Below, in pieces: positions 1 through 41,137 of a stretch of 41,137 bases of DNA (its first letter is position 1; each line of letters begins with the position of its first letter). Where the stretch lies: positions 1-41,137 of the forward strand of contig CAKZQO010000297.1 of the NCBI GenBank assembly GCA_937140905.1. The letters run 5' to 3'. This DNA is from an uncultured Spirochaeta sp. Lineage in GTDB: Bacteria; Spirochaetota; Spirochaetia; DTKZ01. Under the pieces are notes generated by a model. It saw only the letters and a program-made list of their open reading frames with translations. It was not told the origin of the DNA and searched no databases. The position numbers were made by a program, and so were the translations under genes.

Positions 1-1078
1 CCTTGCGTTCCTTCTTCTTTCCCCCCACTTCCACCTTCCTGCCATCCACGATGAAATCACACACCTCCTCTTCCGGGCTTGCCATCACCTCGAAGCGTTC
101 GCGGAGGCACATTACCACAAAGGCTTCCCTAGCCGAACCCCGATTCCCCTGGAAGCAACTGTATAAGGAGGGATCAGAAAGAAAGATCTTCGCACCCTTA
201 GTCATGAGGGCCTTTCGGGACTTTCGCACGATATGGATCAGTTCCGACTGCTCCATCACATACAGGAGCTGGTACAGCTTTTCCTTTCCCAACTCCCACT
301 CGCTACACATTCCAGAAACATTAAGGGTAGGCACGGGGGAATCGAGTAAATGCCCCACGATGGCGTTCATCACCTTTAGGTGATTTTCCTGGATGGAGGA
401 CACGTAGAACGGGATGTCATGGTATATCGATTTCTCCAATAGCCCTTTCAATCGTGCGCAGTATTCTCCCTCCCCGTAAAAGGGACGAATCCCTCCTTGA
501 ACGTAATCATGGAACAGTTTTAGGATATTCATCCCCCGAACCTGCTGTAGAAGTTGTTTCCCGTGCCCGAAGGGATCGGCCTTCTCTACCTCCATGCCCA
601 GCTCCAGATACAGGTACTCCCGGAAAGAAAGGAGGGGAATCCGAAACTGCACAAACCTTCGGGATAAGTCAGCGACCGCTTTTCGAAGGATGATATTGCT
701 GCTGTCGCTGATCCAGAGCGCCCGGTCAGGATAATCATCGTAGAGGGCTTTAAGATGTTCGCTCCACCGATGGGCATGGTGGACCTCATCGATTACCACC
801 CCCTTGTACCCCTTTCGAAAGATCCCCTGCACCACATCGTAGAGAGGGACAGAAGCCATTCTGGGATGGTCAGCGCTCAAGTACAGGAGGGGATCGCTGG
901 ATCGGGAAAGGGTATCCAGGAGAAAGGTCGTCTTACCTACGCCCCGTAGGCCATACACGAGGGCGCCTCGGACGGATTGGAGAGGGATTTCTTTGAAAAA
1001 TAGCCGTTTTCGGGGAGGAAGATACTGCTTTAGCCTTTCGGTTCGGAGTTCTATGTCCTCAATAATATTATCAATCAC
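1..1078 (-). CDS. AAA ATPase, AAA_14/DUF4143-like (3' end cut by window edge)
   Basis: An open minus-strand frame of about 359 codons runs off the left edge, so the C-terminus is missing. It has a Walker A motif (GLRGVGKTT, about residue 43) and a Walker B motif followed by histidines (GVVIDEVHHAHRW). A segment SFREYL then matches the usual AAA_14 core, and the C-terminal part (KIFLSDPSLY, later DFIVDGRKVEVGGKKK) looks like the DUF4143 nuclease-like domain. These ATPases are common in bacteria and archaea, but their cellular role is poorly defined. The only plausible start is GTG at 1078: in-frame stops lie about 45 bp upstream and no ATG precedes the first conserved residues. I see no good ribosome binding site. 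The upstream region carries three palindromes covering the promoter. Family confident, function unknown. Confidence 0.8.
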   Translation of the reverse strand, partial: MIDNIIEDIELRTERLKQYLPPRKRLFFKEIPLQSVRGALVYGLRGVGKTTFLLDTLSRSSDPLLYLSADHPRMASVPLYDVVQGIFRKGYKGVVIDEVHHAHRWSEHLKALYDDYPDRALWISDSSNIILRKAVADLSRRFVQFRIPLLSFREYLYLELGMEVEKADPFGHGKQLLQQVRGMNILKLFHDYVQGGIRPFYGEGEYCARLKGLLEKSIYHDIPFYVSSIQENHLKVMNAIVGHLLDSPVPTLNVSGMCSEWELGKEKLYQLLYVMEQSELIHIVRKSRKALMTKGAKIFLSDPSLYSCFQGNRGSAREAFVVMCLRERFEVMASPEEEVCDFIVDGRKVEVGGKKKERK

Positions 1079-1079
1079 A

Positions 1080-1168
1080 GTTCTATGATAGAACGAAATT
1101 GGACAATTTTCAATTAAATAGTGCTATTATAGAACGGATTTAAAGGTAACCTGTTCTGTAATCGAACG
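1080..1168. promoter_or_regulatory. Three-copy palindromic operator array over the ATPase promoter
   Basis: Three copies of a 16-bp motif lie at 1080-1095 (GTTCTATGATAGAACG), 1121-1136 (GTGCTATTATAGAACG) and 1153-1168 (GTTCTGTAATCGAACG). The first is a perfect 7-1-7 inverted repeat. A minus-strand TATAAT (1131-1126) sits inside the middle copy, the third overlaps the expected -35 zone, and the first abuts the GTG start. This is the geometry of a repressor array controlling the ATPase gene. The regulator is not identifiable here. The GTTC-N7-GAAC shape is not a LexA box that I recognise. Confidence 0.7.
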
Positions 1169-1260
1169 ATTAACTATATTGCCTTAGGAAAGTCGTTTTA
1201 GGCGCCGTGATTTGCTGGATGAGACACTATTGTGGGCACTCGGATAAATGAAGGCTTTTA

Positions 1261-1269
1261 TGTTATACT
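1261..1269 (+). promoter_or_regulatory. Extended -10 promoter of the WecA-like gene
   Basis: TG-T-TATACT forms an extended -10 element 21 bp before the GTG start. The -35 candidate 17 bp upstream (CGGATA) is poor, which is usual for extended -10 promoters. A GGAGGA ribosome binding site (1278-1283) lies between it and the gene. Confidence 0.5.
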
Positions 1270-1290
1270 TATAGCACGGAGGAACCGCTC

Positions 1291-2364
1291 GTGCGCGTGC
1301 TAGGAACCATCGCTTTCGCCTTTCTGCTCAACGTAATCTTCACTCCCCTATTGATCGCTTACTCGCACAAAAAAGGTTGGTACGACCGACTGGACGAACG
1401 GAAGATCCATAACGGGAACATTCCCCGCACGGGCGGGGTAGGGATCTTTATCTCCTTCCTTCTAAGCTTCCTTCTCGTTTCTCTTTTCAGCGGAAAAGGG
1501 GATGGTGAACGCCTCGCCACCGAACCCGAGTTTCTCGCTGCGGGGGCGGGGTGCTTACTGATGTTCGCTACAGGGCTGTTGGACGATTTCCGGAACCTCC
1601 GGGCCCGGTACAAACTTATCGCGCAGATCCTGGCTGCCCTGATCGCGACGGCGGGAGGGCTATCTTTTGGTCCTTTCCTCACGCCCTTCGGGTTCACGAT
1701 CGACGTGCCCGCCTTCTCCTTTATCATTACGTTGCTCTGGATCGTGGGGGTTACCAACGCGGTAAACCTGATCGACGGGATGGATGGTTTGGCGGGAGGA
1801 GTGTCGGGCATCGCCGCGGGATTCTGGATTTTCATCTCCCTCGCCACTCCCAAAGGAGGCGGGGTATACAGCATTCTGCCTGCGGCTCTTCTGGGCGCAG
1901 TATTAGGCTTCCTCGTGTATAATAAGCCGCAAGCTAAAATCTTTATGGGGGACACGGGTAGCTTAGTGTTAGGGTATGTCCTTTCCTTATTTCCCCTTTT
2001 TCGCGTGGAGGGGAGTTCCTCTACCCGATGGCTTTTAGTGGGGATCACCCTCCTCATCATCCCCATCTTTGACACCCTGGCAGCTATCCTGCGCAGGATC
2101 CGGGAGAAAAGATCCGTTGGGGATCCAGACCGAGCGCACCTACACCACAAACTACTTAACCTAGGATGGTCCGCACCAAAGGTGTTAGGGTTGGTGTATT
2201 TAATTTCTTTAATGTCGGGAGGAGCCGCGTATGTATGGATACTCTTCGCGACGAAATTATCAACTTACTATCTGCCTTTGGCATGGGTACCGGCGGGTGT
2301 TATTTTCTTGATCCTTCACTTCAAACGAAATACTTCAGTATTGCCAAAAGAGAATAGCAGATAA
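1291..2364 (+). CDS. WecA/TagO-type undecaprenyl-phosphate sugar-1-phosphate transferase
   Basis: A 357-residue polytopic membrane protein of the PNPT (MraY/WecA) superfamily. It would transfer a HexNAc-1-phosphate, typically GlcNAc-1-P, from UDP to undecaprenyl phosphate at the cytoplasmic membrane, starting lipid-linked glycan synthesis. Visible motifs are LLDDFRNLRARYK (about 97-108, the Asp pair and basic residues of the active site), NLIDGMDGLAGG (159-170), GDTGS (220-224) and HLHH (283-286), the last typical of WecA/TagO rather than MraY. About ten hydrophobic segments are present, and the length fits the family. The start is GTG, preceded by GGAGGA at a 7-nt spacing. It is convergent with the polysaccharide cluster that follows and is the natural initiating enzyme for it. 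The exact sugar is not deducible. Confidence 0.92.
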   Translation: MRVLGTIAFAFLLNVIFTPLLIAYSHKKGWYDRLDERKIHNGNIPRTGGVGIFISFLLSFLLVSLFSGKGDGERLATEPEFLAAGAGCLLMFATGLLDDFRNLRARYKLIAQILAALIATAGGLSFGPFLTPFGFTIDVPAFSFIITLLWIVGVTNAVNLIDGMDGLAGGVSGIAAGFWIFISLATPKGGGVYSILPAALLGAVLGFLVYNKPQAKIFMGDTGSLVLGYVLSLFPLFRVEGSSSTRWLLVGITLLIIPIFDTLAAILRRIREKRSVGDPDRAHLHHKLLNLGWSAPKVLGLVYLISLMSGGAAYVWILFATKLSTYYLPLAWVPAGVIFLILHFKRNTSVLPKENSR

Positions 2365-2373
2365 GGGAATATA

Positions 2374-3474
2374 TCACCTTACCGCGCTACTCATCCCAGG
2401 AGGGAAATCAGCAAGCGCGTTAATTTTATCCCAATTATCCTGAAACCATACAATGTTAGCTTGAAAACCTTCTTCAAAATCTACGATTGGCTTGTAATGC
2501 ACCAGTGATTCAGCTTTTTCAATTGAGGCTAATAAGCGGGGTTTCGTGTCCCATTTCCTTCGCTCTTTGTATACAATTCCCGCTTTATTCCCTGTCGCTT
2601 TCAATACCGATTCAACCAATTCTTTTATGGATACTTCTCTACCCCTTGCTAGGTTAAAGTTTTCACCTATTGCCTCTTTATAATAACCAGCTTTTATAAG
2701 ACCTTGCACTAAATCTAATACAAACGTGAAATCCCTTGTTTCTTCCCCTGTGCCTGTTATCGGTAATGGTTTACCCTGCATAGACCAATAGATAAAATTG
2801 GGAATCACATTTCTATACTGTCCAGGTACTTCCCCAGGACCATACGAATTGAAGAACCTGCAGTTGACCGTCGGAAGATCATAATGGTGATGATAGAAAT
2901 TACAATACATTTCTCCCGTCATCTTGTTTATCTGATAGGGAGTTGTAAGATGCATGGAAATAAAATCCTCTTTTAACGGAAGCTTGGGATACGAACCATA
3001 GATAGCGCAGCCGCTAGATGCGTACACAAATCGATCGATTTTTGCTAATCGTGCGTATTCCAATAATTTTATCTGACCAATCACATCTACTTCAGCGGAT
3101 ATTTCCGGATAGTCCACAGAGTTCTGATTCGCAAAAAAAGCAGCCAAATGAAATACTATTGAAGGGTTTTCTTTGAAAACTCTCTTTAAATCCACGTCAT
3201 TCCGTACATCGCCAAGCACAAATAAGATATTACTAAGGGGGGTGACGTTCCACGGATCCTTTTGTTTTATGGCAGAAAGATTATCTAGAACTACCACCCG
3301 CCCTTTATCCCCCACAAGAAGGGATAACGCTATGATCAGATTGCTTCCAATCGCGCCAGCACCCCCTGTAACAAGGATAGAGCGGCCCTCATAATACTTT
3401 ATAATCTCATTCCCAAAATCTATCCGATCTAAATAGTTCTTTACTAGATTAATTCTTTTTTCATAATTGTTCAT
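2374..3474 (-). CDS. NAD-dependent epimerase/dehydratase (extended SDR)
   Basis: A nucleotide-sugar modifying enzyme of the extended short-chain dehydrogenase family (GalE/RmlB-like). An N-terminal Rossmann motif VTGGAGAIGSN follows about 35 extra residues. The catalytic pair is in TPYQINKMTGE (YxxxK), with the upstream serine in YASSGCAIYG. NSYGPGE is the usual NAD-epimerase turn. I chose ATG 3474 (366 aa) over an in-frame ATG at 3495 because AGGAAGGGG lies just upstream. This start overlaps the end of wecB by 14 bp, implying translational coupling. It is the last gene of the minus-strand polysaccharide cluster. Its product could be an epimerised or dehydrated UDP- or GDP-sugar; sequence alone does not say which. 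Confidence 0.85.
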   Translation of the reverse strand: MNNYEKRINLVKNYLDRIDFGNEIIKYYEGRSILVTGGAGAIGSNLIIALSLLVGDKGRVVVLDNLSAIKQKDPWNVTPLSNILFVLGDVRNDVDLKRVFKENPSIVFHLAAFFANQNSVDYPEISAEVDVIGQIKLLEYARLAKIDRFVYASSGCAIYGSYPKLPLKEDFISMHLTTPYQINKMTGEMYCNFYHHHYDLPTVNCRFFNSYGPGEVPGQYRNVIPNFIYWSMQGKPLPITGTGEETRDFTFVLDLVQGLIKAGYYKEAIGENFNLARGREVSIKELVESVLKATGNKAGIVYKERRKWDTKPRLLASIEKAESLVHYKPIVDFEEGFQANIVWFQDNWDKINALADFPPGMSSAVR

Positions 3475-4597
3475 ACGTATCCCCTTCCTGCCCATTAACT
3501 AAAACTTGCACGATTCTTTTCGCAGCGTTCCCATCCCCATAAGGATTAACTGCTTTAGCCATCTTTTGATACTCTACTTCTGAATACAACAATTTCTCAG
3601 TTTCTTCAATAATTCGATCTCTAAAAGGACCCACTAGCTTTGCAGTTCCTGCCTCTATCCCCTCAGGTCTCTCAGTTTCTGTACGCATGACAAGAACTGG
3701 CTTACCTAAAGAAGGTGCCTCTTCTTGTATTCCTCCCGAGTCCGTGAGTACTAAATAGGATGCGTTCATTAAGTGTACGAGGGCGTCATATTCTACAGGA
3801 TCGATTAAAAATACACGATCTAAACCTTGTAGAATTTCAAAAACAGGCTTTCTAACATTAGGATTTAAATGAACTGGATACACAATTGCGATTTCCTTAT
3901 TCCTCCCTATTAATTCTTTTAATCCAAGGCAAATCTCTACAAATCGCTCTCCAAAATTCTCTCTTCTATGGGCGGTTACTAAAAGAATTCGTTTGTCATT
4001 ACCAATTCTTTCTAACAGATCATTTACTAATTTCGGCATTGGTTTTTTTCTAACAATATACAAGGCATCGATTACAGTATTGCCTGTTATGTAGATTTTA
4101 TTTGGACTTACACCTTCTTTTAGTAAAGAGGACTGAGCGTTCTTAGTTGGGGCGAAATGATATTCCGTAAACAGTGAAACAACCCTTCGGTTAAACTCTT
4201 CGGGATAAGGAGAATAGATATTATTAGATCTCAAACCTGCTTCCACATGTCCTATGGGAACACGATTATAGAAAGCTGCCATCGCTCCAGCCATAACGGT
4301 AGTAGTATCTCCTTGAACGAGAATAACATCAGGCTTAATTTCCTTGATCACATGATCTATCTCTTTAATTACTTTAGAAGTTATTTCGCTCAGCGATTGA
4401 TTAGGTGTCATTAAATTAAGATCAATGTCAGGAATAATTGAAAATAAATTCAATACTTGATCTAGCATCTGTCTATGTTGCGCAGTAATGCAGACTATTG
4501 ACTGCAATTCTGATATCTTTTTTAGTTCTAAAATAACGGGTGCCATCTTAATGGCTTCAGGCCTAGTACCAAAAATGCATAGTATTTTTTTCCCCAT
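3461..4597 (-). CDS. wecB: UDP-N-acetylglucosamine 2-epimerase (non-hydrolysing)
   Basis: Interconverts UDP-GlcNAc and UDP-ManNAc in the cytoplasm, supplying ManNAc-type sugars for surface polysaccharide. The diagnostic GTRPEAIKMAPV stands at the N-terminus, with VTAHRRENFG in the middle and DSGGIQEEAPSLGKPVLV, then RPEGIEAGT, near the C-terminus; all are hallmarks of WecB/MnaA. The 378-residue length is normal. ATG 4597 is preferred (GAGAG just upstream). An alternative GTG at 4609 overlaps the stop of the upstream glycosyltransferase in a GTGA arrangement, so the genes are coupled either way. No WecC (UDP-ManNAc dehydrogenase) is adjacent. Confidence 0.95.
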   Translation of the reverse strand: MGKKILCIFGTRPEAIKMAPVILELKKISELQSIVCITAQHRQMLDQVLNLFSIIPDIDLNLMTPNQSLSEITSKVIKEIDHVIKEIKPDVILVQGDTTTVMAGAMAAFYNRVPIGHVEAGLRSNNIYSPYPEEFNRRVVSLFTEYHFAPTKNAQSSLLKEGVSPNKIYITGNTVIDALYIVRKKPMPKLVNDLLERIGNDKRILLVTAHRRENFGERFVEICLGLKELIGRNKEIAIVYPVHLNPNVRKPVFEILQGLDRVFLIDPVEYDALVHLMNASYLVLTDSGGIQEEAPSLGKPVLVMRTETERPEGIEAGTAKLVGPFRDRIIEETEKLLYSEVEYQKMAKAVNPYGDGNAAKRIVQVLVNGQEGDTYEQL

Positions 4598-4605
4598 TTT
4601 ATCTC

Positions 4606-5811
4606 TCACGATTGTATGTATTGTAATATTTGTTCTAATATTTCTTCTCTACTAAAGTGGGATTTCACATACCTAAATCCATTTTGCCCTAACGTATTGG
4701 ATTTATCTTTATAGAGTTTCAACAGATTCGATATGGCTGTTTCTGTGTCCCCCCAAATAGAGCTATATCCACATTGAGCTTTATGAACGATCGCGTGTCC
4801 ATCACTTTCCTTATTCAAAAAAGCTAATACGGGGATCCCAGCCGCCATATATCCTAATAGCTTGCCAGGAACAACAGGTGTTTTATTTTGATTCGTTAAC
4901 GACACAAGACCCACATTACATTCTTTAACTAATGAAGGATATTCCTTCTTTGGTACAAAAGGAGCGAAAATAACATTCTGGAGCCCTTTCAATTCAGCCT
5001 TTCTAACGAGTTCCTCCTTTTCCATCCCATCACCCACAAGTAGAAAAACTATTTCTGAAAATTCTTTTACTTTTTCCGCTACTTGCAACAGAAAAGTTAA
5101 TCCTTGGGAAGGCCCCATAACTCCCGCAAACAACACAATGAACTTATTTTCTAGAGAATATTTCTTGCGAAAAGCCCCATTCACTTGTATCCCTTCAAAC
5201 TCCTGCGTATCCATCCAGTTATGGAGGACTTTGAGTTTGTTTCCTAGATGGGGATATCTTTCCATTAAAAAGTTATAGTTCCCTTCGGAATGCACAGTCA
5301 CTATGTCAGCTTCTCGATACGCGCGTTCCTCCAGCCGTTTAAAGTAAGAAATTAACAATCGATTCCTTAGAACCCCTAGGTCTATCGCATTCTGTGGGAA
5401 AATATCCTGCACATTCAATACATACTTAGCCCCAAAAAGTTTTTTTACTTTTTCTCCTACAATCGAAAGAGGCAAAGGGGGACTATACACGAGTACAGAA
5501 TCCACCTTATCACAATATTGTTTTATTTTCTTTAAAAAGAGATAGGGCATCGTTACTTGAGAAAGCCCTCGAACAATAAAATTCACTTTATGATGAGGAA
5601 GCGTTTTTATTCTTATGACGTTGATACCATTTTCCAAGGAAACCTCTGGATAATCATTATCACTCTTCTCCGCAAGGTTATAGGCGGGATACGTGGTAGC
5701 TACACACACGCAAAAACCCCGCTTTACCAATCCTTCCGCGAGTTCTTGCATCAGATGGGACGCGGAACGTATTTCGGGTGGATAGGAATCGGTAACAAGA
5801 AGAATGTTCAT
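4606..5811 (-). CDS. Family 4 glycosyltransferase (WbuB-like)
   Basis: A 401-residue GT-B glycosyltransferase that should add a sugar to the lipid-linked repeat unit on the cytoplasmic side. The N-terminus MNILLVTDSYPPEIRSAS and the segment VQDIFPQNAIDLG resemble WbuB-type GT4 enzymes, which often sit beside UDP-HexNAc epimerases. The C-terminal half has the donor-binding pattern LFAGVMGPSQGL, PVVPGKLLGYMAAGIPVLA. The start codon overlaps the stop of the upstream oxidoreductase by 4 bp (ATGA), and the gene ends against wecB, so it lies within one transcription unit. Acceptor and donor are unknown; the WbuB likeness is by motif recall only. Confidence 0.88.
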   Translation of the reverse strand: MNILLVTDSYPPEIRSASHLMQELAEGLVKRGFCVCVATTYPAYNLAEKSDNDYPEVSLENGINVIRIKTLPHHKVNFIVRGLSQVTMPYLFLKKIKQYCDKVDSVLVYSPPLPLSIVGEKVKKLFGAKYVLNVQDIFPQNAIDLGVLRNRLLISYFKRLEERAYREADIVTVHSEGNYNFLMERYPHLGNKLKVLHNWMDTQEFEGIQVNGAFRKKYSLENKFIVLFAGVMGPSQGLTFLLQVAEKVKEFSEIVFLLVGDGMEKEELVRKAELKGLQNVIFAPFVPKKEYPSLVKECNVGLVSLTNQNKTPVVPGKLLGYMAAGIPVLAFLNKESDGHAIVHKAQCGYSSIWGDTETAISNLLKLYKDKSNTLGQNGFRYVKSHFSREEILEQILQYIQS

Positions 5812-7994
5812 AGCGTTATTTCTGTTCCCTTTTGTAACGATTCTTTGATTTTAAATAAACACAGTGTTGAGTAGTAAATTTCCTCATAATTTAAACAGGG
5901 GTTTTGTTCTCCCTTTATAACCTTAAAAAAATGCGTTAACTCCTCCTCATATCCTATTTCCTGATTTAGGGTGCGGTAGGTTTCTTTATTCCCTCCGAGA
6001 TAAAGGAATGTTTTTTTAAAATCTTCTATACAAAAGGTCTTTCCTTCGCAGAAAACTTCTATTCGTTCTCTTGAGAACGCTTTATCTCCGGATGCAGAAT
6101 AAAAAATGCTACCAATAGATCCGTCCTTGAACTTTAAAATTATTGCCACATTGTCGTCATTCACAATAGTTTTATCGTTTCCCGAGACCCTCTCCGCATA
6201 CACCTTTTCTGGATAACTGCCGTTAAAAAAAATCATTAGATCCACGAAATGACAAATCTCACCGATAATTCTACTTCCTCCTTCTTCCTCCGAATGTACC
6301 CAATGTGTTTTAGGAACAAATCCCGCATTCACCCGATAATGTATCATTAAAGGATCTTTTCGATTTTGGAGAAAAGCCTTCACTTTTCTCGAATGGGGCG
6401 AAAACCTCCGATTGTATCCAACCATTAGAAATGGCTTTTCCTGAAAATTTATAGTACGATAAGTTTCAGTGATTTCTTCTAGTTCCTGCTGGGTTACACA
6501 AAGGGGCTTTTCCACGAACACATGTTTGTTTTCCTGTAATGCCTCCCGAACAAGCTTGGCATGCGTACTATGGGGGGTTAGGATACATACCGCGTTTATA
6601 TCTTTCTGCTGGAAGATATCTTTAGAATCCGTTGAACAAGTCTCAAATCCATGTTTTTTCGCCGTATGGTAGGCATTTATTCCCGAACTAGTTACCAACG
6701 TGTGAAGTTTTGCTTTTTCTTTTTTCGAGACACGCTCTAAAGCTGGAATTAACAGGGCTTTCCCAAAAAGTCCCGCGCCTAACACCCCTAACGTTACATT
6801 TGAAACCCTGTTTATGGGTGGTCGTAAAGACTTTCTTCTATCTAAAGCCTCCTCTTTGGTCTCTTTAGAATTCGCGCCGTATTTCAGGACGACGCCGATA
6901 TAAGGCCCCCCCGTATTATTTAGAATATTATTATAGACCTCGATAACCTGTTGGATGGGGAACTGGTGCGTGATTAAAGATTTAACGTCAACTCTTCCTT
7001 CAGATATCAACCGTAAAAATTCTTGTAAGTTTCTTTCCTCAGTCCAACGAACATATCCAGGGGGATAATCTATTCCTTTTTGTTCAAATAAAGGGTCCAA
7101 ACTACCAGGACCGCCCGCCCGGGATACGATAATCTGAGCTTCCTTATACCACAATTCGTTTCGATTGGGATGAATATCTGCCACACCCACTACAACAATT
7201 TTCCCGCGAAAACGAACGATATCAACCGCCAATCGCACGGGAGCATCGGAATCTGATGCTGCAGTGATTATCACCGCGTCGGCACCGTATCCTTCGGTGT
7301 TTCTATCCACAAGCGTTTTATATTCTTCTTCTGAAGAACACGCAAAATCTATCCCTAATTTTCTCGCTAATTCTACTTTTCTGGGGTCAATATCGTACCC
7401 AATTACTGAGGAACCATACGCTTTCAAAATCTGAGCAGTAATTAAGCCAAGTAGCCCTAAGCCAATTACGGAGACCCGCTCTCCAAACGTTAAATCGGCA
7501 CATCGTATGCCATGGAGGGAAATTACCCCTAACATTCCGAAAGCTGCTTCCTCGAAAGATACATTATCTGGAACTTTGCAACAAAGGGGTTCAGGAACCG
7601 TATTGTACTCCGCATGCGTAGCAAAACCAGCCCCGATGCATGCTACACGATCTCCCACGCTAAACGAATGTACATAATTGCCTACCTCACGTACAATTCC
7701 CGACGCGCTGTAGCCTAATGGTGTTGGAGCATCAAGCCGTCCCATTGCCTCTTGAAAAGTTTTTAATAATCCTTCTTTCTTTGCTTTATCTATGAACCTT
7801 TTTACAAGATCGGGTCGAGCTTTAGCTTTTCCCAAGAGAGACTTTTTCCCTAGTTCGATAAGGGAACGCTCCGTTCCAATACTGATTAACGAGGCTTGTG
7901 TTTGAATACATACTGCATTGTTAGAAACTCTAGGAATTGGCACATCTGGTAGTTCCAACTCGCCCGTTTTATAGTTTTGAATTAATTGGAACAC
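5808..7994 (-). CDS. Bi-domain oxidoreductase: MDR dehydrogenase fused to Gfo/Idh/MocA
   Basis: A 728-residue fusion. Residues about 1-370 are a medium-chain alcohol-dehydrogenase-like domain (GYSASGIVREVG, VGDRVACIG, and the NAD motif VIGLGLLGLITAQ). After a linker, a Gfo/Idh/MocA dehydrogenase begins at about residue 393 (LGVLGAGLFGKALLIPAL) with the family EKP signature (FVEKPLCVT). Such fusions recur in O-antigen and capsule loci. They are thought to oxidise or epimerise a nucleotide sugar, but I know of no firmly assigned reaction. The start is GTG with AAGAGG six bases upstream. It lies 14 bp after the preceding SDR gene and overlaps the next by 4 bp. Confidence 0.9.
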   Translation of the reverse strand: MFQLIQNYKTGELELPDVPIPRVSNNAVCIQTQASLISIGTERSLIELGKKSLLGKAKARPDLVKRFIDKAKKEGLLKTFQEAMGRLDAPTPLGYSASGIVREVGNYVHSFSVGDRVACIGAGFATHAEYNTVPEPLCCKVPDNVSFEEAAFGMLGVISLHGIRCADLTFGERVSVIGLGLLGLITAQILKAYGSSVIGYDIDPRKVELARKLGIDFACSSEEEYKTLVDRNTEGYGADAVIITAASDSDAPVRLAVDIVRFRGKIVVVGVADIHPNRNELWYKEAQIIVSRAGGPGSLDPLFEQKGIDYPPGYVRWTEERNLQEFLRLISEGRVDVKSLITHQFPIQQVIEVYNNILNNTGGPYIGVVLKYGANSKETKEEALDRRKSLRPPINRVSNVTLGVLGAGLFGKALLIPALERVSKKEKAKLHTLVTSSGINAYHTAKKHGFETCSTDSKDIFQQKDINAVCILTPHSTHAKLVREALQENKHVFVEKPLCVTQQELEEITETYRTINFQEKPFLMVGYNRRFSPHSRKVKAFLQNRKDPLMIHYRVNAGFVPKTHWVHSEEEGGSRIIGEICHFVDLMIFFNGSYPEKVYAERVSGNDKTIVNDDNVAIILKFKDGSIGSIFYSASGDKAFSRERIEVFCEGKTFCIEDFKKTFLYLGGNKETYRTLNQEIGYEEELTHFFKVIKGEQNPCLNYEEIYYSTLCLFKIKESLQKGTEITL

Positions 7995-8008
7995 GTGGAA
8001 CCTCTTGT

Positions 8009-9001
8009 TTATTTTCTGTACGTACTCTTATACCATTCTACCGTTCGTTCTATAGCGACTTCCCAATTGTATGGCACATAACCGTTGCAAATATCCATAA
8101 TCGGCGATAAATCAAAAACGTACTCCGTCGTAATATTGTTCAATCTAAAACTAGTCAGAGGAACATTTTTCCATCCTAAAAACTTTAACAAATCTCCTGT
8201 TTTGGCTAAAGATTTCGCCGCCCATAAAGGCATTTTACGAATCTTTGGAGCATTCAATTTTTCACGCACCATCTCCGCAAAAGTATATAGGTCAGTTGGT
8301 TCTGGATCTCCTACGTAAAAAGTCTTTTCATGAACTTTTTCAGAAGGAGCAAGTAAAATACTATAGATCTGATAAGCTATATTTTCTACATATCCCATGG
8401 ATCTTCTATAATGCCCTCTTCCGATATGAAAATACAATCCTTTTTCTATCGCTTTAAAAAAATTAAGGTAAGGTTCTCCCATCCAAGGGCCCCATACAGA
8501 TATAGGTCTAATGATTGTCCATTCGAATGGAAGATTTTTCCAATTTCTCACTATTTTTTCTCCCTCTACTTTGCTCATACCGTAAGCAGTAGATGGCATA
8601 TAATCTGTATCGTATTTTGGTATATAACCCATTTTGCATACTAGTAAAGATGATGTAAATATAACTCTTTTTAAATTTTCAGGGTATGCTTCATTTAATT
8701 TAATTAAGGCGTTTATGAGGTTTATTACACCATCTATATTAGGTGCGAATTCATTTATATCGGTAATCGCATGTGCCCCTGTTTTTGCAGCTAAATGAAC
8801 TATATATTCTGGTTTAAAGTCTACTACTAATCTTTCTAGTTCTTTATAATTCATTATATTACATTCTTTCCAATATTCGTAATGATCCTTTTTAAAAGGA
8901 GGTTTAATATCAATGTTTAAAATTTTATCTTTTTTGATCAACGCATAGTCAACAAAATTAGTTCCCACAAAACCAGATCCACCAGTTACTATAATTCTCA
9001 T
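8009..9001 (-). CDS. NAD-dependent epimerase/dehydratase family protein
   Basis: A 330-residue extended SDR beginning directly with the Rossmann motif MRIIVTGGSGFVGTNFV. The region VHLAAKTGAHA and the catalytic STAYGMSKVEGE (YxxxK) follow, with RPISVWGPWMGEPY as the substrate-side loop. It probably modifies a nucleotide-activated sugar for the polysaccharide. Only 20 bp separate it from the upstream glycosyltransferase and 14 bp from the downstream oxidoreductase, so cotranscription is likely. Codon use is more AT-rich than in wecB, part of a gradient across the cluster. Substrate unknown. Confidence 0.85.
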   Translation of the reverse strand: MRIIVTGGSGFVGTNFVDYALIKKDKILNIDIKPPFKKDHYEYWKECNIMNYKELERLVVDFKPEYIVHLAAKTGAHAITDINEFAPNIDGVINLINALIKLNEAYPENLKRVIFTSSLLVCKMGYIPKYDTDYMPSTAYGMSKVEGEKIVRNWKNLPFEWTIIRPISVWGPWMGEPYLNFFKAIEKGLYFHIGRGHYRRSMGYVENIAYQIYSILLAPSEKVHEKTFYVGDPEPTDLYTFAEMVREKLNAPKIRKMPLWAAKSLAKTGDLLKFLGWKNVPLTSFRLNNITTEYVFDLSPIMDICNGYVPYNWEVAIERTVEWYKSTYRK

Positions 9002-9021
9002 AGTATCACCATAGGTTAATA

Positions 9022-10143
9022 TTATGCCAGTTTTTCAAACTCTTCAACTAGTTTTTTTGCAACAACTGTTATATTGTAATGACTTTGGATGAATTTTCTT
9101 GAATCTCTACTACATTTAGTTCTAATGGCATTTATTATTTTATATGCTAAGTCGTGCTCCGAATATGGATCGAAATATATTGCATAATCTTTAGCAATTT
9201 CATTAAAAGGTATAAATAAATCATTATATTTCATCCCATCCGAAGCTATTGTGGGAATATTAAAATACAAAGACTCAATTAAAGGCAACCCAAATGTTTC
9301 CTCTAATGAAGGGATTACAAAACAATCGGCGTTACTGTAAAAATCGAATATTTCTGCATAACTCACCACACCCTGAAAAATAACATCCTTATCTATTTTA
9401 ATACTTTTAACAATGCTTAATAAATATTGGTAATAATCAGGATAACAATTAGTATTTCCAACTATAATTAATTTGCCATCATATAATTCTTTGGATTTTA
9501 TAAAAGCAAAAGCTTTAATTAAAACTTCTATATTTTTATGAGGCGAAACAATAGCTACTGTTAATATATAGTTAAATGAGTATTTTTTTATGTTATTTAC
9601 TTTAAACTTCTCAAAATCCAATCCATGTCTTAACAGAAAACATTTTTTATCAGGAATATTATATATTTTTTTTATGATTTTCTTAGATCTTTCTGAACAA
9701 AAACGAACTTTTGATGCTTTTTTGCTTGAGAACCATCCTAAACAAAAAAGCAATTTATTTCTTATCTTTTCCTTAAAAGACCACTTAAATATTATTTTAG
9801 AAAAAGGGTTTGTATTCTCAATAAAAAGAACAACTTTACATGGTGCAAATAAAGAAGTAACATTCCCTACAGAGTATAATATATCTATACTATTTAAATA
9901 AATATAGAATGGGAGCACAATCTGTTCGTACAAAACTCGCAAATATGGATTTGATGGACAATTTTGTAAGATAATTTTTACAAAACTATCAGGAACAAAA
10001 TTAATAATATATTTTTGTTCGGAACTTACAAAAATATAATATTTGTTTTTTTTATCTATTTGATCCAATGCTTTCATTAGTATCTGGAAAACACTAATAC
10101 CAGCACCAGCACGAGCACTAAGAGCATTAAGAGCAATGTTCAT
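9022..10143 (-). CDS. Family 4 glycosyltransferase
   Basis: A 373-residue GT-B enzyme. The C-terminal donor site carries the EX7E pattern in PSLEETFGLPLIESLYF, preceded by VSPHKNIEVLIKAF (loop plus helix) and FQGVVSYAEIFDFYSNAD. The N-terminus MNIALNALSARAGAGIS is typical of GT4 rhamnosyl/mannosyl-type transferases, though the sugar cannot be assigned. AAGGA precedes the ATG at about 8 nt. It is the first clearly functional gene in the wecB-containing run, and its strongly AT-rich codons (many Ile, Lys and Asn) set it apart from the distal genes. The promoter for the run should lie in 10144-10350, where I see only a weak AT-rich -10. Confidence 0.88.
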   Translation of the reverse strand: MNIALNALSARAGAGISVFQILMKALDQIDKKNKYYIFVSSEQKYIINFVPDSFVKIILQNCPSNPYLRVLYEQIVLPFYIYLNSIDILYSVGNVTSLFAPCKVVLFIENTNPFSKIIFKWSFKEKIRNKLLFCLGWFSSKKASKVRFCSERSKKIIKKIYNIPDKKCFLLRHGLDFEKFKVNNIKKYSFNYILTVAIVSPHKNIEVLIKAFAFIKSKELYDGKLIIVGNTNCYPDYYQYLLSIVKSIKIDKDVIFQGVVSYAEIFDFYSNADCFVIPSLEETFGLPLIESLYFNIPTIASDGMKYNDLFIPFNEIAKDYAIYFDPYSEHDLAYKIINAIRTKCSRDSRKFIQSHYNITVVAKKLVEEFEKLA

Positions 10144-10249
10144 TTGAAAATCCTTGTTTTAATTTTAACAAATTCGATACCCATGAGGTGAAGCTTGAAT
10201 AACATCATGGATTCTACCACAAAACAGCTTTATAGCACAGGAGGTGCGT

Positions 10250-10296
10250 TGCCTCATCGAAATACTAACCCAACTAAAGATAATGCCTCATCGAAA
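10250..10296 (+). repeat. Short direct repeat next to a transposase remnant
   Basis: TGCCTCATCGAAA occurs at 10250-10262 and again at 10284-10296, each followed within 2-4 bp by CTAACCC. The pair sits just upstream of a transposase gene fragment and could be subterminal transposase-binding repeats of a lost element. The rest of 10144-10350 shows no gene. Confidence 0.45.
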
Positions 10297-10350
10297 AATC
10301 TAACCCTGAGACACTCCTTCCCCGTACCTTGGTATTGGGGGAGGATCATC

Positions 10351-10536
10351 ATGGGGTTACAGATGAAGGAAAAACAACGCATTACGGCACAGGTCGCTCC
10401 CCGTTACCAACGGGGAAGCAAGAAGGACAAACAGAGGATTCTCTACGAGTTTATCCACCTGACGGGCTACCACCGCAAGTACGCGATCCACCTACTGGGT
10501 ACCTTGTGTAAGAAATGCTTCCAAATATTTCGTTGA
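10351..10536 (+). pseudogene. N-terminal remnant of a transposase/integrase gene
   Basis: A short frame starts MGLQMKEKQRITAQVAPRY behind a GGGGGAGGATC ribosome binding site. It continues through GSKKDKQRILYEF and GYHRKYAIHLLGTL, then turns into unrelated residues and stops. The start resembles the N-terminus of rve-type (integrase-core) transposases that open with a similar helix-turn-helix segment. About 50 residues remain; the catalytic core is absent. It is read as the scar of an element that bordered the polysaccharide cluster. The exact IS family is not certain. Confidence 0.55.
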
Positions 10537-10797
10537 AGCAACTGCTGTTAGTAATAGGGCAAATAAACCTATGTTATAATCTGTTTTTTAGTTTGCATTT
10601 ACAAAGTCTTTATGCGTTCGAGTTAAAAGGTTTAAGGCTAGTTAAAAGGAATGTAGAAGGGTCACAAGGTAGGGTAAAAAAACCGACATAAGGTGAGAAT
10701 ATAAGAGGTGTCTTAAACATTTTTTAAAATATAAAAACATTGATCTATCGTCTGCTAAGACAGAATACATAATTTTTAGGGGCGCCCAAGTAGTAGT

Positions 10798-11982
10798 TCA
10801 CTTTCTTAATTGAGGGGAATGGCTATCTTTCCGCGGTTCTAGATTAAATAAGTAAGAAAAAAGAAATGGCAAAATCAAATTTATTGGATAAACTTCAGTT
10901 ATTATTGTTGTGGATCCAAATATCAATAATATATAAAATAAAGATATAATTTCTTTTTTTGCTTTTAAATAAGAATATATAAAAAGCAAAACTAATGGCA
11001 AAAATAGCGCAAAACCACCCAATAGACCTAAATTTCCTAGGATTGCTGCATAAAAAGAATCCATAATAAACATTTCACCTGAAATTAAACTATATGTATT
11101 TGTATATTTACCGAAGTTATTCGAAAAAAATCCAGTATTTTTTAAAATATTAAATAATATTTTAAATCTTGTTCCTCCAGAAATATTTATATATTCTTCT
11201 CTGAAATAATTTACGAAAAACAATGAAGATAGAATAATAGGAAAAATCATTATAAAATGCAAATAAATTCTTTTTTCTGAAACTATATACAATAAAGACT
11301 GAATAAAAAATACCATTATACCTGTTCCACTCATTGTTAAAATAATACTTATAAAATAAATAATATATTTAATAATATTTATTTTTTTAATTAAAAATAA
11401 ATGATTAAACAGCGTGATATTAATAAAAAAAGCAGAAGTATTAGGCAACAAGAAAAACCCAGGATTTCTCAATGTATATCCCCAAAAATTTAATCCAAAC
11501 CATTTTAAAGCCATAAAAAATTGAATTATTTGAATAATAAAATTTAGATAAAATAATAAATCTATATATTTTATAAATAGTATTATATTAGTTTTATAGT
11601 TTATATTAAGTAATAATAAAATTACTAATATCGGTAACAAAAAACGTAATCCGCTGAATATTTCTAATAATCCAACACTTGATAAAATTATATTGAAAAA
11701 TATCAAATTTAAAAAGCCGATAACATTCAATAATAATAAAAATTTTATTTTATTTTTTAAAATATATATTGAGCTTATAAATATTATTAAAAATATAATA
11801 ATATCCTTGATTGCTTTTAGATAAATCGGAGTAATTATAACTGCTTGAGATATTAATTCATTTTTCATAAGTGATAAAACTTCACCGATATTCATAAAAG
11901 GTGTTATTATAATACCAAATATTAACAATTTATTTAACATTTCATTTATATTTATTTTTGTGATTTTATTTTTATAGTGCAT
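10798..11982 (-). CDS. Wzy-like O-antigen/polysaccharide polymerase (polytopic membrane protein)
   Basis: A 394-residue, extremely hydrophobic protein with about ten to eleven membrane segments and one larger hydrophilic loop (about 265-310, containing FREEYINISGGTRFKI). That is the usual architecture of Wzy polymerases and of O-antigen ligases; no sequence motif settles which. It would act at the periplasmic face, joining lipid-linked repeat units. Codons are overwhelmingly A/T-ending (Ile, Lys, Asn, Phe, Leu-TTA), far from the roughly 50% GC of the flanking genes, suggesting horizontal acquisition. No convincing ribosome binding site precedes ATG 11982; an internal ATG at codon 15 is an alternative. 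It is isolated between transposase remnants. No Wzx flippase is visible in the window. Confidence 0.7.
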   Translation of the reverse strand: MHYKNKITKININEMLNKLLIFGIIITPFMNIGEVLSLMKNELISQAVIITPIYLKAIKDIIIFLIIFISSIYILKNKIKFLLLLNVIGFLNLIFFNIILSSVGLLEIFSGLRFLLPILVILLLLNINYKTNIILFIKYIDLLFYLNFIIQIIQFFMALKWFGLNFWGYTLRNPGFFLLPNTSAFFINITLFNHLFLIKKINIIKYIIYFISIILTMSGTGIMVFFIQSLLYIVSEKRIYLHFIMIFPIILSSLFFVNYFREEYINISGGTRFKILFNILKNTGFFSNNFGKYTNTYSLISGEMFIMDSFYAAILGNLGLLGGFALFLPLVLLFIYSYLKAKKEIISLFYILLIFGSTTIITEVYPINLILPFLFSYLFNLEPRKDSHSPQLRK

Positions 11983-12123
11983 TATAACAACTATGGAAAT
12001 ATTTTTTTATATCTAATATCCCAAATTAATTGTGGGCACCTTGAAAAACCATGTTTTCCGTCTGATCCGACAACAGATCACAATTTTTCTTCTCCGGAAA
12101 ACCTTTCAATAATGATCCATCCC

Positions 12124-13372
12124 GAATTTTGTGTAAACGGTTTTTATCGTGATACCCGATCACCATAAAAGATGTTAAATTGATGCATTGCCATCCCCTA
12201 GTCTCGGATAGGCATGGTCCATTTCTTCCTATGCAAGCTTCATGGCTGCCTCGGTCGTAGGAAAGAACAAGCGATTTTTCGTCACTTTCCGAAGGCAAAA
12301 ATTGAGTGACTCTAGAGCATTGGTCGTATAAATGGCTTTACGGATCGCTTCCGGGTATTTGAAGAATGGAATAATCTCTGCCCAACGGTTGTTCCAGGAA
12401 CGGGAGATCATCGGGTATTTAGTATCCCACCGTTGGGCAAACTGCTCTAGCTGTTCCACAGCTTCCTCTTTACTGGCTGCCGGGTACACCTTTTTTAGGT
12501 CCCGGGCAACTGCTTTGCGGTCCTTGTAGGGGACAAACGTAAGGGAATTAGGCACCCTGTGCACCATGCAGAGCTGGACTTCCGTCTGGGGGAACACCGT
12601 CCGAATCGCTTCCGCAAACCCACTGAGACCGTCTACTGCGGCAATCAAAATATCCTGGACTCCCCGGTTCTTGAGCTCATGTAAAACTCGTAGCCAGAAC
12701 GCTGCCCCTTCGGCTTAATCAATCCAGAGTCCCAACAGCTCCTTTTTGCCCTCTACCGTGATTCCTAACGCAACATACAGGGCTTTTTTGCCCACTTTTC
12801 CCTCATCCCGGACATTCAGCACCAACGCATCGAGAAACACGATAGGATACAGCGGCTCAAGATTCCGGTTTCGCCCGCTATCCCGTAGCTCTTTTACCGA
12901 ATCGGTGGCACGGCTAATCAGTTCCGCTGAAACCTCAACTCCGTAGATCTCTTTGAAATGGGCGGCTATTTCGCGGGTCGTCATTCCCCGTGCGTACATC
13001 TATAGGATCTTATCATCAAACCCCTTAAACTACCGCTGGTGTTGGGGGACGATGGTCGGCTCGAAGGGTCCTTCCCGGTCTCGTGGAAGGGTAATTTCAA
13101 GGGGCCCTTGGTCGGTCCTGAGGGTCTTTGTTTCCCCTTTCGCCGGTTCTCAGTCTCCTTCTCGCCTTGGTCATGCTTTTCATACCCTACATGTTCGGTG
13201 AGCTCCGCTTCCATGGCCCGCTCGATCAGGGCTTTGGTAAGTTGCTTCAGCAGACCCTCTGGACCGATACTATCTTCCGGTCCCCGATGCTCTTTTAACA
13301 GTTCATCCAGTACTTCTTTTGTGATAGCCATACCTACTCCTTCTTGTAGTATAGCCGTTTACACAAAAATTG
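12124..13372 (-). mobile_element. Decayed IS256-family element
   Basis: The span is bounded by near-identical inverted repeats: GAATTTTGTGTAAACGG at 12124-12140 and, on the opposite strand, CAATTTTTGTGTAAACGG at 13372-13355. Its 1.25 kb length is close to other IS256 elements. It carries a broken transposase. No 8-9 bp target duplication is visible, consistent with an old insertion rearranged since. The 140 bp to its left (11983-12123) hold nothing recognisable. Confidence 0.75.
12144..13331 (-). pseudogene. IS256-family transposase, frameshifted and with several stops
   Basis: The N-terminus (MAITKEVLDELLKEHRG, then EAELTEHVGYEKH) is classic IS256/MULE transposase. A frameshift near 13125 moves the reading into the frame KTLRTDQGPLEITLPRDREG. 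In-frame stops follow before and after FKGFDDKIL and after KKELLGLWID (12715), and a further frameshift follows AAMKLA; the tail KKWTMPIRD then resumes in another frame to a stop at 12144. All three catalytic regions remain recognisable (FLDAL, AAVDGLSGF, TNALESLN), but the gene cannot make a full protein. Confidence 0.85.
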
Positions 13373-13380
13373 TTACAGGC

Positions 13381-13436
13381 TCACCAAAGGCCGCGAGTAG
13401 GACAGGAACAACCCCCACGAAGCCAACCTCGCTATC
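13381..13436 (-). pseudogene. Small fragment of an IS3-like transposase gene
   Basis: About 50 bp translate on the minus strand to RLASWGLFLSYSRPLVS, nearly matching LASLGMFLSYSRPWV of the larger remnant alongside (13458-13980). The 22 bases at 13389-13410 are identical to 13816-13837. It is therefore a second, older copy of the same element, cut off by the IS256 right end at 13372. Confidence 0.7.
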
Positions 13437-13457
13437 TGTCAAGAAAGATGTCACCTT

Positions 13458-13980
13458 TTAGCTCACTTTTTGAAGAATATATCGCTTCGTTTCTACTGAA
13501 GGGTTTAAGTACACCACTTTGCGATAGGCCCACTGTTTGGGACCTTTCTTCGGAAAGCGTTCTGGATGATCTTTCCAAGCCCTCTGTAGAGTCTGGTTCC
13601 GTAGTTCAAACAGCTTTACGTCTTCGCCCCTCCTCCGTTGAAGCGTAGTAATGTACCCTAACCCCGTATGTCGATGCACCGTATTGTACCAGTGCAGGAA
13701 GTCTCCCATCCATTGCCGTGCCTCCTCCAGGGTGCGAAACTTCCCCGGATACGAGGCATGATACTTCAGAGTTCGGAAAAAGGACTCAATGTACGGGTTC
13801 TCATTCTTCACCCAGGGCCGCGAGTAGGACAGGAACATCCCCAACGAAGCCAGCCACACCGAAAACGTAGCCCCTCGCATCGGATTGCCATTATCCGAAT
13901 GTACCTACACGCCCTTCAGATTTCGCCGTTGCTGGATCGATTCGAACAGCTGCCGTCCGTACTCCTTTAGGTGCGCCCAT
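13458..13980 (-). pseudogene. C-terminal part of an IS3-like OrfB transposase, interrupted by a stop
   Basis: The frame reads WAHLKEYGRQLFESIQQRR, then an in-frame TAG at 13907-13905, then VHSDNGNPMRGATF (the second Asp of the DDE triad), ENPYIESFFRTLKY (the Glu) and HWYNTVHRHTGLGY. It ends at TAA (13458) with AAGGTGACATCTTTCTTGACA beyond it, which looks like an IS end. The N-terminal part is missing: the gene is cut at about 13980 by the adjacent IS3 element. The stop plus the truncation make it a pseudogene. Confidence 0.8.
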
Positions 13981-14034
13981 TTGTCAACACAAAATATGGG
14001 ACTAGTTTATGAGATGCCCTCCCTCTGCCGTGTC

Positions 14035-14844
14035 TCATGCAGCCTCCTCCAGAGACTGCTCCTGTGCAAAGTGTGATCCATACACCTCATCGGGTGTACG
14101 ATACTCCAGGGACTGGTGGAACCGTTGCCCATTGTAAAAGGCAAAGTACCGCTTCAGCCCTTCCTTCAATTCCCCCATCGTTTGGTAGTCTGAAAGATAA
14201 ATATCCTCGTACTTCAGACTCCTCCAGAACCGTTCCACCCAGATGTTGTCCCGTACCCGATCCCTGCCATCCATGCTGATCTGAATCTTATGCCGCTCTA
14301 ACACTGAGATAAATGCTTCCGAGGTGAACTGACTCCCCTGGTCGGTGTTGAAGATCGCCGGTACTCCCCACACCTGAATCGCCTCCTCCAGAGCTGAAAT
14401 ACAGAACTCCGCATCTAAGGTGTTTGACACCCTCCAACTTAATACCTTTCGGGAGTACAGATCCAGAATCACCACCAGATACACGTACCCTCCCGCCAAG
14501 CGCACATACGTGATATCCGTTGCCCACACCTGGTTCGGCAGCCATATCTTCTTATCCCTCAACACATACGGATACTTCCTGTGTTCCTTACAGGCAATCG
14601 ATAACCGCCTTCTCGCATAAATCGCCTGTAGCCCTGCCCGGCGCATGATCCGCCTCACCTGTTTCTCCGTCACCCCAAAGCTTGATATCGCTTTCGCTAC
14701 TTTCCGATACCCGTAGAACGGATGCCGGTCCATCACCTCAAGAATTGCCTGTAATACCTGCATCTCCCATTCCTCGGCCTTACGGTGAGGTTGGTAGTAA
14801 TACGCCGAACGGCTCATCCCCAACAGCTCACACTGCTCCTCCAT
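14035..14844 (-). CDS. IS3-family transposase OrfB (DDE integrase core)
   Basis: A 269-residue integrase-type catalytic subunit. An HTH_21 region (EEQCELLGMSRSAYYYQPHR, then YRKVAKAI) precedes the DDE core: ATDITYVRLAGGYVYLVVILD, FNTDQGSQFTS and DNIWVERFWRSLKYED. All three acidic residues are present and the frame is uninterrupted. The functional protein is expected to be an OrfA-OrfB fusion made by -1 frameshifting, because the orfB frame stays open upstream of the ATG to the slippery site (KVQATIRERASAIEPEHPL). Confidence 0.92.
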   Translation of the reverse strand: MEEQCELLGMSRSAYYYQPHRKAEEWEMQVLQAILEVMDRHPFYGYRKVAKAISSFGVTEKQVRRIMRRAGLQAIYARRRLSIACKEHRKYPYVLRDKKIWLPNQVWATDITYVRLAGGYVYLVVILDLYSRKVLSWRVSNTLDAEFCISALEEAIQVWGVPAIFNTDQGSQFTSEAFISVLERHKIQISMDGRDRVRDNIWVERFWRSLKYEDIYLSDYQTMGELKEGLKRYFAFYNGQRFHQSLEYRTPDEVYGSHFAQEQSLEEAA

Positions 14845-14867
14845 GCGTAACAGCGGATGCTCCGGCT

Positions 14868-15170
14868 CTATAGCGGAGGCTCGCTCCCGTATAGTTGCCT
14901 GTACTTTTTTTTTAAGAACTCGTTCTCTACCTGGAGTTTCCCTACCTGCTTGTACAGCTCCTCCTGCTTCCTCTCCAGCTCTTGGGCCTCTTTGTCCTTT
15001 CCTCCTCGCTCAAAAATGCTACTGGCCCCCTCTACCAGTTCCTTCTTCCACAACGCAACCAATGCCGCTCCTACCTGGTAGGTAGTGGCAATCTCTTGAA
15101 CTGTTTTCTCTCCCTTAAGCGCTTCCAGGGCTACTTTGGCTTTGAAAGCCTTGTCGTACCGTTTCCTCAT
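14868..15170 (-). CDS. IS3-family transposase OrfA (helix-turn-helix subunit)
   Basis: A 100-residue DNA-binding subunit. The N-terminal helix-turn-helix (MRKRYDKAFKAKVALEALKG, then TVQEIATTYQVGAALVALWK) is followed by a leucine-zipper-like coiled coil (LERKQEELYKQVGKLQVENEFLKKK). It binds the element ends and regulates transposition. Its 3' end carries the A9G slippery run that gives OrfAB. Confidence 0.9.
   Translation of the reverse strand: MRKRYDKAFKAKVALEALKGEKTVQEIATTYQVGAALVALWKKELVEGASSIFERGGKDKEAQELERKQEELYKQVGKLQVENEFLKKKYRQLYGSEPPL
14904..14913 (-). other. Programmed -1 frameshift site in the IS3 transposase
   Basis: The minus strand reads TTC TTA AAA AAA AAG TAC, an A9G run containing the classic A-AAA-AAG slippery heptamer of IS3 elements. 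A -1 slip joins OrfA (FLKKK) to the OrfB frame (VQATIRERAS). No stop interrupts the OrfB frame between the run and the orfB ATG. Confidence 0.7.
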
Positions 15171-15291
15171 GGTAGTTACTGTATACCTCCCTCCTGCTAT
15201 ATAGGAAGAGGGCTATTCATAACCAGCACCCCGTTTTGTGTCCAAAAATTTGGGCTCAGCATAATAGATAGTGATGTTTCTTGTATGTCTT

Positions 15292-17319
15292 TTACATCAT
15301 GGGATCTTTTAAAACTTGAAAACGGCTTTCTAATAGCCTAATAAATACACCTCCAACTACAGAGCGAGCATGAAACCTCTCACATCGCGGTTCGGTTGTA
15401 TAATACCAATCACAGAGAGGCACTCTATCTGGAGTATCATGAATGAAACGAAAAATCGGTTTAATAAAGTTTATAAAATCCTCTTTGGAATCATATAACG
15501 ATGCAACCCAAAATTCCCAATCAAGTTTTGTATAATCCATTCTATTGTCCAAAGGGCATCCGTATCTGTTCATTTGTTTTTTATAGAACATAAGTTCCTT
15601 TTGAATTACATGTTTTGGGAAAAGATTAAGTCCTAATATCCTATCCCATATTAAATTATATTTTAGACTCCATGTTCCGGCAGCTCCAAATGCTAACATA
15701 AAATGATCTCCATCATCTGCTTCCTCAAGCCAACGATTGGCCATATCATGTGCTGCTCTTGAATATATAGTAGCCACTTCAAATTCTCCAGCCATCTTAC
15801 ATACTCGAGAAAAAGATTCTAGTGCAATTATTGCTTTTAAAGATAAGTTTGTGTTTCTTGCTAAGGGTCCAGCAAAATCATCGGTACATAATTGATTATC
15901 AGGAGAGTACCCAAACTCTTTTAAGTAATTTGCCCACAAAATAAGGGTTTCCCAAAACTTACGAGGATAATCAACATTTTTATCTAAAAATGTTAGCGCT
16001 GAGATCAAGATAAGCATATTCCCACATTCTTCCACAGGCATCTGTTCCTTAGTGTATACTCCACCTCTATATACTTGTCCATTTGCAAGAGGATACGTTC
16101 CAAGGTCGTGGGGTGCAAAGGAGTGAGGCCAGCGTTCAGATGAAGCATATTGTAGTACAGGAGTTAACTCTGCTCTTAGCAACTCTGGATTGTAAACAAG
16201 TGCGAAAGGAGCAGTTGGATATGTTACATCAACTGTAGCGATGCATCCATTGCTAGTATTTTCTTTAGAAAAGTGATAAGGCGTACCATCAAAGTCTCTA
16301 ACTAGTTTTTGAGCTCCACAAGTCTGACGGAAAGCCAACATTCCGATTGTAGCATATTCCATCCCTCCTGCCGCAAATAATTCATCTTGAACTTGAAGGT
16401 CGAAATGTTCACATCGATCAACTATTTCGGTAAACCTAACGTGGGCTTCCTCTAGAAGAGTCCCGATGGTTCTTTCTTCTTTTCTCCAAAAGGGTTTCAT
16501 TCTCCTTTCCATGTACTCAATCGAAAATAAATCATCGTAGGCTATCATTATTCGAGCATTCTTAGGATTCTTATCCACAGAACCCAAAGATAAACAGCAG
16601 GCTAAAACAGGACTGTCCTCCCAACTTTTTTTATGAAGTCGTACCTGCCTAGGCATTCTGAGATCATCTGATACAGGTAAAGAACCTTTGTGAATAAATT
16701 GAGTTAATCCTTGGAGAGCGGAGGTTAAGCAGGTCTCTGCTAAACAATCACGGGGAACAGCTAAATACAAATAACCCCAATCTATTCTTTGAAAATCACC
16801 ACATTTTTCAAGTACTGGTTGCGATAGTGATCCTACTTGCAAAACATCTAAATTTGATAATCGATATCTGCTCCAAACAACTTTTTGTTCCCATGAGTGA
16901 ACTGCAATATCTGAAGCTGCATCAAAATAAAGGGAGACATCGTGAGCCAGAGAATCCACTGAACGTACAGACCAGTAAATATAAGTTAAAGGCCAGGAAA
17001 ATAGGTCTAGATCATTCGGTAGACATGGTGTAAGAAAAGTTAAAGATAACTCAATCCTTTCGTTGGCAAATCGGAAAATAGTTCTTGTTGGAAAGACCTT
17101 TACTTCTTGTTGAGGAATAAACGGAATACCTTGTACCTGTCGTCCTAGAAAGCGGTATGTAGTCCCATCAATCCGTACATATCCAGAGAGTGGATGTTCA
17201 GCACCCGTCCAGTGGCGAGTAGGACCGCTATATAAGTAATCCTCTTGCGACCAAATACTAAAATATGGATCGCATACAATCAATGGAATTGCTGGTATTC
17301 TAGTTACCTTTTCCTTCAT
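15292..17319 (-). CDS. GtaA-like protein (DUF5127/DUF4965/DUF1793), putative glycosidase-like enzyme
   Basis: A 675-residue protein. The N-terminus (IPAIPLIVCDPYFSIWSQED, with the paired TRHWTGAEHPLSGYVRIDG) matches DUF5127. The centre (TYPTAPFALVYNPELLRAEL, APHDLGTYPLANGQVY) and C-terminal half (NLSLKAIIALESF, YNLIWDRILGLNLFP) match DUF4965/DUF1793, an alpha-helical-barrel-like region. Some fungal relatives were named glutaminase A, but the fold and this neighbourhood (LacI regulator, sugar ABC importer, GH2 enzyme) point to carbohydrate processing. No signal peptide is seen, so it is probably cytoplasmic. GGAG lies about 9 nt before the ATG. It diverges from the lacI gene across a shared operator region. 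Confidence 0.8.
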   Translation of the reverse strand: MKEKVTRIPAIPLIVCDPYFSIWSQEDYLYSGPTRHWTGAEHPLSGYVRIDGTTYRFLGRQVQGIPFIPQQEVKVFPTRTIFRFANERIELSLTFLTPCLPNDLDLFSWPLTYIYWSVRSVDSLAHDVSLYFDAASDIAVHSWEQKVVWSRYRLSNLDVLQVGSLSQPVLEKCGDFQRIDWGYLYLAVPRDCLAETCLTSALQGLTQFIHKGSLPVSDDLRMPRQVRLHKKSWEDSPVLACCLSLGSVDKNPKNARIMIAYDDLFSIEYMERRMKPFWRKEERTIGTLLEEAHVRFTEIVDRCEHFDLQVQDELFAAGGMEYATIGMLAFRQTCGAQKLVRDFDGTPYHFSKENTSNGCIATVDVTYPTAPFALVYNPELLRAELTPVLQYASSERWPHSFAPHDLGTYPLANGQVYRGGVYTKEQMPVEECGNMLILISALTFLDKNVDYPRKFWETLILWANYLKEFGYSPDNQLCTDDFAGPLARNTNLSLKAIIALESFSRVCKMAGEFEVATIYSRAAHDMANRWLEEADDGDHFMLAFGAAGTWSLKYNLIWDRILGLNLFPKHVIQKELMFYKKQMNRYGCPLDNRMDYTKLDWEFWVASLYDSKEDFINFIKPIFRFIHDTPDRVPLCDWYYTTEPRCERFHARSVVGGVFIRLLESRFQVLKDPMM

Positions 17320-17341
17320 TTTGATAATTCTCCTATTTTTC

Positions 17342-17369
17342 TTGACAATACCTTATTCTGTTATATAAT
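17342..17369 (+). promoter_or_regulatory. Strong sigma-70-type promoter of the lacI-ABC operon
   Basis: TTGACA (17342-17347), a 16-bp spacer and TATAAT (17364-17369): both hexamers are perfect. The predicted start near 17376 lies immediately before the tandem operators, so repressor binding would block initiation. Confidence 0.85.
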
Positions 17370-17378
17370 AGTTTTCGG

Positions 17379-17400
17379 TAACGTTATTGTTAACGTTAAC
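17379..17400. promoter_or_regulatory. Tandem LacI-family operators
   Basis: TAACGTTA (17379-17386) and GTTAACGTTAAC (17389-17400) are two palindromes with the central CpG usual for LacI-family sites, their centres 12 bp apart. They lie just downstream of the perfect promoter and about 60-80 bp upstream of the divergent GtaA-like gene. The adjacent LacI protein is the obvious ligand, giving autoregulation and control of both arms. Confidence 0.8.
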
Positions 17401-17433
17401 GAATTTTTCATCACATAGGGCAATGGAGAAATA

Positions 17434-18444
17434 ATGCAGCGGGTTCGATTGAAAGATATCGCTGAAAAAACAGGATACACAATTAACACAATCTCCAGAG
17501 CCTTGAACAATAAATTAGATATAAATGAAAATACAAAAAAACATATACTGCAGGTTGCGAAAGAACTTGGGTATCGTCCAAATAAGGTTGCACGCTCTTT
17601 AAGGCTCAATAAGACAAAAACTATTGGGGTAATTGTCACTGATGTAGCGAATCCTTTCTTCGCTACAATCATAAAATATATTGAACAAGAATGTCAGCGA
17701 CGAAATTATAGCATTATTCTTCGTGATTCCGACGAGAATCAAAAGAATGAGGAGGAGGCAATAAATCTGTTAGTATCAGAACAAGTAGATGGTATAATCT
17801 TGGTTCCTGTCCAAAAATCTACCTCTTCAATATTAAGACTTCAAGAACTCCGAATCCCATTCGTGCTTGTAGGTAGGTTTTTCGAAAACATGGATTGTGA
17901 CTTCGTAGTAACAAATGATGAAGAAGGTGGCTTCATCGCAACCGAATACTTAATTAAGAAAGGACATAGACAAATCGCATGTATAAATGGGCCTACTTAT
18001 ATATCCTCTGCGAGAGAAAGATTTAAAGGATATTATCGTGCGATGAATGCATACGGCATTCCGGTGCAAAAAGATTTACTCCGGGAGAATGTTATATCTC
18101 TAGAAGGTGGATATCAAGCATGTAAAGAATTGTTGAATAATAAGATCTTACCTTCTGCAATCTTTGCTTATAGCGACTATGTCGCCGCTGGCATTATAAG
18201 GGCTTTATATGAGAACGGGAAAAGGCCTGGGGTAGATGTATCTCTTATTGGATACGATGATATCGATTACTCCTTATGTTTCGAAAAACCCTTAACTACA
18301 ATTCATATTCCTAAAAAAGAACTTGCCATCCGGTCAGTTGATATTCTATGCAGCAAAATGGAAGCAAAAGAATCATTACCTATAGTGCAGGAAAAGATCA
18401 AAGTTTTTTTGGTGGAAAGGGAGACTGTAGGTGTTGTGAAATGA
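17434..18444 (+). CDS. LacI-family transcriptional repressor
   Basis: A 336-residue regulator. Residues 1-50 form the LacI helix-turn-helix (VRLKDIAEKTGYTINTISRA) and hinge helix (GYRPNKVARSLR). The rest is a periplasmic-binding-protein-like sensor domain (IGVIVTDVANPFFATII, DGIILVP, FAYSDYVAAGIIRAL, VSLIGYDDIDY). The inducer should be a sugar imported by the downstream transporter. GGAGAA lies 5 nt before the ATG. It is first in the operon lacI-SBP-permease-permease-GH2 and faces the GtaA-like gene. Confidence 0.95.
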   Translation: MQRVRLKDIAEKTGYTINTISRALNNKLDINENTKKHILQVAKELGYRPNKVARSLRLNKTKTIGVIVTDVANPFFATIIKYIEQECQRRNYSIILRDSDENQKNEEEAINLLVSEQVDGIILVPVQKSTSSILRLQELRIPFVLVGRFFENMDCDFVVTNDEEGGFIATEYLIKKGHRQIACINGPTYISSARERFKGYYRAMNAYGIPVQKDLLRENVISLEGGYQACKELLNNKILPSAIFAYSDYVAAGIIRALYENGKRPGVDVSLIGYDDIDYSLCFEKPLTTIHIPKKELAIRSVDILCSKMEAKESLPIVQEKIKVFLVERETVGVVK

Positions 18445-18489
18445 TGCCCAGATTGGGGATCAATTATATTAGTTTGAAGGAGGATATAT

Positions 18490-19761
18490 ATGAAAAGAGC
18501 AGTATTTCTAATGATGGGCTTTTTTATTGCAATAAGCACACTAACATTGTGGGCTGGCGGTAGCAAGGAAATCCAGAAAACGGGGCCAGTAAAAATTAAT
18601 TATTGGACTTTGTTTACTGGCGGGGACAAAGACTATATGGATGCGATGGTTGAAAAATTTGCTCAAGAAAATAAAGATATTCAAGTGGATCAACTAGTCG
18701 CAAAATGGGAGAATTTCTATGATTTTCTTACAACTGCAATTGCAGGTGGTAACGCTCCCGATGTAGCGGTTATTCATATGACTTACGTTCCGGTGCTAGC
18801 TTCAAAAGGGGCCTTGTTTCCAATTGATGATGACATTAAACGAATGAATATTCCCGGTGACGACTTCTTGGACGTTCCATGGCAGCGAACCTTTTTCCAA
18901 GGGAAACAGTACGCAGTGCCTCTTGATGTTCATCCTCTTATCCTTTTTTACAATACTAAGGTACTTAGAGAGGCCGGATTAATTGGTACCGATGGTAAAT
19001 TTGCCCCTCCAACAACACCCGAGGGTTGGTTGAAGGCGTTCGAAACTATTAAAACCAAAACAAAAGCTGTTCCGTATAACTTTGCGGCGAATTCAACAGG
19101 ATTATACCGAGAATGGTTTGGATTGTTGCATCAATTTGGAGGAACTCTATTAAGTGCAGATAACAAACGTGCAGCATTTAATTCTTTAGAGGGTGTGGCC
19201 GCGTTGCAGTTATTAGTGGATTTTGTTTACAAATATGGATATTCGAAAGAAAATCTAACAGTCCAACAGACGTTTACCATGTTTAAAAATAATGAATCAG
19301 CAACTGAAGGTTATGGGGTTTGGAGAACAGGAGCCTACGAAAAAGAAAATATAGAGTTTGGAACAACCTTCTATCCTACATTTGGGAAACAACCGGCTTT
19401 CTGGGCCAATTCACATGTTTTTGCATTGCCTCAACAACGAAAAAAAGATACCCAAAAAGTTGACGCTTCTATGAAATTCATAAACTGGATGACAAACAAT
19501 ACAATTATGTGGACTAAAGCTGGGCATGTTCCATCGCGAAAATCAGTTATAAAAAGCAAAGAATATCAAGCCCTCAATAATCGTCCATTCGCAAAAGACA
19601 TCTCTATGTTATCTTATGTGAAATATGCTCCTGCAATTACATCTTTAGATGAAGTAGAAAAGTTTGTCATTGAAGCAGTGCAAGCTGCAGTAATAGCAAA
19701 AAAGGATGTTAAACAAGCATTAGACGATGCTGCGCAAAAAGTTAACAATGTATTAAAATAA
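18490..19761 (+). CDS. ABC sugar transporter substrate-binding protein
   Basis: A 423-residue family-1 extracellular solute-binding protein that would capture an oligosaccharide or sugar in the periplasm for the two permeases that follow. A signal peptide covers about residues 1-22 and ends LTLWAGGSKE. There is no lipobox cysteine, so signal peptidase I cleavage before Gly-Gly is likely. Conserved features include INYWTLFTGGDKDYMDAMV, AGGNAPDVAVIHM and GYGVWRTGAYEKENI. AAGGAGG lies 6 nt before the ATG, the strongest ribosome binding site of the operon. A 13-bp hairpin follows the stop codon. Confidence 0.93.
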   Translation: MKRAVFLMMGFFIAISTLTLWAGGSKEIQKTGPVKINYWTLFTGGDKDYMDAMVEKFAQENKDIQVDQLVAKWENFYDFLTTAIAGGNAPDVAVIHMTYVPVLASKGALFPIDDDIKRMNIPGDDFLDVPWQRTFFQGKQYAVPLDVHPLILFYNTKVLREAGLIGTDGKFAPPTTPEGWLKAFETIKTKTKAVPYNFAANSTGLYREWFGLLHQFGGTLLSADNKRAAFNSLEGVAALQLLVDFVYKYGYSKENLTVQQTFTMFKNNESATEGYGVWRTGAYEKENIEFGTTFYPTFGKQPAFWANSHVFALPQQRKKDTQKVDASMKFINWMTNNTIMWTKAGHVPSRKSVIKSKEYQALNNRPFAKDISMLSYVKYAPAITSLDEVEKFVIEAVQAAVIAKKDVKQALDDAAQKVNNVLK

Positions 19762-19771
19762 CAGCTTTGCA

Positions 19772-19799
19772 ATAGTCGGTGGGACTTCCCACCGACTAT
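19772..19799 (+). promoter_or_regulatory. Intercistronic stem-loop between binding protein and permease
   Basis: ATAGTCGGTGGGA and its exact complement TCCCACCGACTAT form a 13-bp stem (effectively a GGG-ACTT-CCC tip). No run of T follows, so it is unlikely to be a full terminator. The position after the binding-protein gene fits the known role of such hairpins in keeping binding-protein mRNA more abundant than permease mRNA. An in-frame ATG at 19798 lies within the stem and is therefore a poor start for the permease. Confidence 0.8.
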
Positions 19800-19827
19800 G
19801 TTCAAGGCATGGCATGAAGGTTTTGCT

Positions 19828-20706
19828 ATGGTAGATAAGAAAACAATAAGAAATATTCGAGATGGGTATTTATTTTTAAGCCCGTATCTCATTTTAGTTA
19901 TCATATTTCTTATTTATCCAATATTTTCCGGATTATGGATAAGCCTGCATGAATGGGCAATTCTAGGAAGTAACAAGCCTTTTATAGGATTGAATAATTA
20001 TCGTCAACTTTTTAGTGACGAAGTGTTTTGGAAGTCCTTATTTAATACATTTTATTTTGTCTTACTAAGTACTCCTCTACTTGTAATACTAGGATTGCTT
20101 TTTGCTGTCATGCTTAACAAAGAAATTAAAGGAAGGACTTTTTTTCGTGCTGCAATATTCATGCCTTATTTGTTATCTATTTCTGTAGTCGGTATGCTTT
20201 GGCTTTGGTTGCTTCAACCGAGACATGGATTAGTTAGTTACTATCTTGAAAAACTACCATTTTTCCCACAGATCAATTGGCTCGGAGATCCAAAATACGC
20301 TATGCCATCTATAGTTATTACGACAGTCTGGTGGACGATAGGGTTTAACATGGTACTCTTTCTTGCTGGATTACAAGATATTTCGAAGGAACTGATAGAT
20401 GCATCTAAAATTGATGGCACTAACGCTTTTCAAGAGTTCTGGTACATAACTCTACCGTTATTACGTAGAGTTACTTTATTCGTGGTGATAATGCAAATTA
20501 TTCGTTCATTTCAAATATTCGGTCAAGTTTATATTATGACTGGTGGTGGCCCATACGGAGCGACAAGAGTACTTGTTCAATATATTTATGAAAATGGATT
20601 TAAATATTGGAAAATGGGTTACGCTTCTGCAATGGCATATGTGCTATTATTAATAATTATGTTCTTTACTTTAATTCAGCTCAAAATTGGAGAAAAAGAG
20701 AATTAG
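19828..20706 (+). CDS. ABC sugar transporter permease (MalF/UgpA type)
   Basis: A 292-residue inner-membrane permease with six predicted helices. The cytoplasmic EAA loop reads ELIDASKIDGTNAFQEFWYI and would contact the ATPase. I place the start at ATG 19828 (GAAGG at 7 nt) rather than the in-frame ATG 19798, which is buried in the hairpin. The first helix begins GYLFLSPYLILVIIFLIYP, the standard start of this family. No ATPase gene is in the operon, so an unlinked shared MsmX/UgpC-type ATPase is expected. Confidence 0.92.
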   Translation: MVDKKTIRNIRDGYLFLSPYLILVIIFLIYPIFSGLWISLHEWAILGSNKPFIGLNNYRQLFSDEVFWKSLFNTFYFVLLSTPLLVILGLLFAVMLNKEIKGRTFFRAAIFMPYLLSISVVGMLWLWLLQPRHGLVSYYLEKLPFFPQINWLGDPKYAMPSIVITTVWWTIGFNMVLFLAGLQDISKELIDASKIDGTNAFQEFWYITLPLLRRVTLFVVIMQIIRSFQIFGQVYIMTGGGPYGATRVLVQYIYENGFKYWKMGYASAMAYVLLLIIMFFTLIQLKIGEKEN

Positions 20707-20716
20707 GGAACTAAAC

Positions 20717-21544
20717 ATGTTAAAAAAAACACCTCTGACGAGATATTTACTAGTTTTTTTATTAACTGTTGTTGCTGCATTATGGATAGTGCCCCTTTTT
20801 TGGATGTTGTCTACTTCTTTAAAAAATGAAACAGATACTACTAATATTCCTTTGCAATGGATTCCTCCAAAAATTACTTTCGAAAACTATGAATATATAC
20901 TTTTTAAATCTCTTTTAATACGGTGGTTATTAAACAGTTTTATTATATCCTCTACGGTTGTTTGCTTTGATCTTTTTATTAATTCCATGGCAGCTTTTTC
21001 CCTTTCACGTTTAAAATTCCCTGGTAGAGATATAATTTTTAGTATTATTCTAGCTACACTCATGGTGCCTCAACAAGTTACAATAGTTCCTCTATATTTA
21101 ATGGTTAATAAAATGGGACTTGTCGGCACCTATCCAGCAATTATCATTCCTCGTGTTGCAATGGCCTTGGGTGTTTTTATGCTAAGACAATTTTTTCTTC
21201 AAATACCTAAAGAATATGAAGAGGCAGCGGAAATAGAGGGAGCAGGAAGATTTCTAATCTATTGGCGAATAATGATGCCACTCACGATTCCTGCATTATC
21301 TGCATTAGCAATTTTCGCTTTCTTAGGAGCGTGGAATGATTTCATGTGGCCACTTATAGTAGCGAACACTCCTGAAATGTTTACTTTGCCAGTTGGGCTT
21401 GCGAATTTTTCCGGTACATATCAATTTGAATATGCAAAAAGTATGTCAGCCGCTCTTATTGCGAGTCTCCCTGTTATTTTGGTTTTTCTATTTTTTCAAC
21501 GCCAGTTCATTCAAGGAGTGGCAATGACTGGTTTAAAAGGTTAA
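20717..21544 (+). CDS. ABC sugar transporter permease (MalG/UgpE type)
   Basis: A 275-residue partner permease with six hydrophobic segments, starting YLLVFLLTVVAALWIVPLFW. The EAA motif is EEAAEIEGAGRFLIYWRIMM and the C-terminus ends QFIQGVAMTGLKG, both typical of MalG-type proteins. ATG 20717 is favoured (AGGGA 7 nt upstream). An in-frame ATG at 20687 would overlap the previous gene by 20 bp. It lies 10 bp after the first permease gene and 18 bp before the GH2 gene. Confidence 0.92.
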   Translation: MLKKTPLTRYLLVFLLTVVAALWIVPLFWMLSTSLKNETDTTNIPLQWIPPKITFENYEYILFKSLLIRWLLNSFIISSTVVCFDLFINSMAAFSLSRLKFPGRDIIFSIILATLMVPQQVTIVPLYLMVNKMGLVGTYPAIIIPRVAMALGVFMLRQFFLQIPKEYEEAAEIEGAGRFLIYWRIMMPLTIPALSALAIFAFLGAWNDFMWPLIVANTPEMFTLPVGLANFSGTYQFEYAKSMSAALIASLPVILVFLFFQRQFIQGVAMTGLKG

Positions 21545-21562
21545 AGTGAAAAGGAGCTAAAA

Positions 21563-23314
21563 ATGATTCCTCGTCCTGAATATCCACGACCACAGTTTGA
21601 GCGAACTGAATGGATAAATCTGAATGGTAGTTGGTCGTTTTGTTTTGATTTTGGGAAATCTGGGATGGACCGTGAACTCTATCTTTCTAAAGGTTTTGAT
21701 AGAGAAATTATTGTACCCTTTTGTCCTGAAAGCATTTTATCAGGAGTTGGCTATAAAGATTTCATTGAATCAATGTGGTACCATAAGAAGATATCCATAC
21801 CTCGGGCGTGGGCAAACAAGAAAATACTGCTTCATTTCGGGGGTGTAGATTATGAATGCGAAGCATTTATTGATGGGAAAAGTGTGGGTCGACACTGGGG
21901 AGGGTCTACCTCTTTTTACTTTGACATTACTCGTTTTGTTCGAGCAGGCGAATCGCATAATTTAGTACTGTATGTGTTCGATGATACCAGATCAGGTAGA
22001 CAAGCTGGAGGAAAACAAAGTCCTGAGTATAGTTTTAAAAAGAAAAGATGTCATTACACACGTACTACGGGTATATGGCAAACAGTATGGTTAGAAGCAG
22101 TTCATTCACAAGGTCTTAAGAGTTGTCAGATAATTCCAGATGTCGATAATAGCAGACTCACTATAATACCTAAGTTCTTTTCCCAAGCTAAGGGGAAACG
22201 ATTACGGATTCGATTATTTGAAGAAGGGCGAAAAGTTAGCGAAATAAATGAGTATGTATCTGATGGTATGCCTCTTTATATACCAGTGGAGAATCCACAC
22301 CTTTGGGAGCCAGGCAAGCCATATCTCTACGATCTTGAATTTACTGTCTTAGCAAAAGAGGGAGAAATTATAGACTCAGTACGCAGCTACTGCGGCATGC
22401 GAAAGATTCTCTGGGAAGGTAATCGTTTATATATCAATGATAAACCTGTCTATTTAAGATTTGTATTAGACCAGGGTTTTTATCCTGATGGTATTTGGAC
22501 TGCCCCTTCTGATGAAGACTTAAAGAGGGATATCATCTTAGCTATACAAGCAGGTTTTAATGGAGCACGTCTCCATCAAAAGGTTTTCGAAGAGCGTTAC
22601 CATTATTGGGCAGATAAACTTGGATTTCTAACATGGGGAGAAACACCTAGCTGGGGCCTTCATGTTACTGAAGAGATTAGTGCACGCAATATACTAAGTG
22701 AATGGCGGGAAATATTAGAAAGAGACAGAAACCATCCTTCAATCATTGCTTGGACTCCTTTAAACGAAACACGATTTATTGAACCAAATCCAAAACAGCA
22801 TAATAGATTGCACGTAGACTTGTATGATTTAGCTAAAGCTCTTGATCCAACCAGACCGGTTAATGACGCAAGCGGATACATACATGTAAAGACGGATCTT
22901 TGGACAGTGCATCTCTACACTCAGTCACCGGAAGAACTTTTTGAGCTATTAAAACCGAATCAAGAGAAAGGGGTTTTTCGGAATTTCCCGGAATGGGAAC
23001 CTCCATACGAGAATCAGCCTTATCTTGTAGATGAATATGGTGGGATTCTTTGGATACCTGATGAGAAATTAAAATTCATGAATACTTCCTGGGGTTATGG
23101 CAAGAATCCACAAACGATCGAAGAGTTTTATGCAAGACTGGAAGGGCTAACTAGAGCCATACTTTCTAATAGTCATATCTGCGGTTACTGCTACACGCAA
23201 TTAACAGATGTTGAGCAGGAACAAAACGGGATCTATAATTTTGACAGAACTGAGAAATTTGATATGAACCGTATACGAAAAGTGTTTGGACAAGTACCTG
23301 AAGCGTATATCTGA
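21563..23314 (+). CDS. Glycoside hydrolase family 2 enzyme (beta-galactosidase/beta-glucuronidase type)
   Basis: A 583-residue cytoplasmic exo-glycosidase. The N-terminal jelly-roll sugar-binding domain (YPRPQFERTEWINLNGSWSF; LLHFGGVDYECEAFIDG; TGIWQTVWLE) and an Ig-like domain (about 185-275) precede the TIM barrel. The acid/base Glu is in IAWTPLNETRF and the likely nucleophile Glu in LVDEYGG. Family members hydrolyse beta-galactosides, beta-glucuronides, beta-mannosides or alpha-L-arabinopyranosides; sequence alone does not choose. As the last gene of the operon it would release monosaccharide from the imported glycan. AAGGAG lies 8 nt before the ATG. Confidence 0.92.
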   Translation: MIPRPEYPRPQFERTEWINLNGSWSFCFDFGKSGMDRELYLSKGFDREIIVPFCPESILSGVGYKDFIESMWYHKKISIPRAWANKKILLHFGGVDYECEAFIDGKSVGRHWGGSTSFYFDITRFVRAGESHNLVLYVFDDTRSGRQAGGKQSPEYSFKKKRCHYTRTTGIWQTVWLEAVHSQGLKSCQIIPDVDNSRLTIIPKFFSQAKGKRLRIRLFEEGRKVSEINEYVSDGMPLYIPVENPHLWEPGKPYLYDLEFTVLAKEGEIIDSVRSYCGMRKILWEGNRLYINDKPVYLRFVLDQGFYPDGIWTAPSDEDLKRDIILAIQAGFNGARLHQKVFEERYHYWADKLGFLTWGETPSWGLHVTEEISARNILSEWREILERDRNHPSIIAWTPLNETRFIEPNPKQHNRLHVDLYDLAKALDPTRPVNDASGYIHVKTDLWTVHLYTQSPEELFELLKPNQEKGVFRNFPEWEPPYENQPYLVDEYGGILWIPDEKLKFMNTSWGYGKNPQTIEEFYARLEGLTRAILSNSHICGYCYTQLTDVEQEQNGIYNFDRTEKFDMNRIRKVFGQVPEAYI

Positions 23315-23323
23315 TCTACAAAC

Positions 23324-23339
23324 CCCAAGATCTATTGGG
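23324..23339. terminator. Weak bidirectional terminator candidate between convergent genes
   Basis: CCCAA-6 nt-TTGGG lies in the 33-bp gap between the GH2 gene and the pilus operon. T-rich stretches are present on both sides, but the stem is short. Confidence 0.35.
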
Positions 23340-23347
23340 TCATTCTC

Positions 23348-24277
23348 TTACTGCGCCTGCAACGTAAACGTGATGATGCAAGAATAATCTCCAGCCGTAG
23401 GGAAGTCCAAAGTGTCCACCGTGAACACGAAGGAGTACCGGACTCCTACGTAGGCAGTGGGAGACGCGCTAGCGGCGACGGTGTAGCTCTGGGCGGGGGT
23501 TAAAGAAATGGGGGTTCCATTCAGGGTTACCCGTAGAGGAACGGTACTCGTGTCCGCAGGGTCCACGATCTGTAGGGCGTTCCCGTACTGGGAAACCATG
23601 GAAAGGGTATAGATTTGATTAGACCGTACCATCAGGTCTACCGCGCGGGTCTTTCCCTCTTCCAGAATTCCGAAATCTAGGGTAGAAGCGGTGGAACCCG
23701 CGCTAAAGGGAGAGCCCGGGGGCACGAGGGATAGTTCCATCACCGCGGGCATGGTGATCCGGACCTGAAACGAGCGCTGAGCTTTCTGAGTATAGGAAGC
23801 AAGCGTCCCCTGATACAGGGTTAGATTGATCGTATCCGTGAAGGTGCCCGCCGGTGGGAACTGTCCCGGAGGGAGAATCACCACAAAGGAGAGATCCTGG
23901 GTGGTCCATCCACTGTCGTCGGGAAAACTTCCCCGAAGCACCTCTTGGGGTGTAGGGTTGGCCGATAGGTCCTTAAGAACGTTTCTAGTATCCGCGGCAT
24001 CGTAAATCTGATATGCCAACACGCCTCCACCTGTCCCAGAGGCCAGACGGGTTTCGAAGGAGCCGGAACTACCGGCGGAAAAAGTGACGAAATACTCTGT
24101 AGGCCCTCCCCGGTGCCGCACGCTAAAAGTGCCGGTCAGCACGAGTTCAGCGTCTAAGGTGTACGTTCCCGTGATTCGATTCGGTACGTTTTGGAACAGT
24201 AACTGCTGGGACCATCCGAGGGCCACACAGAGAGGGAACAAAAAGACCATCAGTAACAAACTCTTACTTCTCGTCAT
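23348..24277 (-). CDS. Chaperone-usher pilus tip/minor subunit, two-domain (SCPU-like)
   Basis: A 309-residue secreted protein with a signal peptide (KSLLLMVFLFPLCVALGWSQ). It is all beta-strand-like. An N-terminal half (about 25-170) is joined to a C-terminal half (about 180-309) whose pattern (ELSLVPP, TLDFGILEEGKTRAVDLMV) resembles the pilin of this operon and the spore-coat-U (SCPU) family. Two-domain subunits in this position normally form the adhesive tip, with the N-terminal domain as receptor binder and the C-terminal domain as donor-complementable pilin. Its start overlaps the usher stop by 14 bp, and it is last in the operon. The tip role is inference. Confidence 0.7.
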   Translation of the reverse strand: MTRSKSLLLMVFLFPLCVALGWSQQLLFQNVPNRITGTYTLDAELVLTGTFSVRHRGGPTEYFVTFSAGSSGSFETRLASGTGGGVLAYQIYDAADTRNVLKDLSANPTPQEVLRGSFPDDSGWTTQDLSFVVILPPGQFPPAGTFTDTINLTLYQGTLASYTQKAQRSFQVRITMPAVMELSLVPPGSPFSAGSTASTLDFGILEEGKTRAVDLMVRSNQIYTLSMVSQYGNALQIVDPADTSTVPLRVTLNGTPISLTPAQSYTVAASASPTAYVGVRYSFVFTVDTLDFPTAGDYSCIITFTLQAQ

Positions 24278-26678
24278 GGTTTACCTCCAGCGTCCCCAAT
24301 GAAACGAACCCAGAGCTCTCCGGTGGAATTCGAATCTTTATGGAAGAATCGATCCCCGCAACTCGAAGTTCGTACTCGCCGGGAACAAGCCCGTACGCTT
24401 GGAACATCCCTGTTTCATCCGTGAAGAACGGTACAGGCGGAACTGCTTCCTTTCCCGCGGGAGCTTGACCTTTCCATGAGATGGTTCCCCCGCGATACGC
24501 GATGGGCGCTCCACTTCTAAATCGTACCGTTCCTTCCACAAACACGGTAGGCTTTGTTCCCGCTCGGATGACAGTTCCACTTCGGTAGCTAGGTCGCAGG
24601 ACCCGGACGTTTTCCCCTACTTCGGATCCGGCCGGAGCTTGGGGCGCGTCTATCAAGAGCTGGGTTTTCTCGTAGGAGTTTAGAAGGAGCAAACCAGGGC
24701 TTTTACTGCTAGCGGGAATGTCGCCACTGCCCGTGCTGCTAACCCAGAGGGTTTCATTCTCCAAGCTTTCAATGGGAACCACGAGGGCGAAACTGTCGTA
24801 AATGGGTTTGGAGAGCGCCCATGTTCCATCGGCATACGCGACTGAGGTTCGTCCCTGCGCGGTAAGACGGCTAGCCACATACTCGGAACTTCCTTTGTAG
24901 AAGGTCTGTATGAGGGATCCTTCGAAGAAGCGGTTGCCGTAGGATCCCCCTGCGCGGAACGAGGCGGGGCGTTCCTTTTCGAGGGGGAATCCTTCCACCA
25001 CTCCATCCACCACCAACGTGCCTTCCCGCACCTCCGGCCGTACCTGCACGCTGGCACTGGCGCTTCCTTCCGAGAGGGAAGAGGTGAAACTTGAAGTTCT
25101 ACGCCCTTCCGGCGAGGTGATGGTGAGGGAGAGGGACCCCCGAGTGTCTAAAGCTCCTGATTCCGAACGGGTTACGCTGACGCTCAACAGGAAGTTGACT
25201 CCCTTCCTTAGGGTCTGGAGAGCCGTCAAGGAAAAGAAGGACTTATTCTCTCCTTCCCGGGCAAACTGGTATGTTCCCGACACCCCAAGACTCAACCCGA
25301 AGGGAAAGGGTTGACTAATCATAGCGCTCAACTCCCAGGAGGGGGGAGAAGAAGCATCCAATGGTTCGAACGCCGTGTGGAACCGGCTTCCCTTATACTG
25401 GGCTCCAAACCCCACCATGGGATAGGTCTTCCGTCCAGGGAAAGAAATCCGGTACTTTAACGAAGCCGCCCAATCTTCCATCGAATACTCCCGAAAGGAC
25501 AAGGCGAAATCCCCCATCAATATTCCAAGTGGTAGCGCGAAAAGTGTTTCGATACCGCCCAATTGTCTAGAGGGGTTTCCCTGTAAGTTCGCGCCAAAGG
25601 TAAACCAGGGATTGAGCCCCCACAGGAACGATCCCTGAACCGTGGGAACGTCCGGATCCCACCGGGGGATTCCCCCTCCCAGGGAATAGGAACCCTCTCC
25701 TTCCGGTTGCATCCTTCCATCGAAGGCCACGAACCGTTCCAGCGTGCGCTCGGGAGTATTCTCCTCTTGAAGGACGATCCGCACGTCGTTCACACCGGTC
25801 ACGTAGGGAAAATTCAACAGTCGATGCCTACCGGGTTCCAACGTCAGGGTTCGAATCAGTTGATCGTTCACGTACACTAAGACCGTTGCCGGCCGTTCCA
25901 GGATTAATTCCTCGCGGCTTAAGGTTCGGTCCTTACGGAAAAGAGAAGCGTCCCGAAGGATCGATATCCCTTCGAGGATAACGGGAGATTGAAACCCCTG
26001 CACCGCGATTCCCAATGTTCCTAGGCTGAGCCGCATGGAATGGTGTTCAAAATCCTTCACCAGGCGTTCGTACTCGAAGGTGAACTCAGGTTCGGGATAC
26101 GTTCCTGCAGATACTCCCGCCTCCAACACCCAACCCTTATAGTTCATCGTGGGAGAAGCGGAAAAGAACAGGGGAACGGTGGTAGGTGTCTTTGCGTACG
26201 GTTCGTACCAGATAGAGGCAGAAGAACTCAAGTTCAAGTATCCGCTAAACTCCTTGGGAAAATCTGTCTCGGCTCTAGTGATGGTAGACTGACCGGATAG
26301 GATGATATCCTGGGATACTCGCAACTCAGGGGGAATCGAGACTCGAAGGGCGAGAAGCTGCCTGTCGAAGGTCATCTCCAGACCCAAAGCCGAAACCCGT
26401 TCTATCTCTACCCATCCCGCCCGCGGCCCTTCTTTGATCCCCTCCCATACTTCTTCCTTTAACCTGCCTTTAAGGAACTTTTTCAACTCTTCCAGGGGGA
26501 GATAGATCTTCCCCTCTTCCGTGATCATTGTTTCTATCTGTCCTACCCGTAATCCTTCCACGGCTAGATCAATGGGAACGCGCAATTCCCGTTCCTGGGC
26601 GCCTCCCCGCTCGAGTGGTAACCCGAAAAGAAGGAGGAGAAGGGGCACCGTTCCGAGGGGATTAGCGAACCGCCTCAT
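24264..26678 (-). CDS. Fimbrial outer-membrane usher (FimD/PapC-like)
   Basis: An 804-residue outer-membrane assembly platform. After a signal peptide (to about residue 27, GGAQE), the N-terminal chaperone-binding domain (LPLEELKKFLKGRLKEEVW) is followed by a beta-barrel region. That region includes the family segment LTLEPGRHRLLNFPYVTGVNDV, and ERTLERFVAFD marks the plug/early barrel. The C-terminal domain (TVRFRSGAPIAYRGG; FFTDETGMFQAYGLVPGEYEL) has the carboxypeptidase-regulatory-like fold seen at usher ends. The length matches the family. It overlaps the chaperone gene by 17 bp and the tip gene by 14 bp, so translation is tightly coupled. Confidence 0.88.
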   Translation of the reverse strand: MRRFANPLGTVPLLLLLFGLPLERGGAQERELRVPIDLAVEGLRVGQIETMITEEGKIYLPLEELKKFLKGRLKEEVWEGIKEGPRAGWVEIERVSALGLEMTFDRQLLALRVSIPPELRVSQDIILSGQSTITRAETDFPKEFSGYLNLSSSASIWYEPYAKTPTTVPLFFSASPTMNYKGWVLEAGVSAGTYPEPEFTFEYERLVKDFEHHSMRLSLGTLGIAVQGFQSPVILEGISILRDASLFRKDRTLSREELILERPATVLVYVNDQLIRTLTLEPGRHRLLNFPYVTGVNDVRIVLQEENTPERTLERFVAFDGRMQPEGEGSYSLGGGIPRWDPDVPTVQGSFLWGLNPWFTFGANLQGNPSRQLGGIETLFALPLGILMGDFALSFREYSMEDWAASLKYRISFPGRKTYPMVGFGAQYKGSRFHTAFEPLDASSPPSWELSAMISQPFPFGLSLGVSGTYQFAREGENKSFFSLTALQTLRKGVNFLLSVSVTRSESGALDTRGSLSLTITSPEGRRTSSFTSSLSEGSASASVQVRPEVREGTLVVDGVVEGFPLEKERPASFRAGGSYGNRFFEGSLIQTFYKGSSEYVASRLTAQGRTSVAYADGTWALSKPIYDSFALVVPIESLENETLWVSSTGSGDIPASSKSPGLLLLNSYEKTQLLIDAPQAPAGSEVGENVRVLRPSYRSGTVIRAGTKPTVFVEGTVRFRSGAPIAYRGGTISWKGQAPAGKEAVPPVPFFTDETGMFQAYGLVPGEYELRVAGIDSSIKIRIPPESSGFVSLGTLEVNHDEK

Positions 26679-27435
26679 ACTGGAAATTCACTTCGAGGGC
26701 GGAAGGATCCACGTCCTGAAGTTCGGGAGGGAGGGGCAAAAAGACAGTCCGTTTGGAACCGGCAAGAAGGTTTTCCCCGGAGATCCCTCGCAAAGAGTCT
26801 CCTTCGAAAACTAGTTTCCTTCCAATGGCCGAAACTTCGATCGTTAAATCCCCTAGGATGGTATGGGCTGTACCCTGGTTCTGGAATACCAGGAAGATCC
26901 CTTTCCTTCCTTCCTTGTCAGTACCCACGGAAGTTTGGATGATCCGGACTTCGGCCTTCGCGTGAGAGGGCAACACGTACAGGGAGCCTAGATACCGGGT
27001 AAGGATTCGTATGGATCCCCCCGCTCGTTTATTCTCGCCGAAATCCACGGGGAGTTGTTCCACTAGAAGCCGGAAAGCCAACTCTTGGGAAGGATTGGCG
27101 TCCCCTTTCCATTGGACCCGCACCAGTTGAATGCCCTTTGGTCCAATCACTACCCTAGAGGGATACACGGTGAACAGTTCATCGGCAGGGGAGTTGACTT
27201 CCCACCCTTCCCTATCCTCTGTCCGGGTTAGGATCCGTATACGTACCGCGATGGATTCCGTGTAAGAATTGGACAATCGAAGAGTGACTACCGATCTAGG
27301 CCCTGAGGGCTCCAAATCCGCGGTGATCGGCTCGAGGTTGAACGCGGAAAGGGGAAGGCTCACGGCAATCCATAGGATTACCGCCACAAACCATCGCTTC
27401 CCGGCTTTTCCGCTATTCCCCCGCAAGAGCCTCAT
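26662..27435 (-). CDS. PapD-like periplasmic pilus chaperone
   Basis: A 257-residue chaperone that would cap pilin subunits by donor-strand complementation and deliver them to the usher. A signal peptide (VAVILWIAVSLPLSAF) is followed by a first Ig domain with the G1-strand motif FTVYPSRVVIGPKGIQLVRVQW and ELAFRLLVEQLPV. The second Ig domain contains GIFLVFQNQGTAHTILGDL. This matches archaic (Csu-type) chaperones better than classical FimC, by motif recall. Its ATG overlaps the pilin stop (ATGA). Confidence 0.85.
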   Translation of the reverse strand: MRLLRGNSGKAGKRWFVAVILWIAVSLPLSAFNLEPITADLEPSGPRSVVTLRLSNSYTESIAVRIRILTRTEDREGWEVNSPADELFTVYPSRVVIGPKGIQLVRVQWKGDANPSQELAFRLLVEQLPVDFGENKRAGGSIRILTRYLGSLYVLPSHAKAEVRIIQTSVGTDKEGRKGIFLVFQNQGTAHTILGDLTIEVSAIGRKLVFEGDSLRGISGENLLAGSKRTVFLPLPPELQDVDPSALEVNFQYEAVR

Positions 27436-27932
27436 TTCGCCGTGATGGTAAACGTCAGAGTGTCGCTATAGGAGTCTTCGTACAGGAAAGCGCCCGTGTA
27501 GGAGACTCTAACCTCCCTCGACTCCCCCGCTCCCGTGGTTCGCGTGTTGGAATCGGTGACGATCGCGGATCCCGAGCTGAAGGTAACCGTCGTACCTCCA
27601 TACGTGAGGGCATAGGAGAGGGTGTCCGCATTTCCCGGGTCGGTACTCTTGAAATAGGGCTGCGTAGCGCCACTCGAAACCGCGTTGAGGGATTCCACCG
27701 AAACCGTGTATCCACCCTTCTTGTTGCTCCGTTCCACTACCGTTGCCACGGCCGTATTGGTGTCTACCGACAAGTCCAAAGCGGAAGCGGCGGGCAGAGA
27801 CGATACCGTAATGCTAAGGATGGGCGGCACCGTGCCCGTCAAGGTGAGGGTTCCCGATGTCTGCGCGATCAAGGGAAGGGAAGCGAAGATTGCCACGATT
27901 AACGAAAAGAGAAACACTTTCTTTCTATTCAT
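27432..27932 (-). CDS. Major pilin subunit of chaperone-usher pilus
   Basis: A 166-residue secreted subunit. The signal peptide MNRKKVFLFSLIVAIFASLPLIAQ is followed by TSGTLTLTGTVPPILSITV and an all-beta Ser/Thr/Gly-rich body ending SDTLTFTITAK. The alternating hydrophobic C-terminal strand is as expected for donor-strand exchange. I prefer ATG 27932 (AGGAGG 9 nt upstream); an upstream in-frame ATG at 27998 would precede the signal peptide and overlap the regulator. There is no cysteine. It is the first gene of the operon, so it should be the most abundant subunit. A TATAAT-like box (TATATATAATAG) precedes it; no -24/-12 element is seen there. Confidence 0.75.
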   Translation of the reverse strand: MNRKKVFLFSLIVAIFASLPLIAQTSGTLTLTGTVPPILSITVSSLPAASALDLSVDTNTAVATVVERSNKKGGYTVSVESLNAVSSGATQPYFKSTDPGNADTLSYALTYGGTTVTFSSGSAIVTDSNTRTTGAGESREVRVSYTGAFLYEDSYSDTLTFTITAK

Positions 27933-27994
27933 ATACTTTTTCCTCCTGCTATTATATATAGCACAATTTGCATAGAAAAACAAATAATCTTTAT

Positions 27995-29629
27995 TCATTC
28001 CTGCGCTTCGTCTTTTTCTAATAGATCCGGGAATCGCTCCTTCAGGGCCTTTCGGAAGGCCGGAGGATTGATCCCTAACAACAGAGCCGCTTTTTCCCGA
28101 TTCCCTCCCGTCTTTCGCAACGCCTGTTCGTAGTAGGACCGCTCCGCCTGGTACAGGAAAGCTCGCAGGTCCATCCCTTCCTCAGGGATCTGGGTGCGGA
28201 ATGCGAACCGATCGGAGGGGGTCGTCAGAGTCCCGCGAAGGGGCGGAGGCAGGTGTTCTGGTTTCAGTTCCTCCCCCCGGGAAGAAGCGCAGAGGGCGAT
28301 GATGGTGTTCTGGAGTTCCCGGACATTTCCCGGCCAGTGATACGAGTAGAAAAGATCCAATACTTCCTTTGAGAGGAACTTGTTTTCCTTGTACTTTTGG
28401 TTCCATTCTTCCACGAACCTCTTGGCCAGGAGAGAGATGTCTGATTTCCGTTCCCGCAGGGGCGGCAGATGAATGGTTACCTGGTTCAGCCGATCGTACA
28501 GGTCCCTCCGAAAGGTCCCCTTTTCCAGCATGGCCTCGAGGTCCCGGTTCGTGGCGGCCAACACCCGCACATCGATTCGGTATTCCTGTTCCGAGCCCAC
28601 GGGGTGTACCGTTCTCTCTTGCAGAACTCGTAATAGCTTTGGCTGTACTTCTAACGGTAAGTCTCCCACCTCATCCAAAAGGATCGTTCCTCCATCGGCG
28701 GCCCGGAACTTTCCCGTCCGATCCCGGGTAGCGCCGGTAAAAGCCCCCCGCGCGTGACCAAAGAGTTCGCTTTCCACGAGGCTAGGGGTAAGGGCGGAGC
28801 AGTTGATCGCCACGAAGGGTTTGTTCTTCCTTGGGCTCCTTGCGTGGATCAGACGAGCGATAAGTTCCTTACCCGTGCCCGGCTCTCCCCGGAGAATCAC
28901 GGACACGTCGGAGTACCGGGCAACGGTGAGGGCTTTATTCAGGGCTTCCCGAAATGTGGCCGAAGTATTCGATTCCAGCAACGACCGAACGTCCGGCTGT
29001 AAAGACAGACCCTCTCGTAGCTCTTCTTCCTGTTCTTCAAGAACCCGGGAGCCGTTATAGACAGGGCCTAAGGGCAGTACTCGCGGAAGGGTCATTTGGC
29101 TGAGTGCGATCTCCCGCACCCGGTAGGAGCCTCCTCCGAAACGGGGGGGGATCCCCTGCAGGAGGGTGGCGCGCAGGTCCCCGGAGCGGGCAAGAAGGAA
29201 CCAACAGGTTTGCATCTGCGGGGTCCCAGGGTCCAATAGCACGTAGAGATCCCTGTCGGTGTCGGGTATGCCTCGCCCACCCACCACCTGAAGTGTCCTT
29301 AAAGCGGCGGAGAGTTTCTTGTAGATCTCCTCATAGTCTATCACCGAATCCAACTCTAGAAGGTGATGGGTAAAGTTGCACTTCTTCCCCCACTGCCGGA
29401 ACACATGCTCCACACCCAACGCCCGTTCCAGGTAGGCTGGCCCCGTGCAAAAAAGGATCACTTCATTAAATGCGCGAACGGATAAAAGAGAGAGCACGGG
29501 TCCGTACGGCTCATCCCGGGATTCCCAGTCCTGGGATTCGGATCCATTGGCGTCGTTGTACGGGTCCCGGTTCCCCACGAAACTAAGTAGCACGGTCCGA
29601 TACTTCTTATCTTTTCCCACGAACTTCAT
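27995..29629 (-). CDS. RtcR-like sigma-54 activator with N-terminal CARF-type sensor domain
   Basis: A 544-residue bacterial enhancer-binding protein. Residues about 11-180 resemble the CARF domain of RtcR: VLLSFVGNRDPY near the start, then DPGTPQMQTCWFLLARSG (133-150) and LLQGIPPRF, paralleling RtcR GT..xQxCWFLLA...Q..PP. The sigma-54 AAA+ domain has Walker A GEPGTGKE (248-255), the sigma-54 contact loop GAFTGA (295-300) and Walker B ILLDE (316-320). A Fis-type helix-turn-helix ends the protein (GNREKAALLLGINPPAFRKAL). CARF domains bind cyclic oligoadenylate or related RNA-derived nucleotides. RtcR controls rtcAB RNA repair, but no rtcA or rtcB is present here. ATG 29629 lacks a good ribosome binding site. 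It lies directly upstream of the pilus operon and diverges from a sigma-54 promoter. Confidence 0.88.
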   Translation of the reverse strand: MKFVGKDKKYRTVLLSFVGNRDPYNDANGSESQDWESRDEPYGPVLSLLSVRAFNEVILFCTGPAYLERALGVEHVFRQWGKKCNFTHHLLELDSVIDYEEIYKKLSAALRTLQVVGGRGIPDTDRDLYVLLDPGTPQMQTCWFLLARSGDLRATLLQGIPPRFGGGSYRVREIALSQMTLPRVLPLGPVYNGSRVLEEQEEELREGLSLQPDVRSLLESNTSATFREALNKALTVARYSDVSVILRGEPGTGKELIARLIHARSPRKNKPFVAINCSALTPSLVESELFGHARGAFTGATRDRTGKFRAADGGTILLDEVGDLPLEVQPKLLRVLQERTVHPVGSEQEYRIDVRVLAATNRDLEAMLEKGTFRRDLYDRLNQVTIHLPPLRERKSDISLLAKRFVEEWNQKYKENKFLSKEVLDLFYSYHWPGNVRELQNTIIALCASSRGEELKPEHLPPPLRGTLTTPSDRFAFRTQIPEEGMDLRAFLYQAERSYYEQALRKTGGNREKAALLLGINPPAFRKALKERFPDLLEKDEAQE

Positions 29630-29651
29630 TATAGGGAATAACCAAAGTTTT

Positions 29652-29681
29652 CTCCATACGAAACCCGAGTTTCGAATGGAG
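29652..29681. promoter_or_regulatory. 30-bp dyad, candidate enhancer (UAS) for the CARF/sigma-54 activator
   Basis: Arms CTCCAT-a-CGAAAC and GTTTCG-a-ATGGAG flank a 4-bp CCGA centre; only one position per arm is unpaired. The centre lies about 82 bp upstream of the GG of the -24 element and 37 bp upstream of the activator start codon, the usual distance for a sigma-54 enhancer site. A smaller repeat ATTCATT-N7-AATGAAT (29709-29729) lies between it and the promoter. An RNA hairpin in the activator leader is an alternative reading. Confidence 0.7.
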
Positions 29682-29746
29682 CGTAGACGCTGAACAGCAT
29701 TGGTTCCTATTCATTACAATACAATGAATTATCAATACAGCTTCCT

Positions 29747-29762
29747 TGGCACACAGTTTGCT
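29747..29762 (+). promoter_or_regulatory. Consensus sigma-54 (-24/-12) promoter
   Basis: TGGCACACAGTTTGCT fits the TGGCACR-N4-TTGCW consensus at every fixed position, with exactly 10 bp between GG and GC. Transcription should start near 29773, giving a leader of about 30 nt for the PEGA lipoprotein gene. Confidence 0.88.
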
Positions 29763-29801
29763 ATATTCTTCCTTAAACTCATTGTGTTAGAGGGAGGATC
29801 T

Positions 29802-30221
29802 ATGAAGCACACTACTATCGTCACAAAAGCCACTGGCGGATTGGCCTTGGCGTTCGCGATGGGGATTCTGTCCCTTCTGTTTTTCGCCGGCTGCGCCACC
29901 CTGTTCAAAGGCACCTCTCAGAAAGTAGGCTACAGTTCCGATCCTTCGGGCGCCAAGGTGTACGTGAACGGCCAGCTTGTGGGGACTACCCCGTTCGAAC
30001 TGGAAATGAAGGCGAACCGAACTTACACCATCGAGTTCCGGAAGGAAGGGTATGAGAACAAGACTGTGGTGTTGAACAACTCTATCGGCGCGGGCTGGAT
30101 TATCCTCGACGTGCTGGGTGGCTTTATACCGGTTATCATAGACGCCGCCACCGGTGCCTGGTATTCCCTAGACCAGGATCACGTGAACGCGGCCTTAGAA
30201 GCGCAGAAAGCGGGTAAATAA
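29802..30221 (+). CDS. PEGA-domain lipoprotein
   Basis: A 139-residue lipoprotein. The signal peptide ends with the lipobox LFFAGC, so it is lipidated and sits at a membrane. The PEGA domain reads SDPSGAKVYVNGQLVGTTPF, then YTIEFRKEGYENKTVVL. A hydrophobic tail segment (GWIILDVLGGFIPVIIDAATG) is common in small PEGA lipoproteins. ATG 29802 (GGGAGG about 6 nt upstream) is preferred to an in-frame ATG at 29700 that lies upstream of the sigma-54 promoter. PEGA domains are surface beta-modules of unclear function. It is monocistronic, between a perfect -24/-12 promoter and a strong terminator. Confidence 0.88.
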   Translation: MKHTTIVTKATGGLALAFAMGILSLLFFAGCATLFKGTSQKVGYSSDPSGAKVYVNGQLVGTTPFELEMKANRTYTIEFRKEGYENKTVVLNNSIGAGWIILDVLGGFIPVIIDAATGAWYSLDQDHVNAALEAQKAGK

Positions 30222-30224
30222 GTT

Positions 30225-30259
30225 AAAAGGGGGGCACTCTAAGGAGGGCCCCCCTTTTT
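30225..30259 (+). terminator. Rho-independent terminator of the PEGA lipoprotein gene
   Basis: AAAAGGGGGGC (30225-30235) pairs with GCCCCCCTTTT (30248-30258), followed by T. It is a strong GC stem with A and U tracts on either side and may work on both strands. Confidence 0.9.
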
Positions 30260-30286
30260 AGCTTGACTCCACGGCTCCGCTTTCCT

Positions 30287-31156
30287 ATGCTGAACATGAT
30301 GGGGTTAGAATTGGATACTCTAATTAAGCGGTTACAGTCTTATTTCGCAGGCCGAAGGGATGTGGCTTTCGCGTTTCTCTTTGGCTCCTACGCGAAAGGA
30401 CTCCAACGAGACGTTTCCGACTTAGATGTAGGGGTATATTTCTTTCCAAAAGGCGAACTCTGGGAATTGGAGGAGGACATAGAGTATCCCGAGGAAACGA
30501 ACATTTGGGGGGATATAGACGCTCTTGCTGGAAAAGAGATCGATCTTATTGTCCTGAATAGGGCATCTGCCCGGCTCGTATACACTATCCTTACGGAAGG
30601 AGTTCCACTTGTTGTCCATTCTCCCTCTCTCTGTTGGAAAATCCTCCTGCAGGCTGGCCGACTGGTGGAAGAATACCTTGATTTCACCGTCTCTTATATA
30701 GAAGTAAAGAATCGTTCAACTTCCCTTTCCGCCTTGGATAAAGAGCGAATCATCAGGATCCTTGACTTTCTGAAATCTGAACTTCGGGATGCTCCCCAAT
30801 TCGTCTCCATCACGTATGAAGAGTATACAATTCAACCATCCCTTCGAAGAAACCTGGAACGGTGGGTGGAAAATTTGGTAAACGCTTCCCTCGATATCGC
30901 TAAGATCCTCCTAGCTTCTGAAAAACAACCCCTTCCCCAGACCTATCGGGAAACCCTCAAACGGTTACAAACCCTGCCGGGGTTCCAAGGGGAATGGGCG
31001 GAAAAATTGGCCGATAATACTCGGCTTCGCAATATCCTGGCTCACGAATATCTTGACATTCGTTTCCGTTATCTAGTTGAGTTCGCTTCTAGCGCTGAAA
31101 TGGTTTATTCAAAATTAATGGAAGCGGCGCATCAATTCGTATATCATCAGGATTAG
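30287..31156 (+). CDS. Single-chain MNT-HepT fusion (nucleotidyltransferase antitoxin + HEPN toxin)
   Basis: A 290-residue protein (counted from ATG 30287) joining two domains usually encoded by separate toxin-antitoxin genes. The N-terminal minimal nucleotidyltransferase has the exact GS-X10-DXD motif (GSYAKGLQRDVSDLD, about 33-47) and a third acidic residue in KEIDLIVLN. The C-terminal HepT/DUF86 domain carries RNILAHEY (248-255), exactly the RX4HXY HEPN RNase motif. In separate MNT/HepT pairs the antitoxin AMPylates that tyrosine and silences the RNase. The start is uncertain: TTG 30263 and ATG 30296/30299 are also possible, and none has a clear ribosome binding site. It follows the lipoprotein terminator. 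Confidence 0.85.
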   Translation: MLNMMGLELDTLIKRLQSYFAGRRDVAFAFLFGSYAKGLQRDVSDLDVGVYFFPKGELWELEEDIEYPEETNIWGDIDALAGKEIDLIVLNRASARLVYTILTEGVPLVVHSPSLCWKILLQAGRLVEEYLDFTVSYIEVKNRSTSLSALDKERIIRILDFLKSELRDAPQFVSITYEEYTIQPSLRRNLERWVENLVNASLDIAKILLASEKQPLPQTYRETLKRLQTLPGFQGEWAEKLADNTRLRNILAHEYLDIRFRYLVEFASSAEMVYSKLMEAAHQFVYHQD

Positions 31157-31251
31157 CTCGCAAGGTCCACGACCTGGAAGAACCCAAACGGCACGAACAC
31201 TTTCCTGTTTCGGGTAAAGAATCGTTTCACCTTAACTTCCCGGATTCCCTA

Positions 31252-31280
31252 TTGACAACCTTCATCTTTTTCCCTACCAT
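31252..31280 (+). promoter_or_regulatory. Promoter of the first TRAP operon
   Basis: TTGACA (31252-31257), a 17-bp spacer and TACCAT (31275-31280). The same layout (TTGACA-17-TACCCT) precedes the second TRAP operon. The 95 bp before it (31157-31251) hold nothing recognisable. Confidence 0.75.
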
Positions 31281-31288
31281 ATCGTTTA

Positions 31289-31305
31289 CTATCGGTTTTC
31301 GATAG
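31289..31305. promoter_or_regulatory. Operator of the first TRAP operon
   Basis: CTATCG-GTTTT-CGATAG is a perfect 6-bp inverted repeat just downstream of the -10, followed by AAAAC. It is nearly identical to the site at 39856-39872, so a common repressor is inferred. Confidence 0.75.
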
Positions 31306-31386
31306 AAAACAATAAAACCAGAAACCCCTTTCGGTCGATTCTCTGTATCAAGTGAATCGTGAAGGGGACAGGAAGAGGAGGTTCCC

Positions 31387-32382
31387 ATGAAAAAGCTTCT
31401 CAGTATGCTAGTTGTTTTGGCCCTGATTGGAGGGATCCTGTACGCGGGGGGGAAACAGGAAGCCCCAAAAGCCGCGCAGAAATACACCTTAAGGATCTCC
31501 ACCGTGATCAGCACATCGGACCCCATGTACAAGGGGTACGCCCTGTTGGCGGAGAATCTGGGAAAACGGACCAACGGTGCGCTCCAGGCTACCGTGTATC
31601 CGGACGCTCAACTTGGACAGGATGAGGACGTGATGGAACAGGCCCTTTTGGGCGCCGACGTAGCCTTCAATACCGACGCGGGAAGGTTGGGAGTGCGGGT
31701 GAAACAGATGGGGATCGTGCTGGCTCCCTACCTGTTCGAGAATCCAGCCGAAGCAAAGAAGTTCCTCCTTTCCGACCTATTCAAGAGCTGGCAGAAGGAA
31801 CTCCAGGAAAAGCACAATCTGGTGCTCCTGGCACTGAACTATTACGCCGGAGGCCGGAACTTCGTTACCAAGAAACCGGTTCTTACCCCGGACGATCTGA
31901 AAGGAATGCGGATCCGCACCCCCGGCGCGCCGGTGTGGCAGGAATCGATCCGCTCTCTAGGCGCTACCCCCGTCGCTATGCCTTGGGTGGAAACCTACCC
32001 CGCTCTCCAGCAGGGGGTGATCGACGGAGCGGAAGCCCAGCATCCCGCTACCTTCGGAGCCAAGCTCTTTGAAGTGGCGAAGAACATCTCCCTCACCAAC
32101 CATATCCTGCTGATGAATGGACCCGTGGTAGGCGCTAAATGGTTCAACCAACTCCCCAAGGAGTTCCAGACAATCCTGTTCGAAGAAGCCATCAAGGCGG
32201 GAGACTTTGTGACCCAGACCGTTCTCGATCTGGAGAAGGATTACGAGAAGAAAATGGCCGCGGGCGGGGCCACGATCCATACGGTAAACGTGAAGCCCTT
32301 CAAAGAGAAAGCCCAGAACGCGTACGTGGCTCTGGGTCTTGTGGATTTAAAGAAGGAAGTGGAGAAAGTGCTCGGTAAATAA
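31387..32382 (+). CDS. dctP: TRAP transporter solute-binding protein (DctP family)
   Basis: A 331-residue periplasmic binding protein. The signal peptide ends LIGGILYAGGKQE without a lipobox cysteine. The carboxylate-binding arginine region DLKGMRIRTPGAPVWQESI and the family signature YPALQQGVIDGAEAQHP are both present. AGGAGG lies 5 nt before the ATG. The neighbours (TRAP membrane subunits, an SDR and mannonate dehydratase) suggest a hexuronate such as glucuronate as ligand; this is inferred from context, not residues. Confidence 0.94.
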   Translation: MKKLLSMLVVLALIGGILYAGGKQEAPKAAQKYTLRISTVISTSDPMYKGYALLAENLGKRTNGALQATVYPDAQLGQDEDVMEQALLGADVAFNTDAGRLGVRVKQMGIVLAPYLFENPAEAKKFLLSDLFKSWQKELQEKHNLVLLALNYYAGGRNFVTKKPVLTPDDLKGMRIRTPGAPVWQESIRSLGATPVAMPWVETYPALQQGVIDGAEAQHPATFGAKLFEVAKNISLTNHILLMNGPVVGAKWFNQLPKEFQTILFEEAIKAGDFVTQTVLDLEKDYEKKMAAGGATIHTVNVKPFKEKAQNAYVALGLVDLKKEVEKVLGK

Positions 32383-32383
32383 G

Positions 32384-32854
32384 ATGAAAAAGATCATTCA
32401 GTTCGGTATCTGGCTGGAGGAGACCTCCAGCCAGATCCTCCTAGGGTTTGTGGTGGTCTTGGTGTTTATCGCGGCTCTCACGCGGTATCTGGGTACGCCG
32501 ATCAACTGGTCGGTAGACATCGCGCAGGGCATATTCGTGTGGGTGATCTATTTGGGCGCCAATCAGGCATGGCGCAAGAACCGGCATATTGGAATCGACA
32601 TGCTATTCAACCGGTTCTCGCCCCAGGTACAGAAGGCGCTCATGGTCCTCATCTACGGAATCATTCTGGTATTCCTCGCCATGATCATCGTGAATGGAAT
32701 CCACATCGCCATCGTGAACGTGGGGAGGATCATGAACGATATTCCCATCAGTTATTCTTTCGTGACCATCGCGGTACCGGTGGGATCTTTCTTGATGCTC
32801 CTCACGACGGTTGAGAAACTGATCATCTTGCTCCGTTCCAAGGGCAAAGGGTAG
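32384..32854 (+). CDS. dctQ: TRAP transporter small permease (DctQ)
   Basis: A 156-residue inner-membrane subunit with four hydrophobic helices and the DctQ pattern LVFIAALTRYLGTPINWSVD, then YLGANQAWRKNRHIGIDML. It partners DctM in sodium-driven uptake. The ATG follows the dctP stop after one base, so the genes are translationally coupled. Confidence 0.93.
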   Translation: MKKIIQFGIWLEETSSQILLGFVVVLVFIAALTRYLGTPINWSVDIAQGIFVWVIYLGANQAWRKNRHIGIDMLFNRFSPQVQKALMVLIYGIILVFLAMIIVNGIHIAIVNVGRIMNDIPISYSFVTIAVPVGSFLMLLTTVEKLIILLRSKGKG

Positions 32855-32866
32855 GAAGGTGTTCCC

Positions 32867-34150
32867 ATGCTGATGATCGTAATCGTATTTGCCATATTTC
32901 TGCTGATCAATATGCCGATTGCTTTCACCATCGGTATTTCAGCCAGTTTGTTCTTTCTGCAGCAATCTACCATTCCTTTTTCCCTGGCGGTACAGCGGAT
33001 GGTTACCGGTACGCAGTCCTTTCCCCTGTTGGCCGTTCCCTTCTTCATCCTGGCAGGTCATATCATGAACGCCTCGGGAATCACCCAGCGGCTTTTAAAG
33101 TTTGCCGATGCCCTGGCTGGGCACATCCGGGGAAGTATCGCCCAAGCCTCCATTGTATTGAGCATCCTCATGGGAGGCATTTCTGGATCCTCCAACGCGG
33201 ACGCGGCTATGGAAACCCGGTTGTTGATGCCTACCATGCGAGCAAGGGGGTACTCGGACGGGTTTTCCACCTGCGTTCTTGCTTTCGGATCCCTCATCGT
33301 GCCCATTATCCCCCCCAGCATCGGATTGATCCTATACGGGTTCGTGGGTCAGGTGTCTATTGGAAGGCTATTCATCGCGGGGATTCTTCCGGGGATTCTC
33401 ATGGGGGGCGCCCTGATGATCACCACCTACCTCATCGCCAAGCACCGGAACTACGATCCTGTGCTTCCGCCCCGAAAGAGTTTGAAGGAAATCCTCCTGG
33501 ACATCAAAGAAAGTATCTGGGCCCTTCTGTTCCCTGTCCTACTGGTGTTTACCATCCGCATGGGGATCTTTACCCCCAGCGAAGCGGGAGCGTTCGCCGT
33601 CGTGTACGCCATTTGGGTGGGGTTCTTTATCCATAAAGAACTGGATTTCCAAAAACTCAAACAGGCGATCAAGGACACGGTTGAGGATAACGCCATCATC
33701 ATGTTGATCGTGTCCATGGCAGCTATCTTGGGATACGTGTTGGCCTATGGTCGGGTGCCCCAGAGTCTCGCTCAATTCTTGCTAGGGATTTCCACCGTTC
33801 CGGGTGTTGTCATGGGAATTATCATCGTGTTCCTGTTCTTGGTGGGAACCGTGATGGAAGGAACGGTGAATATCCTCCTTCTTACCCCCATCCTTCTCCC
33901 CATCGTGCAACGGGTTGGGTACGATCCCGTTCATTTTGGGATCATCATGGCCATCCTAATCCAACTTGGGGGAGTTACCCCACCGGTGGGGGTGAACATG
34001 TACACGGTGTGTTCCCTTTCGGGGGTGCCTGTGAGCGTGTTCCTGAAAGATTCCTGGCCCTTTTTACTGGCCATCCTCACGGTAGTGATCCTGCTGGTGG
34101 TCTTTCCCCAGCTCTGTATGTTCCTGCCGAATCTCTTGATGCCACAGTGA
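32867..34150 (+). CDS. dctM: TRAP transporter large permease (DctM)
   Basis: A 427-residue elevator-type permease with about twelve hydrophobic segments. Family motifs include FPLLAVPFFILAGHIMNASG, MGGISGSSNADAAMETRLL, VPIIPPSIGLILYG and LGGVTPPVGVNMYTV. AGGAAGGTG precedes the ATG. The order dctP-dctQ-dctM is standard. Confidence 0.95.
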   Translation: MLMIVIVFAIFLLINMPIAFTIGISASLFFLQQSTIPFSLAVQRMVTGTQSFPLLAVPFFILAGHIMNASGITQRLLKFADALAGHIRGSIAQASIVLSILMGGISGSSNADAAMETRLLMPTMRARGYSDGFSTCVLAFGSLIVPIIPPSIGLILYGFVGQVSIGRLFIAGILPGILMGGALMITTYLIAKHRNYDPVLPPRKSLKEILLDIKESIWALLFPVLLVFTIRMGIFTPSEAGAFAVVYAIWVGFFIHKELDFQKLKQAIKDTVEDNAIIMLIVSMAAILGYVLAYGRVPQSLAQFLLGISTVPGVVMGIIIVFLFLVGTVMEGTVNILLLTPILLPIVQRVGYDPVHFGIIMAILIQLGGVTPPVGVNMYTVCSLSGVPVSVFLKDSWPFLLAILTVVILLVVFPQLCMFLPNLLMPQ

Positions 34151-34157
34151 GGTACGT

Positions 34158-34925
34158 ATGATGAAGCACAGCGAAGCCTTCAGTTTAAACGGTTCCCTTG
34201 CCCTTGTGACCGGAGGAGGAACGGGAATCGGTCGGGCCATTACCGATGCCCTGGTAGAGGCAGGTGCTCGGGTAATCGTCGCTGCCCGACGAAAAGAGCC
34301 TTTACTAGAAACTGCTCAAGCGTATCCCGGCAAAGTATACGCTTACGAGTACGATGTCACGAAGCCCGAAGAGGCCCCACAGTTTCTCGCTAGACTCGAA
34401 CAGGAAGTGGGCGTGCCCACGATTCTAGTGAATAACGCAGGAATTCATTTGAAGAAGAAGGCTGAAGAGGTTTCCGCAGAAGAGTTCCGTCGAGTCCTGG
34501 ACACCCACATCGTGGGGGCCCATGCGTTGAGCGCTGCTATCATTCCGTTGATGCGTAGATCCGGAGGAGGATCTATCCTCTACATCGCTTCCATGGCCTC
34601 CCTATTCGGCATTCCGTACGTGGTGGCGTATTCAGCAGCGAAATCGGCCATGCTCGGGGTGGTGCGCACCCTGGCAGTGGAATACGGTACGGAAAACATA
34701 CGGGTAAACGCCATTGCTCCTGGTTGGATCGAAACCGAGATGAGCCGGAAAGCGATGGAAGGGGATCCGGAACGAAAACGAAAAGTATTGGGTCGCACCC
34801 CTTTAGGTAGATTTGGAAGCCCAGAGGATATTGGGTGGGCAGCGGTGTACCTCTGCTCGCCTGCTGCCAGGTTCATCACCGGCACCTGCCTTGCGGTGGA
34901 TGGGGGAATCTCCATCGGGTTCTAA
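34158..34925 (+). CDS. Short-chain dehydrogenase/reductase (probable hexuronate oxidoreductase)
   Basis: A 255-residue classical SDR. The NAD(P) motif VTGGGTGIGRA, NNAG (ILVNNAGIHL), catalytic Ser in YIASMAS and Tyr/Lys in YSAAKSAML are all present, as is the C-terminal ITGTCLAVDGG. It lies 7 bp after dctM and before mannonate dehydratase. By context it may interconvert D-fructuronate and D-mannonate, or act on a related aldonate; the sequence proves only the family. Two adjacent ATGs (34158, 34161) are equivalent starts. Confidence 0.88.
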   Translation: MMKHSEAFSLNGSLALVTGGGTGIGRAITDALVEAGARVIVAARRKEPLLETAQAYPGKVYAYEYDVTKPEEAPQFLARLEQEVGVPTILVNNAGIHLKKKAEEVSAEEFRRVLDTHIVGAHALSAAIIPLMRRSGGGSILYIASMASLFGIPYVVAYSAAKSAMLGVVRTLAVEYGTENIRVNAIAPGWIETEMSRKAMEGDPERKRKVLGRTPLGRFGSPEDIGWAAVYLCSPAARFITGTCLAVDGGISIGF

Positions 34926-35039
34926 TCAGGATAGGGCGGTTTGATCTAACTTTAGGCTGTCCCAAAGGAACGTGTTTCCCTCTAGAACACCCCATCGACG
35001 GTGAGTAGCATTTATTGTACTTTCTTGTAAGAGGTCTCT

Positions 35040-36113
35040 ATGAAACTTGGGTTTGGGTTCTATCATTACATGCTAAACGAGGAGTACTACCAGTTCGCGC
35101 GCCAATGCGGGGCCACGCACGCGGTGGTCCACCTGGTAGACTATTTTCACAAAGGGTCGGGACACACAGTAGCGGAAAACCAGCCCGTGGGGGATCTGCA
35201 TGGGTGGGGGGAAGCAGGAGCCACCCGATCCCTCTGGACCTACGATCACTTCGTGTACCTTCGGGATTCCATGGCTAGACACGGCCTCGCTTTCGAGGCG
35301 ATCGAGAACTTCGATCCTGCGGATTGGCACGATGTGCTCCTCGATGGTCCCCGAAAACAGGAACAGATCGAACGTTTGAAACAGATCGTGCGGGACGCGG
35401 GACGGGCGGGAATAAAAATCATCGGGTACAATTTTAGCATCGCGGGCGTGGCAGGCCGTATCACGGGACCCTTCGCCCGCGGAGGCGCCCTTTCGGTGGG
35501 AATGAACGGACCGGTAGAAGAACCCATTCCGCTGGGAATGGTGTGGAACATGGTGTACGACAGGAATGCGCCCGTTGGATACCTTCCTGAGATCAGCCAT
35601 GAGGAACTGTGGCAACGGCTAGAGTACTTTCTGACCGAAATGATCCCTACGGCAGAAGAAGCGGGAGTAATCCTGGCCCTTCATCCGGACGACCCACCCC
35701 TAGAACGGGTAAGGAGACAACCCCGCTTGGTCTACCGTCCCGAATTATACCAGCGCCTTCTAGACCGGTTCCCCTCCCCTTCGGTAGGGTTGGAGTTTTG
35801 CCTTGGCACTCTGGCCGAGATGCAGGACGGGGACATCTACCGGACCATCCAGCACTATGTTTGCCAAGGCCGGGTAGCTTACATTCATTTCCGTAATGTC
35901 CGCGGTAAGGTGCCTTACTATAAGGAAGTGTTCATCGATGAGGGGGATGTGGACATGAAGAAGGTAATCCGGATCCTAAAAGCCTGTGGGTATCAAGGGA
36001 TCCTGATCCCCGATCATACACCCCAGATGAGCTGCGCCGCTCCCTGGCACGCGGGAATGGCTTACGCCATGGGGTACATGAAAGCCTTGCTAGACACGGC
36101 GGCCGAGTACTAA
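35040..36113 (+). CDS. uxuA: Mannonate dehydratase
   Basis: Converts D-mannonate to 2-keto-3-deoxygluconate, the step after fructuronate reduction in hexuronate catabolism. The 357-residue TIM-barrel protein has the UxuA signatures IIGYNFSIAGV, LALHPDDPP, GLEFCLGTLAEM, YIHFRNVRGKVPYYKEVF, IDEGDVDM and LIPDHTPQM...PWHAGMAYAMGY. His and Cys residues in these segments are the metal ligands of the family. It belongs to the shorter bacterial form (E. coli UxuA is nearly 400 aa). AAGAGG lies 6 nt before the ATG. A 114-bp gap after the SDR gene holds no clear promoter, so it probably shares the TRAP transcript. uxaC, kdgK and kdgA are not in the window. Confidence 0.94.
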   Translation: MKLGFGFYHYMLNEEYYQFARQCGATHAVVHLVDYFHKGSGHTVAENQPVGDLHGWGEAGATRSLWTYDHFVYLRDSMARHGLAFEAIENFDPADWHDVLLDGPRKQEQIERLKQIVRDAGRAGIKIIGYNFSIAGVAGRITGPFARGGALSVGMNGPVEEPIPLGMVWNMVYDRNAPVGYLPEISHEELWQRLEYFLTEMIPTAEEAGVILALHPDDPPLERVRRQPRLVYRPELYQRLLDRFPSPSVGLEFCLGTLAEMQDGDIYRTIQHYVCQGRVAYIHFRNVRGKVPYYKEVFIDEGDVDMKKVIRILKACGYQGILIPDHTPQMSCAAPWHAGMAYAMGYMKALLDTAAEY

Positions 36114-36133
36114 GATTAAAGCGGTTTCAGTCT

Positions 36134-36880
36134 TCACGCTCCCCTTAGGCCCGAAGCCCACTGCCGGCGTTCTGCCTTTCTCCGCTCGATGAAAGCGTGG
36201 AACCGCTCCACGGAACTATTGATCAGGAGTTCCTCGGGAGCTCCTGCGGCTTTCACGATGGATAACGCCTTTTCGAACCGGCCTAGATCCGCGTGGTAAT
36301 GAGCATCGCTTCCCAGCACCATTAACGTTCCCTTTTGCACGCAGAGCTGCGCAATATAGAGGCAGTTTTCATCGCTTCCCTTACGAATCTTGAAGGAAGC
36401 GTTGTTAATTTCCAGCGCCTTTCCATACCGGGCGGCGGCTTCTACCACCGCTTCGTAGTCCACCGGATAGGAAGGGTTTCCCGGATGGGAGATGGCATCC
36501 ACGAAGGGACTTTTAAGGGCAGCTAACAGAGCTTCTGTATGGTCCTCTTGGTTTTTGGGAGGGAAACAGATCTCGTGCAGCCCAGCCAGAACATAATCCA
36601 GTCGCCCCAAAAGCTTTTCTTCCAGGTCCAAAGAACCCCGGGTATCGAGAATGTTCGCTTCGATTCCCCGGTAGAATCGGGCGCCATGGATCTGATCGGG
36701 GAGAACGCGAAGGTTACTGAAATGATACGGATGGGTGCCTCCTGGTAAGGCAGGACCGTGATCGGTAAGGACGAATCCATACAAGCCTCTAACCGTCGCA
36801 GCACGGGCTAGATCGTCCACCGTGGAATACGCGTGACCAGATGCCACTGAGTGAGTGTGAGTGTCGATTACGATATTCAT
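36134..36880 (-). CDS. PHP-domain phosphatase, YcdX-like
   Basis: A 248-residue metal-dependent hydrolase of the PHP family. It starts MNIVIDTHTHSVASGHAYST, almost the YcdX signature. The metal-site segments FVLTDHGPALPGG, YRGIEANI, AGLHEICFPP, ISHPGNPSYPVD, LEINNASF and GSDAHYHADLG follow in order and are intact. E. coli YcdX is a trinuclear-zinc phosphatase; the substrate here is unknown. ATG 36880 is preferred because it directly precedes the first metal ligands; ATG 36898 is also in frame. Both lie inside a perfect 11-bp inverted repeat and neither has a Shine-Dalgarno sequence. The gene follows the CitX-CitG fusion closely and converges with uxuA. Confidence 0.92.
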   Translation of the reverse strand: MNIVIDTHTHSVASGHAYSTVDDLARAATVRGLYGFVLTDHGPALPGGTHPYHFSNLRVLPDQIHGARFYRGIEANILDTRGSLDLEEKLLGRLDYVLAGLHEICFPPKNQEDHTEALLAALKSPFVDAISHPGNPSYPVDYEAVVEAAARYGKALEINNASFKIRKGSDENCLYIAQLCVQKGTLMVLGSDAHYHADLGRFEKALSIVKAAGAPEELLINSSVERFHAFIERRKAERRQWASGLRGA

Positions 36881-36901
36881 GGATGACCCATCATCCATGA
36901 A
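36876..36901. promoter_or_regulatory. Perfect inverted repeat covering the PHP gene start
   Basis: TTCATGGATGA and TCATCCATGAA are exact complements around a CCCA loop. The repeat spans the 22-bp gap between the citXG stop and the PHP start and contains both candidate ATG codons. In mRNA it would bury the start in a hairpin; in DNA it could be an operator. Confidence 0.7.
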
Positions 36902-36902
36902 A

Positions 36903-38318
36903 TTAGTTTCTCTGTCCAGAGGTGAGGGAATCGAGGAAGATCGTGACCGCTAAAAGATCGGCCGATCCCCCCGGACTTAAGTTGCGGGCTTTGCATTTCT
37001 CCCGGAAGACTCGAAGAAGCCGCATCCCTCTACCCGTGAACGCTCCGCCCCATAAAAGAACCCGAAGGGAAAACAGTCGCATCCACCGAAGGCCTATTAA
37101 TCCGCCGCGACCTAAAACGTTGGTGTCCTTCACGATCACCATCAATCCTAGGAGTACAGTAAGAAGGCACTGATCTCGCCTGTTCGGAAACAGGGAAGTC
37201 AACAGTTTAAGAAGGGGCAAGGCAAAGAAACGAACCCTCGGGAATCCCTTCTCTGCCTCTCCTCTTGCTCCTGTCACTCCATACTGTTTGTAAGCCTTCC
37301 ATCCTTTTGTGTGAAGAATGGTAGAATCCTTCCCCCATTCCTTTTTTACAAGCCCTTTACACATGCCACGGGCTACCCGGAGAACTCGGGAGACGGTAGG
37401 GGTTAAACCCAATCCCTCCAGGCGACCGATCGACAGACAAAGGATCCCTAAGGAAAAGATAGCCCCCTTGTGGGTATTGACCCCACCGGTTGCAGCGAAC
37501 ATGGCTCGTTCAGCATCGATTCCTATCCGACGCACCCGGGGAAGTACTTCGGCCAAAGGGATTCGGCAAGTGTTTTCCCCTGCCCGAACTGTCTCCCGGA
37601 AGTACGGGACAAGGGTAAAGATTGAACGGTAGAAGGTATGAAGACACATGTCGGTGTGGGCTCCAGGATCTTCCCTATCCACCAAGCCTGGCTTTGGGGA
37701 GAGCTCCACCTCTTCCCGTAATGCCTTTTGGCATAGAGCGGCAATTCGAACCGCAACGGTATCTTTGTCATGGGCTTCAGGGTGATGGGTTTCAAGGTTA
37801 TACCTAGTATAGGCATCGACTCGTTCCGTAGCGGCCTTCCAAACCTCTTCCAAGCTATGTTTCGCGGCACGAATACAGGAAGACACGGGGCTTCCACATA
37901 CGATACACCTCCGCTCGGGATACCCAAGCGTCCTGCGGGAAAGAGGAATCCCCTTTGGATCGATCACATCCAGATCGAACAACCTCCCTAACGGGTGAGT
38001 TTCTTCCAGATGGATCAACGCTTTCTTTACGTGGGTTGCCTCCCCTTCTACCACAAAGAGGGCCCAGGGTCCTGTTTCTTCCCGTTCACGTTCTGCTTGG
38101 AGAATCGATACTCCAATCGCTTGGAGGGAAGCACGCACGATTCCTTCCGCTAGATCCTGTACCCGTAGGGCATAGGAGGTATTCTTCACAGGGCCTGGGT
38201 TTATAGGACTCACCTGAACTAGGGGGCTCCGATACCGTTCAAGAAGCTCTTCCCGTAGCCGTTGCCTTCGATCCCGAGCCTGCAATACTTTCCAGAGGAC
38301 TTGTTCTCCGTTCCGCAT
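36903..38318 (-). CDS. citXG: CitX-CitG fusion: citrate lyase prosthetic-group synthesis and transfer
   Basis: A 471-residue bifunctional protein. The N-terminal CitX domain (about 1-170) has GRLFDLDVIDPKGIPLSRR and RRCIVCGSPVSSC. It transfers phosphoribosyl-dephospho-CoA to an acyl carrier protein. The C-terminal CitG domain has KPGLVDREDPGAHTDM, GGVNTHKGAIFSLG and NLSPGGSADLLA. It makes triphosphoribosyl-dephospho-CoA from ATP and dephospho-CoA. All motifs are intact. ATG 38318 is chosen over TTG 38336. No citDEF genes (or malonate decarboxylase genes) are in this window, so the acceptor is unlinked or unknown. It is followed by the PHP phosphatase in the same direction. Confidence 0.93.
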   Translation of the reverse strand: MRNGEQVLWKVLQARDRRQRLREELLERYRSPLVQVSPINPGPVKNTSYALRVQDLAEGIVRASLQAIGVSILQAEREREETGPWALFVVEGEATHVKKALIHLEETHPLGRLFDLDVIDPKGIPLSRRTLGYPERRCIVCGSPVSSCIRAAKHSLEEVWKAATERVDAYTRYNLETHHPEAHDKDTVAVRIAALCQKALREEVELSPKPGLVDREDPGAHTDMCLHTFYRSIFTLVPYFRETVRAGENTCRIPLAEVLPRVRRIGIDAERAMFAATGGVNTHKGAIFSLGILCLSIGRLEGLGLTPTVSRVLRVARGMCKGLVKKEWGKDSTILHTKGWKAYKQYGVTGARGEAEKGFPRVRFFALPLLKLLTSLFPNRRDQCLLTVLLGLMVIVKDTNVLGRGGLIGLRWMRLFSLRVLLWGGAFTGRGMRLLRVFREKCKARNLSPGGSADLLAVTIFLDSLTSGQRN

Positions 38319-38416
38319 TTTTATTCGTTTCCCCAAGAGTACCGCAAAGAAAACGCCCTGAGGAGTCAGAAAAGAGGAAGAATTCTTGTAAGAGTTCGTC
38401 CTACAAACCCTTGAAC

Positions 38417-39712
38417 CTAGTTGTACTGCATCTTCAGAGTAAACCGGACCTTCCCATTGCTTAAACCAGATGGATTATTCGGATCGTATGCCGGAGCTAT
38501 TAAATCCGCAATAACAGAACCTTCCATAGTAGACTGTTTCACGAAGTTAGAGATATTCACCGAATAGGTAGCACTCTTCTGCACGTCAAAAGAACTAGCG
38601 CTCCCGCTAACAGAATAGTTTGCCACATACCCTTCAGGGCTCTCTACCTGACCATCCGGCACTAGAACTCCATACGCGAGAGAACCATCACTACTGAACA
38701 CGAGGGTCATCCAGCCTTTCTTGGCCCAGGATTGATTGAGCTCGTCCTCGGTAAGCGCATACACATACTCGTATCCCTGGATCGATCCCGCTTGTCCCAC
38801 AAAAGCGGCAAATAGATAGTTTAGATAATGGTTCGCTACGAACATGGGCCAACCCTGAATCGTTGGACTATCCGGCCAGAACTCGCTACCCCCGATCGAG
38901 AACCGGAGCATCCGACTTAAGTCTGCCGCTATGGTGATGGTTGGTGCACTTCCTGCCGAAATAGTTTTACCTATGGGGGACTCCACGTAGAAGTACGTGG
39001 GTTGATTCGTCAAGCAGAGGAGAGCCTCCTCGGGATCCGCTCCCTGGATAGGGGGGGTATACTGGAAAAATGTGTAGGCAGGCGGGTTTGAGGATACGTC
39101 CATATCGTCCGACCGATCGTCCAACGTCCCCTTGGAATCCATCATCTTTCCCGTCTGGGCATCGAAGTAGTACTGCGCCTTGGTCTGCAGATATACATGT
39201 TCATACGCAGTGGTGCCATCGTAAAAATAGGTATCCTCGATTTTTCCTTTGATCTTGGCGAAGGGGTCAAAGAAGAGCTTTACCTTTTCGATCGTGCCCA
39301 CAGGCACATCCAATGATAGAGTTTGCGCGATGCTTCCATCTCCCGTTAGGGTGATGACCTTGGGGGGTCGAGTGTCCGGATCTAGAGCCTTTACCTCGTC
39401 ACCCCCCTTCATAATGAAAGAAACACCTTTCAAGGTTAGAGTTAGAGAGCTTGCCAGTCCTGCCTGTTCCCGCACCTGGACGCCTGTAGGAGGAGAAGGA
39501 GGGGAAGTCGGGATCGTATCGAACAGAAGAGTAGAGGTGTGGGGGAAGATGGACCCCTGTAGAGTACTAGCCCCCGGGCTTACCGAACGAATACTGAGGG
39601 AACCCTTCACTGTATCGTAACCACTATCAGAAGACCCGAACCAGCAGGAAGAGAGAAAGAATGTGGCGACTACGACAGCTATACCTCCCGGTATGCACTT
39701 TTTTGAATACAT
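38417..39712 (-). CDS. Lipoprotein of unknown function
   Basis: A 431-residue lipoprotein. The signal peptide ends FFLSSC, a good lipobox. The mature part is Ser/Thr/Asp-rich with beta-strand patterns. A region at about 90-160 (LTLTLKGVSFIMKGGDEV ... PVGTIEKVKLFFDPF) recalls DUF4382-type beta-sandwich domains, but I cannot confirm this. No catalytic motif is recognised. A very good GGAGGTG lies before the ATG, with a TTGTTG-18-TATAGT promoter candidate upstream. It is separated by 80 bp from citXG and diverges from the second TRAP operon. Confidence 0.75.
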   Translation of the reverse strand: MYSKKCIPGGIAVVVATFFLSSCWFGSSDSGYDTVKGSLSIRSVSPGASTLQGSIFPHTSTLLFDTIPTSPPSPPTGVQVREQAGLASSLTLTLKGVSFIMKGGDEVKALDPDTRPPKVITLTGDGSIAQTLSLDVPVGTIEKVKLFFDPFAKIKGKIEDTYFYDGTTAYEHVYLQTKAQYYFDAQTGKMMDSKGTLDDRSDDMDVSSNPPAYTFFQYTPPIQGADPEEALLCLTNQPTYFYVESPIGKTISAGSAPTITIAADLSRMLRFSIGGSEFWPDSPTIQGWPMFVANHYLNYLFAAFVGQAGSIQGYEYVYALTEDELNQSWAKKGWMTLVFSSDGSLAYGVLVPDGQVESPEGYVANYSVSGSASSFDVQKSATYSVNISNFVKQSTMEGSVIADLIAPAYDPNNPSGLSNGKVRFTLKMQYN

Positions 39713-39810
39713 GTAGGCACCTCCTATATTGTAGTATTCACATATTTTAACTATATCACTAGTACTTGTAATTCAACAACCTATTTTTGAGCTAAAAAAT
39801 ATCCAGTCTC

Positions 39811-39839
39811 TTGACAAATCCGTACGGTCAGCATACCCT
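39811..39839 (+). promoter_or_regulatory. Promoter of the second TRAP operon
   Basis: TTGACA (39811-39816), a 17-bp spacer and TACCCT (39834-39839), the same layout as the first TRAP promoter. Confidence 0.72.
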
Positions 39840-39855
39840 AAATCCATCTTGATCT

Positions 39856-39872
39856 CTATCGGTTACCGATAG
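39856..39872. promoter_or_regulatory. Operator of the second TRAP operon
   Basis: CTATCGGTTACCGATAG is a perfect palindrome (8-1-8) followed by AAAAC, 16 bp after the -10. It shares the CTATCGGTT..CGATAGAAAAC pattern with 31289-31310. Confidence 0.78.
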
Positions 39873-39906
39873 AAAACGAAACAATTTCATAGGAAGGGAG
39901 GGTATT

Positions 39907-40902
39907 ATGCGAAAGAAACGATGGTTTCTAGTAGGGATCGTGCTACTCGTTTCGGCAGGGATCCTGTTTGCCGCGGGAGCCAAGGAACAGAAACCCATCA
40001 AGATGCGCACCTCGACGAACCTAGCCCCCGGGGGTACCGTTGGACGGGCCTTGAAGAAGTTCGTGGAACTGGTAGAACAGCAGGCGGCTGGCCGTATCCA
40101 GGCAACGGCGAACTTCGGAAGCGAGTTAGGGAGTCAGAGGGAGCAGGTAGAGATGACGAAAACCGGCGCCCTCGAAATGGTGGTATCCGCTCCGGGAACA
40201 GGGCCGGGAGCCAACGTTCCCCAGTTACAGATGTTCGAGTTCCCCTACCTCTTCAAGGACGATGCCCACTATGTTCGGGTTCTGGATGGAATGGAAGGGG
40301 AAGTATCCCGGCTGGTAGCTCCCCTCAACCTAACAGCCGTAGGGGGACAAAACATGGGATTCCGGCACATGCTGGTAAAGCCCAGACCGATCTACGTCCC
40401 CGACGACCTGAAGGGACTCAAGATGCGAGGGCCGAACCCGGTATACATCGCCATGTTCAACGCGTTGGGAGCTTCAGGGGTCACTACCGACTGGAACGAA
40501 ATATACAACGCTCTCCAGACAGGGGTGATCGATGGTATGGAAGCTTCCCCGGACATGATCTACTCGATGAAGTTCCATGAAGTGGCGAAATACTTGAGCA
40601 AGACGAACCACATCGCTGCGGCGGTGTACTACTTCTTCCGGAAGGACTGGCTGGATTCCCTGCCGGCAGATCTGAAGAAGATTGTCCTGGACAGCGCTCG
40701 AAAGGCCGCTTCCTATCAGAATGAGATCGGCCTGGAGGCCCAGAAAGCGTCCCTCCAGAAGATGATCAACGAAGGGGTACAGGTCAACGAGGTAAAGGAC
40801 ATCAACCTCTTCAAAGAGAAAGTGAAACCGATGCTGGATCAGTACCGCGGTAAAGGGAAAGAATGGTCGGACTTCATCGATAAGATTCTCGCTATTCAAT
40901 AA
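39907..40902 (+). CDS. dctP: TRAP transporter solute-binding protein (DctP family), second operon
   Basis: A 331-residue binding protein. The signal peptide ends GILFAAGAKEQ, again without a lipobox cysteine. The arginine-loop region DLKGLKMRGPNPVYIAMF and the signature YNALQTGVIDGMEASPDMI are present. It is clearly divergent from the 31387 paralogue, so probably another acid is bound. AGGAAGGGAGGG precedes the ATG. A dctQ gene follows 20 bp later. The shared operator suggests the two systems respond to the same signal. Confidence 0.93.
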   Translation: MRKKRWFLVGIVLLVSAGILFAAGAKEQKPIKMRTSTNLAPGGTVGRALKKFVELVEQQAAGRIQATANFGSELGSQREQVEMTKTGALEMVVSAPGTGPGANVPQLQMFEFPYLFKDDAHYVRVLDGMEGEVSRLVAPLNLTAVGGQNMGFRHMLVKPRPIYVPDDLKGLKMRGPNPVYIAMFNALGASGVTTDWNEIYNALQTGVIDGMEASPDMIYSMKFHEVAKYLSKTNHIAAAVYYFFRKDWLDSLPADLKKIVLDSARKAASYQNEIGLEAQKASLQKMINEGVQVNEVKDINLFKEKVKPMLDQYRGKGKEWSDFIDKILAIQ

Positions 40903-40922
40903 ACCTATCGAGGGAGCACGGC

Positions 40923-41137
40923 ATGGGACTTGAGCGGATCTATCGGATCGTTGACCGGGTACGGGCAATTCTCATCATCCTTGTCATGGGATTCATCATC
41001 GGAATCGGCGCCATACAGATCTTCCTCCGGTATTTTCCTTGGACAAAGCCCTTCGATTGGGTGGATGAGATCATGAGGTACCTGAACATCTGGGTAGTGT
41101 TCCTCGCCGCAAGCATTGGGGTAAAGGAAAGCACCCA
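40923..41137 (+). CDS. dctQ: TRAP transporter small permease (DctQ), cut by right edge
   Basis: The first 71 residues read MGLERIYRIVDRVRAILIIL, then GAIQIFLRYF, FDWVDEIMRYLNIWVVFLAA and SIGVKEST. This is the normal DctQ pattern of helix 1, the FxRY...W.DE turn and helix 2. AGGGAG lies about 6 nt before the ATG. The 3' end, and presumably dctM, lie outside the window. Confidence 0.88.
   Translation, partial: MGLERIYRIVDRVRAILIILVMGFIIGIGAIQIFLRYFPWTKPFDWVDEIMRYLNIWVVFLAASIGVKEST

Follow-up and report, generated by a model that had tools for sequence, protein, structure and literature searches.

A predicted chaperone-usher pilus operon of archaic grade in an uncultured spirochaete

Results

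The Pilus Operon and Its Conservation

The window analyzed here, a stretch of 41,137 nucleotides from an uncultured Spirochaeta sp., contains four intact open reading frames on the minus strand between positions 23348 and 27932, in the order pilin, chaperone, usher, and tip subunit (Table 1). Consecutive genes overlap by 4 bp (pilin/chaperone), 17 bp (chaperone/usher), and 14 bp (usher/tip). The pilin frame is extendable to position 27998; the start at 27932, with its AGGAGG site, is followed by a signal peptide. The first-pass annotation had described a complete, intact operon with overlapping pilin, chaperone, usher, and tip genes. Its coordinates and anatomy were correct in the analysis of the open reading frames, and the profiles and folds described below bear out the description.

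Table 1. Features of the pilus locus and its upstream neighbors.
Feature	Position	Strand	Characteristics
Major pilin	27432..27932	-	166 aa from ATG with AGGAGG site; predicted donor-strand-exchange type subunit; no cysteine
Periplasmic PapD-type chaperone	26662..27435	-	257 aa; PF00345 match and CsuC profile match
Outer-membrane usher	24264..26678	-	804 aa; family profile versus FimD, AlphaFold2 model, Foldseek
Two-domain SCPU tip subunit, presumed adhesin	23348..24277	-	309 aa; PF05229, profile and model
RtcR-like sigma-54 activator gene	27995..29629	-	PF00158 1.7e-65, HTH_8 1.9e-8, RtcR PF06956 3.9e-5
Predicted -24/-12 (sigma-54) promoter TGGCACACAGTTTGCT	29747..29762	+	Faces PEGA lipoprotein gene (29802-30221), away from pilus operon
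Probable sigma-70 type promoter, TTGTTT-N17-TATATA	27955..27983	-	Inferred from congener comparison

The same four genes in unchanged order were found on a congener contig (L031), with protein identities of 73-78%, and the gene order is also present in many other spirochaetes, therefore the four genes are not chance open reading frames. A codon comparison with the congener G002 yielded dN/dS values of 0.06-0.13, with dS near or beyond saturation, which points to an operon that is maintained under purifying selection.

Identification of the Usher

As a single sequence, the usher matched neither PF00577 nor any other usher model of Pfam or NCBIfam, a PF00577 search of its own genome found nothing, and a phmmer search of the single sequence against the PDB returned only noise and no usher. 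Homologs were found in 39 of 198 related genomes, most of them spanning nearly the full length, and the best matches of a profile built from 25 of these homologs to the PDB were FimD (1.2e-11), PapC (5.4e-11), and the F1 capsule-anchoring protein (4e-6). PF00577 was matched individually by 41 of 51 relatives. That PF00577 found nothing in the spirochaete's own genome is a false-negative result, owing to the divergence of this usher.

An AlphaFold2 model, calculated from the window's usher together with the sequences of relatives, had a mean pLDDT of 88.6 and comprises an N-terminal domain (about residues 30-126), a barrel (about 144-616) with a plug-like insert (about 260-320), and two C-terminal domains (about 619-706 and 712-800). 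In a Foldseek search with this model places 1 to 19 were all taken by FimD and PapC structures, the best being FimD with an E-value of 1.3e-36 and a TM score of about 0.65 over 830 columns, while the matches that followed were at 1e-7. A plugged barrel, a periplasmic N-domain, and C-domains were thus recovered with model, Foldseek, and family profile, and the predicted protein is an usher of the chaperone-usher type. The first-pass annotation had held that an insignificant usher HMM score would refute the assignment. Such a score was indeed obtained with Pfam for the single sequence, but this criterion is too coarse, and both the structure and the family profile outweigh it. Standard Pfam screens overlook ushers of this kind, and consequently the range of the system is under-counted.

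Identification of the Chaperone and the Subunits

The chaperone matched the Pfam family PF00345 (PapD_N) above the cut-off (8.7e-6), and 18 of 20 relatives matched it at an E-value of 0.01. The best match of its profile was CsuC (1.2e-5), followed by EcpB (2e-3) and one further, unplaced fimbrial chaperone (0.016), and no others had E-values below 1. The alignment with CsuC extends into both domains, as it should for a two-domain chaperone of the PapD type. Pro92 and Arg122 are invariant in all 20 sequences and align with Pro59 and Arg89 of CsuC, so that the non-classical Arg89 and the invariant Pro59 of the archaic class both have a counterpart. Archaic and alternative chaperones are characterized by this arginine (PMC4654587). 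In domain 2, the anchors of the archaic class are Arg174 and Tyr196. No clear counterpart of CsuC Arg174 was apparent when the family was aligned to CsuC: the matching position is mostly occupied by isoleucine or leucine, with a conserved histidine two residues before. The alignment with CsuC ends before Tyr196.

The tip protein matched the SCPU family PF05229 above the cut-off (8.4e-9), and 21 of 22 relatives had a match to it. Its profile matched CsuE (2.7e-7), the SCPU-domain protein 8cio (6.4e-5), and CsuA/B (7e-4). The closest Foldseek matches of its model (pLDDT 93.3) were CfaE/CfaB fusions, CsuE, and FimH. For the pilin alone no significant Pfam family match was found, its profile had no match in the PDB, and only 2 of 12 pilin relatives had an SCPU match. 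An hhalign comparison showed that the pilin and the C-terminal domain of the tip protein are homologs (probability 99.4, E-value 1.3e-21). It is only via this homology and its position in the operon that the pilin is recognized. The SCPU-type subunits of the archaic class are thereby represented by the tip directly and by the pilin indirectly. Given this homology between its C-terminal half and the major pilin, the tip protein is predicted to combine an adhesin-like domain with a pilin domain, as tip subunits usually do. The C-terminal strand of the pilin, YSDTLTFTITAK, is conserved in its family (A3), and the tip model folds like CsuE and CfaB. Both subunits may have an N-terminal donor strand and an incomplete Ig fold and may assemble by donor-strand exchange.

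Cysteines and Disulfide-Forming Machinery

It had been claimed in the first-pass annotation that the subunits lack cysteines. This holds for the pilin, but the tip protein has a single cysteine, which is located in its last strand (GDYSCIITFTLQAQ). As one cysteine makes an intrachain disulfide impossible, the point that intrachain disulfides are missing stands for both. All spirochaete pilins that could be delimited are free of cysteines in their last 135 residues, while at least two cysteines are present in most proteobacterial and some cyanobacterial pilins. Archaic pilins have a conserved cysteine pair that forms a disulfide (PMC4654587; PMC10104325), and this pair is absent from every spirochaete pilin recovered. 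Searches of the genome detected no protein of the DsbA, DsbB, or VKOR families, and the same searches were positive in several control genomes. A likely explanation is that these spirochaete lineages have no enzymes for making disulfides and hence build the subunit fold without them. Judged from their sequences, spirochaete pilins seem to be natural examples of pilins that work without a conserved disulfide.

Promoters and the Upstream Regulator

The gene upstream of the pilin gene encodes an RtcR-like sigma-54 activator, for which the match to PF06956 was at 23.6 bits versus a cut-off of 23.1 bits, and the NCBIfam RtcR equivalog model scored 309.9 of the 650 bits needed. The RNA repair operon rtcBA is not adjacent to it; its neighbors are the pilus genes and the gene for a PEGA lipoprotein. 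In the three congeners G000, G001, and G002 the activator gene is located directly upstream of the pilin gene on the same strand, RpoN is encoded in the genome, and read-through from the regulator gene could yield a shared transcript. These observations would fit an activator that switches the pilus operon and couples pili to RNA damage or CARF-ligand signals. We regard such a role as unlikely, as the 63-bp gap in front of the pilin gene contains no GG-N10-GC site, and TGGCACACAGTTTGCT, the only -24/-12 site without mismatch in the window, is located 40 bp before the ATG of the divergent PEGA gene. The arrangement is conserved in G001, where the divergent pair has a one-mismatch -24/-12 site 43 bp before the PEGA ATG. 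Furthermore, in other families the regulator is found on contigs apart from the usher or in genomes without an usher. The sigma-54 activator is thus probably a neighbor rather than a part or a regulator of the pilus system.

A TTGTTT-N16/17-TATATA motif directly precedes the pilin gene in G000, G001, and G002; a simple consensus scan did not list the TTGTTT-N17-TATATA promoter of the window. Because this motif is shared, the sigma-54 site faces the PEGA gene, and the regulator occurs apart from the usher elsewhere, the pilus operon probably has its own promoter of the housekeeping (sigma-70) type in front of the pilin gene.

Host and Distribution

Three matches to the FlaA family (PF04620) were found in the genome, while this family is missing from all 14 control genomes. 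The congener G002 (CALKLC01, an uncultured Spirochaetales bacterium) carries the regulator and the operon in unchanged order. In the congener G001 the TRAP, PEGA, regulator, and pilin genes are syntenic up to the end of the contig; the apparent absence of an usher there is due to an assembly break, since this contig breaks off within the pilin gene, in adapter-like sequence. The junction between regulator and pilin is thus common to two congeners, one of which has the whole operon. The host, which had been called a probable spirochaete, is by FlaA and the congener contigs indeed a spirochaete.

Usher homologs are present in 103 of 391 sampled Spirochaetia genomes, belonging to 34 of 128 genera. 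A careful tree was calculated for 47 ushers, which represent seven phyla. All named spirochaete ushers lie in it on one side of a branch with a support of 100/99, which was recovered in 100% of the bootstrap trees; the usher set was drawn via one chaperone motif, and other usher types may be missing from it. FimD and EcpC were excluded from the careful tree, and in a quick tree both were on very long branches, too distant to be placed.

A binning error, or a recent transfer from a proteobacterium or cyanobacterium, might be suspected for a draft genome of 324 contigs with 3.6% contamination, the more so as relatives of the chaperone are present in Alphaproteobacteria and Cyanobacteria. This explanation is extremely improbable, given that the same regulator and operon are found in G002, that G001 shares the junction of regulator and pilin and has its PEGA and TRAP genes in synteny, and that the spirochaete ushers group in one clade. 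The origin of the contig from a proteobacterium or another host, which had been named as the finding that would overturn the first interpretation, is refuted in practice by the congeners. Because of the congeners, the wide spread, the single usher clade, and the dN/dS values, the operon is regarded as maintained and old in the group and not as a contaminant. The chaperone-usher system is accordingly very likely an old trait of many Spirochaetia, passed on mostly by vertical inheritance.

Discussion

Relationship to Known Chaperone-Usher Systems

As judged from sequences and models, the system is, and works like, a chaperone-usher system. The full-length fold of the usher is that of FimD and PapC of the classical type 1 and P pili, with N-domain, plugged barrel, and two C-domains, although the identity over the structural alignment is only about 14%, and profiles of the spirochaete chaperone and subunits match no classical chaperone or subunit.

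The archaic systems Csu of Acinetobacter and CupE of Pseudomonas share the order of pilin, chaperone, usher, and two-domain SCPU tip. For Csu the similarity extends to the proteins: the tip profile matches CsuE, 8cio, and CsuA/B, CsuC is the best match of the chaperone profile, and the counterparts of Pro59 and Arg89 are invariant. However, the spirochaete system has one pilin gene, while archaic systems have several, its pilins are cysteine-free, in contrast to the conserved pair of archaic pilins (PMC4654587, PMC10104325), its chaperone is without a clear counterpart of Arg174, and its usher is too divergent for PF00577. The alternative (alpha) pili ECP and CFA/I share the non-classical arginine of the chaperone; there is a weak match to EcpB, and CfaE-CfaB and CfaB fusions can be superposed with the tip model. 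Unlike in ECP and CFA/I, the spirochaete subunits are of the SCPU type, and the branch leading to EcpC in the quick usher tree is very long.

The archaic (sigma) class is thus the nearest one with respect to the chaperone, the subunits, and the order of the genes. We use the term "archaic-grade" and do not certify membership in the sigma class, because the cysteine pair that is invariant in archaic pilins is absent, and because the usher tree contained no CsuD or CupE reference ushers. It is conceivable, though rather doubtful, that the spirochaete systems form an ancient chaperone-usher class of their own, neither sigma nor any other recognized class. Such a class would be characterized by disulfide-free subunits that suit Dsb-less anaerobes, a chaperone with its own anchor in domain 2, and offshoots whose ushers are anchored in the inner membrane and have a long linker in the periplasm.

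Proposed Mechanism

Genes and models together make it very likely that a minimal chaperone-usher pilus of non-classical (archaic-grade) type is the product of the four spirochaete genes, and this would explain the locus as a whole. Transcription would probably start at a promoter of the sigma-70 type immediately in front of the pilin gene. Subunits and chaperone are predicted to reach the periplasm through their signal peptides. There, the PapD-type chaperone would bind each subunit and cap its incomplete Ig fold, and, as the conservation suggests, Arg122 (CsuC Arg89) would anchor the C-terminal strand of the subunit. In analogy to FimD and Csu, the N-terminal domain of the usher may take up the chaperone-subunit complexes, the tip protein first, and the modeled FimD-like barrel may thread the growing fiber out via donor-strand exchange. 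The CsuE-like architecture suggests that the pilin would form a thin, flexible fiber, the stability of which would not depend on disulfides, and that the SCPU domain at the tip would adhere to a surface or to other cells. The putative function is thus export across the outer membrane of the spirochaete and adhesion.

It could be argued that an Ig-fold coat, a capsule-like layer, or short fibrils, like the F1 antigen, are exported instead of adhesive pili. Both kinds of products are made by the same machinery, archaic fibers are thin and flexible, and there is a single pilin gene. Against this, the tip protein has its SCPU domain at the N-terminus and its pilin domain at the C-terminus, which is the CsuE/FimH-like architecture of tip-adhesin pili, and a coat is quite improbable. 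An adhesive pilus in about a quarter of the sampled Spirochaetia would offer a testable route to surface attachment and biofilms in this group, which includes cultured environmental carriers such as Rectinema subterraneum.

Previous Reports on Spirochaete Pili

Spirochaetes use periplasmic flagella for swimming, and descriptions of them usually mention no surface pili. The literature searched for ushers in spirochaetes, including Treponema and Sphaerochaeta, yielded no account of such an operon in a spirochaete. The view of the first-pass annotation that such pili are little described in spirochaetes is therefore correct, but not in an absolute sense: a table in a survey of 2016 lists Spirochaetae among the phyla with the fimbrial usher family TC 1.B.11, while the available part of that survey discusses no spirochaete operon, subunits, or usher (PMC4827864). 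The type of system is known, and its range in Spirochaetia is wide and under-reported, thus it is not a rarity of one organism. The phyla named for the archaic class in structural papers are Proteobacteria, Cyanobacteria, and Deinococcus-Thermus (PMC4654587, PMC10104325), and non-classical chaperone-usher pili extend beyond these. Fimbriae and pili are also named for Spirochaeta JC202 in a genome note, which does not elaborate on them (PMC4319587).

Genes Neighboring the Pilus Operon and Other Features of the Window

The divergent arrangement of the gene for an RtcR-like sigma-54 activator and a PEGA-domain lipoprotein gene was found again in the congener G001 (contig L132), together with the sigma-54 site. 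The activator family is present in 23 of 198 related genomes. Nucleotidyltransferases of the MNT type and HepT-like (HEPN) proteins are usually the two separate halves of a toxin-antitoxin pair. The window encodes both domains in a single protein, and G001 has no such fusion gene at the corresponding position. The G+C content of positions 8001-12000 is only 27-30%, compared to about 53-55% in the pilus region, and the genes there are glycosyltransferase- and polymerase-like; they are probably imported surface polysaccharide genes.

Further features of the window
Feature	Position	Strand	Basis or context
IS3-type transposase ORF	14035-14844	-	Integrase-like sequence, read by eye
Sigma-54 promoter, perfect match	29747-29762	+	Upstream of PEGA-domain lipoprotein gene
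PEGA-domain lipoprotein gene	29802-30221	+	Divergent from RtcR-like sigma-54 activator
MNT/Polbeta nucleotidyltransferase fused with HepT-like (HEPN) domain	30263-31156	+	Domain matches

Usher Loci of Related Genomes

One relative (L147:169-11516) encodes a chaperone and a long usher, followed by about 10 small secreted proteins in a row, the last strands of which are subunit-like; this run is an expanded subunit array. An operon of family f45 (L145:3632-11363) comprises three pilin-like genes, a chaperone, another subunit, a second chaperone, the usher, and the tip gene, and is a chaperone-subunit set in duplicate.

Usher homologs of about 1,100 aa occur in family f9 of the class (L028, L029, L143, L144, and L146). 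Their genes adjoin V-type ATPase-like genes and a chaperone gene, and no subunit genes lie alongside at these five loci. The proteins start with a transmembrane-like N-terminal segment. A long linker, either proline-rich or acidic, then leads to the usher part, and a (W/F)ADFFV-like motif is conserved in this linker. Possibly, they are ushers tethered to the inner membrane.

Follow-up and report, generated by a model that had tools for sequence, protein, structure and literature searches.

The window, by which we mean the whole stretch of 41,137 nucleotides analysed, contains a gene for a σ54-dependent activator with a CARF sensor domain, a divergent PEGA-domain lipoprotein gene, a σ54 promoter and enhancer sites between the two, and a set of pilus-like genes behind the activator (Table 1). 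Among the latter, the 804-aa protein gave no PDB or Pfam match marking it as an usher. The PEGA gene is followed by a probable terminator and would thus form a single-gene transcript. Beyond it, at 30263-31156 on the forward strand, one ORF fuses an MntA-like nucleotidyltransferase to a HepT-like HEPN RNase, with NCBIfam scores around the cutoffs. This ORF, which was not seen at the corresponding place in the related genome G002, would represent a fused type VII toxin-antitoxin located between the PEGA gene and a TRAP transporter.

Table 1. Features of the activator locus, in window coordinates.
Feature	Position	Strand	Remarks
Pilus-like genes, co-directional, downstream of activator	23348..27932	-	
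SCPU protein	23348-24277	-	
804-aa protein without family	24264-26678	-	usher position
PapD-like chaperone	26662-27435	-	
Small secreted protein	27432-27932	-	
CARF-AAA+-HTH σ54-dependent activator, RtcR_PspF2 class	27995..29620	-	probable GTG start; ORF as listed reaches ATG 29629
Fis-type HTH (HTH_8), residues 494-531	28037..28150	-	
σ54-interacting AAA+ domain and lid, residues 223-467	28229..28963	-	GAFTGA motif
CARF sensor domain, ~residues 11-180	29090..29600	-	FVGNRDPY, DYEEIY, DPGTPQMQTCWFLL, LLQGIPPRF; Pfam RtcR, PADLOC CARF models, AlphaFold2, Foldseek
Putative σ70 promoter of activator	29628..29656	-	-35 TGGAGA 29656-29651, 17-bp spacer, -10 TATAAT 29633-29628; overlaps enhancer site 2
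Enhancer site 2, ATAACCAAAGTTTT	29638..29651		22 bp from site 1; centre ~-128
30-bp dyad	29652..29681		13-nt arms 29652-29664 / 29669-29681, 92% complementary
Enhancer site 1, GNAAC-N4-GTTNC, GAAACCCGAGTTTC	29660..29673		core of dyad; centre ~-106 from predicted PEGA start
σ54 (-24/-12) promoter of PEGA gene, TGGCACACAGTTTGCT	29747..29762	+	
Predicted PEGA transcription start	~29773		
PEGA-domain lipoprotein, predicted σ54 target, 139 aa	29802..30221	+	PEGA domain 1.1e-10, lipobox FAGC; divergent from activator
Inverted repeat then T-run, probable terminator	30225..30258	+	

In profile searches the σ54 AAA+ domain of the activator scored 220 bits, and the full-length protein matched the PADLOC model RtcR_PspF2--CARF_AAA_HTH over residues 12-530 (417.5 bits, E = 2.3e-125). 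Pfam RtcR was matched at residues 81-178, with 23.6 bits for the full-length protein against a cutoff of 23.1 and with 26.3 bits when the N-terminal 213 residues were searched alone; the score against the RtcR equivalog of NCBIfam, NF038308, was 309.9 bits, below its cutoff of 650. GAFTGA and TPQMQTCWFLLARSGDLRATLLQGIPPRF are both present in the activator sequence. The AlphaFold2 model of the N-terminus has a six-stranded Rossmann-like CARF core with a β5-β6 hairpin (mean pLDDT 83), and its best PDB matches by Foldseek were Csm6 bound to cyclic hexa-adenylate (cA6), then Cam1 and ring nucleases. The alignment of 26 orthologous N-termini displays the motifs FVGNRDPY, DYEEIY, LLDPGTPQMQT.WFLL and LLQGIPPRF. 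A profile of orthologue N-termini, probed against the PDB, found Csm6 (6tug, E = 3.4e-6), with which it shares GNxDP and GTPQM, the resemblance being in strand 1 and strand 4. Judged from sequence and model together, residues ~11-185 are a CARF domain.

The activator also bears the marks of a σ54-dependent enhancer-binding protein, namely a AAA+ domain with GAFTGA, a Fis-type HTH, RpoN in the same genome and an enhancer before a -24/-12 promoter. An earlier note on this DNA had proposed that a σ54 activator located away from rtcAB carries a CARF-type sensor, and had made the proposal depend beforehand on a σ54 gene in the genome, which the RpoN gene provides. The fold and the RtcR_PspF2 match agree with that proposal, as does the absence of rtcAB beside the activator, whose neighbours are the PEGA and pilus-like genes; in a search for RtcB, the only one of this genome was located on another contig (C83).

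The activator probably starts at GTG 29620 and not at ATG 29629, given that the σ70-type -10 element overlaps the ATG and that the orthologues compared (G002 and G003, genus mates of the window) begin at the position equivalent to the GTG. The σ70-like promoter is kept in both, within a near-invariant block. As the start codon lies 7-9 bases past the -10, the messenger of the activator is predicted to be near-leaderless, and since the promoter overlaps enhancer site 2, autorepression of the activator appears likely.

The -24/-12 element facing the PEGA gene is an exact match to TGGCAYRNNNNTTGCW; in the whole 41 kb window, 0.57 matches with one mismatch or fewer would be expected. Upstream of it, the earlier note had seen the 30-bp dyad as the enhancer and had looked to its conservation in relatives. 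What is conserved is the 14-bp core, which G002 and G003 retain within a tandem pair of sites. The longer arms are not, as the outer half of the dyad, away from the activator gene, is not preserved in either genome, and we rejected the whole palindrome as the conserved unit. Site 2 of the window is two positions off the consensus. Beyond the activator promoter, near matches to the conserved half of the dyad in the genus genomes are weak.

Orthologues of the activator were found at E <= 1e-95 in 27 of the 395 genomes sampled from the spirochaete class, and two more came from the phylum sample. The activators of G002 and G003 are 71% and 69% identical to that of the window, respectively. G002 has a divergent PEGA orthologue (83% identical) and keeps the σ54 site, as TGGCATACTTATTGCT, with its spacing to the enhancer unchanged from the window. 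In G003 the activator is kept but another gene lies upstream of it, and G001 lacks activator and PEGA gene alike (each of these two genomes is 79% complete); the PEGA partner occurs in only two of the four genus genomes, the window and G002. Across the class, the 400-bp regions preceding 25 orthologues contain 21 σ54 sites that deviate from the consensus at one position or none, distributed over 16 loci, versus 0.19 expected from dinucleotide shuffles, and several loci have one such site toward the divergent gene and another toward the activator. A search for short dyads shared by the upstream regions of the orthologues returned GTAAC-N4-GTTAC. When one mismatch is allowed, G[TA]AAC-N4-GTT[AT]C occurs 26 times, in 19 of 26 loci, versus 0.9 expected from base shuffles; the excess is found at a gap of 4 only, other gaps being near expectation. 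Tandem pairs with sites 20-23 bp apart, whose consensus is G-N-AAC-N4-GTT-N-C, number 17 versus 0.11 expected.

The spacing is repeated as well. In seven genomes (the window, G002, G018, G300, G380, G295 and G193) one site lies 106-109 bp before the predicted σ54 start, and five of these have a second site at -128 to -130. At other loci the distance from enhancer to start varies from 65 to 192 bp (G061, G235, G201, G157 and G247 depart from -107). Within 500 bp, no good σ54 site accompanies the enhancer-like sites of L038, L073, L077, L078, L080 and L081; L070, where the contig is cut, has a σ54 site without an enhancer, and L069 has neither. Of all the evidence that sensor, enhancer and promoter belong to a single device, the spacing repeated across families is the strongest. 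The occurrence of enhancer and σ54 promoter upstream of orthologues throughout the class bears out the expectation of the earlier note that the circuit would be conserved, and the perfect -24/-12 site, the enhancer and the spacing support its view that the divergent lipoprotein gene would be controlled through a σ54 promoter and an upstream enhancer.

The genes faced by the σ54 sites vary among relatives (we assigned signal peptides, lipoboxes and membrane segments by visual inspection). They encode the PEGA lipoprotein in the window and G002, a Borrelia P13-family membrane protein plus a lipoprotein in G380, a secreted protein plus a lipoprotein in G300, a secreted protein with hydrophobic stretches in G193, β-barrel outer-membrane proteins in G157 and G247, WYL/transglutaminase-like proteins with a hydrophobic segment in G201, G235, G295 and G061, and a type III-A CRISPR operon with Cad1 and Csx1 in G018. 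In this last case cas6 begins 295 bp past the σ54 site and a σ70-like promoter, recognized by eye, lies in between, which makes control of the cas genes by the σ54 switch plausible. The activator adjoins type III loci also in G380 (III-B, with Cad1 and CARF7) and G300 (Cas6 and CARF7). As G018 is placed apart from G300 and G380 in the activator tree, the activator was probably linked to type III CRISPR on two or more occasions.

Several further observations were made around these activators. The CARF-adenosine deaminases of the Cad1 type are encoded next to the CARF-σ54 activator at L105 9674-11746 (G380) and L107 15791-17995 (G018). A second perfect enhancer pair is found between the CARF7 gene and cas6 of G300 (L074 11934-11969), with no recognizable σ54 site beside it, and a perfect σ54 consensus (TGGCATAGAATTTGCT, L105 12947-12962) lies inside the CARF7 gene of G380, 165 bp before cas6 and without an enhancer pair. 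A membrane transglutaminase-like protein and a membrane coiled-coil protein form a recurrent pair next to activators of several families (L072 3769-6041, L080, L076 and L069). An AbiE-type toxin-antitoxin (L075 4941-6139, G180) and the PLD-nuclease/helicase candidate defence cluster PDC-M27B (L063 2629-9303, G043) were also detected beside activators.

The CARF fold, the σ54 promoter, the enhancer, their spacing and their conservation, all of them read from sequence, make it very probable that the locus is a one-component envelope-response switch, a confidence that covers the circuit and excludes the ligand. In the resting cell, the CARF domain would keep the AAA+ domain inactive. On binding an RNA-derived ligand the activator would assemble on the tandem sites (29638-29673) and loop to σ54-RNA polymerase at 29747, whereupon the divergent PEGA gene would be transcribed; we infer this binding and the control by ligand, like the autorepression, from the arrangement described. 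By binding over its own σ70 promoter the activator would probably restrain expression of its own gene and of the pilus-like genes behind it. In relatives, sensor, enhancer and σ54 promoter would remain constant and the output gene would be swapped, usually for one encoding a membrane, secreted or outer-membrane protein.

As to the ligand, our preferred guess, made by analogy and with somewhat less than even confidence, would be an RNA end such as a 2',3'-cyclic phosphate. All 26 orthologue N-termini match Pfam RtcR (seven of them match Csm6-CARF additionally), tRNA fragments ending in a cyclic phosphate are bound by the CARF domain of Salmonella RtcR (PMC7790460), and the window's genome encodes RtcB as well as the HepT-type RNase at 30263-31156. 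However, RtcB is missing from 12 of the 26 orthologue-bearing genomes, the strand-1 and strand-4 motifs are like those of Csm6, and there is no adjacent RtcAB partner, which E. coli RtcR requires (PMC9650030).

That the CARF domain senses cyclic oligoadenylate from type III CRISPR Cas10, the switch being a branch of CRISPR immunity, is unlikely, despite the closeness of its profile and model to cA6-bound Csm6, the shared GNxDP and GTPQM motifs and the position of the activator beside type III loci on two separate branches of its tree. Our searches of the window's genome (G000, 98% complete) found neither a Csm1/Cmr2-like Cas10 nor a SMODS nucleotidyltransferase (CD-NTase), and oligoadenylates fail to activate RtcR of E. 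coli (PMC9650030); an oligoadenylate signal, as suggested by the earlier note, is therefore not supported in the window organism. An ancillary CARF protein of type III CRISPR would be accompanied by a Cas10 in the same genome; no Csm1 or Cmr2 was found in G000, and Cas10 is encoded beside the orthologues of G018 and G380. Among the orthologue-bearing genomes searched, Csm1-type Cas10 exceeded the cut-off only in G002 and G018, and Cmr2 in none (the type III-B locus of G380 was recognized from the neighbourhood of the activator). Csm1 matches of 22-43 bits in many genomes were rejected as Cas10, being mostly restricted to the first 150 profile positions and to ORFs of ~515 aa, and were read as an RNase Y-like HD protein. 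In G018 and G380 an oligoadenylate signal is plausible.

We also find it improbable that PEGA is a secondary target of an enhancer devoted chiefly to autoregulation and to the pilus-like genes. The enhancer does overlap the σ70 promoter that transcribes the activator, a σ54 site directed at the activator gene was seen in several relatives, and the pilus-like genes lie behind the activator, co-directional with it, both in the window and, in the same order, in G003; but no σ54 site facing these genes was found in the window, and the perfect site that is present faces PEGA and is kept in G002. Control of the pilus-like genes by the switch, which the earlier note had raised as an eventuality, is possible, judging solely from gene order. 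A service of the PEGA promoter by another σ54 activator, of which the genome encodes at least ten more, its neighbourhood with the CARF activator being incidental, is very improbable, given that the enhancer pair and its spacing to the σ54 promoter travel with the CARF activator across the class and that the 99 kb surrounding 27 other σ54-activator loci contain no tandem pair.

The class of regulator itself has been known for a decade. RtcR-like CARF activators outside rtc operons were described near restriction-modification systems (Makarova 2014, PMC4012209) and RtcR homologues with CoCoNuTs (PMC11090510), and PADLOC holds the RtcR_PspF2 model, so that the earlier note overstated the novelty of such an activator; new are the envelope protein as output and the enhancer code that relatives conserve. 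In the literature searched, we found no defined DNA site, enhancer, σ54 promoter or envelope target for RtcR-like CARF activators outside rtc operons. The activator shares domain order, full-length sequence and the lack of rtc neighbours with the RtcR_PspF (CARF-AAA-HTH) group (PADLOC PDLC01995), which was described beside restriction-modification, whereas the window locus has an envelope lipoprotein as output and a defined enhancer and promoter code. With RtcR of E. coli and Salmonella it has in common the CARF, AAA+ and HTH domains, and the divergent σ54 promoter for the target and σ70 promoter for the activator are arranged as in rtcR/rsr (PMC9879122); it differs in its NF038308 score, in the lack of an rtcBA target and in CARF motifs nearer to Csm6. 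The RtcR homologues of Type II CoCoNuTs (PMC11090510) likewise head non-rtc loci, but their targets are restriction and RNA-targeting defence genes in the same direction rather than a divergent envelope gene. Csa3 and CalpL-CalpT-CalpS (CARF or SAVED; PMC9704534, PMC11229360) also couple a nucleotide-sensing domain to gene expression, Csa3 as a CARF-HTH protein and CalpL by freeing a sigma factor through proteolysis, and neither involves σ54 looping. PspF is a σ54 AAA+ activator with an envelope-related output (compared in PMC4012209) but has no CARF sensor.

The enhancer code and the -107/-129 geometry make targets predictable from sequence and open the question of the ligand to a reporter test. 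Membrane effectors under direct CARF control, Cam1 for example, have already been described (PMC10808066); recurrent envelope outputs would add transcriptional envelope remodelling to the processes under CARF control. With rather low confidence, we suggest that spirochaetes may possess an envelope response driven by nucleotide or RNA signals, built on a single CARF-σ54 switch whose enhancer code is fixed and whose membrane-protein outputs are exchangeable. Twice this switch would have become linked to type III CRISPR, where oligoadenylate would drive it as a σ54 activator. If true, this would be a further route from the CRISPR alarm to transcription, besides Csa3 and CalpL.
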